In this document: piece by piece, positions 1-64,000 of the stretch
Layout: the number at the start of each line of letters is the position of its first letter
How positions within the stretch are numbered: the first letter of the stretch is position 1
NCBI RefSeq assembly: GCF_023507705.1
Contig: NZ_JALBGD010000002.1
Span: 434,001 to 498,000, forward strand
Direction: 5' to 3'
From: Stappia sp. WLB 29
GTDB taxonomy: Bacteria > Pseudomonadota > Alphaproteobacteria > Rhizobiales > Stappiaceae
DNA: 64,000 nucleotides
The notes under the pieces: model-generated
Databases searched by the model: none
What the model was told of the DNA's origin: nothing
Seen by the model: the letters and a program-made list of their open reading frames with translations, nothing else
Program-made: the position numbers and the translations under genes

Positions 1-17
1 AGGAATGCAGGACCGAC

Positions 18-239
18 ATGACCTTTGGCAACGACGATAAAGCCGGCAAGACGACACGCCGGCCCCACCAGCCCAGTCCGCTGGGCGGGCGCTATTTCGC
101 CGACCTTTTGAAAAACGTCGAAAACGAGCCCGTGCCGGACCGGCTTCTCGATCTTGCGCATCAGCTGGAGCAAGCGCTGGCTGAGCGGCACGGCAAGCGC
201 GGCGGCAAACCGGAAAACGGCGACCCCGACAAGGGGTGA
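18..239 (+). CDS. NepR-like anti-sigma factor (orphan)
   Basis: Small 73-residue protein. Residues 27-55 (FADLLKNVENEPVPDRLLDL followed by a Gln/Glu-rich helix) match the NepR core, in which an amphipathic helix is followed by the (E/Q)P(V/L)PDRxLDLL motif. NepR proteins hold EcfG-type sigma factors inactive until phosphorylated PhyR pulls them off. N- and C-terminal tails are hydrophilic and disordered-looking, as in the family. No sigma factor gene follows it; the next gene is ctaG, 122 bp downstream behind an EcfG-type promoter. Only 17 bp of upstream sequence is available, so its operon is unknown. It is the most divergent of the three NepR-like proteins here. Confidence 0.6.
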   Translation: MTFGNDDKAGKTTRRPHQPSPLGGRYFADLLKNVENEPVPDRLLDLAHQLEQALAERHGKRGGKPENGDPDKG

Positions 240-308
240 CGACGTAGCAAGACGGGTACCGGAACGGGCTCGCAGGCCCGTTTCCTCGCTGTGCCCGTCG
301 CAGGTTCG

Positions 309-333
309 GGAACAATCCGGCCGGAACGGCGTT
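309..333 (+). promoter_or_regulatory. EcfG-type (GSR) promoter for ctaG
   Basis: GGAAC at 309-313, 16-bp spacer, CGTT at 330-333 (followed by T). This is a full match to the alphaproteobacterial GSR promoter GGAAC-N16/17-CGTT. It lies 28 bp upstream of the ctaG start codon. Confidence 0.75.
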
Positions 334-361
334 TCGGTTTCGACCGCGAGGGGGAACCGAT

Positions 362-1090
362 ATGCCAGACGTCTATTGCGGACCGGCGCCAGCGCCGCAG
401 ACCCTGCTCTTTGCCTGGAACTTCGACTTGGTCGCCATCGCGCTCTGCGCGGCGATCCTCGGGGCCCATGCCGCTTCCGGCCGGCGGGACGGCCGGTCGC
501 TGGCCTTCGCCGGCACCGGCGTGCTGGCGCTGCTGTTTCTCTCCCCGCTCTGCGCCCTCACCGTTTCGCTGTTTTCCGCCCGTGTCGCCCATCATGCGCT
601 GCTGATCGGCGTTGCCGCGCCGTTGCTGGCGCTGGCCTTTCGCAGCGTCCGTCTTCTCGCGCCCGCCTTGCCGCTCGGCGTGCTGACCGTGCTCAACGCG
701 CTGCTGCTGTGGTTCTGGCACGTGCCGCAGGTCTATGACGTCGCCATCGTCGGCGCATTGCCCTACTGGACCATGCAGCTCAGCCTGCTTTTCGCCGCCT
801 TCGCCCTGTGGCGCGGGGTGCTCGCGCCGACCGCACATCCCGGATCCGCGCTGTTCGCCCTGCTTGCGACCATGGTGCAGATGGGCATGCTCGGCGCGCT
901 GCTCACCTTCGCTCGCACGCCGCTCTATGCGGCGCATTCGCTCACCACGCAGCCTTTCGGCCTCTCGCCGCTGGCGGACCAGCAGCTCGCGGGCCTGATC
1001 ATGTGGGTTCCCGCCTCGCTGCCCTATCTGGTGGCCGCGCTCCTGCTGCTCTCGGCGCAGCTGGCGCCCGCCTCGCGGCGCGTGCGCTGA
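362..1090 (+). CDS. ctaG: CtaG-type cytochrome c oxidase assembly membrane protein
   Basis: 242-residue polytopic membrane protein of the caa3-type CtaG family (Bacillus CtaG-like, unrelated to the Cox11-type CtaG). About six to seven hydrophobic helices are visible. Family-typical features are a WFWHVPQVYD motif near residue 120 and His residues in helices that may bind copper. It is expected to help build the oxidase encoded just downstream. It starts at ATG behind a G-rich ribosome site and a perfect GSR promoter. Its stop overlaps the start of the CopD-like gene (TGATG), so the two are translationally coupled. Its control by the stress sigma factor is inferred from the promoter. Confidence 0.85.
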   Translation: MPDVYCGPAPAPQTLLFAWNFDLVAIALCAAILGAHAASGRRDGRSLAFAGTGVLALLFLSPLCALTVSLFSARVAHHALLIGVAAPLLALAFRSVRLLAPALPLGVLTVLNALLLWFWHVPQVYDVAIVGALPYWTMQLSLLFAAFALWRGVLAPTAHPGSALFALLATMVQMGMLGALLTFARTPLYAAHSLTTQPFGLSPLADQQLAGLIMWVPASLPYLVAALLLLSAQLAPASRRVR

Positions 1091-1584
1091 TGTTGTGGGT
1101 CAAGGCGCTGCACATCGCCGCCATCGCCGTCTGGGTCGCCGGGCTGGTCTGCCTGCCGGGGCTCTATCTGCGCCGCGCTCATGTCCGTGACGAGACCGCC
1201 TTCAACACGCTGCACGTCACCGTGCGGTTCCTCTATGTGGCGATCGTCTCGCCGGCGGCCTTCGTCGCCGTCGGCAGCGGCACCGCGCTGGTGTTCCTGC
1301 GGCAGACCTTCGATGCGTGGTTCCAGCTCAAGCTCGCCTTCGTCGCGGTCCTGGTCGCGCTGCACGTCCTTGCCGGGACCGTCATCATCGGGCTGTTCCG
1401 GCGGGGCAGTGCCTATCCGCTCTGGCGAGGGATGATCGCCACGACGGCCGTCTCGGTCACGGCTGCCGCGATCCTCGTCGTGGTGCTCGCCAAGCCGGAC
1501 TTTGCGGACCTGCTGCCGCCGATCCTGTCCGAGCCCGGCGGGCTCCGGCGTCTTGCCGGCGCGCTCAGTCCTTTTCGGAGATGA
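1090..1584 (+). CDS. CopD/HemJ-like membrane protein
   Basis: 164 residues with four hydrophobic helices. The N-terminal WVKALHIAAIAVWVAGLVCL, with a conserved His in helix 1, and the later H-x6-F pattern resemble CopD-domain and HemJ-like proteins (haem- or copper-related membrane proteins). The start ATG overlaps the ctaG stop; the longer in-frame extension upstream lies inside ctaG and is rejected. Together with ctaG it probably serves metal or haem delivery to the oxidase. Its last 20 bp overlap the end of the convergent DUF2231 gene. The exact ligand is unknown. Confidence 0.7.
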   Translation: MLWVKALHIAAIAVWVAGLVCLPGLYLRRAHVRDETAFNTLHVTVRFLYVAIVSPAAFVAVGSGTALVFLRQTFDAWFQLKLAFVAVLVALHVLAGTVIIGLFRRGSAYPLWRGMIATTAVSVTAAAILVVVLAKPDFADLLPPILSEPGGLRRLAGALSPFRR

Positions 1585-2065
1585 TGAGGCCGATGCCGTG
1601 ATCGAACACGAGTTTGCCGCCATGCCAGCCCGCCAGCCCGGTGAAGACGCTGGCCAGCACCGACAGCATCAGGCCTTGCGGCAGCACCGCGTCGGGGTCG
1701 GTCAGCCGCAGGCCCCAATTGGTGCCGGCGGTTGCGATCAGCATCATCGCGGCCACGGCATGGGTCCAGCTCGCCACGCGGATGCGGATGCCGGACACCA
1801 GCAGCAGCTCGGCGGTTCCGACAAGTCCTGCCCCCACGCCGGCGAAGAAGGCGATGCCCGCCGACCACAGGCCGGCACGCAGCCAGAACGGATCGCCCGA
1901 CCACCAGTAGAACACGTCGCAGCCCAGCGTCGCGACGACCAGGGCGATGGGAAAATGCACGCTCATGGCATGCAGCGGGTGCCCCGCAACGGCAACGGTG
2001 GAGGCGACGGGCTCGTCGGCCACCGCCTCGATGACCGGGCTGTCCGTGTCGTCCATTTCGTTCAT
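1565..2065 (-). CDS. DUF2231 membrane protein
   Basis: 166 residues. After a polar N-terminus comes VAGHPLHAMSVHFPIALVVA, the DUF2231 signature (HPxH with a second His three residues on), then three more helices. DUF2231 proteins are uncharacterised but often sit beside cytochrome oxidase and c-type cytochrome genes, which suggests a redox or haem role. The start is ATG at 2065 with a strong AAGGAAGGGA site; a second ATG lies three codons in. It is divergent from the subunit II gene and convergent with the CopD-like gene, whose 3' end it overlaps by 20 bp. It is the only gene of the respiratory cluster on the minus strand. Confidence 0.8.
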   Translation of the reverse strand: MNEMDDTDSPVIEAVADEPVASTVAVAGHPLHAMSVHFPIALVVATLGCDVFYWWSGDPFWLRAGLWSAGIAFFAGVGAGLVGTAELLLVSGIRIRVASWTHAVAAMMLIATAGTNWGLRLTDPDAVLPQGLMLSVLASVFTGLAGWHGGKLVFDHGIGLIISEKD

Positions 2066-2107
2066 TGTATCCCTTCCTTTGTCAGGAAAAGCCGCGGCAC
2101 GAGGGTT

Positions 2108-2812
2108 TTGTTCCGCTTCGGCGCGATTCTGGCCGGCGGTCTCGTCCTGTCGGCCTGCGACGGACCGCTGTCGGCGCTGCAGCCGGAAGGGCCGGCGGCG
2201 CGCGGCATCGGCACGCTGTGGTGGATCATGCTGGTTGCCGGAACGGCGATTTTCCTCGCCGTCGCCGCGGTGCTGGTGCTGGCCTTCGTCCGACCCGCCT
2301 GGCTGCGCCGCTTCGGCGGGACACGGCTGATCCTGTGGGGCGGGCTCGTCGTTCCGCTCGTCGTCCTGGCCGGCCTGGTGACGGCGGCCTTCGCGCTGGG
2401 CGAGCGGGTTCTGGTGGTGCGCCAGGACGAGGCCCTGCGAATCGAGGCCATGGCGCGCCGGTGGTCCTGGCACTTCCGCTATCCGGGCGGCCATGAGACG
2501 GTCGACCTTCTCCACCTGCCGGCCGGGCGCGATGTCGACATCGTCCTGACCAGCGAGGACGTCATCCACGGTTTCTGGGTGCCGCGTCTCGGCGGCAAGC
2601 TCGACGCCATTCCGGGCCATACCAACATCATCCGCCTCAGGGCGGACCGGCCCGGCACCTATGGCGGGGTCTGCGCCGAATATTGCGGCATCGGTCATGC
2701 GCCGATGCGCTTTTCCGTCGAGGCGCACGAGCCGGAAGCCTTCGCACGGGCCGTCGGCCTGCCGCCGGATGAGGCAGGGGGCATGGCAGCTGACGGGGAG
2801 GGCGGACGATGA
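2108..2812 (+). CDS. coxB: Cytochrome c oxidase subunit II
   Basis: About 234 residues. A lipoprotein signal (LVLSAC, Cys about residue 17) is followed by two transmembrane helices and a periplasmic cupredoxin domain. The CuA site is complete: His in EDVIHGFWVP, then CAEYCGIGHAPM giving C-x3-C-x3-H-x2-M. There is no fused cytochrome c domain. The start is uncertain: TTG at 2108 fits the lipoprotein signal, but the GAGGG before it is only 2 bp away and no in-frame ATG or GTG lies close by. The stop overlaps the subunit I gene (ATGA). The product receives electrons from cytochrome c and passes them to haem a in subunit I. Confidence 0.88.
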   Translation: MFRFGAILAGGLVLSACDGPLSALQPEGPAARGIGTLWWIMLVAGTAIFLAVAAVLVLAFVRPAWLRRFGGTRLILWGGLVVPLVVLAGLVTAAFALGERVLVVRQDEALRIEAMARRWSWHFRYPGGHETVDLLHLPAGRDVDIVLTSEDVIHGFWVPRLGGKLDAIPGHTNIIRLRADRPGTYGGVCAEYCGIGHAPMRFSVEAHEPEAFARAVGLPPDEAGGMAADGEGGR

Positions 2813-5361
2813 ACCGGAACCTGCCGCCGCAGGGGGAAGAGACCCCCACACCGCCCCCCGCCGATCCGATCCGCCTGCACCGGGAGCTTGCCGCCCTGTG
2901 GGACACGCCGGCCGGCAGGCAGCAGCTCGGTGCCGTCAACCACTCCATCCTCGGCAAGCGGTTCATCCTCGCCGCCTTCTTCTTCTTCGGGGTCGGCGGA
3001 CTGCTCGCCATGCTGATCCGCGTGCAGCTCGCCACCTCCGGCACGGCTTTCGTCGGGCCGGAGATCTACGGCCAGCTCTTCACCATGCACGGCACGGTGA
3101 TGATGTTCCTGTTCGCGATCCCGATGTTCGAAGGGTTCGCGATCTACCTCTTGCCCAAGCTGCTGGGCGCGCGCGATCTCGCCTTCCCGCGCCTCACCGC
3201 CTACGGCTTCTGGTGCTACATCTTCGGCGCCACGATCCTGCTCTTCGCCATGATCGCCGGCGTTGCGCCCGACAGCGGCTGGTTCATGTACACGCCGCTG
3301 TCCTCCGCGACCTACTCGCCCGGCATCAATGCCGATGTCTGGCTGCTCGGCATCACCTTCGTGGAGATCTCGGCGCTGTCGGCGGCGGTCGAGATCACCG
3401 TCTCGGTGTTGAAGGTGCGTGCGCCGGGCATGAGCCTTGCCCGCATGCCGATCCTGGCGTGGTACCTGCTCATCACCGCCCTGATGATGCTGTTCGGCTT
3501 TCCGCCGCTGATCCTCGGCTCGATCCTGCTGGAGCTGGAGCGGGCCGCCGATCTGCCGTTCTTCGATCCGACGAGAGGCGGCGACTCGCTCCTGTGGCAG
3601 CACCTGTTCTGGCTGTTCGGCCATCCGGAGGTCTACATCATCTTCCTGCCGGCAGCCGGGGCGATCTCGATGATGATCCCGACCTTCGCCCGGCACGAGC
3701 TGGTCGGCTACCGCGCGGTCATCGTCGCGGTGATCGCCATGGCCTTCCTGTCCTTCGGCCTGTGGGTCCACCACATGTTCACCGTCGGCATTCCGCATCT
3801 GGCGCTGGCCTTCTTCTCCGCCGCCAGCGGGCTGGTGGCGATTCCCACCGCGGTGCAGATCTTCGCCTGGATCGCGACGCTGGCGGCGGGGCGGCCGCGC
3901 TTCGACGTGCCGATGCTCTATCTCGGTGGGTTCTTCTTCATCTTCGTCGTCGGCGGACTGACCGGCGTCATGCTGGCGATGGTGCCGTTCAACTGGCAGG
4001 CGCACGACACGCATTTCGTCGTCGCGCATCTGCACTACGTGCTGGTCGGCGGCTTCGTCTTCCCGATGATGGCCGCCGCCTATTACTGGCTGCCGCACTT
4101 CACCGGGCGGCTTGCCGAGCACCGGCTGTCGAAAACCGCGTTCTGGGCGATCTTCATCGGCTTCAACCTGACCTTCTTCCACATGCACCTGACGGGCCTG
4201 CGCGGCATGCCGCGCCGGGTCGATACCTATCCCGTCGAGGCGCGGCTCGACTGGCTCAACCTCCTGTCCTCCGTCGGCTCCTTCGTCATGACCATCGGCT
4301 TTGCCCTGTTCGTCGTCGACCTGGTGGTCCACATGCGCTTCGGGCGCAGGTTCCGGCGCAATCCCTGGGCCGCGCGCACGCTGGAATGGGCGATGCCGAC
4401 GCCCCCGACCTCTTATGCCTTCGCCTCGCTGCCGCATATCGAGGAGCGGGGCGACCGGCTCTCGCCCGCACGGGAGGGCGCACGGCTCGCCGGCGGGCGC
4501 GGCTATCTCGGCTTCACCCGCAACGGCTGGATGGAGACGCTCGGCGTCGACATGGTCGGCGGTCGGCCGGACCAGCTGATCGTGCTGCCGCGCCAGACCT
4601 TCCTGCCGCTGTGGAGCGGGCTCCTCACCGCCGCCATGGTCCTGTGCCTGCTCGCCAAGGTCTATTGGCTGGCGCTCGCGGCCTTCCTTGCCGTCGTCGT
4701 TTCGCTGCTGGCCTGGACCGGCGCCACCGGCGCGCGGCAGGACGTGGGAGCGCTTCCCATCGGCAACGGTGCCTCCGCCCGCCCGCATTGGGAGACCGAG
4801 GGGCCTCCCTCCTGGTGGGCGATGGTGCTCACCTGTGCCGCCGAGGCGACGCTGTTCTCCTCGCTGCTGTTCGGCGGGCTGTTCCTGTGGCTCGTCGCGC
4901 CGCAATGGCCGCCGGCCCGCCCGGCAATGCCCGATCCCTTGCTTGCCGCCGCTTGCGCCGTCCTCCTGGTGCTGGCCGCACTGTCCGGGCGGGGCGGTCT
5001 TGCCTCGCTGCTCCGCGAGCGCTCTCCCGCCTTGGGCCTTGTCCTTTGCGCGCTCGCCCATGGCGGGGCGGCGCTTTTGTTCGCGCTGATGGCGGCGCGC
5101 GTGCCAACGCCGACAGCGCATGCGCACAACGCGACGGCGCTGGTGCTGCTGGCCCTTTGCGGTCTCAGGGCCGGCTTCGGCGCGGTCCTTGCCGGCTATG
5201 GGCTTTGGCGCTTGCGGGCCGGTTTCCTATCGGCGGCGCGCAGCCTCGACCTTCGCATCGGCCGGGTCTGGCACGACTATGCCGCCGCCACCGGCCTCAT
5301 CGGCCTGGGTGCCGCTTTCGCCTTCGCCTGGCTGGCGACATCTGGGGGGGCGGGCTCGTGA
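2809..5361 (+). CDS. coxA: Cytochrome c oxidase subunit I-III fusion
   Basis: 850 residues. Residues about 45-570 are subunit I with twelve helices, and about 600-850 form a subunit III-like domain, as in caa3-type fused oxidases. Visible ligands are His94 (haem a), His272 in GHPEVY with Glu274 and the cross-linking Tyr276, His321-His322 (CuB), and His407 and His409 (haems a3 and a). The D-channel Asp123 (ARDLAFPR) is kept, but the usual NN pair after it is replaced by TA. The K-channel Lys (normally PTGxKxF) is Gln350 in IPTAVQIF. The start ATG overlaps the subunit II stop. It reduces oxygen to water in the inner membrane. Confidence 0.9.
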   Translation: MNRNLPPQGEETPTPPPADPIRLHRELAALWDTPAGRQQLGAVNHSILGKRFILAAFFFFGVGGLLAMLIRVQLATSGTAFVGPEIYGQLFTMHGTVMMFLFAIPMFEGFAIYLLPKLLGARDLAFPRLTAYGFWCYIFGATILLFAMIAGVAPDSGWFMYTPLSSATYSPGINADVWLLGITFVEISALSAAVEITVSVLKVRAPGMSLARMPILAWYLLITALMMLFGFPPLILGSILLELERAADLPFFDPTRGGDSLLWQHLFWLFGHPEVYIIFLPAAGAISMMIPTFARHELVGYRAVIVAVIAMAFLSFGLWVHHMFTVGIPHLALAFFSAASGLVAIPTAVQIFAWIATLAAGRPRFDVPMLYLGGFFFIFVVGGLTGVMLAMVPFNWQAHDTHFVVAHLHYVLVGGFVFPMMAAAYYWLPHFTGRLAEHRLSKTAFWAIFIGFNLTFFHMHLTGLRGMPRRVDTYPVEARLDWLNLLSSVGSFVMTIGFALFVVDLVVHMRFGRRFRRNPWAARTLEWAMPTPPTSYAFASLPHIEERGDRLSPAREGARLAGGRGYLGFTRNGWMETLGVDMVGGRPDQLIVLPRQTFLPLWSGLLTAAMVLCLLAKVYWLALAAFLAVVVSLLAWTGATGARQDVGALPIGNGASARPHWETEGPPSWWAMVLTCAAEATLFSSLLFGGLFLWLVAPQWPPARPAMPDPLLAAACAVLLVLAALSGRGGLASLLRERSPALGLVLCALAHGGAALLFALMAARVPTPTAHAHNATALVLLALCGLRAGFGAVLAGYGLWRLRAGFLSAARSLDLRIGRVWHDYAAATGLIGLGAAFAFAWLATSGGAGS

Positions 5362-5687
5362 GGCCGCGCAGCCTCCTGCTTCTCGGGGCCGGCTTCACGG
5401 TCTGGGCGGTGGCCTTCGTCGCGCTCTACGCCATGCTGTCGGTCGGCTGTCGCTTCGGCTGGCACGAGGTGGCCCTCGACATGGCCGGCGGCCTGTCGCT
5501 GCAGCGTCTGCAACTGATTGCGATCTTCCTCGTGCACCTGGCGGCCGGGGCGGCGGTGGTCGTGGTGCTGCGGTTGTGGAAGGACCGGGGTTTTCTCTAT
5601 CCGCTTGCCTATTTCGCGGCGATCGCGGCGCTCGGCGCCAGCGTTTTTTCCTTTGCCGGCGTCTTCTTCCTGTCCACCTGCCAGTGA
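5358..5687 (+). CDS. Small membrane protein of the oxidase operon
   Basis: 109 residues with three hydrophobic helices (about 8-30, 52-72, 82-104). The GTG start overlaps the oxidase stop (GTGA), so it belongs to the operon. Similar unnamed proteins follow fused oxidase genes in other alphaproteobacteria; a subunit IV-like or assembly role is possible but unproven. Two Cys residues, one in LSVGCRFGW and one near the C-terminus (STCQ), are notable. Confidence 0.7.
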   Translation: MRPRSLLLLGAGFTVWAVAFVALYAMLSVGCRFGWHEVALDMAGGLSLQRLQLIAIFLVHLAAGAAVVVVLRLWKDRGFLYPLAYFAAIAALGASVFSFAGVFFLSTCQ

Positions 5688-5731
5688 GGCGACGGCCTTC
5701 GCAAAATAATGCGGCATCAGCGCGGATCTTC

Positions 5732-5756
5732 GGAACATAACCCGTCGCCGCGTGTT
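5732..5756 (+). promoter_or_regulatory. EcfG-type promoter
   Basis: GGAAC at 5732-5736, 16-bp spacer, TGTT at 5753-5756, ending 31 bp before the start codon at 5788. Confidence 0.65.
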
Positions 5757-5787
5757 GGCAGGGCTCCACGCAACAGGAGGACTGTCC

Positions 5788-6240
5788 ATGTCTTGCAAGT
5801 TTCTGATCGCCGCCTCGCTCTCGCTGGGTCTTGCCACCGGCGCCGTGGCCCAGACCGCGCCCCAGACCGGCACGGATCCGGCAGCGGCCGGCACCAGCAC
5901 CAGCACCGGCACCAGCACCGGTTCCGGCCTTCCGATGGGCTGGGACGGCGCCATCGGCGATGCCTTCTTCAGCGACACCGAGGCCGGCACGCTGCGCTCG
6001 GAAGGCGAGGTGCGGGCGAACTGGGATACGCTTAGCAGCGAGCAGCAGGCTCAGGTGCGTTCCCACTGCGCCAGCGTCGACACCGCCAGCAACGTCAGCA
6101 CGACGCCGGGTGCGGGCAGCGACGTGACCGGCTCGACCGGGTCCGCCGGTGGCCAGCCGCCCGCGGGCACGGCGCTGCCGACCGCGAAGTCGGACCACAC
6201 CGCGTCCATCCAGCAGGCTTGCGGCTGGATCAAGGAGTAA
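5788..6240 (+). CDS. Secreted hypothetical protein
   Basis: 150 residues. A signal peptide (cleavage after GAVAQ, about residue 22) is followed by a Thr/Ser/Gly low-complexity stretch (residues 30-47) and a small domain with WDGAIGDAFF, WDTLSSEQQAQVRSHC and a late Cys in QQACGWIKE; the two Cys could pair. It starts at the ATG with AGGAGG 7 bp upstream; a longer in-frame start at 5752 lacks such a site. An EcfG-type promoter precedes it, which marks it as a likely stress-induced periplasmic or extracellular protein. Function unknown. Confidence 0.7.
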   Translation: MSCKFLIAASLSLGLATGAVAQTAPQTGTDPAAAGTSTSTGTSTGSGLPMGWDGAIGDAFFSDTEAGTLRSEGEVRANWDTLSSEQQAQVRSHCASVDTASNVSTTPGAGSDVTGSTGSAGGQPPAGTALPTAKSDHTASIQQACGWIKE

Positions 6241-6267
6241 CCGCTGTTGATCGGCGGTTGCCGGATC

Positions 6268-6299
6268 GAGGGAGGCGGCCTGCGCGGCCTGCCTCCCTC
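6268..6299 (+). terminator. Hairpin, probable terminator
   Basis: GAGGGAGGC at 6268-6276 pairs with GCCTCCCTC at 6291-6299; the loop itself holds GGCC...GGCC. It follows the secreted protein gene. There is no T-run, so intrinsic termination would be weak. Confidence 0.45.
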
Positions 6300-6328
6300 C
6301 GGCCCCGCGCATGCTTGGGGACACTGCG

Positions 6329-7447
6329 ATGACGTCCAGCACCGAAGATCGCGGATCTTCAGATGAGGGTCTGCTCGTGACATGGGGGTGCGAGGACGTG
6401 CCGACCCATCAGGCGCAGACCCATATGGCCCTTGCCCGGCATGCCGCCGTGCTCCTGCGCCGCCGCTACGGCGGCCGCCTGGAAGATGTCGGCGACGCCG
6501 AGGCCTGCTATTGCATTCCCCGTAGCACGCTCCTTGCCGACGACGGCTCGGCGGTGTTCGGCCCCGCCGGGCCCGATCCTGCGCGCTTCTTCGGCGGGTG
6601 GGTGCCGGCCGGGCTCCTGGCGACCAAGGCCATCGTCCATCCGCTGGCGCCCGGCGAAACGCCGCCGGAGGGCTGGCCCGCCGCCTTTGCTGCAGCTGCC
6701 TGCGACGTGGTTCTGGTCGGGGCGAGCGCCTTCACCACAGAGGGGGCGGCGCAGGCGGGCCGCCGGCTGCTCGAGCGCGGTCCGGTGCGGGTCAAGGCGG
6801 TCGGCGCCAGCGGCGGCCTCGGCCAGTTCGTGGCACGCTCGCCGGGCGAGCTCGACCGGGTGCTGGCGCGGGTCGAGGAGATCGGCCTGCTCGCGCAAGG
6901 GCTGGTGCTGGAAGAGCATCTGGAGAATGTGAAGACCTACAGCGTCGGCGAGGTGATGCTCGGCGACCTGCATGCGGCCTATGTCGGCACGCAGGAGCTC
7001 ACCCTCAGCAACACCGGCGATCAGGTCTATGGCGGCTCGCGCCTGTTCGTCGCCCGCGGCGGCTATGCCGACCTGCTGAAGCTGGTGCCGCCGGACGTGG
7101 CGAAACTCTGCGCCATGGCCATGCGCTTCGACCGGCTGGCCGAGCGCGAGCTCGGCCTCGTCGCCTCGCGGCGCAACTACGACATCATCGTCGGCACCGA
7201 CCAGTCCGGCGAGCAGCGCTGCGCGGTGCTGGAACAGTCCTGGCGGGTCGGCGGGGCGAGCCCGGCCGAGCTTGCCGCGCTGGAGGTGCTGGACCGCGAT
7301 CCGGCGCGCCGCCACGTTATCGCAGCTTCCGTGGAACGATACGGCGCCACGGCCGTTCCCCCTGAGAACGCCAGGCTCTATTTCCACGGCACCGATGCCG
7401 AGGTCGGGCCGGTCCTGAAATACGCTTTCGTACAGGACGCACCTTGA
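6329..7447 (+). CDS. DUF3182 ATP-grasp-like protein
   Basis: About 372 residues. Middle and C-terminal parts look like an ATP-grasp fold: GGWVPAGLLATKAIVHPL, then a glycine-rich VKAVGASGGLGQFVA loop, LVLEEHLENVKTYSVGEV and YDIIVGTDQSGEQRCAVLEQ. It matches DUF3182 proteins, which are sometimes mislabelled biotin carboxylase. Substrate and product are unknown. The ATG at 6329 is chosen because GGGGA lies about 9 bp upstream; an in-frame ATG at 6311 is the alternative. Its stop overlaps the following hydrolase gene (TTGA), so the pair is probably one functional unit. Confidence 0.7.
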   Translation: MTSSTEDRGSSDEGLLVTWGCEDVPTHQAQTHMALARHAAVLLRRRYGGRLEDVGDAEACYCIPRSTLLADDGSAVFGPAGPDPARFFGGWVPAGLLATKAIVHPLAPGETPPEGWPAAFAAAACDVVLVGASAFTTEGAAQAGRRLLERGPVRVKAVGASGGLGQFVARSPGELDRVLARVEEIGLLAQGLVLEEHLENVKTYSVGEVMLGDLHAAYVGTQELTLSNTGDQVYGGSRLFVARGGYADLLKLVPPDVAKLCAMAMRFDRLAERELGLVASRRNYDIIVGTDQSGEQRCAVLEQSWRVGGASPAELAALEVLDRDPARRHVIAASVERYGATAVPPENARLYFHGTDAEVGPVLKYAFVQDAP

Positions 7448-8172
7448 GGAAGACCGACACACATATCGAGGTTGCGGGCGCCCGGCTTGCCGGCCAGATC
7501 TTCGAGCCGCAGACCGGCTGGCCGGGCGTCCTCTTCGTCCACGGCTGGGGCGGCAGCCAGAAGCGCGACGAAAAGCGCTCGCGCGCCATCTCGCGGCTCG
7601 GCTGCATCTGCCTCACCTTCGACATGCGCGGCCATGGCGCCATGGATTCGGACAAGACCAAGGTCAGCCGCGCGGACAATCTGGCCGACATCTGCGCCGC
7701 CTATGACGTGCTTGCCTCGCATCCGGCGGTCGACACCTCGTCCATCGCCGTCATCGCCAGCAGCTACGGCGCCTATCTGAGCACTTTTCTTGCGACCTCG
7801 CGGCGGGTCAGGTGGCTGGCGCTGCGCGTGCCGGCGCTCTACCGCGACGAGGACTGGGACACGCCAAAGGTCTCGCTCGACCGGCGCGAGCTGCAGAAAT
7901 ACCGCAGCCGGCAGGTGGCGCGCGATGCCAACCGGGCCCTGCGCCACTGCCAGGATTTTTCCGGCGACGTGCTGGTGGTGGAATCGGAGAACGACCATCT
8001 CGTTCCGCATCCCACCATCGCCAGCTATCTCGCCGCCTTCAGCAATGCCTGCTCGATCACCCACCGCATCATCAAGGGCGCGGACCACGGCCTGTCGGAC
8101 GCCGAAAGCCGGCGCTCCTACGACGAGCTGCTGCTGCGATGGGTACGGGAAATGGTGCTCAGCGCCCGCTGA
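7444..8172 (+). CDS. Alpha/beta hydrolase
   Basis: 242 residues, dienelactone-hydrolase-like alpha/beta fold. FVHGWGGS forms the oxyanion region, the nucleophile is Ser in AVIASSYGAYLS (a Gly-to-Ala variant of GxSxG), the acid is Asp in VESENDHLVP and the base is His in KGADHGLSD. It starts at TTG overlapping the DUF3182 stop. No signal peptide, so cytoplasmic. Esterase or thioesterase activity is likely; with an ATP-grasp partner it may act on a ligated product, which is speculation. Confidence 0.75.
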   Translation: MRKTDTHIEVAGARLAGQIFEPQTGWPGVLFVHGWGGSQKRDEKRSRAISRLGCICLTFDMRGHGAMDSDKTKVSRADNLADICAAYDVLASHPAVDTSSIAVIASSYGAYLSTFLATSRRVRWLALRVPALYRDEDWDTPKVSLDRRELQKYRSRQVARDANRALRHCQDFSGDVLVVESENDHLVPHPTIASYLAAFSNACSITHRIIKGADHGLSDAESRRSYDELLLRWVREMVLSAR

Positions 8173-8200
8173 GCATCCGCCGACCGCAAAGGAGCGCAAC

Positions 8201-8440
8201 ATGACCAAGGTCGTCTATCACGTCGTCGAGCATGACGGCGGCTGGGCCTACCGCGTCGAGGACGTCTTTTCCGAGACCTTCGCCACGGCCGACGAGGCAC
8301 GCCTTGCCGCGGTGCAGGCCGCGCGCGAACAGACCCGGCCGGGCGATGCGGAGTGGATCGAATATCAGGACGAGACCGGCGCCTGGCATGTCGAGCAGGA
8401 GGCGGGCAACGACCGGCCGCAGACCGAGGTCGACAGCTGA
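8201..8440 (+). CDS. DUF2188-like small protein
   Basis: 79 residues: KVVYHVVEHDGGWAYRVEDV, then a helix TADEARLAAVQAAREQ and WIEYQDETGAWHVE. This is the DUF2188 pattern (beta-beta-alpha-beta, in which Trp and Tyr recur). The ATG is 28 bp after the hydrolase stop with a GGAG site. Small DUF2188 proteins often accompany stress genes in this class; the molecular role is unknown. Confidence 0.65.
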   Translation: MTKVVYHVVEHDGGWAYRVEDVFSETFATADEARLAAVQAAREQTRPGDAEWIEYQDETGAWHVEQEAGNDRPQTEVDS

Positions 8441-8501
8441 CGCCCGTTCACGCGGTCCATGGGGGCGGCAGGAGGGAGGCGGCTTCCGCCGTCCTCCACC
8501 G

Positions 8502-8813
8502 TTAGTCCTGAAGCGGATTCCGGATCGTCCCTTCCACCACCTCGCGCGGCCCGTCGGGGGAATGGCCGGAGCTCTCGCAATCTTCGACCGCGTAGAGCTT
8601 TTCGTCGCGAAAGGCGCTGGCAAAGCGCGTCGAGACGCCGTGCGAGGGCTTGCGGTCGATGTCGAGGAAATCCGGCTCGGCCTCGCTGGCGACGAGCCTT
8701 GCATCGCCGGCCGAGTCGGCGCGCACCAGAACGATGCCGCTGCCGCCGGCGCGCTCCCAGTTCGGATCCCATGCGGCGGCGATGGGCACGAGCTTGTAGA
8801 TCCTGCGGGTCAT
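8502..8813 (-). CDS. Hypothetical protein, 103 aa
   Basis: 103 residues, soluble, beginning MTRRIYKLVPIAAAWDPNWE. It has mixed beta and alpha character and acidic, Ser-rich centre. I do not recognise a named family. The start ATG at 8813 is preceded by GGGAGG; a GTG six codons upstream is possible. An EcfG-type promoter sits almost on top of the start, which would give a leaderless message. It converges with the DUF2188 gene across a 61-bp gap holding a short GGCGG-CTT-CCGCC hairpin. Confidence 0.55.
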   Translation of the reverse strand: MTRRIYKLVPIAAAWDPNWERAGGSGIVLVRADSAGDARLVASEAEPDFLDIDRKPSHGVSTRFASAFRDEKLYAVEDCESSGHSPDGPREVVEGTIRNPLQD

Positions 8814-8821
8814 GTCTGGCG

Positions 8822-8846
8822 AACCTCCCACCTTGCGTGCCGTTCC
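8822..8846 (-). promoter_or_regulatory. EcfG-type promoter, near-leaderless
   Basis: On the minus strand GGAAC (8846-8842), 16-bp spacer, GGTT (8825-8822). The -10 ends only 8 bp before the ATG at 8813, so transcription would begin at or next to the start codon. Confidence 0.45.
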
Positions 8847-8847
8847 G

Positions 8848-9189
8848 TTACTGGGTTGTCGTTTCGCCGTCCGGCGTCTGCTGCCCGGGCAGGGCGCCGG
8901 GCGGGATCACCGGGGTCTCGCCGGCATCCGGCGCCGGCTGGACGAACTCGCCATTGTTCGAAGGCGGCGGCTCCAGCACGCCCTCGCAGTCGTCCAGCAT
9001 GCCGGACAGCGTCTCGCCTTCGCCCTCCGTGCCCGGCTGGCCGGTGAGGCCCTCGCCGTCCGGATCGGGACTGAGGCGGCAGCGCTCGTCGCCCATGGCG
9101 GGCGGCTCGGCGTCCTGCTGCTGGGCGCTCGCCGGTCCGGCAAGGGCCAGCAGCGCGGCAAGGAAAAGAGGTGCGGATCTCGCTGTCAC
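8848..9189 (-). CDS. Secreted hypothetical protein
   Basis: 113 residues. A GTG start at 9189, with GGGAGG 6 bp upstream, gives a clean signal peptide (PLFLAALLALAGPASAQ). The mature part is acidic, rich in Pro/Gly/Glu/Asp, with two Cys (DERCRLSPD and LDDCEGVL) that could form one disulfide. The longer in-frame start at 9267 would spoil the signal peptide. It is preceded by a GSR promoter, back to back with that of sodC. Function unknown. Confidence 0.6.
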   Translation of the reverse strand: MTARSAPLFLAALLALAGPASAQQQDAEPPAMGDERCRLSPDPDGEGLTGQPGTEGEGETLSGMLDDCEGVLEPPPSNNGEFVQPAPDAGETPVIPPGALPGQQTPDGETTTQ

Positions 9190-9246
9190 GGGAGCCTCCC
9201 TGGTTCGGATGAGGGTTCGGACTATGGTTTGGGCGATTTCGATTCC

Positions 9247-9272
9247 AACGCCGCAAGGGCGCCGCATGTTCC
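9247..9272 (-). promoter_or_regulatory. EcfG-type promoter
   Basis: Minus strand GGAAC (9272-9268), 17-bp spacer, CGTT (9250-9247); 57 bp upstream of the GTG start at 9189. Confidence 0.65.
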
Positions 9273-9325
9273 CTGCAGGATGGCGAAGCGGGACCAGCGG
9301 GCGGAAAGCTGCGGGAAAGAAACGC

Positions 9326-9350
9326 GGAACATGCCTGCTGTTCGCTGGTT
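9326..9350 (+). promoter_or_regulatory. EcfG-type promoter for sodC
   Basis: GGAAC at 9326-9330, 16-bp spacer, GGTT at 9347-9350; 70 bp before the sodC ATG. With the promoter at 9247-9272 it forms a divergent pair. Confidence 0.65.
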
Positions 9351-9420
9351 CGTCGCAGACGGGCGGACGGCGGCCTTCGCCGTTCCGTCGCCGTCACCGC
9401 CAAATGCAGGAGATCCAGGG

Positions 9421-9933
9421 ATGAAATCTGTCATGATCGCCGCCGGCCTCATTGCCATTGCCGCGCTGCCAGCGGCCGCGCAGGATGAGGCCCGGCAGGA
9501 GGCGAGCGCCACCTTCATCGGCCAGGACGGCCAGGAGACCGGCCGCGCCACCCTCACCGGTACGTCTTCCGGCGTGCTCATCGACCTCGAGGTGAGCGGC
9601 CTTCCCGCCGGCCAGTGGGTGGCCTTCCATGTGCACGAGACCGGCACGTGCGATGCCTCCGACGGCCACAAGTCGGCCGGCGGCCACTTCAATCCGGGCG
9701 GCGCCGATCACGGCTACCTTGCGGAAAAGGGCCCGCATGCGGGCGACATGCCGAACCAGTGGGTCGACGACGCAGGCACGCTGCGGGCGCAGGTATTCAA
9801 CGCCAAGGTGACGCTGGACGGCGAGCAGGCCATTCGCGGCAAGGCGCTGATGATCCATGGCGGCAAGGACGACTATTCCAGCCAGCCGACCGGCGATGCC
9901 GGCGACCGGCGGGCCTGCGCCGTCATCGAATAA
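9421..9933 (+). CDS. sodC: Periplasmic Cu/Zn superoxide dismutase
   Basis: 170 residues with a signal peptide (cut after LPAAAQ, about residue 21). Metal ligands are all visible: Cu His70, His72, bridging His89 and His146 (LMIHGGKDDY); Zn His97, His106 and Asp109 (GPHAGDMPN). The disulfide pair is Cys77 and Cys166. It removes superoxide in the periplasm. The ATG at 9421 is chosen for the signal peptide. The GSR promoter 70 bp upstream fits an oxidative-stress role. Confidence 0.93.
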   Translation: MKSVMIAAGLIAIAALPAAAQDEARQEASATFIGQDGQETGRATLTGTSSGVLIDLEVSGLPAGQWVAFHVHETGTCDASDGHKSAGGHFNPGGADHGYLAEKGPHAGDMPNQWVDDAGTLRAQVFNAKVTLDGEQAIRGKALMIHGGKDDYSSQPTGDAGDRRACAVIE

Positions 9934-9953
9934 GGTCAGGCAACCCGGTCCGG

Positions 9954-9975
9954 CGGCGGCGGAGTGCTGCCGCCG
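9954..9975 (+). terminator. Hairpin between convergent genes
   Basis: CGGCGGC (9954-9960) pairs with GCCGCCG (9969-9975) around an 8-nt loop, between sodC and the convergent 87-residue gene. No T-run. Confidence 0.35.
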
Positions 9976-9988
9976 AACTGCCTTCGTC

Positions 9989-10252
9989 TCATGTCCGGCG
10001 CTGCTCCAGGCCGGCCTCGACCCGTTCCAGCAGCAGCTTGATCTCGCGCGCTGCCGCCGCTTCCACGGCAAAGGCGGCCTGCGGCACCGCGCCGGGATCC
10101 TCCTGCTGGTCGGCAAGCTCCCGCCGCGCCTCCAGTTGCGCGCGCAGGTCCTGCGCTCCGCCCTGGGCGATCAGGTGGCGCAGGACGATCTCCAGCGCAT
10201 CGCGCAATCCGTTGAGACGGCCTTCCAGTTCGAACGGTTCCAGCTGCGACAT
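9989..10252 (-). CDS. Hypothetical helical protein, 87 aa
   Basis: 87 residues, almost entirely charged helix (Glu/Arg/Leu/Ala heptad-like), likely a coiled coil; no membrane segment. It lies 6 bp downstream of the gene ending at 10259 and is probably co-transcribed with it. No family recognised. Confidence 0.5.
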   Translation of the reverse strand: MSQLEPFELEGRLNGLRDALEIVLRHLIAQGGAQDLRAQLEARRELADQQEDPGAVPQAAFAVEAAAAREIKLLLERVEAGLEQRRT

Positions 10253-10258
10253 GGCGGC

Positions 10259-10585
10259 TCACCTTTGTACGATGTCGGTTGCGCCGGCGCTGCGGAAGGC
10301 CTTTTCCGCTTGGGCGCCGTTCGCGTCCTTCAACTGGACGGAGACCTCGATGGGCCCGCCCAGCGCCGGCTCGAAGGCGGAGCCTTCGTCCGGATTGGCG
10401 GCGGCGTCCGCTCCGGAGGCCTTCGTGCCGGCGCTGTTGGCTTGACGGGCCGCACCGACCGAGATGGCAGAGCGGTCGATGCCGTGCTCCTGGACGAGGT
10501 GTTCCACGGCGCGCTCGGCGTCGCCGCGCGTGGCGAAGCACCCGGTGATGCGCGAATGGCTGTCATTGGCTGCGTGATGGGTCAC
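10259..10585 (-). CDS. Hypothetical YflT-like stress protein
   Basis: 108 residues. HSRITGCFATRGDAERAVEH followed by GIDRSAISV resembles the beta-alpha-beta start of YflT/general-stress 17M-like domains; the second half has EVSVQLKDANGAQAEKAFRS, another beta-alpha unit. Similarity is weak and judged by eye. The GTG start at 10585 has AAGGAGAG 6 bp upstream. Its GSR promoter lies 139 bp upstream, beyond three strong hairpins, so the message has an unusually structured leader. Confidence 0.5.
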   Translation of the reverse strand: MTHHAANDSHSRITGCFATRGDAERAVEHLVQEHGIDRSAISVGAARQANSAGTKASGADAAANPDEGSAFEPALGGPIEVSVQLKDANGAQAEKAFRSAGATDIVQR

Positions 10586-10620
10586 GGCATCTCTCCTTGC
10601 TGGCGGTCGGGCAGGGGTTT

Positions 10621-10712
10621 CGGCACCGAACCGTGCCGGGGCCGCAGGCGGAAGGCCCATGATCCGCAACGGGCCTTCCGCCCGTTGCGGCCTGCCGCTG
10701 TCGCGGCAGGCC
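10621..10712 (-). promoter_or_regulatory. Structured 5' leader with three hairpins
   Basis: Between the GSR promoter (10724-10748) and the GTG start (10585) lie three near-perfect stems: 10689-10712 (GGCCTGCCGC/GCGGCAGGCC, 4-nt loop), 10665-10689 (10 bp, 5-nt loop) and 10621-10638 (CGGCAC/GTGCCG). No T-run follows any of them. They could be a regulatory leader or a terminator of mgtC that the promoter happens to precede. Confidence 0.5.
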
Positions 10713-10723
10713 ACAGTGTTCCA

Positions 10724-10748
10724 AACCCTTGACCGGCAATCCTGTTCC
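10724..10748 (-). promoter_or_regulatory. EcfG-type promoter
   Basis: Minus strand GGAAC (10748-10744), 16-bp spacer, GGTT (10727-10724). It sits just after the mgtC stop and points to the gene at 10585. Confidence 0.55.
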
Positions 10749-10767
10749 ACGCCCCTGCCACAGCGGT

Positions 10768-11202
10768 TCAATCCCGGTCTTCTCCGTTCAGGCCGGCGAG
10801 AAGCCACAGGCCGAGCAGATTGATGAGGCTGAGCAGGATGGCGACGTTGACGCGGCCGAGGCCTACGGCGAGGCCGATAGCGCCGGCGTTCCAGATACTG
10901 GCCGCGGTGGCGAGCCCGCGCACGTCGCGCCCGCGCTTGATGATCGCGCCGCCGCCAATGAAGCCGATGCCGGTGACCACGCCCTGCAGAACGCGGGCCC
11001 TGGCTTCCGTGTCGTCCGCACCGAAGTCGATGATCAGCGCGAAACCGCAGGACGCCATCGCCACGATGGGCAAGGTGCGGAAACCGGGGCTGTGCGGCCC
11101 CCGGCCGCGTTCCCAGCCGATCGGCAGGGCAAGAAGGAAGGCGGTGACGACGAACTGGAGATCGTGAAACAGGAGATCGATGTCGAGCCCGAGATCCGCC
11201 AT
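10768..11202 (-). CDS. MgtC/SapB family membrane protein
   Basis: 144 residues with four to five helices. The MgtC core is clear: LALPIGWERGR, then GVVTGIGFIGGGAIIKRG and LATAASIWNAGAIGLAVG. MgtC proteins are inner-membrane modulators linked to magnesium limitation, acid and phosphate homeostasis. It follows the 88-residue gene by 43 bp and is probably in one operon with it, hence likely under the same stress promoter. The start ATG at 11202 opens directly with family sequence. Confidence 0.85.
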   Translation of the reverse strand: MADLGLDIDLLFHDLQFVVTAFLLALPIGWERGRGPHSPGFRTLPIVAMASCGFALIIDFGADDTEARARVLQGVVTGIGFIGGGAIIKRGRDVRGLATAASIWNAGAIGLAVGLGRVNVAILLSLINLLGLWLLAGLNGEDRD

Positions 11203-11245
11203 TCGCCCGTTTCCTCTTGTCGTCCCGAGTTGCGCCCGCGCCCGC

Positions 11246-11512
11246 TCATCCGTCCCCGTGCACGAACTTGTTGAAGCGGCTCGTTTCGCCGTCCTCGGTT
11301 TCCTCCTGGTAGAGGAAGGTCAGCCCGTTCCTGTCGAAGATCTCGAAGAACTCGTCCCAGCCGATTTCCTCCAGCCGTTCTTCTGGCTTGCCGAAATCGA
11401 TCCTGAGGATGCCGCCGGGCTCCTCGCTGCGCACGCGCGCGGGCCGGCCGCCCCGGGTCTCGGCCCATGTGCGGATCGTGTCGTGATCGGTGGTTCTGGT
11501 CGCTGATCCCAT
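11246..11512 (-). CDS. Small conserved protein (often mislabelled glucan branching enzyme)
   Basis: 88 residues: [46 protein letters not shown] and LYQEE. I recognise this as the short soluble alphaproteobacterial family that databases often mis-annotate as 1,4-alpha-glucan branching enzyme; nothing in it resembles that enzyme. The ATG at 11512 has GGAG 8 bp upstream. One arm of a palindromic GSR promoter lies about 43 bp upstream. It probably leads the mgtC operon. Confidence 0.7.
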
Positions 11513-11552
11513 GGTTTTTCTCCGCTTCGGACAGGGAAAGAATGCTCGGGAT

Positions 11553-11579
11553 GGAACAAGCGGCAGGCCCAGGTGTTCC
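11553..11579. promoter_or_regulatory. Palindromic bidirectional EcfG-type promoter
   Basis: GGAACA at 11553-11558 and its inverted copy TGTTCC at 11574-11579. Read on plus: GGAAC-N16-TGTT (11553-11577). Read on minus: GGAAC-N16-TGTT (11579-11555). It can serve the minus-strand gene at 11512 and, on plus, the ECF sigma gene at 11753. Confidence 0.6.
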
Positions 11580-11669
11580 GTAGATACGCGGACTTTGCGG
11601 AAAAAGCTGCCGGGCCGGCATCGAGACCTGTCGGAACTGCCTGGGGCGCACAGAAAGAGCGGCGGATCG

Positions 11670-11694
11670 GGAACCTTGCCGCTCACGAAAAGTT
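11670..11694 (+). promoter_or_regulatory. EcfG-type promoter for the ECF sigma gene
   Basis: GGAAC at 11670-11674, 16-bp spacer, AGTT at 11691-11694; 58 bp before the ATG at 11753. Confidence 0.5.
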
Positions 11695-11752
11695 GAGTCC
11701 GTGTACGGGGTATCGGGGGCCAGCCAGATCTTGCAGTCGAGGAGGAGCCCCG

Positions 11753-12328
11753 ATGCCGGGAATACGCACACGCGCCCGTCTAAGCGGTCCGCAATCCGAG
11801 ATCGTCCACCTGATCCCCGCCCTGCGTGCCTTCGCAAGGACGTTCTACCGGGAACCGACCCATGCCGACGACCTGGTCCAGGAGACCCTGACGCGCGCGC
11901 TTACCAGCATTCATCAGTTCCGTCCGGGTACCAGCATGAAGTCGTGGCTGTTCACGATCATGCGCAACGCGTTCTACACCAAGATCAAGATCGACATGCG
12001 CGAGGCACCGGGGGCGGTCGACTGCGTGTCCCTGCGCCCGGCCGCCGACCCGACGCAGGAATGGTCGTGCCGCGGGCACGAGATCGCCGCAGCGATCGAT
12101 CGTCTTCCCGAGCAGCAGCGCGAGGTCCTGGTTCTCATCGGCCTGCGCGGCGTCTCCTACGAGGAAGCGACGGAAATCTGCGGCTGCGCGATGGGCACGA
12201 TCAAGAGCCGGCTCAACAGGGCCCGCCACCGGCTGCTGGAAGAGCTGGGGGAGGGCTCGCCGAATTCCTCCGTAGAGCGCGATGCCGACCATCCGGTCGC
12301 CTCCATCCAGACCTTGCGGGCGGGCTGA
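11753..12328 (+). CDS. ECF sigma factor, EcfG-like
   Basis: 191 residues. Region 2 ([20 protein letters not shown], then [16 protein letters not shown]) and region 4 ([20 protein letters not shown], then [16 protein letters not shown]) follow the EcfG/RpoE pattern, including the EICGC-GTIKSR helix-turn-helix. It departs more from consensus than the two ecfG copies at 57.4 and 62.5 kb, for example [10 protein letters not shown] for GASGFSYEEA. ATG at 11753 with GGAGGAG 6 bp upstream. No NepR gene is adjacent. GSR-type promoters upstream suggest it is part of the cascade. The mscS gene follows 42 bp downstream. Confidence 0.85.
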
Positions 12329-12337
12329 GGGGCTTGG

Positions 12338-12362
12338 GGAACCTGTCGTGCCCGTCTCCGTT
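12338..12362 (+). promoter_or_regulatory. EcfG-type promoter for mscS, near-leaderless
   Basis: GGAAC at 12338-12342, 16-bp spacer, CGTT at 12359-12362 (perfect match). It ends 8 bp before the ATG at 12371, so a transcript would start at or beside that codon. Confidence 0.65.
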
Positions 12363-12370
12363 CGCATGTC

Positions 12371-13453
12371 ATGACCTTTTATATGGAGCGCCTCGAGAGC
12401 CTGTTCGACCGGCCGGACGTGGTCGGCATCGCCCTGTTCGCGGGCGCGTTGCTGGCCGGGCTTGTGGTGCAGCGGCTCGTCTTCCGCTCGCTGACCTATC
12501 TCGTCTCCGACAAGGACCTGGTGTGGCGGTCCATCGTCTCGCGCACCCGCCGGCCGAGCCAGCTTGCGGTGCTCGCCCTGGCGCTGGTCATCGCCTCCTC
12601 GCTCGCCCCGCTGTCGGCGCGCCAGGCGGATGTGGTCCAGCATCTGTTGACGGTCTGCCTCATCCTGCTGGCCGGCTGGGTGGCGCGCACCGCCATCAAC
12701 ATCTGGCTCGTCCTCTACCTGCGCCGGTTCAAGCTGGATGCGGAGGACAATCTTCTCGCCCGCAAGCATGTCACCCAGACGCGCATCCTGCAGCGTGTCG
12801 CCAATGTGTTGATCGTTGCCATCGTCGTGTCCTGGGTGATGATGACCTGCGAGCCGATCCGCCAATACGGCGTCAGCCTGCTCGCCTCTGCGGGCGCGGC
12901 CGGCCTGGTGGCGGGCCTCGCCCTGCAGCCGGTGCTGAAGAACCTGTTCGCCGGCATCCAGCTGGCGATCACCCAGCCGATCCGCATCGACGATGCGCTG
13001 CTGGTGGAGGGCGAGTGGGGGCGGGTCGAGGAAATCACCTCCACCTATGTCGTGCTGAAGATCTGGGACTGGCGCCGGCTGGTCCTGCCGCTCAGCTATT
13101 TCATCGAGAAGCCGTTCCAGAACTGGACGCGCGAGACCGCCTCGCTGATCGGCTCGGTGACGATCTTCCTCGACTTCACCATTCCCGTTCAGGCGGTGCG
13201 GGAGAAGGTGGAGGAAATCGCCGCGGCCTCGCCGCTGTGGGACCGGCAGGTCGTCAACGTCGCGGTGGTCGACTTCCGCGAGGAGGTCATGGAGATCCGC
13301 ATCCTCGTCTCGGCCAGCGATGCCGGGCGCGCCTTCGACCTGCGCTGCGAGGTGCGCGAGAAGCTCATCGACCATATCCGTGAAACCTTCCCGCAGGCCT
13401 TGCCGCGCACCCGCGCGGAGGTCGCGGCCGTGCCGGAACGGCGCAGCGCGTAA
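12371..13453 (+). CDS. MscS-family mechanosensitive channel
   Basis: 360 residues. Four N-terminal helices, then the pore region SAGAAGLVAGLALQPVLKNL, FAGIQLAITQPIRIDD and the MscS beta-domain VEEITSTYVVLKIWDWRRLV. It releases solutes during osmotic downshock. The ATG at 12371 lies immediately after a perfect GSR promoter and lacks a ribosome site; an in-frame ATG at 12383 is the alternative start. Osmotic control by the stress sigma factor is a good functional match. Confidence 0.88.
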   Translation: MTFYMERLESLFDRPDVVGIALFAGALLAGLVVQRLVFRSLTYLVSDKDLVWRSIVSRTRRPSQLAVLALALVIASSLAPLSARQADVVQHLLTVCLILLAGWVARTAINIWLVLYLRRFKLDAEDNLLARKHVTQTRILQRVANVLIVAIVVSWVMMTCEPIRQYGVSLLASAGAAGLVAGLALQPVLKNLFAGIQLAITQPIRIDDALLVEGEWGRVEEITSTYVVLKIWDWRRLVLPLSYFIEKPFQNWTRETASLIGSVTIFLDFTIPVQAVREKVEEIAAASPLWDRQVVNVAVVDFREEVMEIRILVSASDAGRAFDLRCEVREKLIDHIRETFPQALPRTRAEVAAVPERRSA

Positions 13454-13574
13454 GGCGCGCCTCATGGCGGCTGCCGCCGCGGCAGGGAACGTTTTCCTGT
13501 CTCGCGACTTATCCCTAGAGGCAGGCGCCATCCGGGCGCATGCCCGATCGCACACAGCAGGAGGACAGAACCAG

Positions 13575-13796
13575 ATGGCCAACGCAAGCAAGAAGCACAT
13601 GGGCGCCGGTTCGCAGGGCAAGGGCAGCGGCAGCGGCGCGCGCACCATCGCCGACAAGGACGTCCTCGGCGACAACATGACCCTTTCCAACCGCGACAAG
13701 TCCCGCCACGGCAAGGAGCGCGGCCTCGACAGCAAGGGTGTGCAGAACGACCAGCGGCAGGATCACGAGTCCAACCGGATCGTGCGGGACAGCTGA
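13575..13796 (+). CDS. Small hydrophilic hypothetical protein
   Basis: 73 residues, Lys/Asp/Ser/Gly-rich, no hydrophobic core, probably disordered: MANASKKHMGAGSQGKG, then KDVLGDNMTLSNRDKSRH. ATG with GGAGGA 10 bp upstream. A loose promoter-like GGAAC-N16-ACTT lies at 13486-13510, weaker than the others. It resembles the small stress-associated hydrophilic proteins of Rhizobiales; function unknown. Confidence 0.5.
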   Translation: MANASKKHMGAGSQGKGSGSGARTIADKDVLGDNMTLSNRDKSRHGKERGLDSKGVQNDQRQDHESNRIVRDS

Positions 13797-13892
13797 CGCT
13801 TGTCCGTCGCATCGCGGAAGAGGGAGCGCGGCGCGCGCCCCCTTCCCCTGATGTTCCCCGTCTTGATGTTTCAAGGCAACAGCGGCACCCGG

Positions 13893-15401
13893 ATGACACG
13901 CACAGACACCTTTTCCGACCCTTCCCCGATCATCGATACCGACCGCAATGCCTGGCGGGTGGCGCGGGCGGACCGTCTCGCCTTCCTGGTGGACGGCGAC
14001 GCCTATTACCGCCAGGTCGAGGCTGCCTTGATGCAGGCACGCCGCTCTATCTGGATCGTCGGCTGGGACTTCGATCCCGAGATCCGCCTGCAGCCGCAGA
14101 ACGAGGGCGCGATGACGCTCGGCGAATTGCTGCGCTCGCGGGTCGAGGCGCTGCCGGATCTCGACGTGCGCATCCTCGTGTGGGGCGAGGGGCCGGTCTA
14201 TTCCAGCGGCCGCATCCCGGTGCTGCAGGACACCCAGTGGTGCGAGCATCCGCGCATCGCGCTGCATTACGATTTCGAGCATCCCTTGCGCGCCTCCCAT
14301 CACCAGAAGCTGCTGGTGATCGACGAGGAACTCGCCTTCGTCGGCGGCATCGACCTGACCTCGCAGCGTTGGGACACGTCCGATCACGTGGCGCAGAACC
14401 CGCTGCGCTGCCGGCCGAACGGCGATCCTTACGGACCCGTGCACGACATCCAGGTGGCGCTGTCGGGCGAGGGCGCGCGCGTCGTTGCGGATGTTGTACG
14501 CCGGCGCTGGGGGCGGGCGGTCCCGGACGAGCTTCCCTCCGCCGAGGCGCCGGGTGAGACCTGGCCGGACGAACTGGAGCCCGACCTTACGGGGTGCGAC
14601 ATCGCCATCGCCCTGGCCGAGGCCGGCGGCAGCGACCACAAGCGGCGCACGGATCCGATCCAGCTTACCTGCGACGCCATCGATGCGGCGCGCGAGAGCA
14701 TCTATATCGAGACCCAGTATCTCGTATCGACGCGGGTGGTCCGGCATCTGACCGCGCGCCTGCGCGAGCCGGGCGGGCCGGAAGTGGTGATCCTCGTCAC
14801 CCGCGACACGCGCGGCCTTCTCGAGCAGTGGACGATGGGCTACGGCCGCACCCTGGCGATCCGCCGGCTGATGCGGGCCAACGGCGAGGGCCGGCTGCGC
14901 ATCGCCTATGCGGTCGTTCCCGACGGCGAGGGCGGCGAGCAGGAAGTGCTCATCCACGCCAAGCTGGTGATCGTCGACGACCGCTTCGTGCGCGTCGGCT
15001 CGTCGAACCTCAACAACCGCTCGGAAGGTTTCGACACGGAATGCGACCTGGCGGTCGAGGCCCCGAGCGCGGGAGAGGGCGCGGGGGAGGGCGAGGCCTG
15101 CCGGCAGGCGATCGTGCGCTTGCGCAATTCTCTGCTGGCCGAGCATCTCGACGCCGATCCGGCTGCGGTCGAACGGGTGATCGCGCGCACCGGTTCGCTT
15201 ACGGCCGTCATCGACGAGCTCAACGTCAACGAACGCGGCCTGCGGCCTTACCGGGTCAATCCGCGCAAGCGCGCCGGCCTGCTGCATCTGGGCTCGGGCA
15301 TCGTCGATCCGAAACGGCGCTACTGGCCGCTGCAGCGCTTCCGCGAAGTCGGCAGCTTTGCCGCCGCGCGCCTCACCGGGATGTTGAAGGCGTGGTTCTA
15401 G
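13893..15401 (+). CDS. Phospholipase D family protein
   Basis: About 502 residues with two HKD half-sites: HHQKLLVIDEELAFVGGIDL near residue 135 and HAKLVIVDDRFVRVGSSNLN near 350, each H-x-K-x4-D. This is the long bacterial PLD/cardiolipin-synthase-like form without membrane helices. The ATG at 13893 is chosen because the preceding 31 codons look non-coding; the ribosome site is weak and starts at 13851 or 13866 are possible. It is followed after 1 bp by an endonuclease/phosphatase gene, a pairing that implies a phospholipid-processing unit. It should hydrolyse or exchange phosphodiester head groups. Confidence 0.85.
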   Translation: MTRTDTFSDPSPIIDTDRNAWRVARADRLAFLVDGDAYYRQVEAALMQARRSIWIVGWDFDPEIRLQPQNEGAMTLGELLRSRVEALPDLDVRILVWGEGPVYSSGRIPVLQDTQWCEHPRIALHYDFEHPLRASHHQKLLVIDEELAFVGGIDLTSQRWDTSDHVAQNPLRCRPNGDPYGPVHDIQVALSGEGARVVADVVRRRWGRAVPDELPSAEAPGETWPDELEPDLTGCDIAIALAEAGGSDHKRRTDPIQLTCDAIDAARESIYIETQYLVSTRVVRHLTARLREPGGPEVVILVTRDTRGLLEQWTMGYGRTLAIRRLMRANGEGRLRIAYAVVPDGEGGEQEVLIHAKLVIVDDRFVRVGSSNLNNRSEGFDTECDLAVEAPSAGEGAGEGEACRQAIVRLRNSLLAEHLDADPAAVERVIARTGSLTAVIDELNVNERGLRPYRVNPRKRAGLLHLGSGIVDPKRRYWPLQRFREVGSFAAARLTGMLKAWF

Positions 15402-15402
15402 C

Positions 15403-16116
15403 TTGAGGCTCCTGTCCTACAATGTGCACGGCTGCGTCGGCGGCGACCGGCGTCTCGATCTTGCCCGCATCGTCGAGGTGATCGCCGCGGCGCAGCCGGA
15501 TGTCGTCGCCCTGCAGGAGCTCGATGTCGGCCGCCTGCGCAGCGGCGGCATCGACCAGGCGGAGGAGATCGCTGCGGCCCTGGAGATGACCTCCGTCTTC
15601 CATCCCGCCATGCATGTGGCGGAGGAGAAATACGGCGATGCCATCCTCACCTCGCTGCCGATGCGCGTGGTCAAGACCGGGCCGATCCCCTCGCGGGGCG
15701 AGCCGCGCGGCGCGATCTGGTGCGAGATCGAGCACGGCGCGCGCCCGCTCCACGTCTTCAACACGCATCTGGGCCTGTGGCGGGGCGAGCGGCTGGCGCA
15801 GGTGCGCACGCTGCTCGGGCCGGCCTGGCTCGGCCATCCGGAGTGCCGGGGACAGGATACGGTGCTGATGGGGGATTTCAACTCGGTGCCCTCCTCGCCC
15901 AGCTTCGCGCAGGTCGCTTCGGTGCTGCAGCTTGCCCGGCCGAGAACCGGCCGGCTTGCCGGGCCGACCTTTCCCGCGCGCCTTCCCCTGCTGCGGCTCG
16001 ATCACATCTTCCTGTCGAAGGGCCTGCGCTGCCTCGACTGCACGCCTCTGCGCACGCCGCCGGCGCGCCTCGCCTCCGACCACCTGCCGCTGCTCGCCGT
16101 CCTCGAACGGAAATAG
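15403..16116 (+). CDS. Endonuclease/exonuclease/phosphatase family protein
   Basis: 237 residues. EEP-fold motifs are present: LLSYNVHGCVGGD, ALQELDVG, FNTHLGL, VLMGDFNSVPSS and LDHIFLSKGL, with the C-terminal SDHLPLLAVL His. The TTG start at 15403 lies 1 bp after the PLD stop and places LRLLSYNVHG at the N-terminus as in the family. No signal peptide. It is likely a phosphodiesterase or sphingomyelinase-type hydrolase working with the upstream PLD; the substrate is unproven. Confidence 0.8.
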   Translation: MRLLSYNVHGCVGGDRRLDLARIVEVIAAAQPDVVALQELDVGRLRSGGIDQAEEIAAALEMTSVFHPAMHVAEEKYGDAILTSLPMRVVKTGPIPSRGEPRGAIWCEIEHGARPLHVFNTHLGLWRGERLAQVRTLLGPAWLGHPECRGQDTVLMGDFNSVPSSPSFAQVASVLQLARPRTGRLAGPTFPARLPLLRLDHIFLSKGLRCLDCTPLRTPPARLASDHLPLLAVLERK

Positions 16117-16219
16117 GGGAAGGAGGCCGAAGGGGGCGGGGGAAAGCGCCGGCGGCCGGCTCCCTCTCTCGTCTCCCGGGGAGGGGAGGAAACGGGAGAG
16201 GGGCCGGCCGCGGCGTCCG

Positions 16220-16852
16220 TCATGCCAGGTCGCTTTGCGGCGGAACCGGATGCGGACGGACGCGCAGGTTGTTCTGCACATGGGTGACGCCGGAGACGGA
16301 CTCGGCACAGTCCTCGGCCCGCCGCTTGTCGTGGCGGTGGTCGACCAGCCCGCTCAGCGTCACCTCGCGGTCGTTGACCTCGACCGAGATGTTGCTGGCG
16401 TCGAGATAGGGATTGTCGCTCAGCCGGTCGTGGACGTCTTCGCTGATGCGTGCGTCCGAGCGCTTGTAGCCGCGCGGCCCCTTACCGCGGTGCTTGTCCA
16501 TGTCGCGGCGATGCTCGGCATCCTCGTCGCCGAACCACGAGGCGACCTCGTCGCTGGCGCGGTCCCAGAAGTCGCGCTCGTCGCGGCCGCGGCGGCGATA
16601 CCGGTCGCCATACCGTTCCGCATAGCCGGCCCCGCGCCACGGGTCGTCGCGCCGGTACTCGTCGTAATCCTCGCCATAATAGCCCGGATACGGGGGATAG
16701 AGCCCCTCGCCGATCATCGGATAGGGCCCGTACAGCGCGCCGATGCCGGGAGAGCGGCGGCGGCGACCTTCCCGCTCGTCCCGCAGTGCCTCGCGTGCGC
16801 GTTGTTCCCTCAGCCTGGCGTCCTGCCGGATGTCGTCGTCGTGATACGGCAT
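16220..16852 (-). CDS. BON-domain protein
   Basis: 210 residues. The N-terminal 150 residues are very polar, rich in Arg/Asp/Tyr/Gly, with a SWFGDEDAEHRRDMD linker. Residues about 150-205 form a BON domain (ISEDVHDRLSDNPYLDASNI, VEVNDREVTLSGLVDHR, VSGVTHVQNNLRV). There is no signal peptide. This domain order is common in rhizobial stress proteins. ATG at 16852 with GGAGG upstream. It is divergent from the CBS gene; the region between carries a pair of GSR promoters separated by tandem repeats. Confidence 0.8.
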   Translation of the reverse strand: MPYHDDDIRQDARLREQRAREALRDEREGRRRRSPGIGALYGPYPMIGEGLYPPYPGYYGEDYDEYRRDDPWRGAGYAERYGDRYRRRGRDERDFWDRASDEVASWFGDEDAEHRRDMDKHRGKGPRGYKRSDARISEDVHDRLSDNPYLDASNISVEVNDREVTLSGLVDHRHDKRRAEDCAESVSGVTHVQNNLRVRPHPVPPQSDLA

Positions 16853-16913
16853 GCTTGCCTCCTTGCTCGGTCCGTTTCGGATCCTCTTCGCCGGATCGTC
16901 CTCACTGGGGCAC

Positions 16914-16939
16914 AACCGGCGAGGTGGCGCGAATGTTCC
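16914..16939 (-). promoter_or_regulatory. EcfG-type promoter for the BON gene
   Basis: Minus strand GGAAC (16939-16935), 17-bp spacer, GGTT (16917-16914); 61 bp from the ATG at 16852. Confidence 0.6.
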
Positions 16940-16940
16940 A

Positions 16941-16990
16941 GGCGCTCTCAGGCGCTCTCAGGCGCTCTCAGGCGCTCTCGGGCGCTTTCC
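16941..16990. repeat. Five tandem 10-bp repeats
   Basis: Unit GGCGCTCTCA, three exact copies, a fourth ending in G and a fifth GGCGCTTTCC. The array fills the space between two divergent GSR promoters. Confidence 0.85.
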
Positions 16991-16995
16991 GGCCG

Positions 16996-17021
16996 GGAAC
17001 ATTCCGGATGCGGCTGCGGTT
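16996..17021 (+). promoter_or_regulatory. EcfG-type promoter for the CBS gene
   Basis: GGAAC at 16996-17000, 17-bp spacer, GGTT at 17018-17021; 112 bp before the ATG at 17134. Confidence 0.55.
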
Positions 17022-17133
17022 CGGGAGGTGCCGGGCCGCGGGACACGAGACAGCCCGCGGGGGCCGGCCTTTCCAGGTCTCGCTGCCCCTTGCGGGCGGC
17101 GGCACCGCTGGCATCAGACACCGGGAGACCGAC

Positions 17134-17571
17134 ATGAAGATTTCTCAGATCATGACGCGGGACGTGGAGATCGCGAGCCCCGACGACACGCTGGAAGCCG
17201 TCGCCTCGCGCATGGCGTCAAGCGATATCGGCCTGCTTCCCGTCGGCGAGGGCGACCATCTGGTCGGCATGATCACCGACCGGGACATTGTCGTGCGCGG
17301 CGTGGCAAGGGGTCTCGACGGCTCCGGCCGCGTGCGGGACGTCATGTCGCGCGACGTGAAATACTGCCACGAGGACGACGAGATCGAGGACGTGGTGATG
17401 AACATGGGCGACATCCAGGTGCGCCGCCTCGTCGTGCTGAACGCCGAGAAGCGGCTGACCGGCGTCGTCTCGCTGGCCGATGCGGTGCAGCAGGACCAGG
17501 CTGTCACGGGCATCGGCTTCAGCGGCGTCGTGCGTCCCGGCGGGGCGCACAACCAGGCGGCGGCGAGCTGA
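17134..17571 (+). CDS. CBS-domain pair protein
   Basis: 145 residues made of two CBS domains: MKISQIMTRDVEIASPDDTL to DRDIVVRGVA, and VRDVMSRDVKYCHEDDEIED to RLTGVVSLADAV. Stand-alone CBS pairs bind adenine nucleotides and act as energy or redox sensors. ATG with a GGGAG site. It lies behind a GSR promoter. Downstream is the first of two duplicated terminator regions. Confidence 0.85.
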   Translation: MKISQIMTRDVEIASPDDTLEAVASRMASSDIGLLPVGEGDHLVGMITDRDIVVRGVARGLDGSGRVRDVMSRDVKYCHEDDEIEDVVMNMGDIQVRRLVVLNAEKRLTGVVSLADAVQQDQAVTGIGFSGVVRPGGAHNQAAAS

Positions 17572-17597
17572 TCCGCCTGGTTCGGAACAGGCCTTCG
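17568..17597 (+). repeat. Flanking repeat, copy 1
   Basis: 30 bp starting CTGATCCGCCTGGT, matching 19326-19355 at 27 of 30 positions. It begins at the stop of the CBS gene. The match resumes at 17625-17660 (terminator hairpin) and 17677-17686. Confidence 0.8.
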
Positions 17598-17623
17598 ATG
17601 ACCCGAAACAGGCTTTCAACGCA

Positions 17624-17650
17624 GACGGGGCGGCTTCGGTCGCCCCGTTC
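17624..17650 (+). terminator. UUCG-loop terminator hairpin, copy 1
   Basis: GACGGGGCGGC (17624-17634), loop TTCG, GTCGCCCCGTTC (17639-17650). A GC-rich stem with two wobble pairs, downstream of the CBS gene and duplicated at 19362-19389. Confidence 0.6.
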
Positions 17651-17821
17651 CGCGTGTGCGGCCCGCTCGCCCTTCCCTCAGCCGCCGGATTAAGCGTGGT
17701 GCCGATCCGCGGTAGATATGATAGGATGTCTTGGAGCGTCAGCCTCAGGGTTTGTGTTTGACGGCGTTCCTGCCGAGTGATGGCTCGCCCCGCGAGTTTT
17801 CGGCCCATGAGGGCCATTTTC

Positions 17822-18874
17822 ATGTCCAACGAACCGTTCATCCATTTCGAAGCGGCGAGCACGCTCGCCGTGGTGGTTTCGTCGCACGAGCCGCTGCTTT
17901 TCCTGACCGAAGACCAGAAGGTGATCGCGGCGAGCACATCGTTCTGCCGGGCCTTCGAAGTCGATCCGGCGACAATTCCGGGCAGACGCCTCAGTGATCT
18001 TGGAAACGGCGAATGGGCGATGCCAAAGCTTGCCTCGCTGCTGAAGGCAACCGCGTCCGGAAGTGCCCAGATCGAAGCCTACGAAATCGATCTCAAGCGG
18101 CCGAACCACGCAACACGAAACCTGGTCGTCACCGCGCAGACCCTCGACGATGGCGACAAGGACCATGTTCGGCTTCTGCTGGCGGTCACCGATGTGACTG
18201 ATGCGCGCGCCGAAGGCCGGCTGAAAGATGACCTCGTCCGGGAAAAGGCGATCCTGATTCAGGAGGTCCAGCACCGGGTTGCCAACAGCCTTCAGATCAT
18301 CGCGAGCGTTCTCATGCAGAGCGCGCGTCAGGTTCAGTCGGAAGAAGTGCGCGGCCACCTGCAGAACGCGCATCACAGGGTCATGTCGATCGCAGCCTTG
18401 CAGCGGCAACTCTCGACGTCCAGCGGCGGCACTGTCGAGTTGCGCACCTACTTCACGCAGCTTTGCGAAAGCCTCGGTGCGTCGATGATCGCCGACCCGC
18501 ACCGGCTCTCGATATCGGTGACGGTCGACGACAGCGCAGTGCAGGCCGACGTTTCTGTCAGCCTGGGTCTTATCGTGACGGAACTTGTGATCAACGCGCT
18601 CAAGCATGCCTTTCCGGAGCAGTCGAAAGGCATGATCGCGATTGCCTACAGCTCGACCGGTGCGGACTGGACCCTGTCGGTGACCGACAACGGAACAGGC
18701 ATGCCCACGGGCAGCGATGCCCCGAAGGCGGGGTTGGGCACCGGCATCGTCGAGGCGCTCGTCAGGAACCGCGAGGCCGAAATCCGGTTGAGCGATGCAG
18801 GTCCCGGGACTGCCGTGACCATCAGCCACCGGAGTTCCCGCGAACTCCCGGCCGACCTTCAACCGGCAGAGTAG
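17822..18874 (+). CDS. PAS-HisKA_2 sensor histidine kinase (soluble)
   Basis: About 350 residues. A PAS-like domain (residues ~15-135, SSHEPLLFLTEDQKVIAAST to LLLAVTDVTDA) is followed by the HisKA_2 box VQHRVANSLQIIASVLMQSA with phospho-His, then the ATPase with N box ELVINALKHA and G1 box VTDNGTGMP. No membrane segment, so cytosolic. HisKA_2 kinases feed PhyR-type responses or single receivers. The start is taken as ATG at 17822; in-frame ATGs lie at 17777 and 17807. The gene and its receiver partner average lower GC (about 63-65% on sampled lines) than neighbours (70-75%) and are bracketed by repeats. Confidence 0.82.
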   Translation: MSNEPFIHFEAASTLAVVVSSHEPLLFLTEDQKVIAASTSFCRAFEVDPATIPGRRLSDLGNGEWAMPKLASLLKATASGSAQIEAYEIDLKRPNHATRNLVVTAQTLDDGDKDHVRLLLAVTDVTDARAEGRLKDDLVREKAILIQEVQHRVANSLQIIASVLMQSARQVQSEEVRGHLQNAHHRVMSIAALQRQLSTSSGGTVELRTYFTQLCESLGASMIADPHRLSISVTVDDSAVQADVSVSLGLIVTELVINALKHAFPEQSKGMIAIAYSSTGADWTLSVTDNGTGMPTGSDAPKAGLGTGIVEALVRNREAEIRLSDAGPGTAVTISHRSSRELPADLQPAE

Positions 18875-18949
18875 GAGCCGTCATGCCAGCAAAGCGCCAT
18901 CTCATCAAAAGCCGGCTAATCTGATCGGCTCAATCGATCCGGGTGACAG

Positions 18950-19345
18950 ATGCATAACGGCAAGGCGGTCGTCCTGGTGGTCGAAGACAGCGCGATCCTT
19001 CGCATGGGGGCTGTCGGCCTGGTGCTGTCTGCGGGCTACGAGGCGTTGGAGGCACACAATGCGGACGAGGCAATTCGCATTCTGGAGTCGCGATCCGACA
19101 TCGATCTGGTGTTCACCGACGTGCAGATGCCAGGGACGATGGACGGCATCAGGCTGTCCCATTACATCCGCGACCGATGGCCTCCCGTGAAGCTGATCGT
19201 CGCTTCGGGCAAGGCGATCCTCGAAGAGAGCAGCCTTCCCGAGGAAAGCCGGTTCTTTACGAAGCCCTACAACGATCATGCGATCGTCGACGCAATGGCC
19301 TGCTTGCTGTCGGCGGGGCGGCCACCTGATCCGCCTGGTCCGTAA
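18950..19345 (+). CDS. Single-domain response regulator
   Basis: 131 residues, receiver only: acidic pair VVEDSAIL, phospho-Asp in LVFTDVQMPG, the switch residue Ser in LIVASGKAIL and Lys in FFTKPYN. No output domain. It is 75 bp downstream of the HisKA_2 kinase, so the two form a cognate pair, probably relaying phosphate or acting by protein contacts. Its last residues (PDPPGP) are encoded by the flanking repeat, meaning its natural end may have been altered by the insertion. Confidence 0.85.
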   Translation: MHNGKAVVLVVEDSAILRMGAVGLVLSAGYEALEAHNADEAIRILESRSDIDLVFTDVQMPGTMDGIRLSHYIRDRWPPVKLIVASGKAILEESSLPEESRFFTKPYNDHAIVDAMACLLSAGRPPDPPGP

Positions 19346-19355
19346 CAGGCCCTCG
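19326..19355 (+). repeat. Flanking repeat, copy 2
   Basis: CTGATCCGCCTGGT and following 16 bp, 27 of 30 identical to 17568-17597. It runs across the stop codon of the response regulator. Confidence 0.8.
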
Positions 19356-19361
19356 CTGGAG

Positions 19362-19389
19362 AAACGGGGCGGCTTCGGCCGCCCCGTTT
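19362..19389. terminator. UUCG-loop bidirectional terminator, copy 2
   Basis: AAACGGGGCGGC (19362-19373), TTCG, GCCGCCCCGTTT (19378-19389): a perfect 12-bp stem ending in TTT on both strands, between the convergent response regulator and SDR genes. Confidence 0.75.
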
Positions 19390-19414
19390 CGCGTCTGTGC
19401 TGCCTGTCCGCCCC

Positions 19415-20386
19415 TCAGCCGCCGACCACGGGCAGGATCTCGCCGGTGATGTAGCTGGAGCAGTGCGACGAGGCCAGGAAGACATAGGCCGGGGCCAGTT
19501 CCTCCGGCTGGGCCGGACGCTTCATCGGCACCGAGGCGCCGAACCGGGCGATCCTGTCGGCCGCCTGGTCGGACGGGTTGAGCGGCGTCCAGACCGGGCC
19601 GGGGGCGACCGCGTTCACCCGGATGCCGCGCGGCAGCAGTTGCTCGGCCAGCGACTTGGTGAAGGCGTGGATGCCGCCCTTGGTGATCGCGTAGTCGAGC
19701 AGCTGCCCCTTGCCCTCGAGCCCGACCACCGAGCCGGTGTTGATGATCGCCGCGCCGGCCTTCATGTGCGGCACCGCTTCCCGGCACATGTGGAACAGGC
19801 CGTGCAGGTTGGTCTCGATGGTTTCCGTGAAATGCTCCGTCGACAGATCCTCGATCGCATCGGCATGCACCTGGAAGGCGGCATTGTTGACCAGGACATC
19901 GAGCCGGCCGAACGTGTCGACGGTCTTGTCCACCAGCTGCGCGCAATAGGCGGGATCGCGCAGGTCGCCCCGGCTCATCAGGCAGCGGCGGCCCTCCTTC
20001 TCCACCATCTCGGCCGTATCCTTGGCGTCCCTGTCTTCGCTCAGGTAGGAGATCACCACATCCGCACCTTCCCTGGCGAACAGGATGGCGACGGCGCGGC
20101 CGATGCCGGAATCCCCGCCGGTGATGATCGCGACCTTGTCGGCGAGCTTGCGCGAGCCTTCGTAATAGGGGGCATCGCACATGGGCGGAGGATCGAGGGC
20201 CCATTCGGCGCCGGGCTTGGGCTGGTGCTGTTCGGGCAGCGGCGGCTCGGGATAGAGCCGGGCGCCGGCCTGCATGGCGCCGCTCTTTGCGTGCGCCGTG
20301 CCGCCGCCCTTGTCGATTTCGTCCTGGATCCTGCGCTGGCGTCCGGCGGTCGCCTCGGTCGTGGTCTTGCGGTTGGGTGTTGCCAT
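19415..20386 (-). CDS. SDR family oxidoreductase, stress type
   Basis: 323 residues. A polar N-terminal extension of about 75 residues is followed by a classical short-chain dehydrogenase: cofactor loop VAIITGGDSGIGRAVA, NNAAFQ, the active site Ser (NTGSVVGLEG), Tyr-x3-Lys (LDYAITKGG) and PGPVWTPLNP. This long form matches the YhdG/YghA-like group common in stress regulons. ATG at 20386 with AGGAG; a GSR promoter lies 35 bp upstream. It is an NAD(P)-dependent cytosolic enzyme, substrate unknown. Confidence 0.88.
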   Translation of the reverse strand: MATPNRKTTTEATAGRQRRIQDEIDKGGGTAHAKSGAMQAGARLYPEPPLPEQHQPKPGAEWALDPPPMCDAPYYEGSRKLADKVAIITGGDSGIGRAVAILFAREGADVVISYLSEDRDAKDTAEMVEKEGRRCLMSRGDLRDPAYCAQLVDKTVDTFGRLDVLVNNAAFQVHADAIEDLSTEHFTETIETNLHGLFHMCREAVPHMKAGAAIINTGSVVGLEGKGQLLDYAITKGGIHAFTKSLAEQLLPRGIRVNAVAPGPVWTPLNPSDQAADRIARFGASVPMKRPAQPEELAPAYVFLASSHCSSYITGEILPVVGG

Positions 20387-20420
20387 TTCGTGCTCCTGCG
20401 GCTGGGGGTCGACCCTGTCG

Positions 20421-20446
20421 AACCGCGCGGCACCGGTCGATGTTCC
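20421..20446 (-). promoter_or_regulatory. EcfG-type promoter for the SDR gene
   Basis: Minus strand GGAAC (20446-20442), 17-bp spacer, GGTT (20424-20421); 34 bp from the ATG at 20386. Confidence 0.6.
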
Positions 20447-20569
20447 TTTGTTCACAGCTTCGCAAAAATGGCGTTATGGCCAAGCCTGCGATTTGATAGT
20501 ACGGTTTGCAACGGATCGGGGGGTGAACGTCTAGCCGGAAAGGGGTGTTGTCGGGCCGCGCGTGAGGGC

Positions 20570-22330
20570 ATGTGCGGGCGTGGGCGGCACCGGACACGTT
20601 TGCGCAAACTGTTTTCTGCGTTCTCGCTTGCGCCGGCAACGGCATCCATCACGTCGTATCTGACGTTGCTCGCGGCCGCCATTGCGGTTCCCTTGATCGC
20701 GTTCGCGACCTTTCTCTTCCTGGAGATCGAGACGAACGAGCGAAAGGAGCTGCGCGAACGGGCGACCACGGATGCGCGCGCGCTCGGGCGCATCGTCGAG
20801 CGCCACCTCACCGACATGACGTCGACGCTGCGGCTGCTGGCGGTCTTTCCGGAACTGGAGGACGGCGACCTTCGCGGCTTCCAGAACCGGACGCAGCACA
20901 TCCTGTCGTCGCATTCCATGTATCTCATCCTGATGGACGAGACCGGGCAGCAGTTGCTCAACACCCGCGTTCCCTACGGCACGCCGCTCGGCCCCACTTC
21001 CAATGTCGCCGCGCTGGAAACGGCCCTTTCGAGCGGCAAGACCACCGTCTCCGACATCTTCTTCGGCAAGACCGGGGGAGAGTGGGTGTTCAACGTCACC
21101 ATGCCGCTTCCCGAGAGCCTGCGCGATGTCGGCGCCGCTCTCGTCCTGACCCAGGGCACCGATCAGGTGCAGGCCGTGCTGTCGCGCGAGGCGATCCCGC
21201 CCGGCTGGAGCGCCGCCGTCATCGACCAGACCGACATGGTCATCGCCTCCAGCGGCGCCAGCGGTCTGCCTACTGCGTCCTCCTTTCCCGCCGATCCGCA
21301 CAACGGCTTCAGCCGGTACAGCGATGCGGTGGAGTTCGAGCAGGGCGGCGAGGCGATGGTGAGCGGCTATGCCCGGCTGCCCAGCTTTCCCTGGGTGGTG
21401 GTCGTGTCGGGGCCGGTCGCCTCGGTGCAGTCGTCGGTCGTGACGTGGAAGGTGCTGGTCTTCGGCAGCATCGCCTTCATCGCCATGAGCATGCTGCTGG
21501 CCTATCTGGTGGCCCGCCAGCTCAGCCGGTCCGTGCGGCAGCTGTCGCGAATGGCCGAGCGGATGGGGCGCGGCGAGGTTGTCGCGCCGCTGGAGACGCG
21601 GGTGCTGGAGGTGAACCAGATCGCCGTGGCGCTGTGCAATGCCTCCTTCGACCGGAGCGAGGCCGAAAACCGCGTCCATCTGCTGCTGCGCGAGCTGGTC
21701 CATCGCACCAAGAACGTGCTGACCCTGGTGCAGGCGATCCTGCGGCAGATCGCCCGCCAGTCCGCCACCAAGGAAGAGTTCCAGGAGGCGGCGGACAGCC
21801 GGCTGCAGGGCCTGGCCCAGTCCGTCGAGCTGCTGGCCCAGGAAAACTGGTACGGCGTGTCGATGCACAGCCTGATCGACCAGCATCTGACGACCGTCGG
21901 CGTGTCGCTCGACCAGCGGGCAATCGACGGCGAGGATTTCGTGCTCGGGGTCAGCGCGGTACAGAATCTCGGCCTCGTGCTGCATGAGCTTGCCACCAAT
22001 TCCATCAAGTACGGGGCGCTGCAGAGCCCGCACGGATGCATCCGCATCTCCTGGAGGAGCGCCGGCGACCGGCGGGACGAGCCGGGCGTGCTGCTGGAGT
22101 GGACGGAGGAGGGCGGACCGCCCGTCTCGCCGCCCGAGCGGAGCGGCTTCGGCTCGGTGATCATCGAGCGGCATGCGGCGGCGGCCTTCTCGGCCAGCGT
22201 GACGCTGGAGTACCGGCCGGACGGGCTCTACTGGTCGCTGCATGCGCCCTGGTCGGCGCTGCGCAAGGACGGCAGCGCGAACCCGCTCGATGCGGTCGCG
22301 GAGAACCTCACCTACAAGGCCGCCGAATAG
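20570..22330 (+). CDS. HWE-family membrane sensor histidine kinase
   Basis: About 586 residues. TM1 (about 27-50), a periplasmic dCache/PAS-like sensor (about 55-290), TM2 (about 295-317), a HAMP-like linker, then LVHRTKNVLTLVQAILRQIA with the phospho-His and the HWE signature (HELATNSIKYG and WTEEGGPP). HWE kinases commonly phosphorylate PhyR. ATG at 20570 has GAGGG only 1 bp upstream, so a start at the TTG near 20596 is possible. The topoisomerase gene follows 6 bp after. Signal unknown. Confidence 0.85.
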   Translation: MCGRGRHRTRLRKLFSAFSLAPATASITSYLTLLAAAIAVPLIAFATFLFLEIETNERKELRERATTDARALGRIVERHLTDMTSTLRLLAVFPELEDGDLRGFQNRTQHILSSHSMYLILMDETGQQLLNTRVPYGTPLGPTSNVAALETALSSGKTTVSDIFFGKTGGEWVFNVTMPLPESLRDVGAALVLTQGTDQVQAVLSREAIPPGWSAAVIDQTDMVIASSGASGLPTASSFPADPHNGFSRYSDAVEFEQGGEAMVSGYARLPSFPWVVVVSGPVASVQSSVVTWKVLVFGSIAFIAMSMLLAYLVARQLSRSVRQLSRMAERMGRGEVVAPLETRVLEVNQIAVALCNASFDRSEAENRVHLLLRELVHRTKNVLTLVQAILRQIARQSATKEEFQEAADSRLQGLAQSVELLAQENWYGVSMHSLIDQHLTTVGVSLDQRAIDGEDFVLGVSAVQNLGLVLHELATNSIKYGALQSPHGCIRISWRSAGDRRDEPGVLLEWTEEGGPPVSPPERSGFGSVIIERHAAAAFSASVTLEYRPDGLYWSLHAPWSALRKDGSANPLDAVAENLTYKAAE

Positions 22331-22336
22331 CGGGCG

Positions 22337-23425
22337 GTGGACCCGGACGCGGAACCTGCCGGGGGTGCCGGCGTTGTCTTTGTCGTGACGACAACGCCCG
22401 ATGGGCAGCCGGCGGAAGATGCAATGGGCACCCTTACCTATGTCAGCGACGAGGACCCGGGCATCAGCCGGCGCAAGCGCGGGCGCGGCTTCTCCTATAG
22501 CCTTGCCGACGGCGCGCCGGTCAAGGACTGGGAAACGCTGGAACGCATCGCCGGTCTGGCGATCCCCCCGGCCTGGCGCGACGTCTGGATCTGTCTCGAT
22601 CCGCAAGGCCACTTGCAGGCGACCGGACTGGACGACCGCGGGCGCAAGCAGTACCGCTACCATCCTGCATGGGAAGAAGAGCGCCGAACGCTCAAATACG
22701 ACAGCCTGGCCGACTTCGGCCGTGCCCTGCCGCGCATCCGCCGCCGCGTCCGCCGCGACCTGCAGCGGGAACTGCCCTGCCCGGAAGGGCTGCTGGCGGC
22801 GATGGTCTCGCTGATCGACAAGACCCGGATCCGGATCGGCAAGCGCCGCTACGTCCGGGAGAACCGCACCTATGGCGCCGCAACTCTGCTGAAGAACCAC
22901 GTCGACCTTCCCGAGGACGGGGTCGTGCGCCTGCGCTTTCGCGGCAAGGGCGGAACGGTCGAGGATTACGAGTTGCGGGATCGGGTGCTGTTCGAGGCGC
23001 TGGACGAGCTCACCGAGATTCCGGGGCGCGAGCTGTTTTCCTGGAAGGACGAGGCGGGCGAGATCTGCCGGATCGAGACCGGGCGGCTCAACGCCTATCT
23101 GTCGGAAATCGCTGGCGTTGCCACCAGCGCCAAGATGTTCCGGACCTGGGGCGGCAGCGTCGCGGCCTTCGAGGCGGTGCTGGCGGCCTTGCGCAAGGAT
23201 GAAGCAGTGCGGGTCAAGGCGATCTGCGATGCGGCGGCCTCCGTCCTTCACAACACGCCGGCGGTCTGCCGCGCCAGCTACGTTCACCCGGCGGTGCTGT
23301 CGCTCGCCGGAGAGGATCGCGAGCGGATCGAGGCGAGCCTTGCGCGCGCCGGGTCGGCGCGCGGCCGCTCCGGTCTTCTCGCCGCCGAGGCCCGCTTCCT
23401 CGCCTTTCTGGACGAGATGGCCTGA
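22337..23425 (+). CDS. Type IB DNA topoisomerase (poxvirus-like)
   Basis: Up to 362 residues. The N-terminal beta domain (WRDVWICLDPQGHLQATGLD) is followed by the catalytic domain: KTRIRIGKRRYVRENRTYGA, RFRGKGG and the active Tyr in ASYVHPAVLS. It relaxes supercoils by a 3'-phosphotyrosine intermediate. The GTG at 22337 is only 6 bp after the kinase stop; the ATG at 22424 may be the true start because the first 29 residues look non-family. Poxvirus-like topo IB genes are widespread in alphaproteobacteria. Confidence 0.85.
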   Translation: MDPDAEPAGGAGVVFVVTTTPDGQPAEDAMGTLTYVSDEDPGISRRKRGRGFSYSLADGAPVKDWETLERIAGLAIPPAWRDVWICLDPQGHLQATGLDDRGRKQYRYHPAWEEERRTLKYDSLADFGRALPRIRRRVRRDLQRELPCPEGLLAAMVSLIDKTRIRIGKRRYVRENRTYGAATLLKNHVDLPEDGVVRLRFRGKGGTVEDYELRDRVLFEALDELTEIPGRELFSWKDEAGEICRIETGRLNAYLSEIAGVATSAKMFRTWGGSVAAFEAVLAALRKDEAVRVKAICDAAASVLHNTPAVCRASYVHPAVLSLAGEDRERIEASLARAGSARGRSGLLAAEARFLAFLDEMA

Positions 23426-23513
23426 GACGACCTGGCCGCGGTCCCTTGTCCCCGGGGACCGGCGATCCTTGTCCCCCATCGGGGCAGCGGCGGAGGATCC
23501 TTCCCGCCCGCCG

Positions 23514-23705
23514 TCAGTATTCCGGCGGTTTGGTGCGGTCGCCTTCGGTTGCGTCCTTCCGGTACATCTCCTTCGTCACCTCCTCGCCGCGCGGGCGCTG
23601 CGCCTGCTCGGCGCGCTTGCGCCGGCGCATCAGCGCGTAAAAGAAGAACAGGCCCATGATCACGGGCCCGCCGAGGACAACAAGCAGCCAGAGGGATTCG
23701 GCCAT
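23514..23705 (-). CDS. Small single-pass membrane protein
   Basis: 63 residues: one N-terminal helix (SLWLLVVLGGPVIMGLFFFY), then a basic and polar tail (RRRKRAEQAQRPRGEEVTKE). ATG at 23705 with GGAGTTCC upstream. A GSR promoter lies 28 bp upstream. Similar small membrane proteins occur near GSR genes in Rhizobiales; function unknown. Confidence 0.65.
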   Translation of the reverse strand: MAESLWLLVVLGGPVIMGLFFFYALMRRRKRAEQAQRPRGEEVTKEMYRKDATEGDRTKPPEY

Positions 23706-23732
23706 GTGGAACTCCTGTGGTTGAACCGACCT

Positions 23733-23757
23733 AACCGGTCGGACGCCACGAGGTTCC
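23733..23757 (-). promoter_or_regulatory. EcfG-type promoter
   Basis: Minus strand GGAAC (23757-23753), 16-bp spacer, GGTT (23736-23733); 27 bp from the ATG at 23705. Confidence 0.65.
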
Positions 23758-23789
23758 GTCATTTTGTCAGGTGACTTGTCAGGGAAGGG

Positions 23790-23940
23790 GAGATTGAGAC
23801 GCATTTCTCGAAATTCGGCGATTTCGGCGCGGAATTTTGCAAAATCCGTCTCGAAATTTCTCGATTTTTCGGGCACGGGGACAAGCCGCGCGCTGTCAGC
23901 GGACGCAAGAGAGCAAGTCCTTGCGTCCGCTGATCTTTTT
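23790..23940 (+). ncRNA. Candidate small RNA with intrinsic terminator
   Basis: An AT-richer gene-free stretch with a 12-bp perfect palindrome ATTTTGCAAAAT (23834-23845) and repeated TCTCGAAATT blocks ends in a strong plus-strand terminator (23896-23940). No plus-strand gene precedes it, so the terminator implies a short RNA or an antisense transcript. The 5' end is a guess and no clear promoter was found. Confidence 0.35.
23896..23940 (+). terminator. Intrinsic terminator, plus strand
   Basis: Perfect 14-bp stem: TCAGCGGACGCAAG (23896-23909) with CTTGCGTCCGCTGA (23920-23933), 10-nt loop, then TCTTTTT. On the minus strand the same hairpin follows the permease stop by 18 bp but has no T-run. 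Confidence 0.8.
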
Positions 23941-23951
23941 GGCGCGCGCCT

Positions 23952-25640
23952 CTAGCGGATCAGGGTGACGTTCTTCGCGCCGGCGAGCCACAGGATGGCG
24001 CGCACGACCAAAAGGCAGCCGATCACGATGGCCATGATGCAGACCGAGAAGGCCGCCGCCTGGTTGATCGCGCCGCGGTCGGAGAGCTGCAGCACCGAGA
24101 CGGCGGCGAGCTGCGTCGACGGCGTCACCAGGAAGATAACTGCCGAGAGCGAGACCATCGTGCGCATGAAATAGAACACGCCGACGCCGAGCAGCGTCGG
24201 CCACAAAAGCGGCAGCGTCACCTTGCGCAAGGTGGTCAGCGTGCTGCCGCCGAGCGTCGTCGAGGCCTCGTCGAAGACCGGGCCTATCTGCTTGAGACTG
24301 GTCGAGGAAATGAGGAAAGCGTGGGCGTGGTTGTAGTAGACGCTGAGGATAACGATCAGCGTGAAGCTGCCGTAGAGCACATTCAGCGGGTTGGCCGGAT
24401 CGTTGAAGGTCAGCACGTAGCCGAGGCCCAGCACCATCCCGGGAACGGCGGCCGGCAGGATCGCCAGCAGCGACAGCGGACCGGTGAGAGGGTTCTTGAA
24501 CTTCTGCACCACGATGGCGGTGAGGCCGGTGATCGCGACGCCGACGACGGCGGTGGCGAGCGAGACGCCGACGCTGTTCCACAGCGGCGCCGTGCCGTTC
24601 TGGACGTCGAACTCGTAGTGCTTCAGCGTGAAGCTCATATTGTAGGGCCACAGCCGCACGAAGCTCGCCACCACGACGATGACAAGGACGCTGAGGATCA
24701 GCGATACGACCGTGTAGGCATAGAGCGAGAAGGCGATGTCGCGGCCGCGGGACGGCTTTGTTTCCAAGGGCTTGGACTGGGCGGTGACCAGCGCGTGCTG
24801 GCGGCTGGAGATGCGCTTCTCGATCAGCTTGGCGAGGATAGCCGGCACCAGGAGGACGATGCCGATCACCGCGCCGAGGCCGAATTGCGCCTGTCCGATC
24901 ACCTGGTTGTAGACCTCGGTGGCCAGGACGCTGAAGTCGCCGCCGATCACCATCGGGTTGCCGAAATCGGTCATCACCAGGGTGAAGACGACGAAGATCG
25001 CCGCCGCCAGACCGAAGCGGGTCGCCGGCAGCGTCACGTCCCGGAAGATGCGCGCAGGTCCCGCGCCGAGCGTCTCGGCGCTTTCGTAGATGCGCGCATC
25101 GGCCACCGCCAGCGCCGCGGACAGGATCAGGTAGGCATAGGGAAAGGCGTAGAGCGCATTGGCGATTGCCGTGCCCCAAAAGCCATAGATATCAATGTCG
25201 AAGCCGAGGAAACGGTTGAACACGCCGTTGCGGCCGAGCAGGAGGATAAGTCCCTGCGCCTGCACCAGCGAGGGAGCGAAGAGCGGCGTCAGCACCGCGA
25301 TCCGCAGGAACGGCTTGAACGGAATGGCTGCCCGCTGCAGGGCGTAGGCGTAGAAATAGGCAAGGCCGACGGCGGCCAGGGTGGAGGTCAGCGACATCGA
25401 GATGCTGTTGCCGACCAGCCCCCAAAAGCGCTCCGCACCGAAGGTCTCGGTAAAGTTGCCGATGCCGAAGCCCGTCGGCGTCTCGAAGCCGCGCAGCAGG
25501 ATGCCGGTCAACGGCAGCAGCAGGAACAGCAGGATCGGGATCGCCGCGAGGACCGACAGGCCCATGGTGATCGAGCGGTCGCTGGCCCAGCCGGCGGTCC
25601 TGCCGACCGACTGCGATCCGCGTTCCACTGTTGCGCTCAT
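23952..25640 (-). CDS. ABC permease, double-length (AEP/ferric type)
   Basis: 562 residues carrying two permease halves of about six helices each. Two EAA-type loops are visible: ESAETLGAGPARIFRDVTLP near 205 and DEASTTLGGSTLTTLRKVTL near 470. The double-length layout matches the AfuB/FbpB and 2-aminoethylphosphonate permease (PhnU2-like) families. It is the last gene of the operon SBP-ATPase-permease; its ATG overlaps the ATPase stop (ATGA). It should form the channel for the solute delivered by the 26.9 kb binding protein. No phosphonate-degradation gene is nearby to confirm the substrate. Confidence 0.85.
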   Translation of the reverse strand: MSATVERGSQSVGRTAGWASDRSITMGLSVLAAIPILLFLLLPLTGILLRGFETPTGFGIGNFTETFGAERFWGLVGNSISMSLTSTLAAVGLAYFYAYALQRAAIPFKPFLRIAVLTPLFAPSLVQAQGLILLLGRNGVFNRFLGFDIDIYGFWGTAIANALYAFPYAYLILSAALAVADARIYESAETLGAGPARIFRDVTLPATRFGLAAAIFVVFTLVMTDFGNPMVIGGDFSVLATEVYNQVIGQAQFGLGAVIGIVLLVPAILAKLIEKRISSRQHALVTAQSKPLETKPSRGRDIAFSLYAYTVVSLILSVLVIVVVASFVRLWPYNMSFTLKHYEFDVQNGTAPLWNSVGVSLATAVVGVAITGLTAIVVQKFKNPLTGPLSLLAILPAAVPGMVLGLGYVLTFNDPANPLNVLYGSFTLIVILSVYYNHAHAFLISSTSLKQIGPVFDEASTTLGGSTLTTLRKVTLPLLWPTLLGVGVFYFMRTMVSLSAVIFLVTPSTQLAAVSVLQLSDRGAINQAAAFSVCIMAIVIGCLLVVRAILWLAGAKNVTLIR

Positions 25641-26698
25641 GACAGCACCCGCAGCGCGTCGGCGGGGAGAGAGACGGCCAGCCGCGCGCCGGTTTCCGGC
25701 ACGGCGGCGGTGCCGTGCAGCTCAGCGACAATGGCGATTTCCGGCCGGTTTTCCGGTGCCAGTTCGATGCGGGTGATGTTGCCGAGGAAGCTGACGGAGC
25801 GCACGTTTGCCGCGAGGATATTTTCCCCGCTCGCACCGGCCTCGTGCAGGGCGACGGCCTCCGGGCGGATGCCGAGCGCGGCGGGCGCCGAGGGACCTTT
25901 GCTGCCGTTTACAGTTGTCGCCACCTCCAGTGCCGTGCCGCCGAAACTGTAGCTCCCGGCTGCTGCGCCGGGATCGAGGGGCAGCACGTTCATGCGGCCG
26001 ATGAAGTCGGCGACGAAGGCGGTGGCCGGCTCGCGGTAAAGCTGCTGCGGCGTTCCGATCTGCTCGATCCGGCCCTTGCTCATGACCACGATCAGATCGG
26101 CCATGGCCAGCGCCTCCTCCTGGTCGTGGGTGACCATGATGGTGGTGATGCCGAGCCGCTTCTGCACCGCGCGGATCTCGATGCGCAGTTCCTCGCGGAC
26201 CTTGGCGTCGAGCGCCGACAGCGGCTCGTCGAGCAGCAGCGCGGACGGATCGGGCGCCAGCGCCCTGGCCAGCGCGATGCGCTGCTGCTGGCCGCCGGAC
26301 ATCTGCGAGGGCAGCTTCTCGGCCTGGTCGGCGAGATGCACGAGGTCGAGCATCTCCTTGATTCTATTTTGCATTCTCGGCCTGTCCCAGCGCCGGCATT
26401 CGAGCCCGTAGCCGACGTTGCGGGCGGCCGTCATGTTGGGAAACAGCGAGTAGGACTGGAAGACGACGCCGAAATTGCGGTTCCGCGCGGGGATCGCGGA
26501 CAGGTCGGAATCGCCGAGGCGAATGCTGCCGCCATCGGCCTCTTCCAGCCCGGCGATGACGCGCAGCAAGGTGGTCTTGCCGCAGCCCGAGGGGCCGAGG
26601 AAGCAGACGAAGGAGCCCTGGGCCACCTCCAGCGAGACATGGTCGAGCGCGGTCAGCTTTCCGAAGCGCTTGACGAGATCGTGGATCGAAAGGTCCAT
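25637..26698 (-). CDS. ABC transporter ATP-binding protein
   Basis: 353 residues. Walker A GPSGCGKTT, Q loop VVFQSYSLFP, signature LPSQMSGGQQQRIALARALA, Walker B ALLLDEPLSALD, H loop VTHDQEEALAM, then a C-terminal TOBE-like regulatory domain (about 240-350). It belongs to the importer group of PotA/FbpC/PhnT2. The ATG at 26698 is used; a longer TTG start would add unrelated residues. It is 168 bp downstream of the binding-protein gene and overlaps the permease gene. Confidence 0.9.
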   Translation of the reverse strand: MDLSIHDLVKRFGKLTALDHVSLEVAQGSFVCFLGPSGCGKTTLLRVIAGLEEADGGSIRLGDSDLSAIPARNRNFGVVFQSYSLFPNMTAARNVGYGLECRRWDRPRMQNRIKEMLDLVHLADQAEKLPSQMSGGQQQRIALARALAPDPSALLLDEPLSALDAKVREELRIEIRAVQKRLGITTIMVTHDQEEALAMADLIVVMSKGRIEQIGTPQQLYREPATAFVADFIGRMNVLPLDPGAAAGSYSFGGTALEVATTVNGSKGPSAPAALGIRPEAVALHEAGASGENILAANVRSVSFLGNITRIELAPENRPEIAIVAELHGTAAVPETGARLAVSLPADALRVLS

Positions 26699-26866
26699 GG
26701 GGTTTTCCCTGCGGGCGCGATTTTTCAAAAGGATGGCGGCCGGCGCCCGTCCGCCAGGGAGCGGCGCCGGCGGCAACGGATCACGAGGCGGGACGGCTTA
26801 CCCGGCGGTCCCGCGCCATGCGCAAGACCGCCGGAATGCCCTTACGAGTTTCGGCTCAAGCCGTTC

Positions 26867-27874
26867 TCAACGCTCGTATTTTTCCTGCCAGGTCTGGATG
26901 ATCCGGGAGCGCTCCTCGGCCGCGGCCTTGAAGTCGACCGGGAACAGGACCTTCGACACGTCGTCCGGCAGGCCGGCAGAGGTGAAGCGCTCGGGCATCT
27001 TACCGCCCGGCACGGTGACGATCGCCTTCCAGTCGTAATAGGCGTTGGCTGCTTGTTCGCTCAAGGTCCAGTCGAGGAAGCGCTTGGCGGCGTCCTTGTT
27101 CTTGGAGGCGGCGACCAGCGCGTTGGCCTCCATCTCGTTGCCGGCCCCTTCGGACGGGACCACGAGCGTGATCGGATAGCCTTCCTCGATGTTCTTGACG
27201 GCGCGCAGGCCGAAGGACGCGCCGACGGTGTATTCGCCGGCGGACGCGGCGTTGCAGGGACGCGAGCCCGACTTGATATACTGGGCGACGTTCTTGTCGA
27301 GCTTGTCGAGGAACTCCCAGCCCTTCTCCTCGCCCATCAGCTGCAGCAGCGAGTTGATCTGGATATAGCCGGTGCCGGAACTGGCCGGGTTGGGCATCAC
27401 CACCTCGTCCTTGAAGGACGGATCGGTCAGGTCGGCCCAGGAGGTGGGCATCTTCAGGCCCTTGTCCTTCAGCCGCTCGTTGTTGACGCAAAGCGCGGCC
27501 ATATAGCCGGTGACGGCGAACCACTTGCCGTCGGGATCGCGGAAGCGCTCGGGAACCTGGTCGATGCCGGCGGGCTTGTAGGCCTCCAGACCCTCGAGGA
27601 TTTCCGGATTGACCATCGACGTGACGGCAAAGCCCCACAGCACGTCGTGCTGGGGATTCGCCTTCTCGGCGATGATGCGCGCAGCAAGGTCGCCGGTCGA
27701 GAGGCGCAGCATGTTCACGTCGATGTCGGGAAGCGCCTTCTTCGCCTCCTCGAGGAAGGCCGCGGCCTCGTCCTCCTCATAAGACGTATAGACCGTGATC
27801 GTGTCGGCCATCGCCGTGCCCGACAGCATCATCGCTGCAAGGGCGGCCAGTGCGGACCGCTTTGTCAGGTGCAT
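26867..27874 (-). CDS. Periplasmic solute-binding protein (AEP/ferric-type)
   Basis: 335 residues with signal peptide (cut after GTAMAD, about 23). The fold begins ITVYTSYEEDEAAAFLEEAK and continues with LRLSTGDLAARIIAEKANPQ, typical of family-1/AfuA-like proteins and of 2-aminoethylphosphonate binding proteins (PhnS2-like). SSGTGYIQINSL is the usual ligand-loop motif. ATG at 27874 with GAGGAG. First gene of the operon and divergent neighbour-downstream of a DeoR regulator. Substrate may be a phosphonate, organophosphate or ferric complex. Confidence 0.85.
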   Translation of the reverse strand: MHLTKRSALAALAAMMLSGTAMADTITVYTSYEEDEAAAFLEEAKKALPDIDVNMLRLSTGDLAARIIAEKANPQHDVLWGFAVTSMVNPEILEGLEAYKPAGIDQVPERFRDPDGKWFAVTGYMAALCVNNERLKDKGLKMPTSWADLTDPSFKDEVVMPNPASSGTGYIQINSLLQLMGEEKGWEFLDKLDKNVAQYIKSGSRPCNAASAGEYTVGASFGLRAVKNIEEGYPITLVVPSEGAGNEMEANALVAASKNKDAAKRFLDWTLSEQAANAYYDWKAIVTVPGGKMPERFTSAGLPDDVSKVLFPVDFKAAAEERSRIIQTWQEKYER

Positions 27875-28010
27875 CTCGGTTCTCCTCTGTTCAAAAGACA
27901 ACATTTTTCTTTTTACGACATTTAATGCGCAAACGGCGCAGCTTCACAACAGTCTAAATGAAACTTTCGAGATTTTTTAGCCGACGAACGGATTTCCGGC
28001 CGGCTTGCGG

Positions 28011-28790
28011 TCACGCAATGTGCAGCCTGACCTCAGATGAGGCAAGGATCTGCTGCAGTGCACCTTGGGGAGCCGCGTCCGTGACGAGATCGGAAACCTC
28101 CGTCACCGGCCCCAGATGCACGAGGGCAGTGCGGCAGAACTTGCTGGAATCGCTGGCAAGCAGCGTCGAGCGGGCCTGGCCGATGGCGGCACGCACGATC
28201 GACACCTCGTTCTGGTCGTCGTCGCCCATGCCACCGTCCTCGGCAATGCCGCTGACGGCGATGATCGCCACGTCGAAGCGGAACCGGCGAATGAACTCGG
28301 CGATGTCCTCGCCCCTGACGCTGCCGGCGACGTTCTGGACGAAGCCGCCGGGAACGGCGACGGTGAAGTCCGTCCGGTCGATCAGCGTGACCGCCGCCCG
28401 CAGTCCGTAGGTGACGACCCTGAGGCCGGTGCGCTCGCACAGGGCCTCGGCAACGGCCTCGCAGGTCGAGCCGGTGTCGAGGAAGACCGAGGCTCCGTCC
28501 GGCACCAGTTCGGCGACCCGCCGCGCGATGCGGCGCTTGGCGCTGGCGCGCTCGACCCGCCGCTGGCGGTAGGTATGGGCGTCGATCGGGCTTGCCAGCG
28601 CGACGCCGCCGTGGTGGCGCCGCACGCGGCCGCTCTCCTCCAGTTCGCCGATGTCGCGACGGATCGTCTGCGAGGTGACGGCGAAGCGCTGGGTCAGTTC
28701 CTCGACCGAGGCATAACCGGATTTCTCCAGGAAGCTCATGACCTGCTGCTGGCGCAGGGTCTTCTTCTTGGGAGTCTCGCCCGTCCGCAT
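28011..28790 (-). CDS. DeoR-family transcriptional regulator
   Basis: 259 residues. The N-terminal winged helix (RQQQVMSFLEKSGYASVEEL, then FAVTSQTIRRDIGELEESGR) is followed by the DeoR sensor domain with VFLDTGSTCEAVAEAL and LLASDSSKFCRTALV. DeoR proteins usually bind phosphorylated metabolites. It sits directly upstream of, and on the same strand as, the ABC operon, so it is the probable regulator. A 16-bp palindrome lies 55 bp upstream of its ATG, suggesting autoregulation. Confidence 0.85.
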   Translation of the reverse strand: MRTGETPKKKTLRQQQVMSFLEKSGYASVEELTQRFAVTSQTIRRDIGELEESGRVRRHHGGVALASPIDAHTYRQRRVERASAKRRIARRVAELVPDGASVFLDTGSTCEAVAEALCERTGLRVVTYGLRAAVTLIDRTDFTVAVPGGFVQNVAGSVRGEDIAEFIRRFRFDVAIIAVSGIAEDGGMGDDDQNEVSIVRAAIGQARSTLLASDSSKFCRTALVHLGPVTEVSDLVTDAAPQGALQQILASSEVRLHIA

Positions 28791-29054
28791 CCGCCGTGTC
28801 TCTTGCCGTCCCGTGGCCTTGAAGCCCTTCAGCTTCCACTATTTTGTTCGAAATCGAACATTTTATGCCTGCAAATAGGGGCACGGTCCGGCCGCCAAGG
28901 CAAGCCTGCGCAGAAATTCCGATGTCAGAAGCGCAGGTGCCACGCCTTGAAGAGCCGGCGTCCTTGTGGCCAAATGGCCGCCATCGTGATCATCGTGACC
29001 GGTATTGCGGGCCTTGCGGAGGAGCAGTGCGCCGGGCCGGGCACAGGAAAGACA
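28791..29054. other. Divergent intergenic region
   Basis: 264 bp between the DeoR gene and the sensor-PBP gene. It holds the 16-bp palindrome at 28845-28860 near its left end. The right part contains GTGGCCAAATGGCCGCC, but I see no convincing -35/-10 or GSR motif. Confidence 0.5.
28845..28860. promoter_or_regulatory. Perfect palindromic operator, probably DeoR
   Basis: TGTTCGAAATCGAACA: two 6-bp arms around AAAT, in AT-rich DNA between the divergent DeoR and sensor-PBP genes. Confidence 0.6.
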
Positions 29055-30470
29055 ATGACACCCTCACGTCCTGCAGTCCGGTCCGCCCCGGGAGGAGGGG
29101 GCGGCCGCCCGTGGATGATCGTCGCCGGAATCGTTGCCGGACTGGCGGTGCTCGCCCTCGCCCTGCTGCCCAGCCCTCTCGTCGCGCAGGATGCCGGCGC
29201 GCCCGGCGACAGCCCGGACGCACCGCCGACCATCGTGCTGACCTCCTATCCCGAGCCGTTCGCCCAGGCGGTTGCGGCCGCCTATTCCCGTGTCCATCCG
29301 GGCGAGGAGCTGCGCTTCCTGCACAAGTCGACCCACGCGATCATCGAGCATGTGGCGAGCGAGCGCCTGCCGCGCGCCGATGTGGTGTGGATGAGCTCGC
29401 CGATCGGTATTGCCGAACTGGCGCGGCTGAGGCTGCTGTCGCCGCCCGCCCCTGCAGGCGGTGCCGAGGGAGCCGCGGCGCAGCCGTCCGCCCCGCGCCT
29501 GCATGCCTTCGCCTATTCGCAGTTCGGCATCATGTGGCGGCCGGACCTGGTCCGCACCAAGGGGTTGCCCGCGCCCACCGGCCTCGCCTCGCTGCTGGCG
29601 CCGGATTATGCCGGCATGGTCGCCATGTCGGCGCCGGCGCGCTCGGGCACGACGCTGCTTTTCGTCGAGCTGGTGCTGCAATCGCTCGGCTGGGACGAGG
29701 GCTGGGCCTATCTGCAGCAGCTGGCCGGCAATCTGGCGACGGTGACGGCGCGCTCCTTCGGCGTGCCGGAAGGGTTGGCGCATGGCCGCTTCCCGGTCGG
29801 CATCGGCGTCGGCTTCCTTGCCCGCACCCAGCAGACCAATGGCGAGCCGCTCGCCTTTCTCGCCGTGCCCGGGGATGTGATGCTGCCGGCCGGCGTTGCC
29901 GCGCTCAGCACCGCCCGTCACGCGCAGGGCGCGCGTCGCTTCGTCGCCTTCCTGCAAGGGGAGGCGGGACAGGCGCTGCTGGTCGAGCCGCAGGTGGCGC
30001 GCATTCCGCTGGCCGAGGCGCGGCAGGCAACGCCCTTCGAGGAGCGGTTCGACTATCTGCTCGCCTCCACCCGGCGCGACGTGGTGGTGTCGCTGTTCGA
30101 CCAGTTGGTGACCTACCAGCTCGACGAGCACCGGCGGTTCTGGCGCCGGTGGCGGGAAGTCGGGGCGATGGTCCCCGGCGAGGGCGAGGGCGAGGGCGAT
30201 GCGGCGCGCGAGGCCCGCGCCCTGCTGGATCGGGCCTATCGCCGGGCGACCGGCGTGCCCGTGCGCGCCTTCATGGCGCATGATCCGGCCTTGGTGCGCG
30301 TGTTCTCGCCCGGCGGCCCCGAGCGGCTGGAAAACCGCGCCTTCCGCGAGCGGCTGATGGAAAGCTGGCACCGGGAAACGCGCGAACGGCTGGCCGAAGC
30401 GGGCGCGCTGGTCGAGCAGGCGCAGCGACGTATGGCAGCTGCTCTCGCCGCCCCTCTGGCCGCCCAGTGA
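29055..30470 (+). CDS. PgtC-like periplasmic sensor (binding-protein homologue)
   Basis: 471 residues. An N-terminal signal/anchor helix (about 18-38) precedes a solute-binding fold: IVLTSYPEPFAQAVAAAYSR, ADVVWMSSPIGIAEL, MSAPARSGTTLLFVELVL and ARSFGVPEGLA. A long helical C-terminal part (about 330-471) follows. It is paralogous to the transporter binding protein at 34.1 kb (shared SPxRSGTT and RSFGVPxG). Its stop overlaps the kinase start (GTGA), so it is a sensor subunit rather than a transport subunit, as in PgtC-PgtB-PgtA of Salmonella. ATG at 29055 with AGGAAAG. Confidence 0.8.
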   Translation: MTPSRPAVRSAPGGGGGRPWMIVAGIVAGLAVLALALLPSPLVAQDAGAPGDSPDAPPTIVLTSYPEPFAQAVAAAYSRVHPGEELRFLHKSTHAIIEHVASERLPRADVVWMSSPIGIAELARLRLLSPPAPAGGAEGAAAQPSAPRLHAFAYSQFGIMWRPDLVRTKGLPAPTGLASLLAPDYAGMVAMSAPARSGTTLLFVELVLQSLGWDEGWAYLQQLAGNLATVTARSFGVPEGLAHGRFPVGIGVGFLARTQQTNGEPLAFLAVPGDVMLPAGVAALSTARHAQGARRFVAFLQGEAGQALLVEPQVARIPLAEARQATPFEERFDYLLASTRRDVVVSLFDQLVTYQLDEHRRFWRRWREVGAMVPGEGEGEGDAAREARALLDRAYRRATGVPVRAFMAHDPALVRVFSPGGPERLENRAFRERLMESWHRETRERLAEAGALVEQAQRRMAAALAAPLAAQ

Positions 30471-32593
30471 CCGCGCTCATGCTGGACGGTGGGCAGGACG
30501 GTGGGCAGGACGGCGTTTCCTCGCGGCCGGAGCGGCTGCATTCCTTCATCGGCTTTCGCCTCATCGCGGCGCTGGCGATCATCGCGACGGTCGGCCTCGG
30601 CACGGCGGCGCTCTCGGTCTACGTCTTCTCCAGCTATGGCGAGACGGTGAGCGATCTCGTCGCCATCGAGAGCGGGCGACAGGCGGACATCTCGCGCTTC
30701 GCCGAGGTGGCGACGGGCATTCGCGCCGATATGCCGCGCCTCGTGTTCGCCCGCAGCACGGAGACCCGGCAGGAAAGCCGGGAGCGGCTGGAGGCGGCCG
30801 TCGGCAGCCTTGCCGAATTGCTGGAACGCATCGGCCGCACGCTCGACGACGACCTTCCGGGCAGCGCCGGTGCGACCGCCGACCTGCCTCAGGCGCTCGC
30901 CGCCGACATCGCCCGGATCGATGTCAACGTCGCCCGGCATCTGGAGATCCGCCAGCGGGTGGACGCGCTGGTCGTGCGCCTCAACCGGCTGCATGACGAG
31001 GCCTTGCGCGAGATCGAGCCGCTGACCGTCGATACGGATTTCAACATCCGCGTTGCGCTCGACGCGCTGGAGGGGGCGGCTCCGGCGGCGCAAGGGGCGG
31101 CGCCCCGCACGGAGCTGCTGCAAGGCGAGCTGCGTTTCGCCGAGACGCTGTGGGACGCCCATGCCCATGTGAACCTGTTGATCGGCAAGCTGCTGCGCGT
31201 TGCCCAGGCGCAGGACCGCGACGTGATCGAGCTGCTGCGCCAGGACGTCGGCGAGGCGGTGGCCGGCACCGGCGACATGATCTCGCTGCTGGCGCAGGCC
31301 GCCAGCACGGTGACCCTGCGCCAGGCGTTGGCGGATATCGCAAGGCTCGGCGCGCCGGGGGGCGAGCTGTTCGACCTGAAGCTCAGCGAGGCGGCGCTGG
31401 CGGGCGAGAGCGCGGTGATCGTCGACGAGGCCGGCGACAAGCTCGACCGGCTGTCGCGTCTCGTCAGCGGGGCGGTCGCCTCCGCCGGCCGGCGTTCGGT
31501 CGAGGCGGCGGCCTCCGCGCGCGATGCGCTGGCGCGCGGCACGGTGCTGCTGCTCGCCCTCGGCGGCTCGCTCGCCGTGGTGGCGCTGGTCGTCGGCTGG
31601 CTGACGGTCGGCCGGCAGTTCATCCCGCGCCTGTCCAGCCTGCTGACATCCATGCGGGCGATCGCGCAAGGCGAGCTCGACGCGCCGGTCAACGTCACCG
31701 GGCGGGACGAGATGGGCCAGCTCGCCGATGCGCTGCGCACGCTGCAGGGGCGCAGCCAGCTGGCCCGGCGGCGGCGGCTGGAGCTGGTGGAGATCAACGA
31801 GCGGCTGACCCACGAGATCGGCGAGCGCCGGCAGGTGGAGGCCAAGCTCCTGGAAACCCAGGAAGAACTGGTGCAGGCCGGCAAGATGGCCGCGCTCGGC
31901 CAGCTGTCGGCGGGCATCGCCCACGAGTTCAACCAGCCGCTCGCGGCCATGCGCTCCTACCTGCACAATGCCCGGCGCTATCTCGACCAGGCCAATCCCG
32001 AGAAGGTGCGGGAGAAGCTGGAACAGGTCTCGGGCCTGGTGCTGCGGCTGGCCGATACGTCCAACCATCTCAAGACGCTGGCGCGCCGGCGCACCCGCGA
32101 GGCAGCGAGCTGCGATCCGGTGCCCATCGCGCTGCGGGCAGCGGAGCTGTTCCGCATGCAGCCCGGCGCGGCGCGCATCGCCTTCGACCTGCCGGAAGAG
32201 GCCGGCGGCCCCCTGGTGCGGGCCGATGCCAACCGGCTGGAACAGGTGCTGATCAACCTGATCGGCAATGCGGTCGACGCGGTCGAGGAGTGCGAGGCGC
32301 CGCGGGTTGCAGTCTGCGTGCGCGCGGCCGGAGAGAGGGCGGTGATCGAGGTCGCGGACAACGGCTGCGGCATCCCCGAAGATGTGCTCGACAAGGTGTT
32401 CGACCCGTTTTTCACCACCAAGGGGCCGGGACGAGGGCTTGGTCTCGGCCTGTCGATCACCTACAACATCGTCCGCGATTTCGATGGCAGCCTGCGCCTT
32501 GCCCCTGCGGCGGGCGGCGGCACGCGCGCCATCCTGGAATTGCACCTGGCGGATGACGAGGAGGCACGAGGCGCGGCGCATGGCGGGGTCTAG
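30467..32593 (+). CDS. PgtB-like membrane sensor histidine kinase
   Basis: 708 residues. TM1 (about 26-50), a large periplasmic helical region (about 55-355), TM2 (about 358-380), HAMP (380-435), coiled coil, then H box [21 protein letters not shown] box [16 protein letters not shown]1 [10 protein letters not shown] and G2 [10 protein letters not shown]. The periplasmic part likely docks the binding-protein homologue encoded just upstream. GTG start overlapping that gene; an ATG four codons on is possible. It overlaps the activator gene by 14 bp, making three coupled genes. Confidence 0.88.
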
Positions 32594-33935
32594 GGCAAGT
32601 GGCGGCACGGTCGTGCTGGTGGACGACGATCCGGCCGTGCTGGAGGCCATGCGCGAGACCCTGGTGCTGGAGGGCTACGCGGTACGGGCCCATGGCGAGC
32701 CGCTGGCGGCGCTGGCCGGCCTCGACAGCCGCTTTGCCGGCATCGTGATCTCGGACCTGCGCATGCCGGAGATGGACGGGTTGGAGCTGATGGCGCGGGT
32801 GCATGGCATCGACCCGGCGATCCCCGTCATTCTGGTGACCGGCCATGGCGACGTGCCGCGCGCCGTGGAGGCGATGCGCTCGGGCGCCTTCGATTTCCTG
32901 GAAAAGCCGGCCGATCCCGACTACCTGATCGCGCTCGCCGCCAATGCGTTGCGGCTGCGGGCGCTGGAGCTCGACAACCGGCGCCTGCGCGGCGAGCGGG
33001 CGGCGGATCGCGAGATCTCCGGCGTTCTGATCGGCATCTCGCGGGCGATGGCGCTCTTGCGCGACGAGGTGCTAGCGGTGGCCGCGGCCGATGTCGACAC
33101 GCTGATCCACGGCGAGACGGGCACCGGCAAGGAGCTGGTGGCGCGGTGCCTGCACCGTTTCAGCCCGCGTGGCCAGGGCCAGTTCGTCGCGATCAACTGC
33201 GGCGCGCTCCCGGAAAACCTGATCGCCAGCGAGCTATTCGGCCATGAGGCCGGCGCCTTCACCGGTGCCGTGAAGCGGCGCATCGGCCGGTTCGAGCATG
33301 CCTCGGGCGGAACGCTGTTTCTCGACGAGATCGAGAGCATGCCGCTGCACCTGCAGACCCAGCTCTTGCGCGCGTTGCAGGAGCGGGCCATCGAGCGGGT
33401 CGGCAGCAACGAGCCGGTGCCCATCGACGTCAAGGTGGTGGCGGCGACCAAGGTCGACCTGCGCGAGGCGGCGGACGCGGGCACGTTCCGCGAGGACCTG
33501 TTCTACCGCCTCAACATGGCGGAGATCCGCATCCCGAGCTTGCGCGAGCGGGCGGAGGACATTCCCGTCCTCTTCCGCCATTTCGCCGGCGAGGCGGCGG
33601 CCGCGCGCCGGCGCGAATGTCCGGCTATCGCGCCGGCGGTGATGGCCGGGCTGATCGGCGAGCGCTGGCGGGGCAATGTGCGCGAGCTGCGCAACCGGGC
33701 CGAACGGCTGGCGCTGGGTCTCGGATCCCGCCAGCCGGCGGGCGGGAGCGGGACGGCGGCAAGCTTGCCGGAGCGGCTCGACAGGTTCGAGGAAGCGGCG
33801 ATCCGCGAGGCCATCGAGGCTTCGTCCGGCAACCTGTCGGCGGTCGCGCGCCAGCTCGGCATTCCGCGCAAGAAGCTCTATCTCCGGATGGAAAAGCTCG
33901 GCATCGAGCTGCCCGAGCGCGGCGCGTCGGAGTGA
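32580..33935 (+). CDS. NtrC-family sigma-54 activator (PgtA-like)
   Basis: 451 residues. Receiver with Asp59 in GIVISDLRMPEMDG and Lys in FLEKPADP; AAA+ domain with Walker A GETGTGKE, the sigma-54 contact loop GAFTGA, Walker B GGTLFLDEIE; C-terminal Fis-type helix-turn-helix NLSAVARQLGIPRKKLYLRM. ATG at 32580 inside the kinase gene end. It should activate the -24/-12 promoter at 34070 through the palindrome that overlaps its own stop codon. Confidence 0.92.
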   Translation: MAGSRASGGTVVLVDDDPAVLEAMRETLVLEGYAVRAHGEPLAALAGLDSRFAGIVISDLRMPEMDGLELMARVHGIDPAIPVILVTGHGDVPRAVEAMRSGAFDFLEKPADPDYLIALAANALRLRALELDNRRLRGERAADREISGVLIGISRAMALLRDEVLAVAAADVDTLIHGETGTGKELVARCLHRFSPRGQGQFVAINCGALPENLIASELFGHEAGAFTGAVKRRIGRFEHASGGTLFLDEIESMPLHLQTQLLRALQERAIERVGSNEPVPIDVKVVAATKVDLREAADAGTFREDLFYRLNMAEIRIPSLRERAEDIPVLFRHFAGEAAAARRRECPAIAPAVMAGLIGERWRGNVRELRNRAERLALGLGSRQPAGGSGTAASLPERLDRFEEAAIREAIEASSGNLSAVARQLGIPRKKLYLRMEKLGIELPERGASE

Positions 33936-33950
33936 GTCGATTTCGACTCA
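33933..33950. promoter_or_regulatory. Perfect palindrome, probable activator site (UAS)
   Basis: TGAGTCGATTTCGACTCA, an 18-bp perfect inverted repeat overlapping the activator stop codon, 120 bp upstream of the sigma-54 promoter. A degenerate second copy starts with TGAGTC at 33967, centred about 34 bp away (near three helical turns). Confidence 0.75.
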
Positions 33951-34069
33951 ACCGCTGACGCCGGGCTGAGTCATTTTCGGAACAGGTGTGCCCGGCGCCG
34001 CCTGTGCGTCTGTTCTATAGTTCATTGAAATTATTGAGTTATCGATTTTATCGGCCGGATTTCCGGTTC

Positions 34070-34085
34070 TGGCACGGCATTTGAG
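34070..34085 (+). promoter_or_regulatory. Sigma-54 (-24/-12) promoter
   Basis: TGGCACG at 34070-34076, 4 bp, TTGAG at 34081-34085. The -24 element is consensus and the -12 differs only at the C of TTGC. It lies 52 bp upstream of the GTG start of the binding-protein gene. Confidence 0.8.
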
Positions 34086-34136
34086 AGGGGAAAGGGCACC
34101 GGCCGGCAAAGGCCGGATCCATTGGGAGGAATACAA

Positions 34137-35480
34137 GTGAGCTCTTTTGCCCTGAAAGCTGCCGCGGGAGCGGCCGCCCTGTTCGCGTCCGTGTCCATGA
34201 CCACGCTCGCGGCCGCCAGCGACAAGCTGACCATCGTCACGTCCTATCCGGCCGACGTCACCGACGTCTACAAGAGCGCCTTCGAGCAGGCCAATCCCGG
34301 CGTCACCGTCGAGGTGGTCAACAAGAGCACCAGCTCGGGCGTGAAGTTCCTGAAGGAAACCGCGTCGAACAATTCCGCCGACATCTTCTGGGCCTCGGCC
34401 CCGGATGCGTTCGAGGTGCTGAAGGGCGACGGCCTTCTGGTCAAGTACACCTCGTCGGTCGAGGGCCTGCCGGAGAAGATCGGCGCCTATCCGATCAACG
34501 ATCCGGACGGCTTCTACACGGGCTTCGCCCTGTCGGGCTACGGCATCATGTGGAACACCCGCTACGCCCAGTCCTATGACCTGGAGCCGGCGAAGCAGTG
34601 GTCGGACCTGACCAAGGCGCAGTATTTCGGCCATGTCGGCATTTCCTCGCCCTCGCGCTCCGGCACCACGCACCTGACGATCGAGACGATCCTGCAGGGC
34701 GAGGGCTGGGAGAAGGGCTGGGAGCAGATCAAGTGGATCGGCGGCAACTCCTACACCATCACCGAGCGCTCCTTCGGCGTGCCGGACGGCGTCAACACCG
34801 GCTCCTTCGGCTTCGGCGTGGTGATCGACTTCTTCGGCTTCTCCTCGCGCTCCTCGGGCTTCCCGGTCGATTTCGTCTATCCGGACGTGACCGCCCTGGT
34901 GCCGGCCAATGTCGGCGTCGTCACCAACGCGCCGAACGAGGACAACGCCCGGAAGTTCGTCGACTTCCTGTTGTCGGCGAAGGGCCAGGAGCTGCTGCTC
35001 GACCCGAAGATCATGCGTCTGCCGGTCAACCCGGAAGCCTATGCCAACGCGCCTGAAGGCTTCCCGAACCCGTTCGTCGGCGACACGATCAAGGCCAGCG
35101 TCAGCTTCGACAGCGACGCCTCCAAGGCGCATTACAACGCGGTCAACGCGCTGTTCGACAGCATGATCACCTATCGCCACAAGGAGCTGGCCGCGGCCGT
35201 GAAGGCCATCCATGAGGCCGAGGCGGCCGTGGGCGAGGGCGGCTCGCAGGCGGCCAAGGACCTGATCAAAGAGGCGCGCGCCCTGGTGGCCTGGACCCCG
35301 GTCGACCTGGAGACGGCGAACGACCCGGCCTTCGGCGCCATCTTCACGACCAAGCGCAAGAGCGAGGACGACAAGTCCAGCGGCCGTCAGGCCGAGGTCG
35401 AGCAGGAGTGGGACGCCCGCATCGTCGAGAACTATGCGAAGGCGGTGGACCTCGCCGAAAAGGCGAAGTCCGCGAACTGA
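34137..35480 (+). CDS. Periplasmic solute-binding protein of the sigma-54 operon
   Basis: 447 residues with signal peptide (cut near TTLAAAS, about 24). Binding fold LTIVTSYPADVTDVYKSAFE, SADIFWASAPDAFEV, GISSPSRSGTTHLTIETILQ and ERSFGVPDGVN, with a helical C-terminal extension (about 320-447) that most binding proteins lack but which the sensor protein at 29.1 kb shares. GTG at 34137 with GGGAGGA 6 bp upstream; the in-frame ATG at 34122 has no ribosome site. First gene of the regulated ABC operon. Ligand unknown; phosphorylated organic acids are a fair guess by analogy with Pgt. Confidence 0.85.
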   Translation: MSSFALKAAAGAAALFASVSMTTLAAASDKLTIVTSYPADVTDVYKSAFEQANPGVTVEVVNKSTSSGVKFLKETASNNSADIFWASAPDAFEVLKGDGLLVKYTSSVEGLPEKIGAYPINDPDGFYTGFALSGYGIMWNTRYAQSYDLEPAKQWSDLTKAQYFGHVGISSPSRSGTTHLTIETILQGEGWEKGWEQIKWIGGNSYTITERSFGVPDGVNTGSFGFGVVIDFFGFSSRSSGFPVDFVYPDVTALVPANVGVVTNAPNEDNARKFVDFLLSAKGQELLLDPKIMRLPVNPEAYANAPEGFPNPFVGDTIKASVSFDSDASKAHYNAVNALFDSMITYRHKELAAAVKAIHEAEAAVGEGGSQAAKDLIKEARALVAWTPVDLETANDPAFGAIFTTKRKSEDDKSSGRQAEVEQEWDARIVENYAKAVDLAEKAKSAN

Positions 35481-35575
35481 CGCCCAAAAGCGTCTGCGGG
35501 CGGTCCCGGCGAGGGGTCGCCCGCCCCGGTTCCTTAAGTCCCGCACATTCCGCCCGTTGATGAGGAGGACCGCGC

Positions 35576-37306
35576 ATGGCCGCGCTGTCGACCGTCTCTT
35601 CGCGTGCAAGTTTCGGGCAGCGCATATCCTGGGGGCCGCTGACGGCCGCGCTCGGTATCCTGCTCTTCCTTGTCGCTTTCCTGATCCTGCCCGTGGCGAT
35701 GGTGATCTATGTCGCCTTCACCGATCCCGGCAGCGGCCAGCTGACGCTTGCCAATTTCATGGACTTCTTCCGGAGCGCGCTGTTCCGCGAGTCCTTCTAC
35801 AATTCCTTCTACGTGGCGGCGATGTCGGTGGTCCTTGCCACCGTCTTCGCCCTGCCGCTCGCCTACATCACCTCGCGCTTCAACTTCCGCGGCGCGGTGC
35901 TGATCCAGACGCTCGGCTTCGTGCCGCTGATCATGCCGCCCTTCATCGGCGCGGTGGCGATGCAGCTGCTGTTCGGCGCCAACGGCAGCGTCAACCTGCT
36001 GCTGCGCGACTGGTTCGGCTTCACGCTGCCCTTCATGGAGGGGCTGAACGGGGTGATCCTCGTCCAGTCGATCCACTACTTCCCCTTCATCCTTATCAAC
36101 CTGTCGGCGAGCCTTCGCAACATCGACCGGTCGATGGAGGAGTCGGCGCAGATGCTCGGCTCGCACGGCATGCGGCTGTTCCGCCGGATCGTGCTGCCGC
36201 TGGCCATGCCCGGCTACATCGCCGGCGCTTCGCTGGTCTTCGTCAAGGTGTTCGACGACCTCGGCACGCCCCTGCTGCTCAACGTCAACAACATGCTGGC
36301 GCCGCAGGCCTACCTGCGCATCTCCTCGGTCGGCATCTCCGACCCGATGGGCTATGTGATCTCGGTCATCCTCATCGTCTGCTCGATCTTCGCCATGTGG
36401 GTGTCGATCAGCGCCATGCGCGGCAAGGACTATTCCACCACCCAGAAGGGCGGCGGCGGCCTATCCAAGCGGGATCTCGGCGCGCTTGAAACGGCCGGCT
36501 GCTATCTCGTGGTGCTGGCGCTGCTGGCCATCGTGCTGGCGCCGCATATCGGCCTGCTGCTGCTGTCGATCGGCACGGTCTGGTCCTTCTCGGTGCTGCC
36601 GGACGGCTTCACCACCGAGCACTATGCGGTGGCGGTCAACAAGGCCTGGCCGTTCATCAAGAACACGCTGCTCTATGCCGGCATCGCCGCGCTGATCGAC
36701 GTGCTGCTGGGCACGGCCATCGCCTATCTGGCGGCGCGCACGACGCTGATCGGGCGCAAGTGGCTGGACTATATCGCCATGGCCGCGCTGGCGGTTCCCG
36801 GCGTCGTGCTCGGCATCGGCTATCTGCGCCTGTTCTACAGCGTCGACATACCGTTCACCGGAGCGCCTTTGGCCACATGGTGGGGCATCATCGTCATCGC
36901 GCTGGCGACACGGCGTCTGCCTTACGCGCTGCGCTCCTGCTCGGCGGCGTTGCAGCAGGTGAGCCCGTCGCTGGAGGAGGCCTCGGAGAACCTCGGTGCC
37001 CCGAAGCTGCGCACGGTGCGCAGGATCGTGCTGCCGCTGATGGCTGCCGGTCTCGTCGCCGGCTTCGTCACCAGCTTCGCAACGGCCGCCGTCGAACTGT
37101 CGGCGACGATCATGCTGGTGGCGCAGGAAAGCGACGCGCCGCTCGCCTACGGCCTCTACCTGTTCATGCAGTCGGCGGCGGGGCGCGGGCCCGGTGCTGC
37201 CCTCGGCGTGATCACGGTCGTGATCGTCGGCCTTGCCACCTACTTCGCCCAACATCTCGTGGAGAAGGCGCGACGGGAGCAATCCGCGTCCGCCGGCTCG
37301 CACTGA
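35576..37306 (+). CDS. ABC permease, double-length
   Basis: 576 residues, two six-helix halves with EAA loops EESAQMLGSHGMRLFRRIVL (about 195) and EEASENLGAPKLRTVRRIVL (about 472). AfuB/FbpB-type layout, like the permease at 24 kb. ATG with GAGGAGGA 8 bp upstream. It lies between the binding-protein and ATPase genes, with gaps of 95 and 15 bp. Confidence 0.88.
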   Translation: MAALSTVSSRASFGQRISWGPLTAALGILLFLVAFLILPVAMVIYVAFTDPGSGQLTLANFMDFFRSALFRESFYNSFYVAAMSVVLATVFALPLAYITSRFNFRGAVLIQTLGFVPLIMPPFIGAVAMQLLFGANGSVNLLLRDWFGFTLPFMEGLNGVILVQSIHYFPFILINLSASLRNIDRSMEESAQMLGSHGMRLFRRIVLPLAMPGYIAGASLVFVKVFDDLGTPLLLNVNNMLAPQAYLRISSVGISDPMGYVISVILIVCSIFAMWVSISAMRGKDYSTTQKGGGGLSKRDLGALETAGCYLVVLALLAIVLAPHIGLLLLSIGTVWSFSVLPDGFTTEHYAVAVNKAWPFIKNTLLYAGIAALIDVLLGTAIAYLAARTTLIGRKWLDYIAMAALAVPGVVLGIGYLRLFYSVDIPFTGAPLATWWGIIVIALATRRLPYALRSCSAALQQVSPSLEEASENLGAPKLRTVRRIVLPLMAAGLVAGFVTSFATAAVELSATIMLVAQESDAPLAYGLYLFMQSAAGRGPGAALGVITVVIVGLATYFAQHLVEKARREQSASAGSH

Positions 37307-37321
37307 CCAGGGAGCACAGCC

Positions 37322-38419
37322 ATGCTTCAAGCGATTGAGACCACCGGCCAGCTTGCTGCCTCCAGCGGCGCGACGCCGATCCGGATCCGCAACCTGACCC
37401 TGTCCTTCGGCACCACCAAGGTGCTCAAGGGCATCGACCTCGACATCGGCGCCGGCGAGTTCTTCGCCTTCCTCGGCCCGTCCGGCTCCGGCAAGTCGAC
37501 CCTGTTGCGGGCGATCGCCGGCTTCGGGCCGCGGCCGAGCGGCGAGATCCTGCTGGGCGAGCGCAACGTCATCGGCCTGCAGCCGTGGAAGCGCGATGTC
37601 GGCATGGTGTTCCAGAGCTACGCGCTGTGGCCGCACATGACTGTGCGCCAGAATGTCGCCTACGGGCTGGAGGAGCGGCGCCGGCCGGCGGAGGAAATCC
37701 GCCGCCGGGTGCGCGAGGCGCTGGAGCTCGTCGGGCTCGATGCCTATGCCGACCGCTATCCGTCCCAGCTGTCGGGCGGCCAGCAGCAGCGCGTGGCGCT
37801 GGCCCGCACCGTGGTGATCGAGCCGAAGGTGTTGCTGCTCGACGAGCCGCTGTCCAACCTCGACGCCAACCTGCGCGTCCAGATGCGCCAGGACCTGCTG
37901 GCGCTGCAGCGCCGGCTCGGCATCACCACGATCTTCGTGACCCACGACCAGGAAGAGGCGAACACGATCTGCGACCGGATCGCGGTGCTCTCGGACGGGG
38001 TGGTGCAGCAGGTCGGCGAGCCTGATCATGTCTACGACCAGCCGGCCAACAGCTTCGTGGCGCGGTTCCTGGGCACGGCCAACATCCTCGACGGCCGGGT
38101 GATCGCGCGCGACGGCGCCTGCCGCTTCGTGCTCGACGAGCGTTCCTCGATTCCGTTGCAGGGATCGCATGGCGAGGGCGAGGCGAGCTTCGTGCTGCGG
38201 CCGCGCGGGCTGGAATTCGCCGATGACGGCGCCGGCGAGATCGCCGGCACCATCTCGGGGAGCGAGTTCCTCGGCGACACGATTCGCTACTTCGTCGAGA
38301 TCGGCGACCGTTCGGTTCTGGTGGACGAGGTGCACCGGCGCGGCGGCGACCGGCGATCTGCCGGGACCAACGTGATGCTGCGCGTGGTGCCGGGCCAGGG
38401 CGTGGTCCTCGCCCGCTGA
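37322..38419 (+). CDS. ABC transporter ATP-binding protein
   Basis: 365 residues. Walker A GPSGSGKST, Q loop MVFQSYALWP, signature SQLSGGQQQRVALARTVV, Walker B VLLLDEPLSNLD, H loop VTHDQEEANTI, and a C-terminal TOBE domain (VLRPRGLEFADDG to VLVDEVHRR). Last gene of the sigma-54 operon; a strong terminator follows within 30 bp. Confidence 0.92.
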   Translation: MLQAIETTGQLAASSGATPIRIRNLTLSFGTTKVLKGIDLDIGAGEFFAFLGPSGSGKSTLLRAIAGFGPRPSGEILLGERNVIGLQPWKRDVGMVFQSYALWPHMTVRQNVAYGLEERRRPAEEIRRRVREALELVGLDAYADRYPSQLSGGQQQRVALARTVVIEPKVLLLDEPLSNLDANLRVQMRQDLLALQRRLGITTIFVTHDQEEANTICDRIAVLSDGVVQQVGEPDHVYDQPANSFVARFLGTANILDGRVIARDGACRFVLDERSSIPLQGSHGEGEASFVLRPRGLEFADDGAGEIAGTISGSEFLGDTIRYFVEIGDRSVLVDEVHRRGGDRRSAGTNVMLRVVPGQGVVLAR

Positions 38420-38445
38420 CCCCTTTGCGTCTCCTGCGCAAGACG

Positions 38446-38482
38446 ATGGCGCCGTCTCCGGACGGCGCCATTTTATTTTTTT
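38446..38482 (+). terminator. Strong intrinsic terminator
   Basis: ATGGCGCCGTC (38446-38456), loop TCCG, GACGGCGCCAT (38461-38471), then a run rich in T (about 11 of the next 12). It closes the sigma-54-regulated operon. Confidence 0.92.
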
Positions 38483-38658
38483 TGGCTCGGCAAGCAGGGC
38501 GATGCCCGTCGCCAGTTCCTCCCGAAAACTGCCAAGGCCTTGATACATCGGGTGCCGTCGCCGCCTCGGCCGCGGATCCGGGCCGCGCTGCCTCTCTTAT
38601 GGGCAGAAGCCGGGCAGGGCATGCCTTCATCAAACTGACATCGGTCCGTTGTATCGAG

Positions 38659-38676
38659 AATGGAAACGTTTCCATT
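38659..38676. promoter_or_regulatory. LacI-type operator
   Basis: AATGGAAACGTTTCCATT, an 18-bp perfect palindrome with the central CG typical of LacI-family sites. It extends to 26 bp (38655-38680) with one mismatched pair. It is 51 bp upstream of the LacI-family gene. Confidence 0.8.
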
Positions 38677-38727
38677 TTCGAAATTCGGCGGTATTGTAGC
38701 GATCCGTAGCCGGCTTGGGAGGGACTG

Positions 38728-39792
38728 GTGAAAATTCGGCCACCGACGATCAAGGATGTGGCAGAGCGCGCCGCTTGCGGTATCGCGACGGCCAGCCGTG
38801 TCCTGAACGGACGGGGGCCGGCCAGCGAGAAAACGCGCGAGAAGGTGCTCGCCGCCGCCGCCGATCTCGGCTTCGAGTTCAGCGATCTCGGGCGCTCGCT
38901 GCAAAGCAGCACGACCCGCACCATCGGCTGCGTCGTGCCCTCGCTCGCCAATCCGGTGTTCGCCGATGTGGTGCAGGCCGCGCAGGCCGAGGCCAACCGC
39001 GCCGGCTATCAGCTCATCCTCGCCTGTTCCGACTACGATGCCGAGCTGGAGAGCCGGGCCATCCGCACGCTGCTCGCCAAGCAGGTCGACGGGCTGATCG
39101 TCACGGTCAGCAATGCCGACGAGAGCGAGGGGCTGGAGCAGGTGCGCGCGCGCGGCGTGCCTTGCGCGCTGGTCTACAACCGCTCCTGCGGCGATCTTCC
39201 CGCCTGGACGGTGGACAACCGGGCCGCCGCTGCGGCCGTGGCGCGCGAATTCGCGGCAAGGGGCCACCGGCATACCGGCTTCCTGGCGCTGGAATTCGGC
39301 CGCTCGGATCGTTCGCGCGAGCGTTTCGAGGGCTTTGCCGAGGCCTGTGCCGCCCTCGGCATGGCGCCGCCCGTGCTGCTGGAGATCGCCGAGCAGGAGG
39401 GCCAGCTGCTGGAACTGCTGCGCGCCCTGCTCTCCGCCAACCGGGACGTCACCGGCATCTTCGCATCCAACGATTACCTGGCGCTCGCGGCCATGAAGGC
39501 GGCGCGGGGCCTTGGCATGCGCATTCCCCGGGACCTGTCGATCGTCGGTTTCGACGGCATCTCGACGGGCCTGATGGTGGAGCCGAACCTTGCCACCGTG
39601 GTGACCGATCCGCGGGCGATGGGCGAGGGGGCGGCACGAACCGTCCTGGCACAGCTTGCCGGCGAGACGCCGCCGGCAGGACCGGATCCGGCCAGGACTT
39701 TCAGTTTCCGGCAAGGCGGCAGTCTCGGACCGCCTGCGCCGGGAAGCACGGACGGCGGAGAAGCGGCAACTTCCCCGCCGTCGAGACAGTAA
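38728..39792 (+). CDS. LacI-family transcriptional regulator
   Basis: 354 residues. The N-terminal HTH TIKDVAERAACGIATASRVL with hinge helix is followed by the periplasmic-binding-like sensor (TIGCVVPSLANPVFADVVQA, GIFASNDYLALAAMKAARGL and IVGFDGISTG). GTG start with GGGAGGG 6 bp upstream. An operator palindrome precedes it and the ABC-phosphodiesterase genes follow within 31 bp on the same strand, so it very likely controls its own operon in response to the imported solute or a breakdown product. Confidence 0.9.
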   Translation: MKIRPPTIKDVAERAACGIATASRVLNGRGPASEKTREKVLAAAADLGFEFSDLGRSLQSSTTRTIGCVVPSLANPVFADVVQAAQAEANRAGYQLILACSDYDAELESRAIRTLLAKQVDGLIVTVSNADESEGLEQVRARGVPCALVYNRSCGDLPAWTVDNRAAAAAVAREFAARGHRHTGFLALEFGRSDRSRERFEGFAEACAALGMAPPVLLEIAEQEGQLLELLRALLSANRDVTGIFASNDYLALAAMKAARGLGMRIPRDLSIVGFDGISTGLMVEPNLATVVTDPRAMGEGAARTVLAQLAGETPPAGPDPARTFSFRQGGSLGPPAPGSTDGGEAATSPPSRQ

Positions 39793-39823
39793 CCCGAGCT
39801 ACCGAACCGCAGGAGTCACCGCC

Positions 39824-40819
39824 GTGAAACATATGCTTTTTGCAACCGCAATGACAATGGTCGCCGTTTTGCCGGCAAAGGCCGAAGATGCCGTCTGCTA
39901 CAACTGTCCGCCGCAATGGGCCGACTGGGCCTCGATGCTGAAGGCCATCGACGAGAAGCTCGGCGTCAAGATGCCGCATGACAACAAGAACTCGGGCCAG
40001 GCCCTCAGCCAGCTGCTGGCGGAGAAGGCGAGCCCGGTGGCCGATGTCGCCTATTACGGCGTGACCACCGGCATCAAGGCGGGCAACGAGGGTGTCGTCA
40101 CGCCCTACAAGCCGGCCGGCTTCGACGAGATCCCCGCTGGCCTCAAGGATGCGGACGGCCGCTGGTTCGCCGTCCACTACGGCACGCTCGGCTTCTTCGT
40201 GAATGTCGACGCGCTGGGCGGGGCCCCGGTGCCGCAGTGCTTCGCCGACCTTAAGAAGCCGGAATATCGCGGCATGGTCGGCTATCTCGACCCGTCCTCG
40301 GCCTTCGTCGGCTATGCCGGTGCGGTGGCTGCGAACATCGCCTTCGGCGGCGACCTGACGAATTTCGATCCGGCCATCCAGTTCTTCAAGGACCTGGCGC
40401 AGAACGATCCGATGGTTCCCAAGCAGACCTCGTTCGCCCGCGTCGTGTCCGGCGAGATCCCGATCCTGTTCGACTACGACTTCAACGCCTATCGCGGCAA
40501 GTACGAGGAGGACGGCAATTTCGAGTTCGTCCTGCCGTGCGAGGGCTCGATCCGCGTTCCCTACGTGATGAGCCTCGTGGCCGGCGCGCCGCATGAGGAG
40601 ACGGGCAAGAAGGTGCTCGACTTCATCCTGTCCGACGAAGGCCAGGCGATCTGGACCAACGCCTATCTGCAGCCGGCCCGTCCGGTCGAGCTGCCGGCCG
40701 AGGTCGCGGCGAAGTTCCTTCCCGCCTCCGATTACGAGCGGGCCGTCGCGGTCGATTATGCCGAGATGGAAAAGGCCCAGGCGGCCTTCGGCGAGCGCTA
40801 CCTGAACGAAGTCCAGTAA
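39824..40819 (+). CDS. Periplasmic solute-binding protein of the LacI operon
   Basis: 331 residues. A GTG start at 39824 with AGGAG 8 bp upstream gives a short signal peptide (LFATAMTMVAVLPAKAE). Mature fold: PPQWADWASMLKAIDEKLGV, HDNKNSGQALSQLLAEKASP and PYKPAGFDEIPAGLKDADGR, family-1 extracellular binding protein. Two Cys close to the N-terminus (VCYNCPP) are unusual. Ligand unknown; the downstream phosphodiesterase suggests a phosphodiester. Confidence 0.85.
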   Translation: MKHMLFATAMTMVAVLPAKAEDAVCYNCPPQWADWASMLKAIDEKLGVKMPHDNKNSGQALSQLLAEKASPVADVAYYGVTTGIKAGNEGVVTPYKPAGFDEIPAGLKDADGRWFAVHYGTLGFFVNVDALGGAPVPQCFADLKKPEYRGMVGYLDPSSAFVGYAGAVAANIAFGGDLTNFDPAIQFFKDLAQNDPMVPKQTSFARVVSGEIPILFDYDFNAYRGKYEEDGNFEFVLPCEGSIRVPYVMSLVAGAPHEETGKKVLDFILSDEGQAIWTNAYLQPARPVELPAEVAAKFLPASDYERAVAVDYAEMEKAQAAFGERYLNEVQ

Positions 40820-40938
40820 CGCTGCCATCCTCCCATGGGAACCGGGCGTGCGGCAACGCGCGTCCGGAACCCCGTGGGTCTTGCCCGCGTGCCGCCTCCG
40901 GCGCGCGCCTTCCGACATGAACATGACGACGGATCGCC

Positions 40939-41742
40939 ATGGCCAACCGCACCTTCATCGGGCTCTGCCTGTTGCCGCTTGCCGTCTTCTCGCTCGCCTT
41001 TCTCGCCCTGCCGCTGGTGCGGCTGGTGATGGCCTCTGGCGAGGGGACCGAGGGCTGGGGCATCTACCTGCAGATCCTGCAGACCCCACGCTATCTCCAG
41101 ACCCTGCTGCAGACGGTGCTCGTCTCGCTGGCGGTGAGCGTCGCGGCGCTCGCGATCTCGACCACCGCAGGCCTGTTCCTGGCGCGCAACCGTTTCCCCG
41201 GGCGCGGTGCGCTGCTGTCGATCCTGACCCTGCCGCTGGCCTTTCCCGGCGTGGTGGTCGGCTTCCTGATCATCCTGCTGGGCGGCCGCCAGGGCCTGTT
41301 CAACATGCTGCTGCCGGGCCATGTGGTCTTCGCCTATTCGCTGCTCGGCCTGTTCCTCGGCTATCTCTACTTCTCGATCCCGCGCGTGCTGCTGACGGTG
41401 ATGGCGGCGACGGAGAAGCTCGATCCGGCGCTGGAGGAAGCCGCGCGCACGCTCGGCGCCTCGCCCTACCGCGTCGTCTTCGACGTGATCCTGCCGGGTC
41501 TTGCGCCCTCGCTCGTCGCCGCGGGCGCGATCGCCTTCGCCACCGCCATGGGCGCGTTCGGCACCGCCTTCACGCTGGCGACCGACATCGACGTGCTGCC
41601 GATGGTGATCTACACCGAGTTCACCCTGTCGGCGAACATCGCCATGGCCTCGGCCCTGTCGGTGCTGCTCGGCCTCGCCACCTGGGTGCTCTTGCTGCTG
41701 GCGCGCAGTTTCGCCGGCGCCACCGTCGCGGCGGGGGGCTGA
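40939..41742 (+). CDS. ABC permease subunit 1
   Basis: 267 residues, six helices, EAA loop EEAARTLGASPYRVVFDVIL at about 168. PotB/CysT-type single-length permease, unlike the double-length ones in the two neighbouring operons. The 119-bp gap before it contains no gene. Pairs with the next permease, whose ATG begins 4 bp after its stop. Confidence 0.88.
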   Translation: MANRTFIGLCLLPLAVFSLAFLALPLVRLVMASGEGTEGWGIYLQILQTPRYLQTLLQTVLVSLAVSVAALAISTTAGLFLARNRFPGRGALLSILTLPLAFPGVVVGFLIILLGGRQGLFNMLLPGHVVFAYSLLGLFLGYLYFSIPRVLLTVMAATEKLDPALEEAARTLGASPYRVVFDVILPGLAPSLVAAGAIAFATAMGAFGTAFTLATDIDVLPMVIYTEFTLSANIAMASALSVLLGLATWVLLLLARSFAGATVAAGG

Positions 41743-41746
41743 TGCG

Positions 41747-42538
41747 ATGCGCCTGACCCTTCCCCGGTTCCTGCAGCTTGCCGTCACCCTGCTGACGGCG
41801 GCCTTCCTCATCGTCCCGGCGATCCAGTCGATCGTCGCCGGTCTCACCGTCAACTATTTCCGCGGCCTGTCGTCGGGCCTGACCCTGCGCTGGGTCGGCG
41901 AGGTCTGGCGGCTCTATGCGGACAGCATCCTGCTGTCGATGGGCCTTGCCGTCGCCTGTCTCGGCGTGACGCTGGTGATCGGCGTGCCGGCGGCCTATGC
42001 GCTGGCCAAGAATCCAGGCCGCCTGTCGCGGATCCTGGAGGAGTTCATCTCGCTGCCGCTGGCGGTGCCGGGCCTTGCCCTGGCGCTCGCCCTGCTGCAG
42101 CTCTACGGCTCGATGACGGGCTTCCGCACGTCCTGGACCTTCATCCTGGTCGGCCACGTGCTCTACACGCTGCCCTTCATGGTGCGCTCTGTGCTGGCCG
42201 TGCTGATGGCGATGGACCTGAAGTCGCTGGAAGAGAGCGCGGCGACGCTCGGCGCTTCGGCGGCGACGCGCTTCCGCACCATCGTCGTGCCCAATGCCAT
42301 GCCGGGCATTCTCGCCGGCGCGCTGACCGTGGTCACGCTGTCGATCGGCGAGTTCAACCTGACCTGGATGCTGCACACTCCCTACCTGAAGACGCTGCCC
42401 GTGGGCCTGGCCGACAGCTACGCCTCGATGCGCCTGGAGATCGCCTCGGCCTACACGCTCGTCTTCTTCGTGATGATCGTGCCGCTGCTGATGGCGATGC
42501 AGTGGGCCACCGACAGGGCACAGAGGATTTCCCGATGA
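41747..42538 (+). CDS. ABC permease subunit 2
   Basis: 263 residues, six helices, EAA loop EESAATLGASAATRFRTIVV at about 162. PotC-type. Its stop overlaps the ATPase start (ATGA at 42535-42538). Confidence 0.88.
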   Translation: MRLTLPRFLQLAVTLLTAAFLIVPAIQSIVAGLTVNYFRGLSSGLTLRWVGEVWRLYADSILLSMGLAVACLGVTLVIGVPAAYALAKNPGRLSRILEEFISLPLAVPGLALALALLQLYGSMTGFRTSWTFILVGHVLYTLPFMVRSVLAVLMAMDLKSLEESAATLGASAATRFRTIVVPNAMPGILAGALTVVTLSIGEFNLTWMLHTPYLKTLPVGLADSYASMRLEIASAYTLVFFVMIVPLLMAMQWATDRAQRISR

Positions 42539-43563
42539 CGCTGACCATCCGCAATGCCAGCAAGACCTATCCCGACGGCACCCGTGCCCTGCTGCCGACC
42601 GACCTCACCGTCGGCCAGGGCGAGATCCTGTCGCTGCTCGGCCCCTCGGGCTGCGGCAAGACCACGCTGCTGCGCATCATCGCCGGGCTGGAGACGCCGG
42701 ACGCCGGCACCGAGGTGCGTTTCGACGACGAGGACGTGACCCGTCTTGCCGTCGAGCGCCGCAATGTCGGCATGGTGTTCCAGTCCTACGCCCTGTTCCC
42801 GAACATGTCGGTCAGGGCCAATATCGGCTACGGCCTCAAGGTGCGGAAGGTGCCGAGGGCCGAGCGCGAGCAGCGCGTCGACGAGGTGCTGGCCCTGTGC
42901 CGGCTCGGCGACTATGCCGAGCGTGCGGTGACCGCGCTGTCCGGCGGCCAGCGCCAGCGCGTGGCGCTCGCCCGTGCCATGGCGCCGCGCCCGCGCATCC
43001 TGCTGCTCGACGAGCCGCTGTCGGCGCTGGATGCGGCGCTGCGCGACAGCCTGCGCGACGAGCTTGCCGCCATGCTGCGGCAGTTCCGCATCACCGCGGT
43101 CTTCGTCACCCACGACCAGGCCGAGGCGCTCGCCATCGCCGACCGCATCGCGGTCATGTCGCAGGGCAGGATGCAGCAGGTCGGACCGCCGGAGGAGCTC
43201 TACCGCACGCCGGTTTCCTCCTTCGTCGCCCGCTTCATCGGCAATGCCATGCCGCTTCCCGGCTCCATCGTCGACGGGCGCCTGGTGCTGCCCGGCGGGC
43301 ACCTGCCGCTGCCGGCCGGCACCTCCGGCACCGAGGTCTTCGTGCGGGCCGAGGACGTGCATCTCGACGATGCGGGACCGCTGGCGGGCACCGTCGAGAC
43401 GGTCGCCTTTTCCGGCGGCCACTACCGCATCGGCATTGCCGGCATCACCGGGGAGACGCTGTTCGCCACCCATCCGGGCCGGCAGGCGCCGCGTCCGGGC
43501 GACAGCGTGCGCCTGCGCATCGATGCCGGCGACCTTCTCGTTCTTCCCCAGGACCGCTCGTAA
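42535..43563 (+). CDS. ABC transporter ATP-binding protein
   Basis: 342 residues. Walker A GPSGCGKTT, Q loop MVFQSYALFP, signature ALSGGQRQRVALARAMAP, Walker B ILLLDEPLSALD, H loop VTHDQAEALAI, and a C-terminal TOBE domain. The ATG overlapping the permease stop is used rather than the upstream one at 42502. Member of the PotA/UgpC-like import group. Confidence 0.9.
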   Translation: MTLTIRNASKTYPDGTRALLPTDLTVGQGEILSLLGPSGCGKTTLLRIIAGLETPDAGTEVRFDDEDVTRLAVERRNVGMVFQSYALFPNMSVRANIGYGLKVRKVPRAEREQRVDEVLALCRLGDYAERAVTALSGGQRQRVALARAMAPRPRILLLDEPLSALDAALRDSLRDELAAMLRQFRITAVFVTHDQAEALAIADRIAVMSQGRMQQVGPPEELYRTPVSSFVARFIGNAMPLPGSIVDGRLVLPGGHLPLPAGTSGTEVFVRAEDVHLDDAGPLAGTVETVAFSGGHYRIGIAGITGETLFATHPGRQAPRPGDSVRLRIDAGDLLVLPQDRS

Positions 43564-43590
43564 ATCCCAGCTCAGGGCCTTGTTTTCCGC

Positions 43591-44400
43591 ATGACCAAGA
43601 TCATCCAGATTTCAGACATCCATATCGTCCCCGAAGGCCAGCTGGCCTACGAGAAGGTCGACACCGCCGCAGCGCTTGCAGAGACGGTCGCCACCATCAA
43701 CCGCTGGCTACCGGCCATCGGCCCGGTGGCGATGGTCATCGTCACCGGCGACGTGACCGAGCACGGCACCGAAGCCGAATACCGCCGCTTCCAGGAGATC
43801 ATGGCGCCGCTGCAACTGCCCTGGCGCGCGGTGCCGGGCAACCACGATGCCCGCGAGCCCATGCGCGAAAGCCTTGCCGTCAGCGGCTGGATGCCGGAGA
43901 GCGGGCCCATCGACTGGGTGGCCGAGTTCGACGACCTTGCGGTGATCTGCCTCGATACGCTGGTCGAGGGGCGCCCGCATGGCGTGCTGGCGCCGCAGAG
44001 CCTGGAGAGCCTGTCGGCGCGTCTCGCCAGCCTCGGCGACAAGCCGGTGCTGCTCGGCCTGCACCATCCGCCGATCACTTCCGGCATCGCCGCGATGGAC
44101 GCCAACAATCTCCACAATGCGGCTGCGCTGCGCGACGTGATCGCCGGCTACAGGGGCGAGGTGCGGATCGTCTGCGGCCACCTGCACCGCTCCATCGCCG
44201 GTCTTCTCGACGGGCGCATCTGCCAGGTCTGTCCCGGCACCTCGCATGCGGTGACGCTCGACCAGCGCGCCGATGCCGGCAACAGCCTGACGGTGGAGCC
44301 GGGCGCGATGATGCTGCACGAGCTGCGCGACGGCGTGCTGCTCAGCCACTGGATCCCGGTCGGCCGGTTCGACGGGCCGCACCCGTTCCTCGGCGTCTGA
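43591..44400 (+). CDS. Metallophosphodiesterase (GpdQ/CpdA-like)
   Basis: 269 residues. Calcineurin-like class III phosphodiesterase with all metal motifs: QISDIHIVPEG (D-x-H), VTGDVTEHG, PGNHDAREP, LHHPPITSG and CGHLHRSIAG. The order matches CpdA (3',5'-cAMP) and GpdQ (glycerophosphodiesterase). No signal peptide, so cytosolic. As the last gene of a LacI-controlled ABC operon, 27 bp after the ATPase, it probably hydrolyses the imported compound, favouring a glycerophosphodiester-like substrate. That assignment is inference. Confidence 0.85.
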   Translation: MTKIIQISDIHIVPEGQLAYEKVDTAAALAETVATINRWLPAIGPVAMVIVTGDVTEHGTEAEYRRFQEIMAPLQLPWRAVPGNHDAREPMRESLAVSGWMPESGPIDWVAEFDDLAVICLDTLVEGRPHGVLAPQSLESLSARLASLGDKPVLLGLHHPPITSGIAAMDANNLHNAAALRDVIAGYRGEVRIVCGHLHRSIAGLLDGRICQVCPGTSHAVTLDQRADAGNSLTVEPGAMMLHELRDGVLLSHWIPVGRFDGPHPFLGV

Positions 44401-44416
44401 AAGCGCCTCTCCTGCC

Positions 44417-45421
44417 TCAGGCGCGGGCGCTGCGCCGCGCCTCGCGCGGGGAGATGCCGAACATCCGCTTGAAGGCGGTGGCGAAATTGGCCGGGCTGCT
44501 GTAGCCGGCGCCGTGCGCCGCCTCGGCGACGGTGATGCCCTCGCGCTCCAGCAGCTGCCGCGCCCGCACCAGGCGGGTGCTGCGGACATATTCCGACACC
44601 GTGCCGCCATGGGCGAGACGGAACAGGCGCTGCATCTTGCTGACGCTGACCCCGCATTGCCGCGCGACCTGTTCCAGCGACAGGCCGTCGGCTTCCGGGT
44701 CGGCCAGCATGTCCTTGATCGCCTGCAGGCGGCGCTGCTCGACCGGCGACAGCCCGGTGCGCAGCGCCTCGCGGCCCTCGCTTGCCAGCGCGGCGAAGGC
44801 CTCGGCGACCAGGTCCAGCGCCCGGCTTTCCAGATAGAGGCTCTCGGGATAGCTGCCGTCGTGCGGGGGATGCAGCATCTGCTCGGCGATGGCGATCATC
44901 GCCGGGCTGGCGATCCAGTCGAAGCGGGCAAGATGCGTGCTGCAGAACGCGCGCACCGTCTCGCAGCCGGCAATGTCGTCGATGCCGCTTTCCGCCAGCC
45001 ACTGCGGCGACATGGTCACGATCACCTTGCGCAGCCGGTCGCCCTTGCGGGCATGGCGGACGAAGCGGTCGGGCCGGGTGCGCGACATCATCACGCCGCG
45101 CACCGGCTCGTCCTCGTGCCGGCCGACATTCAGCGGCACCCCGCCGATCGTCGCGTCGACGCCGCCGTCCAGGAACAGCATCAGCGTGAGCCCCGGCGGC
45201 TGCTCGATGGTGGTGGCGATGTCCTGCAGCGTCACCGTGTCGGAGGTGTGGACGTTCAGCCCCGTGCGCAGGCGCGTCATCCGGTGATCGCCGTGCAGCA
45301 CCGCCGCGCGCGAGGATGTCAGCGGTCGCAGCAGCTGGAATCCGGGGCCGGTGACGGCCGCGCAGTCGTGCAGGTCGTTCGCCAGAATGTCGTTGTCCCT
45401 GATATTGCAGCCGGTTGCCAT
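44417..45421 (-). CDS. AraC-family regulator (siderophore type)
   Basis: 334 residues. A ligand domain (about 1-220) is followed by two helix-turn-helix motifs: LEQVARQCGVSVSKMQRLFR and VAEAAHGAGYSSPANFATAF with KRMFGISPREAR. PchR-like proteins of this size use the ferric siderophore as inducer and activate the adjacent receptor gene, which here is divergent. ATG at 45421 with GGAGAGG about 10 bp upstream. It converges with the phosphodiesterase gene. Confidence 0.85.
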   Translation of the reverse strand: MATGCNIRDNDILANDLHDCAAVTGPGFQLLRPLTSSRAAVLHGDHRMTRLRTGLNVHTSDTVTLQDIATTIEQPPGLTLMLFLDGGVDATIGGVPLNVGRHEDEPVRGVMMSRTRPDRFVRHARKGDRLRKVIVTMSPQWLAESGIDDIAGCETVRAFCSTHLARFDWIASPAMIAIAEQMLHPPHDGSYPESLYLESRALDLVAEAFAALASEGREALRTGLSPVEQRRLQAIKDMLADPEADGLSLEQVARQCGVSVSKMQRLFRLAHGGTVSEYVRSTRLVRARQLLEREGITVAEAAHGAGYSSPANFATAFKRMFGISPREARRSARA

Positions 45422-45455
45422 TGAATGGCCGCCTCTCCTGCGGGCACCGCGAGCC

Positions 45456-45483
45456 GCGCAAACATCTTTGACGCCTGCGCAAA
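45456..45483 (+). promoter_or_regulatory. Direct repeats, probable AraC-regulator site
   Basis: GCGCAAA at 45456-45462 and again at 45477-45483, start-to-start 21 bp (two helical turns), between the divergent AraC and TonB-receptor genes. Further right, AAACATGAGTGTTT (about 45520) is an inverted repeat near the likely receptor promoter. Confidence 0.5.
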
Positions 45484-45585
45484 GGTCCGGCGGTGGCATT
45501 GGTCGGGTGCTTCCTCTAACAAACATGAGTGTTTTTATCAAGTTTCTGCTCGGCACCCGCTGCCGGGCAGTGTATGGGGGTGTGC

Positions 45586-47766
45586 ATGACTACGAAGATT
45601 GGCCACCGGGCGGTATCGGGCGAGGCTTCGCCGCGGATCGGCCGGCTTCTGCTCGCGACGACCGCGCTCGGTCTCGTCCTTCCCGCTTCGGCGCTGGCGC
45701 AGGATGTGGCTCCCACCGTGCTCGAGCGCATCGTCGTACAGGGCGCCAGCTACGAGACGGACGAGAGCGACAGCTACACCACCAATCTCGTCAGCGTCGG
45801 CGAGAAGGAGGTCGTCCCCGTCCGCCAGATCCCGCAGTCGACCACGGTTCTCACCCGCGAGCGGCTGGAGGACGGCGGCTACACCTCGCTCGACACGGCC
45901 CTGCGGGAGACGCCGGGCATCGTCGTTCTCAACAATGACAACGGCCGGTCCAGCCTGTTCTCGCGCGGCTTCGAGTTCGACAATCTCTACTTCAACGGCC
46001 TGCCGGCGCCGCTGTCGAGCGTCTACGGCACCCAGCCCGACATGGCAATCGTCGACCATGTGGAAATCCTGCGCGGCCCGGCCGGCCTGTTCGGCGGTGC
46101 CGGCGAGCCGGCGGGCGCCATCAACATGCGGCTGAAGCAGGCCAAGAGCGATTTCGAGGCTAGATTCGAGGGCGCCTTCGGCTCCTGGGAACACAAGCGC
46201 GGCGAGGTCGACGTGACCGGCCGCCTCAACGAGTCCGGCTCGGTGCGCGGCCGCTTCGTCGGCGTGCTGCAGCACGGCAACGGCTTCGTCGATACGACCG
46301 AGAACGGCGTCGGCGTCGCCTACGGCACGATCCAGGCCGATATCGGCGAGAGCACCACGGCCACCGTCTCGGTCAGCCATCAGGTCCGCGACATCACCCC
46401 GTTCAACGGTCTGCCGACGACGCAGGCGGGCGGCTTGCTCGATCTCGACCGCTCCACCTTCACCGGCGCCGACTGGAACCAGTTCGACAATTCCGTCACC
46501 GACTACATCGCCGAGCTGGAGCACAAGTTCGACGACGGCGGCCATGCCAAGATCTCGGCCCGCTACCAGGACACGGATGTCGACTTCCTCTACGCCTGGG
46601 CCAACGGCTATGTCGGCGCGGGCGGCGACATCGTTTCCGGCGGCGGCGACACGGCCGACACCCGCTGGCTGGCGCGCGACTACGAAGCCGGCTCGCTCGC
46701 TCTCGATGCGCATGTCAGCAAGCCGTTCGAGCTGTTCGGCCAGGAGCACAACATCATCGTCGGCGTCGACTACCAGAACACCGACGCTACGCTGCTGCAG
46801 GGCGCCGGCACCATCGCCGGCAACCAGAACATCTACAACTGGAACTCCGCGCTGCCGCAGCCCACGGTCAACTACACCGTGCAGACGGGCACCGAGTCCG
46901 ACCGCTTCGGCGTCTACGGTCAGCTGCGGGTGAAGCCGATCGAGCGGCTGACCCTGATCGGCGGCGGCCGCTTCAGCTGGTACAGCGCCACGACGACCAA
47001 CCTGATCACCGGCGCGGTCACGGACAAGCAGGACGTCGATGCCAAGTTCACGCCGTATGCCGGCGTCGTCTTCGACCTGACCGACTGGCTCTCCGCCTAT
47101 TCCAGCTACACGGAGATCTTCCAGCCGCAGACGGCGACGGATGCGGCCGGCAACATGATCGACCCGCGCGAGGGCCGTCAGTACGAGGCGGGCCTGAAGG
47201 CGGAGCTGTTCGACAGCGGCGTCAACGCGTCGGTCGCCTATTTCAACCTGCGCGACACGAACCGCGCGGTGGCCGATCCGACGACGCCGGGCGCCTCCAT
47301 CGCCCAGGGCGAGGTCGAGGTGCAGGGCATCGAGGTCGAGGCCTCGGGCTCGCCGCTGCCGGGCTGGGAGATCGCCGGCGGCTACACCTATACCGACAGC
47401 ACCTATCTCAACACGGCCCAGGCCGGGCAGACCTTCAGCACCTATACCCCGCAGCACATGTTCCAGCTGTGGACCAAGTACGCGTTCGACGAGCGCTTCG
47501 GTGCCTTCGAGGGCGTGTTCGTGGGCGGCGGCGTCACCGCGTTCAGCTCGTTCTCGAGCGTGTCGGGCGGCGTCACCATCAAGGCGCCGGGCTATGTCAC
47601 GGCCGACCTGATGGCCGGCTACCGGATCAACGACAACTTCACCGCGACACTGAACGTGAACAACATCTTCGACGAGAAGTACTATTCGCGCGTCGGCGGC
47701 ACTTCGGTGTTCAACTTCTACGGCGAGCCGCGCAGCGCGACCTTCCGGCTCTCGGCGAAGTTCTGA
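45586..47766 (+). CDS. TonB-dependent ferric-siderophore receptor
   Basis: About 726 residues. Signal peptide (cut after SALAQD, about 38), TonB box-like LERIVVQG, plug domain (IPQSTTVLTRERLEDGGYTS to GPAGLFGGAGEPAGAINMRL), then a 22-strand barrel ending in FRLSAKF with a terminal Phe. FhuE/FpvA-like, but no N-terminal signalling extension. The plug motif VEILRGPAGLFGGAG is intact. ATG at 45586 is chosen; in-frame starts lie at 45529 and 45574. Outer membrane, TonB-energised. Confidence 0.9.
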   Translation: MTTKIGHRAVSGEASPRIGRLLLATTALGLVLPASALAQDVAPTVLERIVVQGASYETDESDSYTTNLVSVGEKEVVPVRQIPQSTTVLTRERLEDGGYTSLDTALRETPGIVVLNNDNGRSSLFSRGFEFDNLYFNGLPAPLSSVYGTQPDMAIVDHVEILRGPAGLFGGAGEPAGAINMRLKQAKSDFEARFEGAFGSWEHKRGEVDVTGRLNESGSVRGRFVGVLQHGNGFVDTTENGVGVAYGTIQADIGESTTATVSVSHQVRDITPFNGLPTTQAGGLLDLDRSTFTGADWNQFDNSVTDYIAELEHKFDDGGHAKISARYQDTDVDFLYAWANGYVGAGGDIVSGGGDTADTRWLARDYEAGSLALDAHVSKPFELFGQEHNIIVGVDYQNTDATLLQGAGTIAGNQNIYNWNSALPQPTVNYTVQTGTESDRFGVYGQLRVKPIERLTLIGGGRFSWYSATTTNLITGAVTDKQDVDAKFTPYAGVVFDLTDWLSAYSSYTEIFQPQTATDAAGNMIDPREGRQYEAGLKAELFDSGVNASVAYFNLRDTNRAVADPTTPGASIAQGEVEVQGIEVEASGSPLPGWEIAGGYTYTDSTYLNTAQAGQTFSTYTPQHMFQLWTKYAFDERFGAFEGVFVGGGVTAFSSFSSVSGGVTIKAPGYVTADLMAGYRINDNFTATLNVNNIFDEKYYSRVGGTSVFNFYGEPRSATFRLSAKF

Positions 47767-47768
47767 CC

Positions 47769-47786
47769 GCTTCCCTCGAGGGAAGC
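47769..47786. terminator. Palindrome after the receptor gene
   Basis: GCTTCCCTCGAGGGAAGC, an 18-bp perfect palindrome 3 bp after the stop. No T-run; a second GC-rich hairpin (CGGGGCG/CGCCCCG) follows near 47806-47832. Partial terminator or mRNA-end structure. Confidence 0.45.
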
Positions 47787-47859
47787 ACCACACGACACAG
47801 GCGGGGCGGAGACTTGCTCTTCGCCCCGTCCCGCGCAACCCGATAGCGGACAGCCATTC

Positions 47860-48147
47860 ATGCCGGGCATCCAGACAACCGTTGCGACCGCCAACGCGTC
47901 GCGCTACCTGCAGCAGCTGTGCAAGCACTTCGCCCACAAGGTCGAGGCCCGTTTCGACGCCACCCGCGGCGAAGTCGACTTTCCCTTCGGCGACTGCCGC
48001 ATGTGGGCCGACGCGGAGCAGCTGAAGATCGAATGCGTCTCCGAGACCGAGGAGACGTTGGCACGCACCAAATTCGTCGTCCACGACCATCTCGAGCGCT
48101 TTTCCTGGCGGGAAAAGCCGGAGATCGTCTGGCAACCCAAGGATTGA
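47860..48147 (+). CDS. DUF2218 protein
   Basis: 95 residues: ASRYLQQLCKHFAHKVEARF, GEVDFPFGDCRMWAD and FVVHDHLERFSWREKPEIVW, the DUF2218 signature with conserved His and Cys. DUF2218 proteins recur in siderophore and TonB-receptor loci; an iron-release or haem/iron-handling role has been supposed but not shown. It lies between the receptor and an esterase gene, 5 bp before the latter. Confidence 0.85.
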   Translation: MPGIQTTVATANASRYLQQLCKHFAHKVEARFDATRGEVDFPFGDCRMWADAEQLKIECVSETEETLARTKFVVHDHLERFSWREKPEIVWQPKD

Positions 48148-48152
48148 GCTCC

Positions 48153-49133
48153 ATGTCGCTGTCCGGCCTGCGGGCCCTGATCGTGCTTGCCCTCGCCGTA
48201 CTGGTCGCGGCGGGCACGCTCGCGCACGCTTCCGAGCCGGACGTCCTGCCTGCGCGGATCGAAGGCGCGGTGGAGATCCCCTTCACGGCCAAGGCGAGCG
48301 GCGAGGCCTTCCGCCTGCTGGTCTACCGGCCGCAAGGCAAGGCGCCCCCCGGCGGCTGGCCGGTGCTCTACAGTTTCGACGGAGAGGACAGTTTCGCGCT
48401 TCTCGCCGACATCGCCCGCACGCTCAACGGGCTCGCGGCCCGCACGGGCCGCTCGCCGGTCGCGATTGTCGCCATCGCCTGGCCGAGAGGCCGCGCCAGC
48501 GTCGCCCGGCGCGTTTACGACATGACCCCGCCGACCGGGCGGGCGGACGGTGTCCATGTCATGCCGGAGCGGCCGAACGGCCAGCCCTGGCCGAAGCTCG
48601 GCGGCGGCGATGCGTTCCTCGCCCTGATCGAGGAGGAGGTGAAGCCGCTGGTCCGCGGCGCGCTCGGCGAAACCGCCGGGCCGCAGACCCTGTTCGGCCA
48701 TTCGCTCGGCGGGCTGATGGTGCTGCACCGCCTCGTCACGGATCCGGGCAGCTTCGCCTGCTATGCGGCGAGCAGCCCCTCGATCTGGGTCGACGACCGG
48801 CAGGTGCTCGCCGATCTGGAGCGTGCCATCGCCCGCCCGCCTGCCGCCTCCGCCGATGCACCGGTGCCGGGCCTTCGGGTCACCGTGGGCGGTGCGGAGG
48901 AAGAGTTCGGTCCGCAGGACGCGCGCGCCGGCGAGGGTGCGGAGGCCCGCCGCCGGTGGATCGCCAACAACGCGATGGTGACCAATGCCCGCGCGCTCGC
49001 CGCCCTTGTCGCGGAAAAGGGCGAGGGGCACCTGCGCTTTTCCTACGAGGAATACGAGGGCCGCACCCACCAGACGTCCCGCATCCTTGCCGCGCTCGAT
49101 GCGGTGCAGTTCGCCATCGACTGCGCCGAGTGA
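48153..49133 (+). CDS. Siderophore-type esterase (IroE/Fes-like)
   Basis: 326 residues with a signal peptide (cut after LAHASE, about 27). Alpha/beta hydrolase of the COG2819 group: LLVYRPQGKAP, VLYSFDGEDSF, nucleophile Ser in LFGHSLGGLMVL and C-terminal His in EGRTHQTSRIL. Family members open ester-linked ferric siderophores. ATG at 48153, 5 bp after the DUF2218 stop. Its place in the operon suggests periplasmic iron release, which implies an ester-containing siderophore. Confidence 0.82.
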   Translation: MSLSGLRALIVLALAVLVAAGTLAHASEPDVLPARIEGAVEIPFTAKASGEAFRLLVYRPQGKAPPGGWPVLYSFDGEDSFALLADIARTLNGLAARTGRSPVAIVAIAWPRGRASVARRVYDMTPPTGRADGVHVMPERPNGQPWPKLGGGDAFLALIEEEVKPLVRGALGETAGPQTLFGHSLGGLMVLHRLVTDPGSFACYAASSPSIWVDDRQVLADLERAIARPPAASADAPVPGLRVTVGGAEEEFGPQDARAGEGAEARRRWIANNAMVTNARALAALVAEKGEGHLRFSYEEYEGRTHQTSRILAALDAVQFAIDCAE

Positions 49134-49168
49134 GCGCGCGGCCCATACCCCGTGCCCACATCCAACGG

Positions 49169-50104
49169 ATGGACGACATGCAAATACCCGCCTGTTTCCG
49201 CGTTTCCCTGCTCTCCGCTCTTGCGGCCTGCGCCCTGCTGCTCGTCCCCGCCGCGCCGCTGCACGCCGAAACGATCGCGGTCGAACATGCGCAGGGCACC
49301 AGCGAGGTGCCGCTCGGCCCGAAGACGATCCTCGTCTTCGACCTTGCCGCGCTCGACACGCTGGATGCGCTGGGCGTTCCCGTCGCCGGCGTGCCGAAAG
49401 GGGTGAAGCCGGCTTACCTTCGAAAATACGACGAGGCCGCCTATCCCAAGATCGGCTCGTTGTTCGAGCCGGATTTCGAGGCGGTCGCGGCCGCCGCGCC
49501 CGATCTCATCGTCACCGGCGGGCGCTCGGCCGCCAAATATGCCGAGCTTGCCGCCATCGCCCCGACCGTCGACGTCACGGTCGATGCCTCCCGCTACATC
49601 GAGGACGCCAAGGACAAGGTGCGGCTCCTGGCGCGCATCACCCGGCGGGAGGAAGAGGCCGGGCGCCGCATCGCCGCGCTCGATGCCTCCATCGCCGCGC
49701 TCAGGGACAAGGCGAAGGGCGCCGGCACCGGCCTCATCCTCATGACCACCGGCGGGCGGATGAGCGCCTATGGCCCCGGCTCGCGCTTCGGCATCATCCA
49801 CACGGTGTTCGGCGTTGCGCCCGCCGCCACCGACCTTGCGGTCGCCACCCACGGCCAGGCGGTCTCCTACGAGTTCCTCCTCAAGACCGATCCGGACACG
49901 CTCTTCGTCATCGACCGCGACGCGGCCATCGGCCAGCGCGGCCAGGCGGCCAGCGTCCTGCTCGACAACGAGATCGTCCGCCGGACCAAGGCCTGGAGCA
50001 ACGGCCGGGTGGTCTATCTCGACCCGGACAGCTGGTATCTCAGCGGCACCGGCCTCACCGCCATGCAGGCGATGGTGGACGAGATCGCCGCCGCGCTCGA
50101 CTGA
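49169..50104 (+). CDS. Siderophore-binding periplasmic protein
   Basis: About 311 residues with signal peptide (ending LHAET). FecB/CeuE-type binding protein: DTLDALGVPVAGVPKGVKPA, YPKIGSLFEPDFEAVAAAAP, DLIVTGGRSAAKY and a long central helix. Starts at 49169 and 49178 are both possible. It should deliver the ferric siderophore to the FecCD-type permeases that follow. Confidence 0.85.
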   Translation: MDDMQIPACFRVSLLSALAACALLLVPAAPLHAETIAVEHAQGTSEVPLGPKTILVFDLAALDTLDALGVPVAGVPKGVKPAYLRKYDEAAYPKIGSLFEPDFEAVAAAAPDLIVTGGRSAAKYAELAAIAPTVDVTVDASRYIEDAKDKVRLLARITRREEEAGRRIAALDASIAALRDKAKGAGTGLILMTTGGRMSAYGPGSRFGIIHTVFGVAPAATDLAVATHGQAVSYEFLLKTDPDTLFVIDRDAAIGQRGQAASVLLDNEIVRRTKAWSNGRVVYLDPDSWYLSGTGLTAMQAMVDEIAAALD

Positions 50105-50147
50105 GCGTTTCGTGGTGCGGCCCCTTCCATGAACAGCGACACCTGAC

Positions 50148-51134
50148 ATGGCGACGAGACGTTCCGGCCCGATAGAAGGCCTTGCCGCGGGGCTCCTTGC
50201 CCTGCTGGCGCTGGCAAGCGTCAGCCTCTTCGTCGGCGTCGCCGACCTGACGCCCGGCCGGCTGCTCGATCCGGCAACGCGGGAGGCGGCGCTGGTCGCG
50301 CTTCTCGAGAGCCGGCTGCCGCGCACCGCCGCGCTGATGCTCGCCGGCTCGTGCCTGGCGATTGCCGGCGTCATCATGCAGATGCTGACGCGCAACCGCT
50401 TCGTCGAGCCGACCACCGCCGGCACCACGGAGGCGGCGGGCCTCGGCATGCTGGTGATGCTGCTGTTCTTTCCAGGTAGCCCGGTGGTGGTGAAGTCGCT
50501 GGTTTCCGCCGGCTTTGCCTGTGCCGGCACCGCGCTGTTCCTGCGCCTTCTGCGTGCGGTGCCGCCCGGCTCGCCGCTCTTGGTGCCGCTGACCGGCATC
50601 ATGTTTGGCGGCATCATTGGTTCGCTCACCGCCTACATCGCCCATCACCACGGGCTGATCCAGTCGCTCGGTGCCTGGCGCAACGGCGACTTCTCGGTGG
50701 TGATCGCCGGCCGCTACGAGCTTCTGTGGCTGACGCTGGCCCTGAGCATCCTTGCCTATCTCGCCGCCGACCGCTTCACCATCGCCGGGCTCGGCCGCGA
50801 CATGAGCCGCAATCTCGGCCTCGACCACGGACGCACGCTCGCCGTCGGCCTCGTCATCGTCTCGCTGATCTCGGCGCTGGTGGTGACGACGGTCGGTTCC
50901 ATCCCCTTCCTCGGGCTGGTGGTGCCCAATCTCGTCAGCCTCGCCATGGGCGACAACCTGCGCCGCTCGCTGCCCTGGATGGCGATCTGCGGCGCCGGCC
51001 TGGTGCTGGCCTGCGACATTGCCGGCCGCATCATCGTCGCGCCCTACGAGATCCCCGCCGGTACCGTCTTCGGCGTGCTCGGCAGCCTCGTCTTCCTCTA
51101 TCTCCTGCTGGGACGTCCCTCCCGTGCCGCATGA
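50148..51134 (+). CDS. FecCD-family siderophore permease 1
   Basis: 328 residues with about nine helices. FecCD motifs: RLPRTAALMLAGSCLAIAGV, MQMLTRNRFVEPTTAGTTEA, SIPFLGLVVPNLVSLAMGDN and EIPAGTVFGVLGSLVFLYLL. The truncated N-terminus and FatD/CeuB-like motifs place it with anguibactin/enterobactin-type importers. Overlaps the second permease by 11 bp. Confidence 0.88.
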   Translation: MATRRSGPIEGLAAGLLALLALASVSLFVGVADLTPGRLLDPATREAALVALLESRLPRTAALMLAGSCLAIAGVIMQMLTRNRFVEPTTAGTTEAAGLGMLVMLLFFPGSPVVVKSLVSAGFACAGTALFLRLLRAVPPGSPLLVPLTGIMFGGIIGSLTAYIAHHHGLIQSLGAWRNGDFSVVIAGRYELLWLTLALSILAYLAADRFTIAGLGRDMSRNLGLDHGRTLAVGLVIVSLISALVVTTVGSIPFLGLVVPNLVSLAMGDNLRRSLPWMAICGAGLVLACDIAGRIIVAPYEIPAGTVFGVLGSLVFLYLLLGRPSRAA

Positions 51135-52149
51135 CCACGCCCTTTCGGCCGTGCCCTCCCGCTTCGGCCTCAAGGCGGCGCTACGCCGGCCCGCCGTGGT
51201 GCTGTCCTTGCTGGCGCTGGCGGTCCTCGTCGTGGCGGTCGCCTTCATGACCGTCGGGGTCAAGGGCAACTGGGAGTTCGCGCTCGCCTTTCGCGGGCGC
51301 AAGCTGCTGGCGATCTGCGTGGTGGCGAGCGCCATCGCCATTTCGACGGTGATCTTCCAGACGATTGCCGGCAACCGCATCCTCACCCCGTCGATCATGG
51401 GCTTCGACGCGCTCTATGCGCTGCTGCAGACCTCGTTCGTCTTCTTCCTCGGCTCCGCGCGGCTCGCCAGCGTCGACAGCCGCCTGCTCTTCGCGGTGGA
51501 GACGGCGGCGATGCTGGCCTTCTCGCTCGCGCTCTATCGCTGGCTGTTCCTCGGCGCGCGGCGGGGCCTGCAGGTGCTGCTGCTGGTCGGCGTCGTCTTC
51601 GGCCTGTTGTTCCGCGGCACGATGGTGCTGCTGCAGCGGATCATCGATCCGAACGAGTTCGTCGTGCTGCAGGATCGCCTCTTCGCCAGTTTCAACGGCG
51701 TCGCGCCGGACCTTCTGGGTATCGCCACGCTGGTGATCGTCGCCGTGTCGCTGGTGTTGTGGCGCCTGCGCGGCCGGCTCGACGTGTTGCTGCTCGGCCG
51801 CGACCAGGCGATCAACCTGGGGCTCGACTATCGGCGCACCGTCTCGCTGATCCTCATCCTCGTGTCGCTGCAGGTCTGCGTCGCCACCGCCCTTGTCGGG
51901 CCGCTCAACGGCTTCGAGCCGGTCAGTTTCTTCGGCCTGCTGGTCGCCAATGTCGCCTATCTGCTGGTGCCGGGCTTCCGCCATGCGCATGTGCTGGTCG
52001 GGGCGGCGCTCATCGGCATCCTGCTGCTCGCCGGCGGCCAACTGGTGCTGGAACAGATGCTGGGCTTCGGCTCGGCGGTCGGCATCGTCACCGAGTTCGT
52101 CGGCGGCATCCTGTTCATCGTCATGCTGCTGAGGGGAATGGCGCGTTGA
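51124..52149 (+). CDS. FecCD-family siderophore permease 2
   Basis: About 341 residues: RRPAVVLSLLALAVLVVAVA helix, RKLLAICVVASAIAISTVIF, QTIAGNRILTPSIMGFDALY, and NGFEPVSFFGLLVANVAYLL. FatC/CeuC-like. The GTG at 51124 overlaps the first permease; a GTG at 51151 is an alternative. Its stop overlaps the ATPase start (TTGA). Confidence 0.85.
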   Translation: MPHDHALSAVPSRFGLKAALRRPAVVLSLLALAVLVVAVAFMTVGVKGNWEFALAFRGRKLLAICVVASAIAISTVIFQTIAGNRILTPSIMGFDALYALLQTSFVFFLGSARLASVDSRLLFAVETAAMLAFSLALYRWLFLGARRGLQVLLLVGVVFGLLFRGTMVLLQRIIDPNEFVVLQDRLFASFNGVAPDLLGIATLVIVAVSLVLWRLRGRLDVLLLGRDQAINLGLDYRRTVSLILILVSLQVCVATALVGPLNGFEPVSFFGLLVANVAYLLVPGFRHAHVLVGAALIGILLLAGGQLVLEQMLGFGSAVGIVTEFVGGILFIVMLLRGMAR

Positions 52150-52925
52150 TCGAGATCGAGGGACTGACCAAGGCCTATGACGGGCATGTCGTCGTCGACG
52201 GCGTCAGCCTGACCATTCCGCGCGGCGGGCTCACCGGCATCATCGGGCCGAACGGGGCGGGCAAGTCGACCCTGCTCGGCCTGATCGCGCGGCTGCTCGC
52301 CGCCGACCGCGGCACGGTCGCCGTCGACGGGCTGAACGTCGCGACGACGCCGGGCGAGGAGTTGTCGCGCCGGCTCTCGGTCCTGAAGCAGGACAACAGC
52401 ATTGCCGCCCGGCTCACCGTGCGCGATCTCGTCGCCTTCGGCCGCTATCCGCATTCGCGCGGGCGCCTGGGAGAGGCGGACCAAGCGATGATCGGCCGGG
52501 CGCTTTCCTATCTCGGGCTGGAGCCCATCGCCGACCGCTTCCTCGACGAGCTTTCCGGCGGCCAGCGCCAGCGCGCCTATGTCGCCATGGTGCTGGCCCA
52601 GGACACGGACTACATGCTGTTCGACGAGCCGCTCGCCAGCCTCGACATCCGCCATGCGGTGTCGATGATGCACCTCTTGCGCGACGCCTCGCGGCGCTTC
52701 GGCAAGGCGGTGGTGGTGGTCCTGCACGACATCGATATCGCGGGAAACTTCTCCGACCGCATCATCGGCATGAAGGACGGTCGGGTCGTGTGCCACGGCA
52801 GCGCCGGCGAGGTGATGACCGGCGCCAACCTGACGGCGATCTACGACATACCCATTTCCGCGCACCGGCTGGACGGCCAGTTCGTGACGACCTATGCGCT
52901 GCCCGAGGGTGCGGCCGGCGCCTGA
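52146..52925 (+). CDS. Siderophore ABC transporter ATP-binding protein
   Basis: 259 residues. Walker A GPNGAGKST, Q loop VLKQDNSIAARLT, signature DELSGGQRQRAYVAMVLA, Walker B YMLFDEPLASLD, H loop VLHDIDIAGN. FecE/CeuD-type. TTG start fused to the permease stop. Last gene of the siderophore operon; its last 34 bp overlap the end of the convergent transporter gene. Confidence 0.9.
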   Translation: MIEIEGLTKAYDGHVVVDGVSLTIPRGGLTGIIGPNGAGKSTLLGLIARLLAADRGTVAVDGLNVATTPGEELSRRLSVLKQDNSIAARLTVRDLVAFGRYPHSRGRLGEADQAMIGRALSYLGLEPIADRFLDELSGGQRQRAYVAMVLAQDTDYMLFDEPLASLDIRHAVSMMHLLRDASRRFGKAVVVVLHDIDIAGNFSDRIIGMKDGRVVCHGSAGEVMTGANLTAIYDIPISAHRLDGQFVTTYALPEGAAGA

Positions 52926-54106
52926 GCCGGGGCGGCCGAGGCGGGCGGCACGGCAACTCCGATGGGCGAGGCGTCGCCCTGTGCGCCATCGGTCGCCTCG
53001 TTCAGGGGCAGCATGTTGGTCAGCACCGTATCGAGGATCAGCAGGCACGGTACGGCGATGAAGCCGCCGACCGGCCCCCACAGCCAGATCCACAGGGCGA
53101 TGGCCAGCAGCACGACGAAGGGGTTCAGCGTCATCGTGCGCCCCAGCACCGCCGGGGTCAGGAACTGCGCCTCCAGCAGGTTGAGGAACAGGTAGACGAG
53201 GGGCGGCGCCAGGATGCCGAAGGTCGTCTCGGAGGTGGCAAGGCCGACGCCGGTCAGCAGCAGGGCCATCACCGCCGGCCCGATATAGATCACGTAGTTC
53301 AATACCCCGGCGAGCAGGCCCCACAGCATCGGCGAGGGCACGCCGAGCGCCCACAGGGCCAGCGACACGGCAAGGCCGAGGACGATGTTCACCGCGGTGA
53401 TCGACAGCAGGTAGCGCGACACTCTGGCCTCGACATCCTCGAAGATGCGCCTTGCGCTGGCGCGCAGGGCCGAGGTCGGGCAGAAGGCGAGCACCGCCTC
53501 GCGGAACTGCTTCCGCGTGGCGATGAAGAAATACATGCTGGCGAGAAACAGCACGATCTGTGCCGTCAGGGCCGGGGCGAAATAGGCGACGCTCTCCACC
53601 GCCGAGGTGTCGTCCACCTCCACCTTCATGCCCGTGGTCTCGCCGAGAGCTGAGCGCAGTTCCTCCTGCATGCCGCCGAACGACGCGATGACACCCTGCC
53701 AGCTTGTCAGCTGCGACTGCAGCTTCGCCCAGATCTCCGGCAGCTTGTCCATCCAGTCCGACAGCGGCACCGCGAAGGCGGTTCCGGTCATGGCGATGAG
53801 GGTGAGGAAGGCGGCGACGACGCCGAGTGCCGAAATCCAGGTGGGAATGCCGAATTGCTCGATTCTGTCCGACAGCGGGCCGAACATCAACCCGATGACC
53901 ACGGCGAGGAAGATCGGCGCGAGGATCATCTGGGCGTGGTCGATGGCCAGCAGCACGGCCAGAAGGCCGAGAACGATCACCGCAAGGCGTGCCGCATTGG
54001 CGAGCACCGTTTCCCAATCCGTCGCCGACAAGGTCGTCTTCCCCGAAAGTCGTGAATGCAGTTCGTGCAACGTGCCGAGGGTTCCGCCCGCCTGTCCCGA
54101 CAACAT
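52892..54106 (-). CDS. AI-2E family transporter
   Basis: About 404 residues, eight helices in the PerM/YdiK arrangement, with GVLNYVIYIGPAVMALLLTG, NLLEAQFLTPAVLGRTMTLN and LNPFVVLLAIALWIWLWGPV as family motifs. Members export autoinducer-2 or exchange sodium for protons. ATG at 54106 is chosen; GTG at 54115 is possible. A perfect GSR promoter lies 25 bp upstream. The polar Pro/Ala C-terminal tail overlaps the siderophore ATPase gene on the other strand. Confidence 0.88.
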   Translation of the reverse strand: MLSGQAGGTLGTLHELHSRLSGKTTLSATDWETVLANAARLAVIVLGLLAVLLAIDHAQMILAPIFLAVVIGLMFGPLSDRIEQFGIPTWISALGVVAAFLTLIAMTGTAFAVPLSDWMDKLPEIWAKLQSQLTSWQGVIASFGGMQEELRSALGETTGMKVEVDDTSAVESVAYFAPALTAQIVLFLASMYFFIATRKQFREAVLAFCPTSALRASARRIFEDVEARVSRYLLSITAVNIVLGLAVSLALWALGVPSPMLWGLLAGVLNYVIYIGPAVMALLLTGVGLATSETTFGILAPPLVYLFLNLLEAQFLTPAVLGRTMTLNPFVVLLAIALWIWLWGPVGGFIAVPCLLILDTVLTNMLPLNEATDGAQGDASPIGVAVPPASAAPAQAPAAPSGSA

Positions 54107-54130
54107 GGAGCGCACGGCCTGCGATGTTCA

Positions 54131-54156
54131 ACGCGGCAGCCGGCAAAAAGGTTCCC
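54131..54156 (-). promoter_or_regulatory. EcfG-type promoter for the AI-2E transporter
   Basis: Minus strand GGAAC (54156-54152), 17-bp spacer, CGTT (54134-54131); 24 bp from the ATG at 54106. Confidence 0.7.
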
Positions 54157-54205
54157 GAGGGCAAGGCGGGGTCGGGGAAAAGACGGGGCCTTGCCGGTCT
54201 CCGTC

Positions 54206-55804
54206 TCAGATATCCTTCAGCGGGATCATCATGCGCACGCGCACCCCGTCGGGGCGATGCTCGCGCTCCAGCCGGCCGCCCAGCTCGCCGCGGATATTGG
54301 CGTCGATGAGCCGCGTACCGAAGCCGGCGCTGCCCGAAGGTTCGACCGGCGCGGAGGAGGTCTCCACCCAGTCGAGTTGCAGCTCCCGGTGCCTGCGCTT
54401 GCCGACGAGGGTCCAGGAAATCCGCAGGTCGCCTTCGCCGCGGGCGATGCCGCTGTATTTCAGCGCGTTCGTGGCGAGTTCGTGGAAGGTGAGGCCGAGC
54501 GCCTGGGTGGTGCGCTCGTCGAGCAGGACCTTGGGCCCCTCGATCCGCTCCTCGCCGAAATCGGGGCCCAGCACCTGATTCAGCTCGGTCGTCAGCAGCT
54601 CGCGCAGGTCCGCCCGGCGCCAGTGCGAGCGGGTCAGCATGTCCTGGGCGTTCGCCATCGCGTGCAACCGGGCGGAGAAGGACTGGGAGAACTCGTCGAT
54701 GCTTTCGGAATTCGCGGCGGTCTGGCGGGCGATGGCGAGCACCCTCGCGATGGAGTTCTTGATCCGGTGCTTCATCTCCTGGAGCATCAGGTCCTTTTCC
54801 TGCACCGCCTTTTGCGAGGCGGCCTGCAGGGCGCGGGCCGCCTGCACCGACTTGATCTGGAACCGCGTCGACATTGCCAGCGCCAGCGCCAGCAGCAGCG
54901 AGATCGCGCCCGTTACCATCGAATAGAGATGCTGGTCCCGACCGCGGAAGTCCGGTGTCGCATGGGCGCTGAACGTCCATTTGCGCCCGGCGATATCGAC
55001 GGTGCGCTGGGTCTTCAGGTTCTTGAAGGGCTCGCTGTCGCCGAAGCCTTCGGAGCGGAAGAGAACGACCGCCTCCGCTTCGGTCGTGTCGGCGGTCTGG
55101 AAGGTCAGCGGCAGGCGGGTCGAGCCGCCGAGCGCGGCGGCATGCAGGTCGCCGGCGCGGAAGGGGGAATAGACGAAACCGGCGATCGGACCGTCCGCGG
55201 CCGCGCGGAAGGGAATGTAGACGAGGAAGCCGGCCTGCTTGTCCTCGGTGATCTCCTGGGCGAGCTCGACGGGCGCGCTGGCGCGAGGAGCGCCGCTTTC
55301 CAGCGCTGCCAGCATTGCTGCGCGCCGGTTGGGCTCGCTGAACATGTCGAAGCCGAGGGCGGCGCGGTTCATCTCGTCCGGCGGCTCCAGCATGACGATG
55401 GGCGTGCGCTGCTCCAGCGCCGTGTCCGGCCAGACCACCCGGTCGATCCCGTAGGCTGCGGCGATGTCGCGTTCGGCCCCGGCCTCCTCGCCGGTGCGGA
55501 TCAGCCTCGCATAGCCGATGCCGCGGATGCCCTCGTAGTCCTTCTGCAGGCCCAGCGAGGCGGTGAAGCGCGCGAAGGCATCGCGCGCCACTTCGCTCTC
55601 GTGGGCGGCGAAGAAGGCATGGGTGGAAACGAGCAGGGCGATGTGCTGGCGGGTGCGGTCGACGACACGGTCGGCTGCGGCCTGCGCGATGGTTTCGAAA
55701 CGGATCCGGTCGGCGGCGTTTTCCGCCCGGTACACGACCATCGTCATCCCGGCGCCGGCCAGGGCGACGACGATCAGAATGCTCGGAGGCAGAAGCCGGA
55801 TCAC
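54206..55804 (-). CDS. CHASE-HWE membrane sensor histidine kinase
   Basis: About 532 residues. TM1 (about 5-25), a CHASE domain (about 40-270, with RGIGYARLIRTGEEAGAER and GFLVYIPFRAAADG), TM2 (about 285-305), then the HWE kinase core: MKHRIKNSIARVLAIARQTA with phospho-His, HELATNALKYSGIARGEG and LDWVETSSAP, GFGTRLID. All kinase motifs are intact. GTG start at 55804 with GGAAAG 6 bp upstream. Located next to csbD-phyR, it is the best candidate here for the PhyR kinase. Confidence 0.9.
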   Translation of the reverse strand: MIRLLPPSILIVVALAGAGMTMVVYRAENAADRIRFETIAQAAADRVVDRTRQHIALLVSTHAFFAAHESEVARDAFARFTASLGLQKDYEGIRGIGYARLIRTGEEAGAERDIAAAYGIDRVVWPDTALEQRTPIVMLEPPDEMNRAALGFDMFSEPNRRAAMLAALESGAPRASAPVELAQEITEDKQAGFLVYIPFRAAADGPIAGFVYSPFRAGDLHAAALGGSTRLPLTFQTADTTEAEAVVLFRSEGFGDSEPFKNLKTQRTVDIAGRKWTFSAHATPDFRGRDQHLYSMVTGAISLLLALALAMSTRFQIKSVQAARALQAASQKAVQEKDLMLQEMKHRIKNSIARVLAIARQTAANSESIDEFSQSFSARLHAMANAQDMLTRSHWRRADLRELLTTELNQVLGPDFGEERIEGPKVLLDERTTQALGLTFHELATNALKYSGIARGEGDLRISWTLVGKRRHRELQLDWVETSSAPVEPSGSAGFGTRLIDANIRGELGGRLEREHRPDGVRVRMMIPLKDI

Positions 55805-55905
55805 GTCATCTTTCCATCGCGCCGGGTCCTTCGTTTGCGCAGCAGCCGGGCCTGCGCTCCGTCCCGCTGCGGCCCCTGCGGAAACGGTACGTCTGCAGTC
55901 CCGGC

Positions 55906-55930
55906 GGAACCTTTTTCCCGGCCGGGGGTT
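55906..55930 (+). promoter_or_regulatory. EcfG-type promoter for csbD
   Basis: GGAAC at 55906-55910, 16-bp spacer, GGTT at 55927-55930; 45 bp before the ATG at 55976. Confidence 0.65.
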
Positions 55931-55975
55931 CGCTTCATGCGAGGTCAACTCGCGTTGAAGTACAAGGAGAGCTTC

Positions 55976-56173
55976 ATGAACTGGAACCAGATCGAAGGCA
56001 ACTGGGAACAATTCAAGGGCAAGGTCCAGGAGCGCTGGGGAGACCTCACCGGCGACGACATGGACGTGATTGCCGGCAACCGGAAGCAGCTGGTGGGCAA
56101 GATCCAGGAGCGCTACGGCATGGCGGAAGAGAAAGCCGAGCGCGAGGTCGACGACTGGCTCGGCCGCTCGTAA
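55976..56173 (+). CDS. csbD: CsbD-family stress protein
   Basis: 65 residues: MNWNQIEGNWEQFKGKVQER, WGDLTGDDMDVIAGNRKQLV, GKIQERYGMAEEKAEREVDD. The classical CsbD pattern, a small soluble helical general stress protein. ATG with AAGGAGAG 6 bp upstream and a GSR promoter in front. A 13-bp-stem hairpin follows. Confidence 0.92.
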   Translation: MNWNQIEGNWEQFKGKVQERWGDLTGDDMDVIAGNRKQLVGKIQERYGMAEEKAEREVDDWLGRS

Positions 56174-56196
56174 GCCTCCCGGCGCTCGCATGAAAT

Positions 56197-56227
56197 GCCC
56201 CGCGCCACCTCATCGGTGGCGCGGGGC
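56197..56227. terminator. Bidirectional terminator hairpin
   Basis: GCCCCGCGCCACC (56197-56209), loop TCATC, GGTGGCGCGGGGC (56215-56227): a 13-bp perfect stem between the convergent csbD and phyR genes; no T-run. Confidence 0.6.
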
Positions 56228-56260
56228 CGGATCTGGACAGACAAGACCATTCAGGCCCGA

Positions 56261-57055
56261 TCAGGCCGCGGCTTCGACGGTCTGGTCGAAGAACAGGGCC
56301 TGGCTGATCAGCGCCCGCACCATGTCGGGATTGAACGGCTTGGTGATCAGGAAGGCCGGCTCGGGGCGTTCGCCCGTCAACAGGCGCTCGGGGAAGGCGG
56401 TGATGAAGATCGCCGGCATCGGCTCGCTCTTCAAAATGTCGTTCACCGCGTCGATCCCCGAGCTGCCGTCGGCCAGCTGGATGTCGGCGAGGATCATCCG
56501 CGGCTTCTTGCGGGCGAACAGCTCGACCGCCTCCTTGTGGGTGCGGGCGACGCCGCAGACCCGGTGGCCCAGCTCCGTCACGATATGTTCGATATCCATG
56601 GCGATCAGCGGCTCGTCCTCGATGATGAGGATGTCCGTCGCGATCTGCTGGGAGATGTTGCGGGCCGCGTCCGACAGCAGGACCTCCACCTCGTCGACCG
56701 GCACGTCGAGGATCTGCGCGGTTTCCTCCGGCGCGAAGCCTTCCACCGATGTCAGGAGAAATGCCTGGCGCTCCGGCGAGGGGAGCATGGACAGGTTCGC
56801 CGTTGCCCGGCGTTCCCAGGCGAAGGGCGAATCGAGGGGCGGAATGTCCATCTGGACGGATCCGAAGACGGCCGCGAAGACCTTGTACAGGGAGACGCGG
56901 TCGTTGCCGGTCTCGGGAAACGAGGAAACGTCCGCAATCAGCGTCTCCAGTGTGGTGGCGACGTAGGCATCGCCCGACTGCTGCGACCCTGTCACCGCTC
57001 TTGCGTATCGACGCAAGTAGGGAAGATGGGGCGCAATGCGGTTCGAAAGTGGCAT
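56261..57055 (-). CDS. phyR: PhyR, general stress response anti-anti-sigma factor
   Basis: 264 residues. The N-terminal sigma-factor-like domain (about 1-135, LPYLRRYARAVTGSQQSGDA to PVDEVEVLLSDAARN) mimics EcfG; the C-terminal receiver carries IIEDEPLIAMD, phospho-Asp191 in MILADIQLADGSSG, and ITKPFNPD. When phosphorylated, the sigma-like domain binds NepR and frees EcfG. ATG at 57055 with a GGAG-like site. A perfect GSR promoter drives it, giving positive feedback. It is divergent from nepR-ecfG, the canonical arrangement, and the only PhyR in the window. Confidence 0.96.
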   Translation of the reverse strand: MPLSNRIAPHLPYLRRYARAVTGSQQSGDAYVATTLETLIADVSSFPETGNDRVSLYKVFAAVFGSVQMDIPPLDSPFAWERRATANLSMLPSPERQAFLLTSVEGFAPEETAQILDVPVDEVEVLLSDAARNISQQIATDILIIEDEPLIAMDIEHIVTELGHRVCGVARTHKEAVELFARKKPRMILADIQLADGSSGIDAVNDILKSEPMPAIFITAFPERLLTGERPEPAFLITKPFNPDMVRALISQALFFDQTVEAAA

Positions 57056-57099
57056 GTGGAACTCCCTGTCTGCCCGTCCGGGCGCTCAACATTCAGTCT

Positions 57100-57124
57100 A
57101 ACGCGGGCCTGAGAGAAAAGTTCC
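57100..57124 (-). promoter_or_regulatory. EcfG-type promoter for phyR
   Basis: Minus strand GGAAC (57124-57120), 16-bp spacer, CGTT (57103-57100); 44 bp from the phyR ATG. No matching motif was seen on plus for nepR-ecfG. Confidence 0.75.
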
Positions 57125-57189
57125 CTCCCTCGCGCTTTTTTTTCTCTGGTGGTTATAGTGGGTCAAACGGACGAACCGGGTGCTTTGGG

Positions 57190-57414
57190 ATGAACGGAAC
57201 GAAGAAGACGGGACCGGGAACGACGATACCGGCGAAGACGGGGCGCCCCGCCGTCTCGGAAGCGCATGAGGCTGCGAGCCAGGAATACATCACGCAGCGC
57301 CTGCGGGAGCTTTACGACACCGTGCAGGAGGAGGGCACCCCGGACCGGTTCCTCGACCTGCTGGAACAGCTCGACGAGGCGGAGAAGGCGGCGTCGGAGA
57401 AGCCCGGCAAATGA
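57190..57414 (+). CDS. nepR: NepR anti-sigma factor
   Basis: 74 residues. The NepR core ITQRLRELYDTVQEEGTPDR, FLDLLEQLDEAEKA is close to consensus; the tails are disordered. It binds EcfG and, under stress, PhyR. Its stop overlaps the ecfG start (ATGA), so the two are co-translated. The ribosome site (TTGGG) is weak. Confidence 0.9.
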   Translation: MNGTKKTGPGTTIPAKTGRPAVSEAHEAASQEYITQRLRELYDTVQEEGTPDRFLDLLEQLDEAEKAASEKPGK

Positions 57415-57941
57415 CGGCGGAAACTGCGCTTTCCTCGGCCGATTTCAAGCGCGAGATGCTGGCGCAGCTTCCGGCCCTGCGGGCCTTCGCCGTATCGCTG
57501 TGCGGGCGCGCCGACCTGGCCGACGACCTCGTCCAGGACACGATCCTCAACGCCTGGAAGGCTAGGGCGAGCTTCATTGCCGGCACCAACATGCGCGCCT
57601 GGCTGTTTCGCATCCTGCGCAACTGCTTCTACAGCCTCTTGCGCAAATCCTCCCGCGAAGTCCAGGACGAGGACGAAAAGCTCGCCGGGCAGTTGTCCGT
57701 GGCGCCCAGCCAGCACGCGTCCATCGCCATGAACGAATTCCGCCACGCGCTCGATGCCCTGCCGAGCGACCAGCGCGAGGCGATCGTGCTCGTCGGGGCC
57801 TCCGGCTTTTCCTACGAGGAGGCGGCCGAGATCTGCGGCTGCGCCACCGGAACGCTGAAAAGCCGCGTGCACCGGGCGCGCGCGCGGCTGCGGGAGCTCA
57901 TGGCGCTTCCCGAGGACGAGGCGGCGGGCTCTTCCGTCTAG
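57411..57941 (+). CDS. ecfG: EcfG general stress sigma factor (copy 1)
   Basis: 176 residues. Region 2 LPALRAFAVSLCGRADLADD, LVQDTILNAW, and TNMRAWLFRILRNCFYSLLR; region 4 LPSDQREAIVLVGASGFSYE, EAAEICGCATGTLKSRVHRA. ECF15-type sigma factor controlled by NepR and PhyR; recognises GGAAC-N16/17-CGTT promoters. Overlaps nepR. Converges with the holin-like membrane protein gene 2 bp away. Confidence 0.93.
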   Translation: MTAETALSSADFKREMLAQLPALRAFAVSLCGRADLADDLVQDTILNAWKARASFIAGTNMRAWLFRILRNCFYSLLRKSSREVQDEDEKLAGQLSVAPSQHASIAMNEFRHALDALPSDQREAIVLVGASGFSYEEAAEICGCATGTLKSRVHRARARLRELMALPEDEAAGSSV

Positions 57942-57943
57942 GA

Positions 57944-58378
57944 TCAGTCCGCGTCGCTGTCGCCGCGCCGGGTCGCCAGGATAACGGCAAGGCCGGCGAG
58001 GGCCGCAAAGGCCAGGCCCTTGCGCGACTGCAGCATCGGCAGCGCCGCGGCGAGCACCGCGGTCGTCGCCAGGTTCCGCTGGCTGTCTCTCTTCTGCTGG
58101 CGCCGCCGTTCCACCGCATTGCTGATCGCAAGGCCGAGCAGCGCCAGTGCGGCCAGTCCCACCTGCGACAGGCTGACCATCAGCGCTGCGGTCGCCGGCG
58201 GATAGTGGGCTGCGAGCGCAAGGCCGGCTGAGACGAGCGCGGCCGCATAGGCGGCCAGGGCGAACAGCCCGGTCAGCGCCCAGAACAGGGCGGAGCGGCG
58301 GGCTCGGCGCAGGGCTGCGCCGAGGTCCACCGAGAGGATCGGTGCCAGGATAGAGGCAAGGCGCAGCATTGCGGTCAA
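57944..58378 (-). CDS. Holin-like (phage holin superfamily III) membrane protein
   Basis: 144 residues, three to four helices: a pair LFWALTGLFALAAYAAALVS and ALMVSLSQVGLAALALLGLA, and a C-terminal QSRKGLAFAALAGLAVILAT. It resembles the chromosomal proteins named phage holin family that occur beside DUF883 proteins in stress loci; no phage genes are present. Overlaps the DUF883 gene by 4 bp, so they form an operon. Confidence 0.6.
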   Translation of the reverse strand: MTAMLRLASILAPILSVDLGAALRRARRSALFWALTGLFALAAYAAALVSAGLALAAHYPPATAALMVSLSQVGLAALALLGLAISNAVERRRQQKRDSQRNLATTAVLAAALPMLQSRKGLAFAALAGLAVILATRRGDSDAD

Positions 58379-58725
58379 CGCCGCGACAGCAGGGCGATCA
58401 GGAAGCCGATACCGGCGGCGATGCCGAGCGACTGCAGCGGCTTGCGGCGGACATGGGCGGTCAGCGAGCGCTCGAGGCGGTTGAGCTCCTCGGTCAGGCT
58501 GTCGAGCGTCTGCTGGGAAACGTCGGCAATGTCCTTGCCGGCCTTGCTGGCACGCTCGGTATATTCGCCGGTCTTCTCGGTGCCGTAGCGCGAGATCGAC
58601 TTGGCAAGGGAGGAGATGTCGCCGCGCAGGCGCTCGATGTTCTCCTGGATCGACGCGGCTTCGTCGTCGGCGCGGGCGGCCTTGGCAGCGGCGGCGGCAG
58701 ACTTGGTGTCGGCGGTGGTCGGCAT
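58375..58725 (-). CDS. DUF883 (ElaB/YqjD-like) protein
   Basis: 116 residues. A long amphipathic helical region (IQENIERLRGDISSLAKSIS to TLDSLTEELNRLERSLTAHV) and a C-terminal membrane anchor (KPLQSLGIAAGIGFLIALLS). This is the ElaB/YqjD architecture; E. coli members tether ribosomes or associate with stationary phase. ATG at 58725 with GGAGA. No GGAAC motif was seen upstream. Confidence 0.85.
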   Translation of the reverse strand: MPTTADTKSAAAAAKAARADDEAASIQENIERLRGDISSLAKSISRYGTEKTGEYTERASKAGKDIADVSQQTLDSLTEELNRLERSLTAHVRRKPLQSLGIAAGIGFLIALLSRR

Positions 58726-58832
58726 GGGTGTCTCCTTGAGGGAAGAAACGTTGCCGCCGTCATGCGGCGGGCAACGGAGAAAGGAGGCGCCGACTGCGCC
58801 GGCACCTCCCTTTGACTGCCTGGGTCGATCGA

Positions 58833-59390
58833 TTACTCGACCGGCGCGGCGTCGCGGACACCGTCAACGGCGTCGGCCGAAAACTCCGGCATTGCTTCCA
58901 GGGTCTCCTGGGTCTGCGTGGTGTAGATGCGCGGATCGCCGTTCTCGTTTCGACGGACCTCCAGCGAGGACAGCTCCACGGCAACCGGCTTGGCGCCGAT
59001 GCCCAGGAAGCCGCCGACGTCGATCACCAGGGACTCGATCTCGCCCGTGCTCGACACGACAACATCGGAAACCTCGCCGATGTCGCTGTCGTCGGCGCTG
59101 TAGACGGTGCTGCCGATCAGTTCCTCGGCGGTGGTCACGCCGACCTCGGCCAGGATGTCGCGCTCCTGGGTTGCCGGGGCGGTGGCCGTGTCGCCGGAGG
59201 TCGCCGGAGCGTCCATGCTCGGGGTCGCGCTCGGGGCGGCGGCGTCATTGGCCGGAGCCGGCTGCGTCGCGTTCATCTCGGGAGCCGCCGGGGTCACGCC
59301 GGTGTCTTCCTTGAGTTTCTGGTCCTGCGCCAGGGCGCCGGTGGTCAGGGCGGCGGCGAGGGCGGTGGTCGTCAGAAGCGTGCGGATCAT
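58833..59390 (-). CDS. Secreted PRC-barrel protein
   Basis: 185 residues: signal peptide (cut after GALAQD, about 22), a Pro/Ala/Thr-rich linker (about 30-75), then a PRC-barrel (AEELIGSTVYSADDSDIGEV, SDVVVSSTGEIESLVIDVGG, FLGIGAKPVAVELSSLEV). Such periplasmic PRC proteins are frequent in rhizobial stress regulons. ATG with GGAG upstream and a GSR promoter 91 bp away. Confidence 0.85.
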   Translation of the reverse strand: MIRTLLTTTALAAALTTGALAQDQKLKEDTGVTPAAPEMNATQPAPANDAAAPSATPSMDAPATSGDTATAPATQERDILAEVGVTTAEELIGSTVYSADDSDIGEVSDVVVSSTGEIESLVIDVGGFLGIGAKPVAVELSSLEVRRNENGDPRIYTTQTQETLEAMPEFSADAVDGVRDAAPVE

Positions 59391-59951
59391 GTCTTTAGTC
59401 TCCTGATTTGATGTCTCGTAACCCGAACCTGCGCGCCGATCTTGGGTTCGGCTCAGGTTTCGTTGCGGTCACGACAGAACAACCCTCTCGCCGGCGAAAG
59501 GTTCCGGGCGCGTTCCCGATTTTTCGATTTTCCGTGTGCTTTTCTTCTCCATGGGCAAGCCCTGCGGACGCCGTCCGGCAACAGTGGTGGGCGCCTCCGC
59601 AAAAAGAACAGGTGTGCGCGTGCGCGACTCCGCGCGCGCGTCGGGCGCGCGCGCGAAACGCGCGTGAGGGAGGCGGGGGCCTGCGCCTGCAGGAGAGGTT
59701 CTTGGAAAAATGCCGGCCGGTCGGGCGGCAGACAGTGTCGCCTGTCGATCGCGCGCCTCTTCAAAAAAAATCAGACCGGATTGAACAAATCAGCTGCTGG
59801 CGGGTTGACTTCATGACCATGCACGATGGTGCAAGCGTAAGGCAAGCCGGGTTGCTTCAGTAATCGACCCGTTCTTGTCGCCGCATGGGACATGAGTACC
59901 GGTTTCGCGAAACGGATGCGCTACCGGGAAGCTGTTCAAAGGAGAAGTAAC
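59391..59951. other. Gene-free region with alternating CG tract
   Basis: 561 bp between the divergent PRC-barrel and DUF1328 genes. It holds the GSR promoter at 59481-59505, a tract of alternating C/G (about 59613-59663, with runs such as CGCGCGCGCG interrupted by short spacers), an A-run near 59763 and a TTGACT hexamer near 59805. The short reading frames inside have no family features. No RNA gene identified. Confidence 0.6.
59481..59505 (-). promoter_or_regulatory. EcfG-type promoter for the PRC-barrel gene
   Basis: Minus strand GGAAC (59505-59501), 16-bp spacer, GGTT (59484-59481). Confidence 0.6.
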
Positions 59952-60131
59952 ATGTTCGGTTGGGCTCTGACCTTCCTGGTTGTCGCGCTGATTGCGGCGG
60001 TGTTGGGTTTCGGCGGGATCGCCGGCACGGCCATGGGCATCGCCAAGCTCATCTTCGTCGTCGCGATCATCCTCTTCGTGATTTCGCTGGTCTACGGTCT
60101 GGTCAGCGGCCGACGCCCGCCGACGGTCTGA
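59952..60131 (+). CDS. DUF1328 (UPF0391) small membrane protein
   Basis: 59 residues with two helices: [20 protein letters not shown] and [20 protein letters not shown], exactly the DUF1328 form. ATG with GGAGAAG 5 bp upstream; a longer in-frame start at 59892 is unlikely. DUF1328 genes are typical of Rhizobiales stress regulons, though no GGAAC motif was found here. A strong terminator follows. Confidence 0.9.
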
Positions 60132-60198
60132 CAGCAGCCGATCGACCGTCGACGCAGGCGGCCTGCTCACTCCTCCCTCGTCTGTCCGCCTGCCTGCT

Positions 60199-60234
60199 GC
60201 GCCGCGGGGTCTCAACCCCCGCGGCGCCTTTTTT
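60199..60234 (+). terminator. Intrinsic terminator
   Basis: GCGCCGCGGGG (60199-60209) pairs with CCCCGCGGCGC (60217-60227), followed by C then TTTTTT. Closes the DUF1328 transcript. Confidence 0.88.
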
Positions 60235-60324
60235 GCGTGCGGCCTCCTGTGCCGGACGAAAGACGAAAAAGGCCGACAGATCCCTGCCGGCCCGAAAGAC
60301 TGAAGACGAGACGCGCGCGGGACA

Positions 60325-61977
60325 TCAGTGCATCGATGCGGAAGCCTGATGCGCGGGTCTCGGGTGCAGCGGGATCTCCAGCCGGGCCGTCGCCTCCTCC
60401 ATGCCGCAGGTCGCGTCGAGCTGGTGGAGATAGGCATGGACCAGGCGCGAGCGCAGCGAGGCCGGCGTGCCCGTCTCGTTGCCGTCCAGCGTGTCGTTGA
60501 TCTGGCTGGCGCCGGAAATCACCATGGCGATCCTGTCGGCCCCGGCCAGTTCGATGGTGATGACCTCTCCCGGCAGCAGGCAGTCGAACCGCGGCGGCAA
60601 CAGCTCGGCCAGGATGAAGGCGAGCGGGATCGCGCGGTCGAGGTCGATCTCCGCGGCATTGGCGCCGGCATTGGTCTGGATGCGGACCCGGCCCTGCGGC
60701 AGCGTTGCCGGTCCCCGCAAGGCCTCCACCACCTCGTGCACCAGGGCCGTCAGCGCCACATTGGTGCCCTCGGTCGAGGCGTAGGACACCCGGTAGGCGG
60801 CCGAGATCGCCAGGATCCGCTCCAGCGTCACCCGAAGGGCCGCCTTCTCGCGCGGGCCCGTCGCGTCGCGGCGCTGCATGCTGACCAGGCTGATGATCAT
60901 CTGCAGCGTGTTCTTGATGCGGTGATGCAGTTCGCGGCTCAGCCGGCGCTGCTCGGCGAGAGCGGCCTCGGTGTCGTGGGTGCGCCGTTCGATCCGGTCG
61001 GCCATCATGTCGAAGGTCACGCCGAGCAGGTCGATCTCCGGCGCGGCGCCCGCCAGCTGGCCGACGCGCGCACGGGTGTTTCCCGTGCCGTACTGGCGGA
61101 AGGTCGAATAGATGTGGCTGAGATAGCGCAGCAGGAATCGCTGGATGCCGTAGCGCAGCACCACGAAGACGACAGCCAGCAGGATGAGCGGCGGAAGCAG
61201 CGCGCGCAGCACCGTCAACCACAGTTCCAGCCGGTGTTCGGGCGACCGGCTGGCGGTGACGACCCGGTAGTCGGTGCCGGGCAGCACGCTGGAGCCGACG
61301 AACCAGCCGCGATCGCTTTCGGAAAAGTCCGCCCCGTCCGCGCGGGTTTCGCCGACCACCTGCAGGAAGTTGCCGATGTCGTTCTCCTCGTAGACGTGGG
61401 AGGCGAGCACCGCACTGTTCTTGTCGACGAGGGCAAAGCCGATATTGGTCGCCGCCGTCGCGGTGATCGGGGCGATCAGCAGCGTCTGCGGCCGCAGGCC
61501 GATATCGATGCGGGTGCCGCTGGCCTCGTTGGTCCTGGAGATGGTGATGGTCTTGGCGGAAGGTTCGGAAACGGCGTCGCCCGGCGTTCCGAGCGGGCGC
61601 TGCACGATCTGGCCGTCCTCGCCGAGGCCGAGGTTGCACATGGGCACCTCGCCGCGGAAGATGGCAAGCTCGGTCGCCTCGATCAGGTCCTCGCGCATGG
61701 CGGAGAACACACGACGGCAATCTCCCAGGACCTGGGAGTCCTGGGAGGTCAGCGCGCTGGCATAGCCTTCGGCACGCGCAATCGCCTTGGCGCTCGACTG
61801 TCCGATCAGGCGGGCATAGTCCAGGAAGCGCCTGTGCTCTTCCTGGGAGCGTCGCTCGAGATCGGAATAGGACAGCAGGAAGGCGAGAGCGGCGAGGGGG
61901 ATGAGGGCTGCAGCGATATGCGCGAACAGCCGTCGATCAAGCCGGGTGCTGTTGGGCGGCAGTTTACTCCATGGCAC
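60325..61977 (-). CDS. HisKA_2 membrane sensor kinase with degenerate ATPase domain
   Basis: 550 residues. TM1 (about 17-37), a periplasmic sensor (about 40-250), TM2 (about 255-276), HAMP-like linker, then a normal H box LHHRIKNTLQMIISLVSMQR (His 351/352). The ATPase part is not normal: the N box is AELLPPRFDCLLPG with no Asn, the G1 box is VISGASQI without the D-x-G-x-G, and no G2 loop is recognisable. So it may accept or sequester phosphate but is unlikely to bind ATP as usual. ATG at 61977 overlaps the ecfG end by 14 bp, making the operon nepR-ecfG-kinase. Confidence 0.82.
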   Translation of the reverse strand: MPWSKLPPNSTRLDRRLFAHIAAALIPLAALAFLLSYSDLERRSQEEHRRFLDYARLIGQSSAKAIARAEGYASALTSQDSQVLGDCRRVFSAMREDLIEATELAIFRGEVPMCNLGLGEDGQIVQRPLGTPGDAVSEPSAKTITISRTNEASGTRIDIGLRPQTLLIAPITATAATNIGFALVDKNSAVLASHVYEENDIGNFLQVVGETRADGADFSESDRGWFVGSSVLPGTDYRVVTASRSPEHRLELWLTVLRALLPPLILLAVVFVVLRYGIQRFLLRYLSHIYSTFRQYGTGNTRARVGQLAGAAPEIDLLGVTFDMMADRIERRTHDTEAALAEQRRLSRELHHRIKNTLQMIISLVSMQRRDATGPREKAALRVTLERILAISAAYRVSYASTEGTNVALTALVHEVVEALRGPATLPQGRVRIQTNAGANAAEIDLDRAIPLAFILAELLPPRFDCLLPGEVITIELAGADRIAMVISGASQINDTLDGNETGTPASLRSRLVHAYLHQLDATCGMEEATARLEIPLHPRPAHQASASMH

Positions 61978-62542
61978 TGATCTTCACCGTTGTACCGGGA
62001 GAAAGGGCGAGGACAGCTTCCACGGCTCGATCCGGTCCGAACTCGCTCGTCGACTCTGTTCCCATGATGACGGCCAGCCGGGCGCGGGCGCGGTTGACGC
62101 GACTTTTTACTGTGCCGATGGCGCAGCCGCAAATCTCGGCGGCTTCCTCATAGGAAAAGCCGGAAGCCCCGATGAGGATCAGCGCTTCGCGCTGGTCGTC
62201 GGGAAGCTGGTCGAGAGCCCGGCAGAAATCGTCGAGATCGAGATGCCCCGTCTGATTGGGATGGGAGGCGAGCGTTGCCGAATAGCGCCCGTCCACGTCC
62301 TGCACCTCGCGCTTGCGCTTGCGATGCGTCGAGTAGAGCGTGTTGCGCAGGATCGTGAACAGCCAGGCCTTCATGTTGGTGCCGGGCTCGAAGCGGCCGA
62401 GATTGGACCACGCCTTCATCAGGGCTTCCTGGACCAGGTCGTCGGCGCGGTCGCCCATCCCGACCAGCGAGGCCGCGAAGGCGCGCAGGCTGGGAATGCA
62501 GGCGACCATTTCCTCTTTCAGCTCGAAGCTGTGCTCGCTCAT
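61964..62542 (-). CDS. ecfG: EcfG-type sigma factor (copy 2)
   Basis: 192 residues. Region 2 IPSLRAFAASLVGMGDRADD, LVQEALMKAW, TNMKAWLFTILRNTLYSTHR; region 4 LPDDQREALILIGASGFSYE, EAAEICGCAIGTVKSRVNRA. Closer to the classical EcfG sequence than copy 1, with a C-terminal extension (about 165-192) rich in acidic and hydrophobic residues. The ATG shares a base with the nepR stop (TAATG). Co-transcribed with nepR and the degenerate kinase. Confidence 0.93.
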   Translation of the reverse strand: MSEHSFELKEEMVACIPSLRAFAASLVGMGDRADDLVQEALMKAWSNLGRFEPGTNMKAWLFTILRNTLYSTHRKRKREVQDVDGRYSATLASHPNQTGHLDLDDFCRALDQLPDDQREALILIGASGFSYEEAAEICGCAIGTVKSRVNRARARLAVIMGTESTSEFGPDRAVEAVLALSPGTTVKISAME

Positions 62543-62733
62543 TACCGGGTCTCCCCCTCGGAACCGCCGTTTTCGTCCAGTTTCTTCAGCAGGTCCTCGA
62601 ACCTTCGGGGCAGGGGCTGGGTCAGCACCTCGTTGTAGTAGGTTTGCAGCTGGTTGCTGATGCGAGAGTGGACATCGCTTTCCGATGTGTTCGGTGGCGC
62701 TTTCTTCAGGGACTTCTCGCTGTAATTTAGCAT
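62542..62733 (-). CDS. nepR: NepR anti-sigma factor (copy 2)
   Basis: 63 residues: VHSRISNQLQTYYNEVLTQP, LPRRFEDLLKKLDENGG, a NepR core with PLPRRFEDLL in place of PxPDRFLDLL. ATG at 62733 with AAGGA upstream and a perfect GSR promoter 35 bp away, so this operon is autoregulated. No phyR gene is adjacent, unlike copy 1. Confidence 0.88.
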   Translation of the reverse strand: MLNYSEKSLKKAPPNTSESDVHSRISNQLQTYYNEVLTQPLPRRFEDLLKKLDENGGSEGETR

Positions 62734-62767
62734 AGGCAGAAAAATCCTTCTTCAGCTCCGCACCGTA

Positions 62768-62792
62768 AACGCGCGGTGTCGGACTTGGTTCC
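62768..62792 (-). promoter_or_regulatory. EcfG-type promoter for nepR-ecfG copy 2
   Basis: Minus strand GGAAC (62792-62788), 16-bp spacer, CGTT (62771-62768), followed by T; a perfect match. Confidence 0.75.
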
Positions 62793-62847
62793 ATCCGGCG
62801 CCGTACTTTTTACCGATGCGGACGTTGCGGGGCTGGCGAACGGAGCG

Positions 62848-63039
62848 TCAAACGGTTGCGGGGCGCGAAGGGCCGGCCACAAGCCAGATGAGGAAGCCAA
62901 GGACGGGCAGTGCCAGGATCAGGACGACCCAGACGACCTTCGCGAGCGTGGAGGCGCCCGAGCCGACGATCTTGATGATTGCGTAGACGTCCAGAACCAG
63001 AATGACGAGGCCGAGCAGGCCCCCCACCTCGATACCCAT
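62848..63039 (-). CDS. PLDc_N-type small membrane protein
   Basis: 63 residues, two helices: GGLLGLVILVLDVYAIIKIV and LAKVVWVVLILALPVLGFLI, then a short tail; matches the phospholipase-D nuclease N-terminal domain found alone in many bacteria. ATG at 63039 with AAAAGGAG 7 bp upstream; the longer frame to 63171 is not used. A GSR promoter lies about 125 bp upstream. Confidence 0.8.
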   Translation of the reverse strand: MGIEVGGLLGLVILVLDVYAIIKIVGSGASTLAKVVWVVLILALPVLGFLIWLVAGPSRPATV

Positions 63040-63162
63040 GTTCGTACTCCTTTTGCGGCCGCGCAGGCGGCGTGCATGTCGGTCGACCGCGTCACTTTGC
63101 GGCGCGGGACGAGGCCGGCGGCCGCCGTTCCGCCCTGTCAAAACAGGCGATGTCGGGAGATG

Positions 63163-63188
63163 AACGTGCATCGGCGCGATTTGGTTCC
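63163..63188 (-). promoter_or_regulatory. EcfG-type promoter
   Basis: Minus strand GGAAC (63188-63184), 17-bp spacer, CGTT (63166-63163); 124 bp from the ATG at 63039. Confidence 0.6.
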
Positions 63189-63251
63189 CGCGACGCTACG
63201 GAAAGTTTGCATGCCGGTGCAGAGGCTTCCGGAGAAAACCGGATTAGCCGG

Positions 63252-64000
63252 TTAAAGGTATTGCGAGGGAATGTTCTCGCGGAAGATCAGATCCATTTTC
63301 AGCGGCGGGCGCAGGCCCGCGCCGTCTGCCGGCTGCGCGAAACGGGCCAGCGTCTCACCGATCACCTGGTCCGGGTCGGAGTTGATCACCGCGTCCATCG
63401 TGCCCTCGATGAGGAGGCGGCGGGTGTCGGCGGTCAGGCCGTGGCCGATGAACACGACCCGGTCGCCCATGCCCTTTTCGGCCAGCGCCCTGGCGATGCC
63501 GTCGGACGAGCCGCCGACATTGTAGATGCCGACGAGGTCCGGGTTCTGCTCCAGCAGCGAGCGGGTGTGGTTGTAGTTCTCGTTGCGGTCGTCGTGGCCC
63601 TCGCGCATGCCGACGACCCTGAGGTCCGGATAGGTCTCCTCCAGCAGGCCGAGGAATCCCATCTCGCGCTCGGCATGGGCACGGTAGGTGCGGCTGCCGG
63701 CGACCAGCGCGACGCTGCCCTCGCGCGCGCCGCAGAACCGGCCGAGCAGCAGGGCGGCGGTGCGGCCGGCCGCCTGGTTGTCGAGCCCGACATAGGCCTC
63801 GCGCGCCGGGTGCGGCAGGTCGGAGACGATGGTGACGAGGCGGGTGCCGCCCGCGCTCACCTCTTCGGCGGCCTCGCGCACCAGCGGGTGGTCGATGGCC
63901 ATGAAGGCGATGCCGTCGGCCCAGCGGGCGTGGTGGCGCAGGGCGGCGGCCAGCGCGCCGGCGTCGAAGCTCTCGATGAAGAAGCAGCGCAGCGGCGGGG
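63252..64000 (-). CDS. LacI-family regulator, 5' end beyond the window
   Basis: At least 249 residues of a periplasmic-binding-like sensor domain, open at the window edge: FFIESFDAGALAAALRHHAR, AYVGLDNQAAGRTAALLLGR, GSVALVAGSRTYRAHAERE, GIYNVGGSSDGIARALAEKG and DPDQVIGETLARF. This follows the LacI sensor pattern (ribose/xylose-like) with no signal peptide visible; the DNA-binding part would lie upstream. It could instead be a sugar-binding protein, but the C-terminal FRENIPSQYL is typical of LacI regulators. Transcribed toward the small membrane protein gene, with no GSR motif of its own. Confidence 0.8.
   Translation of the reverse strand, partial: PPLRCFFIESFDAGALAAALRHHARWADGIAFMAIDHPLVREAAEEVSAGGTRLVTIVSDLPHPAREAYVGLDNQAAGRTAALLLGRFCGAREGSVALVAGSRTYRAHAEREMGFLGLLEETYPDLRVVGMREGHDDRNENYNHTRSLLEQNPDLVGIYNVGGSSDGIARALAEKGMGDRVVFIGHGLTADTRRLLIEGTMDAVINSDPDQVIGETLARFAQPADGAGLRPPLKMDLIFRENIPSQYL

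Follow-up and report, generated by a model that had tools for sequence, protein, structure and literature searches.

A predicted PhyT-type pseudokinase in the second nepR-ecfG operon of Stappia sp. WLB 29

The second nepR-ecfG operon and the phyR locus

The window analysed here, a stretch of 64,000 nucleotides from Stappia sp. WLB 29 (contig NZ_JALBGD010000002.1, positions 434,001 to 498,000), carries near its end a minus-strand nepR2-ecfG2-pseudokinase operon spanning 60325-62733, with the following features:

60325..61977, minus strand: phyT-type pseudokinase gene (550 aa, GTG start)
60355..60702, minus strand: degenerate catalytic/ATPase domain, residues 426-541, without N-box Asn, DxGxG or G2 glycines
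60922..60924, minus strand: codon of the predicted phospho-accepting His352 (RELHHRIKN), with HHRxKN in 38/38 proteins
61964..62542, minus strand: ecfG2, EcfG-type sigma factor of 192 aa (Pfam sigma-70 r2/r4)
62542..62733, minus strand: nepR2, anti-sigma factor of 63 aa (Pfam NepR, 42 bits; TAATG coupling)
62768..62792, minus strand: GSR promoter GGAAC-N16-CGTT of nepR2-ecfG2-phyT (motif search)

The nepR2 stop and the ecfG2 start are fused in TAATG (62544-62540), and the ecfG2 and pseudokinase genes overlap by 14 bp. Coordinates and motif search thus bore out the original prediction of a nepR-ecfG-kinase operon coupled by these two junctions and preceded by a perfect GSR promoter. The relatives found by name were Stappia indica SBBC 49 (91%) and Stappia sp. 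TSB10P1A (80%), the host being Stappia-like and marine, and no publication naming both Stappia and EcfG was found in the literature collection searched.

The operon had also been described as lacking phyR, which holds for the nepR2 cassette itself and is misleading for its surroundings: phyR lies about 3.3 kb from the pseudokinase gene, in what is one composite locus. The features of this part of the window and its kinase matches are:

56261..57055, minus strand: phyR, predicted target of the pseudokinase (NCBIfam PhyR family, 379 bits)
57100..57124, minus strand: GSR promoter of phyR (motif search)
57190..57414, plus strand: nepR1, start approximate (Pfam NepR, 52 bits)
57411..57941, plus strand: ecfG1 (Pfam)
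54206..56191, minus strand: CHASE-domain HWE kinase with an intact N box (HELATNALKY), candidate kinase for the system; its true start is probably downstream of the listed ATG
18263-18466, 21692-21916, 54533-54778 and 60706-60933: HWE_HK/HisKA_2 matches in the 64-kb window

The GGAAC-N16/17-CGTT pattern gave 10 matches in the window, two of which are one palindromic site, against 0.54 expected from shuffles. Upstream of nepR1-ecfG1 there is no perfect GSR promoter, only one imperfect GGAA-N-GTT match at 57021. With its 10 perfect GSR promoter matches and its four kinase matches the window is a stress-response island; its HWE_HK/HisKA_2 matches are the only ones that the 4.7-Mb genome gave at E up to 0.001.

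Orthologues of the pseudokinase were found in 12 of 87 genomes of the family, namely 7/14 in its own genus and 3/3 and 2/45 in two other genera, while eight further family genomes gave weak matches only. Eleven of the 12 copies are intact, the one in G003 being in two pieces. ecfG2 lies directly upstream of the pseudokinase in all 12 genomes, the exact 14-bp overlap recurs in all 11 intact copies, and nepR is present in 12/12 loci, where its junction with ecfG reads TAATG in six, TGATG in two and neither in four. A GGAAC-N15/18-CGTT site stands upstream of the nepR2-type operon in every one of the 12 loci, the chance expectation being about 0.2 as judged from the one 4.65-kb locus tested. The composite locus with phyR is likewise found in all 12 orthologue-bearing genomes, and consists of phyR and nepR1-(ecfG1), then phyT-ecfG2-nepR2 tail to tail; ecfG1 is absent in G001 and G003 (a single EcfG match each), and an HWE kinase of the 54206 type lies beyond phyR in 8/12. 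When distant PhyT-bearing regions were fetched more widely, phyR was seen near nepR/ecfG-phyT in 10 of 11, the last one (L115) being cut by a contig edge; phyR is divergent in eight regions and co-oriented in two (L109, L110), and nepR was not matched in two of the 11 (L111, L112). A nepR2 cassette beside a resident phyR locus is an unusual arrangement. In the relative with the divided copy (L153 in G003), the pseudokinase gene is broken just past the H box in a genome that is also without ecfG1.

Loss of the ATP site behind a conserved H box

The pseudokinase is laid out as an N-terminal transmembrane (TM) segment, a predicted periplasmic region, a second TM segment, a HAMP-like linker, a HisKA_2 DHp domain (Pfam, 58.4 bits; cut-off 22.3) and a degenerate CA domain. 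Hydropathy gives two strong TM peaks at residues 17-35 and 256-274 and a third, weaker one at 166-184. Its H box, HRIKN, keeps the HRxxN motif. A profile of the pseudo-CA region aligned end to end with active HisKA_2 CA domains (hhalign; probability 98.5%, E 3e-15), placing AELLPPRFD against TELVINALKHA, the N box of a HisKA_2 kinase from the same genome that looks active, ISGASQIND against TDNGTGMP at G1, and LRSRLV against LGTGIV at G2, where the Gly residues are lost. The N-box register was the same in a phmmer comparison with EL346 (PDB 4r39; E 0.007). Because of this end-to-end alignment, the C-terminal region is, as judged from sequence, a CA domain that has lost its N, G1 and G2 residues, and the alignments confirmed the earlier description of a kinase with an H box, without the N-box Asn and without D-x-G-x-G at G1. 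Membership of the active HisKA_2/HWE kinase class, with its intact N-box Asn, G1 and G2, was rejected. The Pfam search returned no HATPase_c match in the pseudokinase, which is weak evidence because the intact HWE kinase at 54206 scores just 13.3 bits, below the cut-off. An AlphaFold2 model of the cytoplasmic part, built on a three-row alignment (the window protein, L005 and L006), was too poor to use (pLDDT 48.8, pTM 0.37).

The same combination recurs in an alignment of 38 proteins, comprising the window's protein, 10 close and 27 distant relatives, the last from six families of the order. The distant relatives are the top matches that were assigned loci, found with a profile built from degenerate proteins, so the set may favour such proteins. 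HHRxKN is kept in all 38, within RELHHRxKN except for LELHHR (L016), KELHHR (L044) and REIHHR (L045). The N-box Asn is found in 0/38, its column being occupied by A (14), P (12), H (4), T (2), R (2) and Q, Y, S and D (one each), and DxGxG at G1 in 0/38; L040 has a DxGxG string, but ahead of the N box. In 37 of the 38 the gene immediately upstream, in the same orientation, is ecfG; the open frame of the other (L048) runs off its contig.

Twenty lower-ranked matches of that profile search, hand-picked rather than random, served as controls; eight of them gave no H box by scripted pattern, and the boxes were read by eye. Of the 19 controls with no ecfG beside them, every one retains the Asn and 17 retain DxGxG (exceptions L145 and L146). 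The sole ecfG-linked control (L147), with phyR and ecfG present, is without either. Some controls have a nearby match to the phyR query (E 1e-8 to 1e-16), taken as other receiver domains. Since 19/19 controls away from ecfG keep the Asn, loss of the predicted ATP site is linked to ecfG, and the broken ATP-binding domain suggests an old shared trait rather than damage. The profile alignment and the absence of Asn and DxGxG from 38/38 proteins support the proposed pseudokinase. Whether such substitutions are normal in active family members, a doubt raised with the original prediction, has a divided answer: among ecfG-linked relatives they are usual, and PhyT, the counterpart of these that has been studied, acts as a phosphotransferase according to the published model; none of the 19 controls away from ecfG has lost the Asn. 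Because all 38 aligned proteins are pseudokinases with a kept phospho-accepting H box, the sensor-kinase label on the ecfG-linked 'histidine kinase' of this order is probably wrong.

Selection appears to have been maintained on the gene. In the eight comparisons made (10 possible, G075 and G072 left out), omega, estimated by simple counting with no correction beyond Jukes-Cantor, was below 1 in all four domains, which argues against decay. Values for the DHp domain (0.02 to 0.33) were lower than those for the pseudo-CA domain (0.11 to 0.92) in 8/8 pairs and below those for TM2-HAMP in 6/8. In the predicted periplasmic part, Cys 87 and Cys 114 (window 61636-61719) are invariant in the 11 intact orthologues and may form a disulfide or serve as a redox sensor; in PhyK, too, a periplasmic Cys is important (PMC5964349, in extract).

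A probable PhyT-type relay and brake, and the alternatives

PhyT (formerly PhyP) of Sphingomonas melonis Fr1 is, in the extracts of its published account, a membrane-anchored protein encoded at the phyR locus, with an HRxxN motif and a degenerate ATPase domain, which takes phosphate from SdrG-P, passes it to PhyR via a conserved His, and binds unphosphorylated PhyR at the membrane, thereby sequestering it (PMC5898713). The pseudokinase matches this described PhyT/PhyP type, likened by the description of PhyT rather than by its sequence: it has a HRxxN DHp domain, an apparently degenerate ATPase domain, a place at the phyR locus, and a membrane anchor with a periplasmic part predicted from hydropathy peaks. 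PhyT expression is EcfG-dependent (PMC6599016, in extract), and a GSR promoter sequence lies upstream of the pseudokinase operon. Unlike PhyT, the pseudokinase shares its operon with a second pair of nepR and ecfG genes and lies outside the phyR intergenic region, and no regulator with the PFxFATG motif of SdrG was found in the window genome. RsiC (S. meliloti), RpaI_4707 (R. palustris TIE-1) and Bab1_1673 (B. abortus) are PhyP-type proteins (PMC5898713), comparable with the window protein by published naming, not by sequence.

PhyK of Caulobacter crescentus, as far as the extracted account goes, shares the periplasmic domain, the HisKA2 subfamily and phosphotransferase action; it takes phosphate from MrrA, gives it to PhyR and works with its ATP-site residues mutated (PMC5964349). 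The NCBIfam PhyK model (NF051872) matches residues 215-458 of the pseudokinase (E 4.5e-33), but identity as a PhyK equivalog was rejected at 114.6 bits against a cut-off of 750, and PhyK keeps the conserved CA domain (PMC5964349) that is absent here with the loss of the N, G1 and G2 residues. The Brucella PhyK is described as soluble and, in the extract of its report, as not regulating the GSR under the tested conditions (PMC12354254). ChpT and Spo0B are without a membrane sensor part and belong to other pathways. Both are phosphotransferases derived from degenerate kinases (PMC5898713).

A phosphate donor was sought through the PFxFATG(G/Y) motif that SdrG and MrrA carry (PMC5964349, in extract). 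PFxFATG had 0 matches in the window genome, and the best matches of a FATGUY-receiver search of the genome were a 226-aa open frame and PhyR. From 52 receiver matches in the genome, the seven that were read, all short receiver proteins (L097-L102 and 18950-19345; open frames of at most 156 aa), are without PFxFATG; a further single-domain regulator could lie within one of the longer open frames. Across the order, PFxFATGY occurred in 52 of 297 genomes, whereas the reversed control matched one. The exact pattern is present in 10 of the 27 distant PhyT-type genomes and absent from 17, so either PhyT-type proteins are loosely tied to this donor or the exact pattern is too stringent. The window genome is thus one of several without it, and the motif search may have overlooked a divergent donor. 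A looser 20-base pattern matched 28/87 family genomes, including 3/12 cassette holders (G074, G078 and G084), and these matches are unreliable because the reversed control matches 16/87. One regulator in the window is placed beside a kinase:

18950..19345, plus strand: single-domain response regulator, speculative candidate phosphate shuttle, beside an intact HisKA_2 kinase at 17777-18874

In this plus-strand pair (17777-19345) the single-domain regulator comes after a HisKA_2 kinase whose N and G1 boxes are intact; the likeness to LovK-LovR is one of layout only.

Because the window protein shares the anatomy of PhyT, its best reading is probably that of a PhyT-type histidine phosphotransferase derived from a degenerate HisKA_2 kinase, acting as a relay and as a brake on PhyR. 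Such a protein is predicted from its residues to be unable to use ATP. By analogy with PhyT, other kinases would charge a response-regulator Asp, from which phosphate would pass to His352 and on to PhyR, and unphosphorylated PhyR would be held at the membrane, braking the response. Lacking a phyR gene itself, the cassette would depend on the resident PhyR, encoded 3.3 kb away. PhyR-P would bind NepR1 or NepR2, freeing EcfG1 and EcfG2. As the operon has a GSR promoter and nepR1-ecfG1 no perfect one, EcfG activity would raise EcfG2, an amplifier, together with two brakes, NepR2 and the PhyT-like protein. In the extracts available, a constitutive EcfG drives a second nepR-ecfG operon in Sphingopyxis (PMC7083833) and in S. 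melonis NepR2 exerts negative feedback (PMC6599016); the likeness of the circuits is an analogy, not proof.

Against a relay stands the apparent absence from the window genome of a known donor of the SdrG/MrrA type. The same absence favours a protein that is a brake only, binding, sequestering or dephosphorylating PhyR while HWE/HisKA_2 kinases charge PhyR directly. An HWE kinase with an intact N box adjoins phyR, with a similar one beyond phyR in 8/12 close loci, and knock-out of PhyP/PhyT in S. melonis was, in the extracted account, possible only in GSR-impaired strains (PMC5898713). However, retention of the H-box His in 38/38 proteins is more than pure sequestration needs, and a brake without a relay is an unlikely, though not negligible, reading. 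The brake first proposed for this protein fits as PhyR sequestration in the manner of PhyT, but not as a phosphatase-like action, since phosphatase activity of PhyT on PhyR was tested in vitro and, according to the same extracts, none was detected (PMC5898713).

The other roles in the original prediction fared less well. A phosphate sink, draining PhyR or a shuttle regulator to a terminal regulator, has a precedent in LovK-LovR, which drain MrrA in Caulobacter (PMC5964349, in extract), and a single-domain regulator exists at 18950-19345. Yet this regulator is 41 kb off and beside another kinase, and the pseudokinase travels with ecfG and phyR, with no single-domain regulator seen in its operon, making a sink improbable. 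Dimerisation with an active HWE kinase and phosphorylation in trans, for which the window offers three further HWE/HisKA_2 kinases whose N boxes are intact, is slightly less credible still: the conserved neighbour is ecfG, an HWE kinase is near in only 8/12 close loci, and no such case was found in the portions of the GSR literature consulted. Least probable is that the gene encodes an active kinase whose nucleotide site is unusual, or that it is a pseudogene in decay. HWE G1 boxes are odd, with W and E at the D and first-G columns in the two here, and 2/19 controls are without DxGxG, but the N-box Asn and G2 glycines of the pseudokinase are also gone; a broken copy exists in G003, but omega is below 1 in all domains. 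The roles first proposed are not new, as PhyT relay and sequestration and the LovK-LovR sink are already published; proteins of this kind have been described under the PhyT type. In this family PhyT is accessory (12/87 genomes) and apparently donor-less in the window genome, which would make the relay and brake roles separable.

Ancestry of the EcfG2 cassette

In an EcfG tree of 43 rows, for which 10 of the 27 distant PhyT-type loci were used, EcfG1 grouped with seven PhyT-less EcfGs of the family, and the other side of the starred branch (96/95) held EcfG2, the 10 distant PhyT-linked EcfGs and four PhyT-less family EcfGs. The best tree also joins EcfG2 to the distant PhyT-linked EcfGs to the exclusion of those four, but this grouping is essentially unsupported (53/0). 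The AU test rejected a clade of EcfG1 plus EcfG2 (p-AU 0.0008), the clade to be tested having been defined once the tree was known, and with it a recent nepR-ecfG duplication within the lineage. Since EcfG2 shares its side of the tree with PhyT-linked EcfGs from other families, the 'second' operon resembles the GSR operon usual in those families, without phyR and set beside a resident locus. Its origin may be transfer or ancient duplication with loss, both compatible with the tree. We tentatively consider, without thinking it the likelier account, that nepR-ecfG-phyT is an accessory cassette, foreign or anciently split, which has lost its own phyR and uses the resident PhyR, its PhyT being fed by a donor outside the SdrG/MrrA type or acting as a brake alone; the regulator at 18950-19345 may be an example of such a donor. 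The window also encodes a third EcfG-like sigma factor (11573-12328, plus strand), which is 47% identical to EcfG2.
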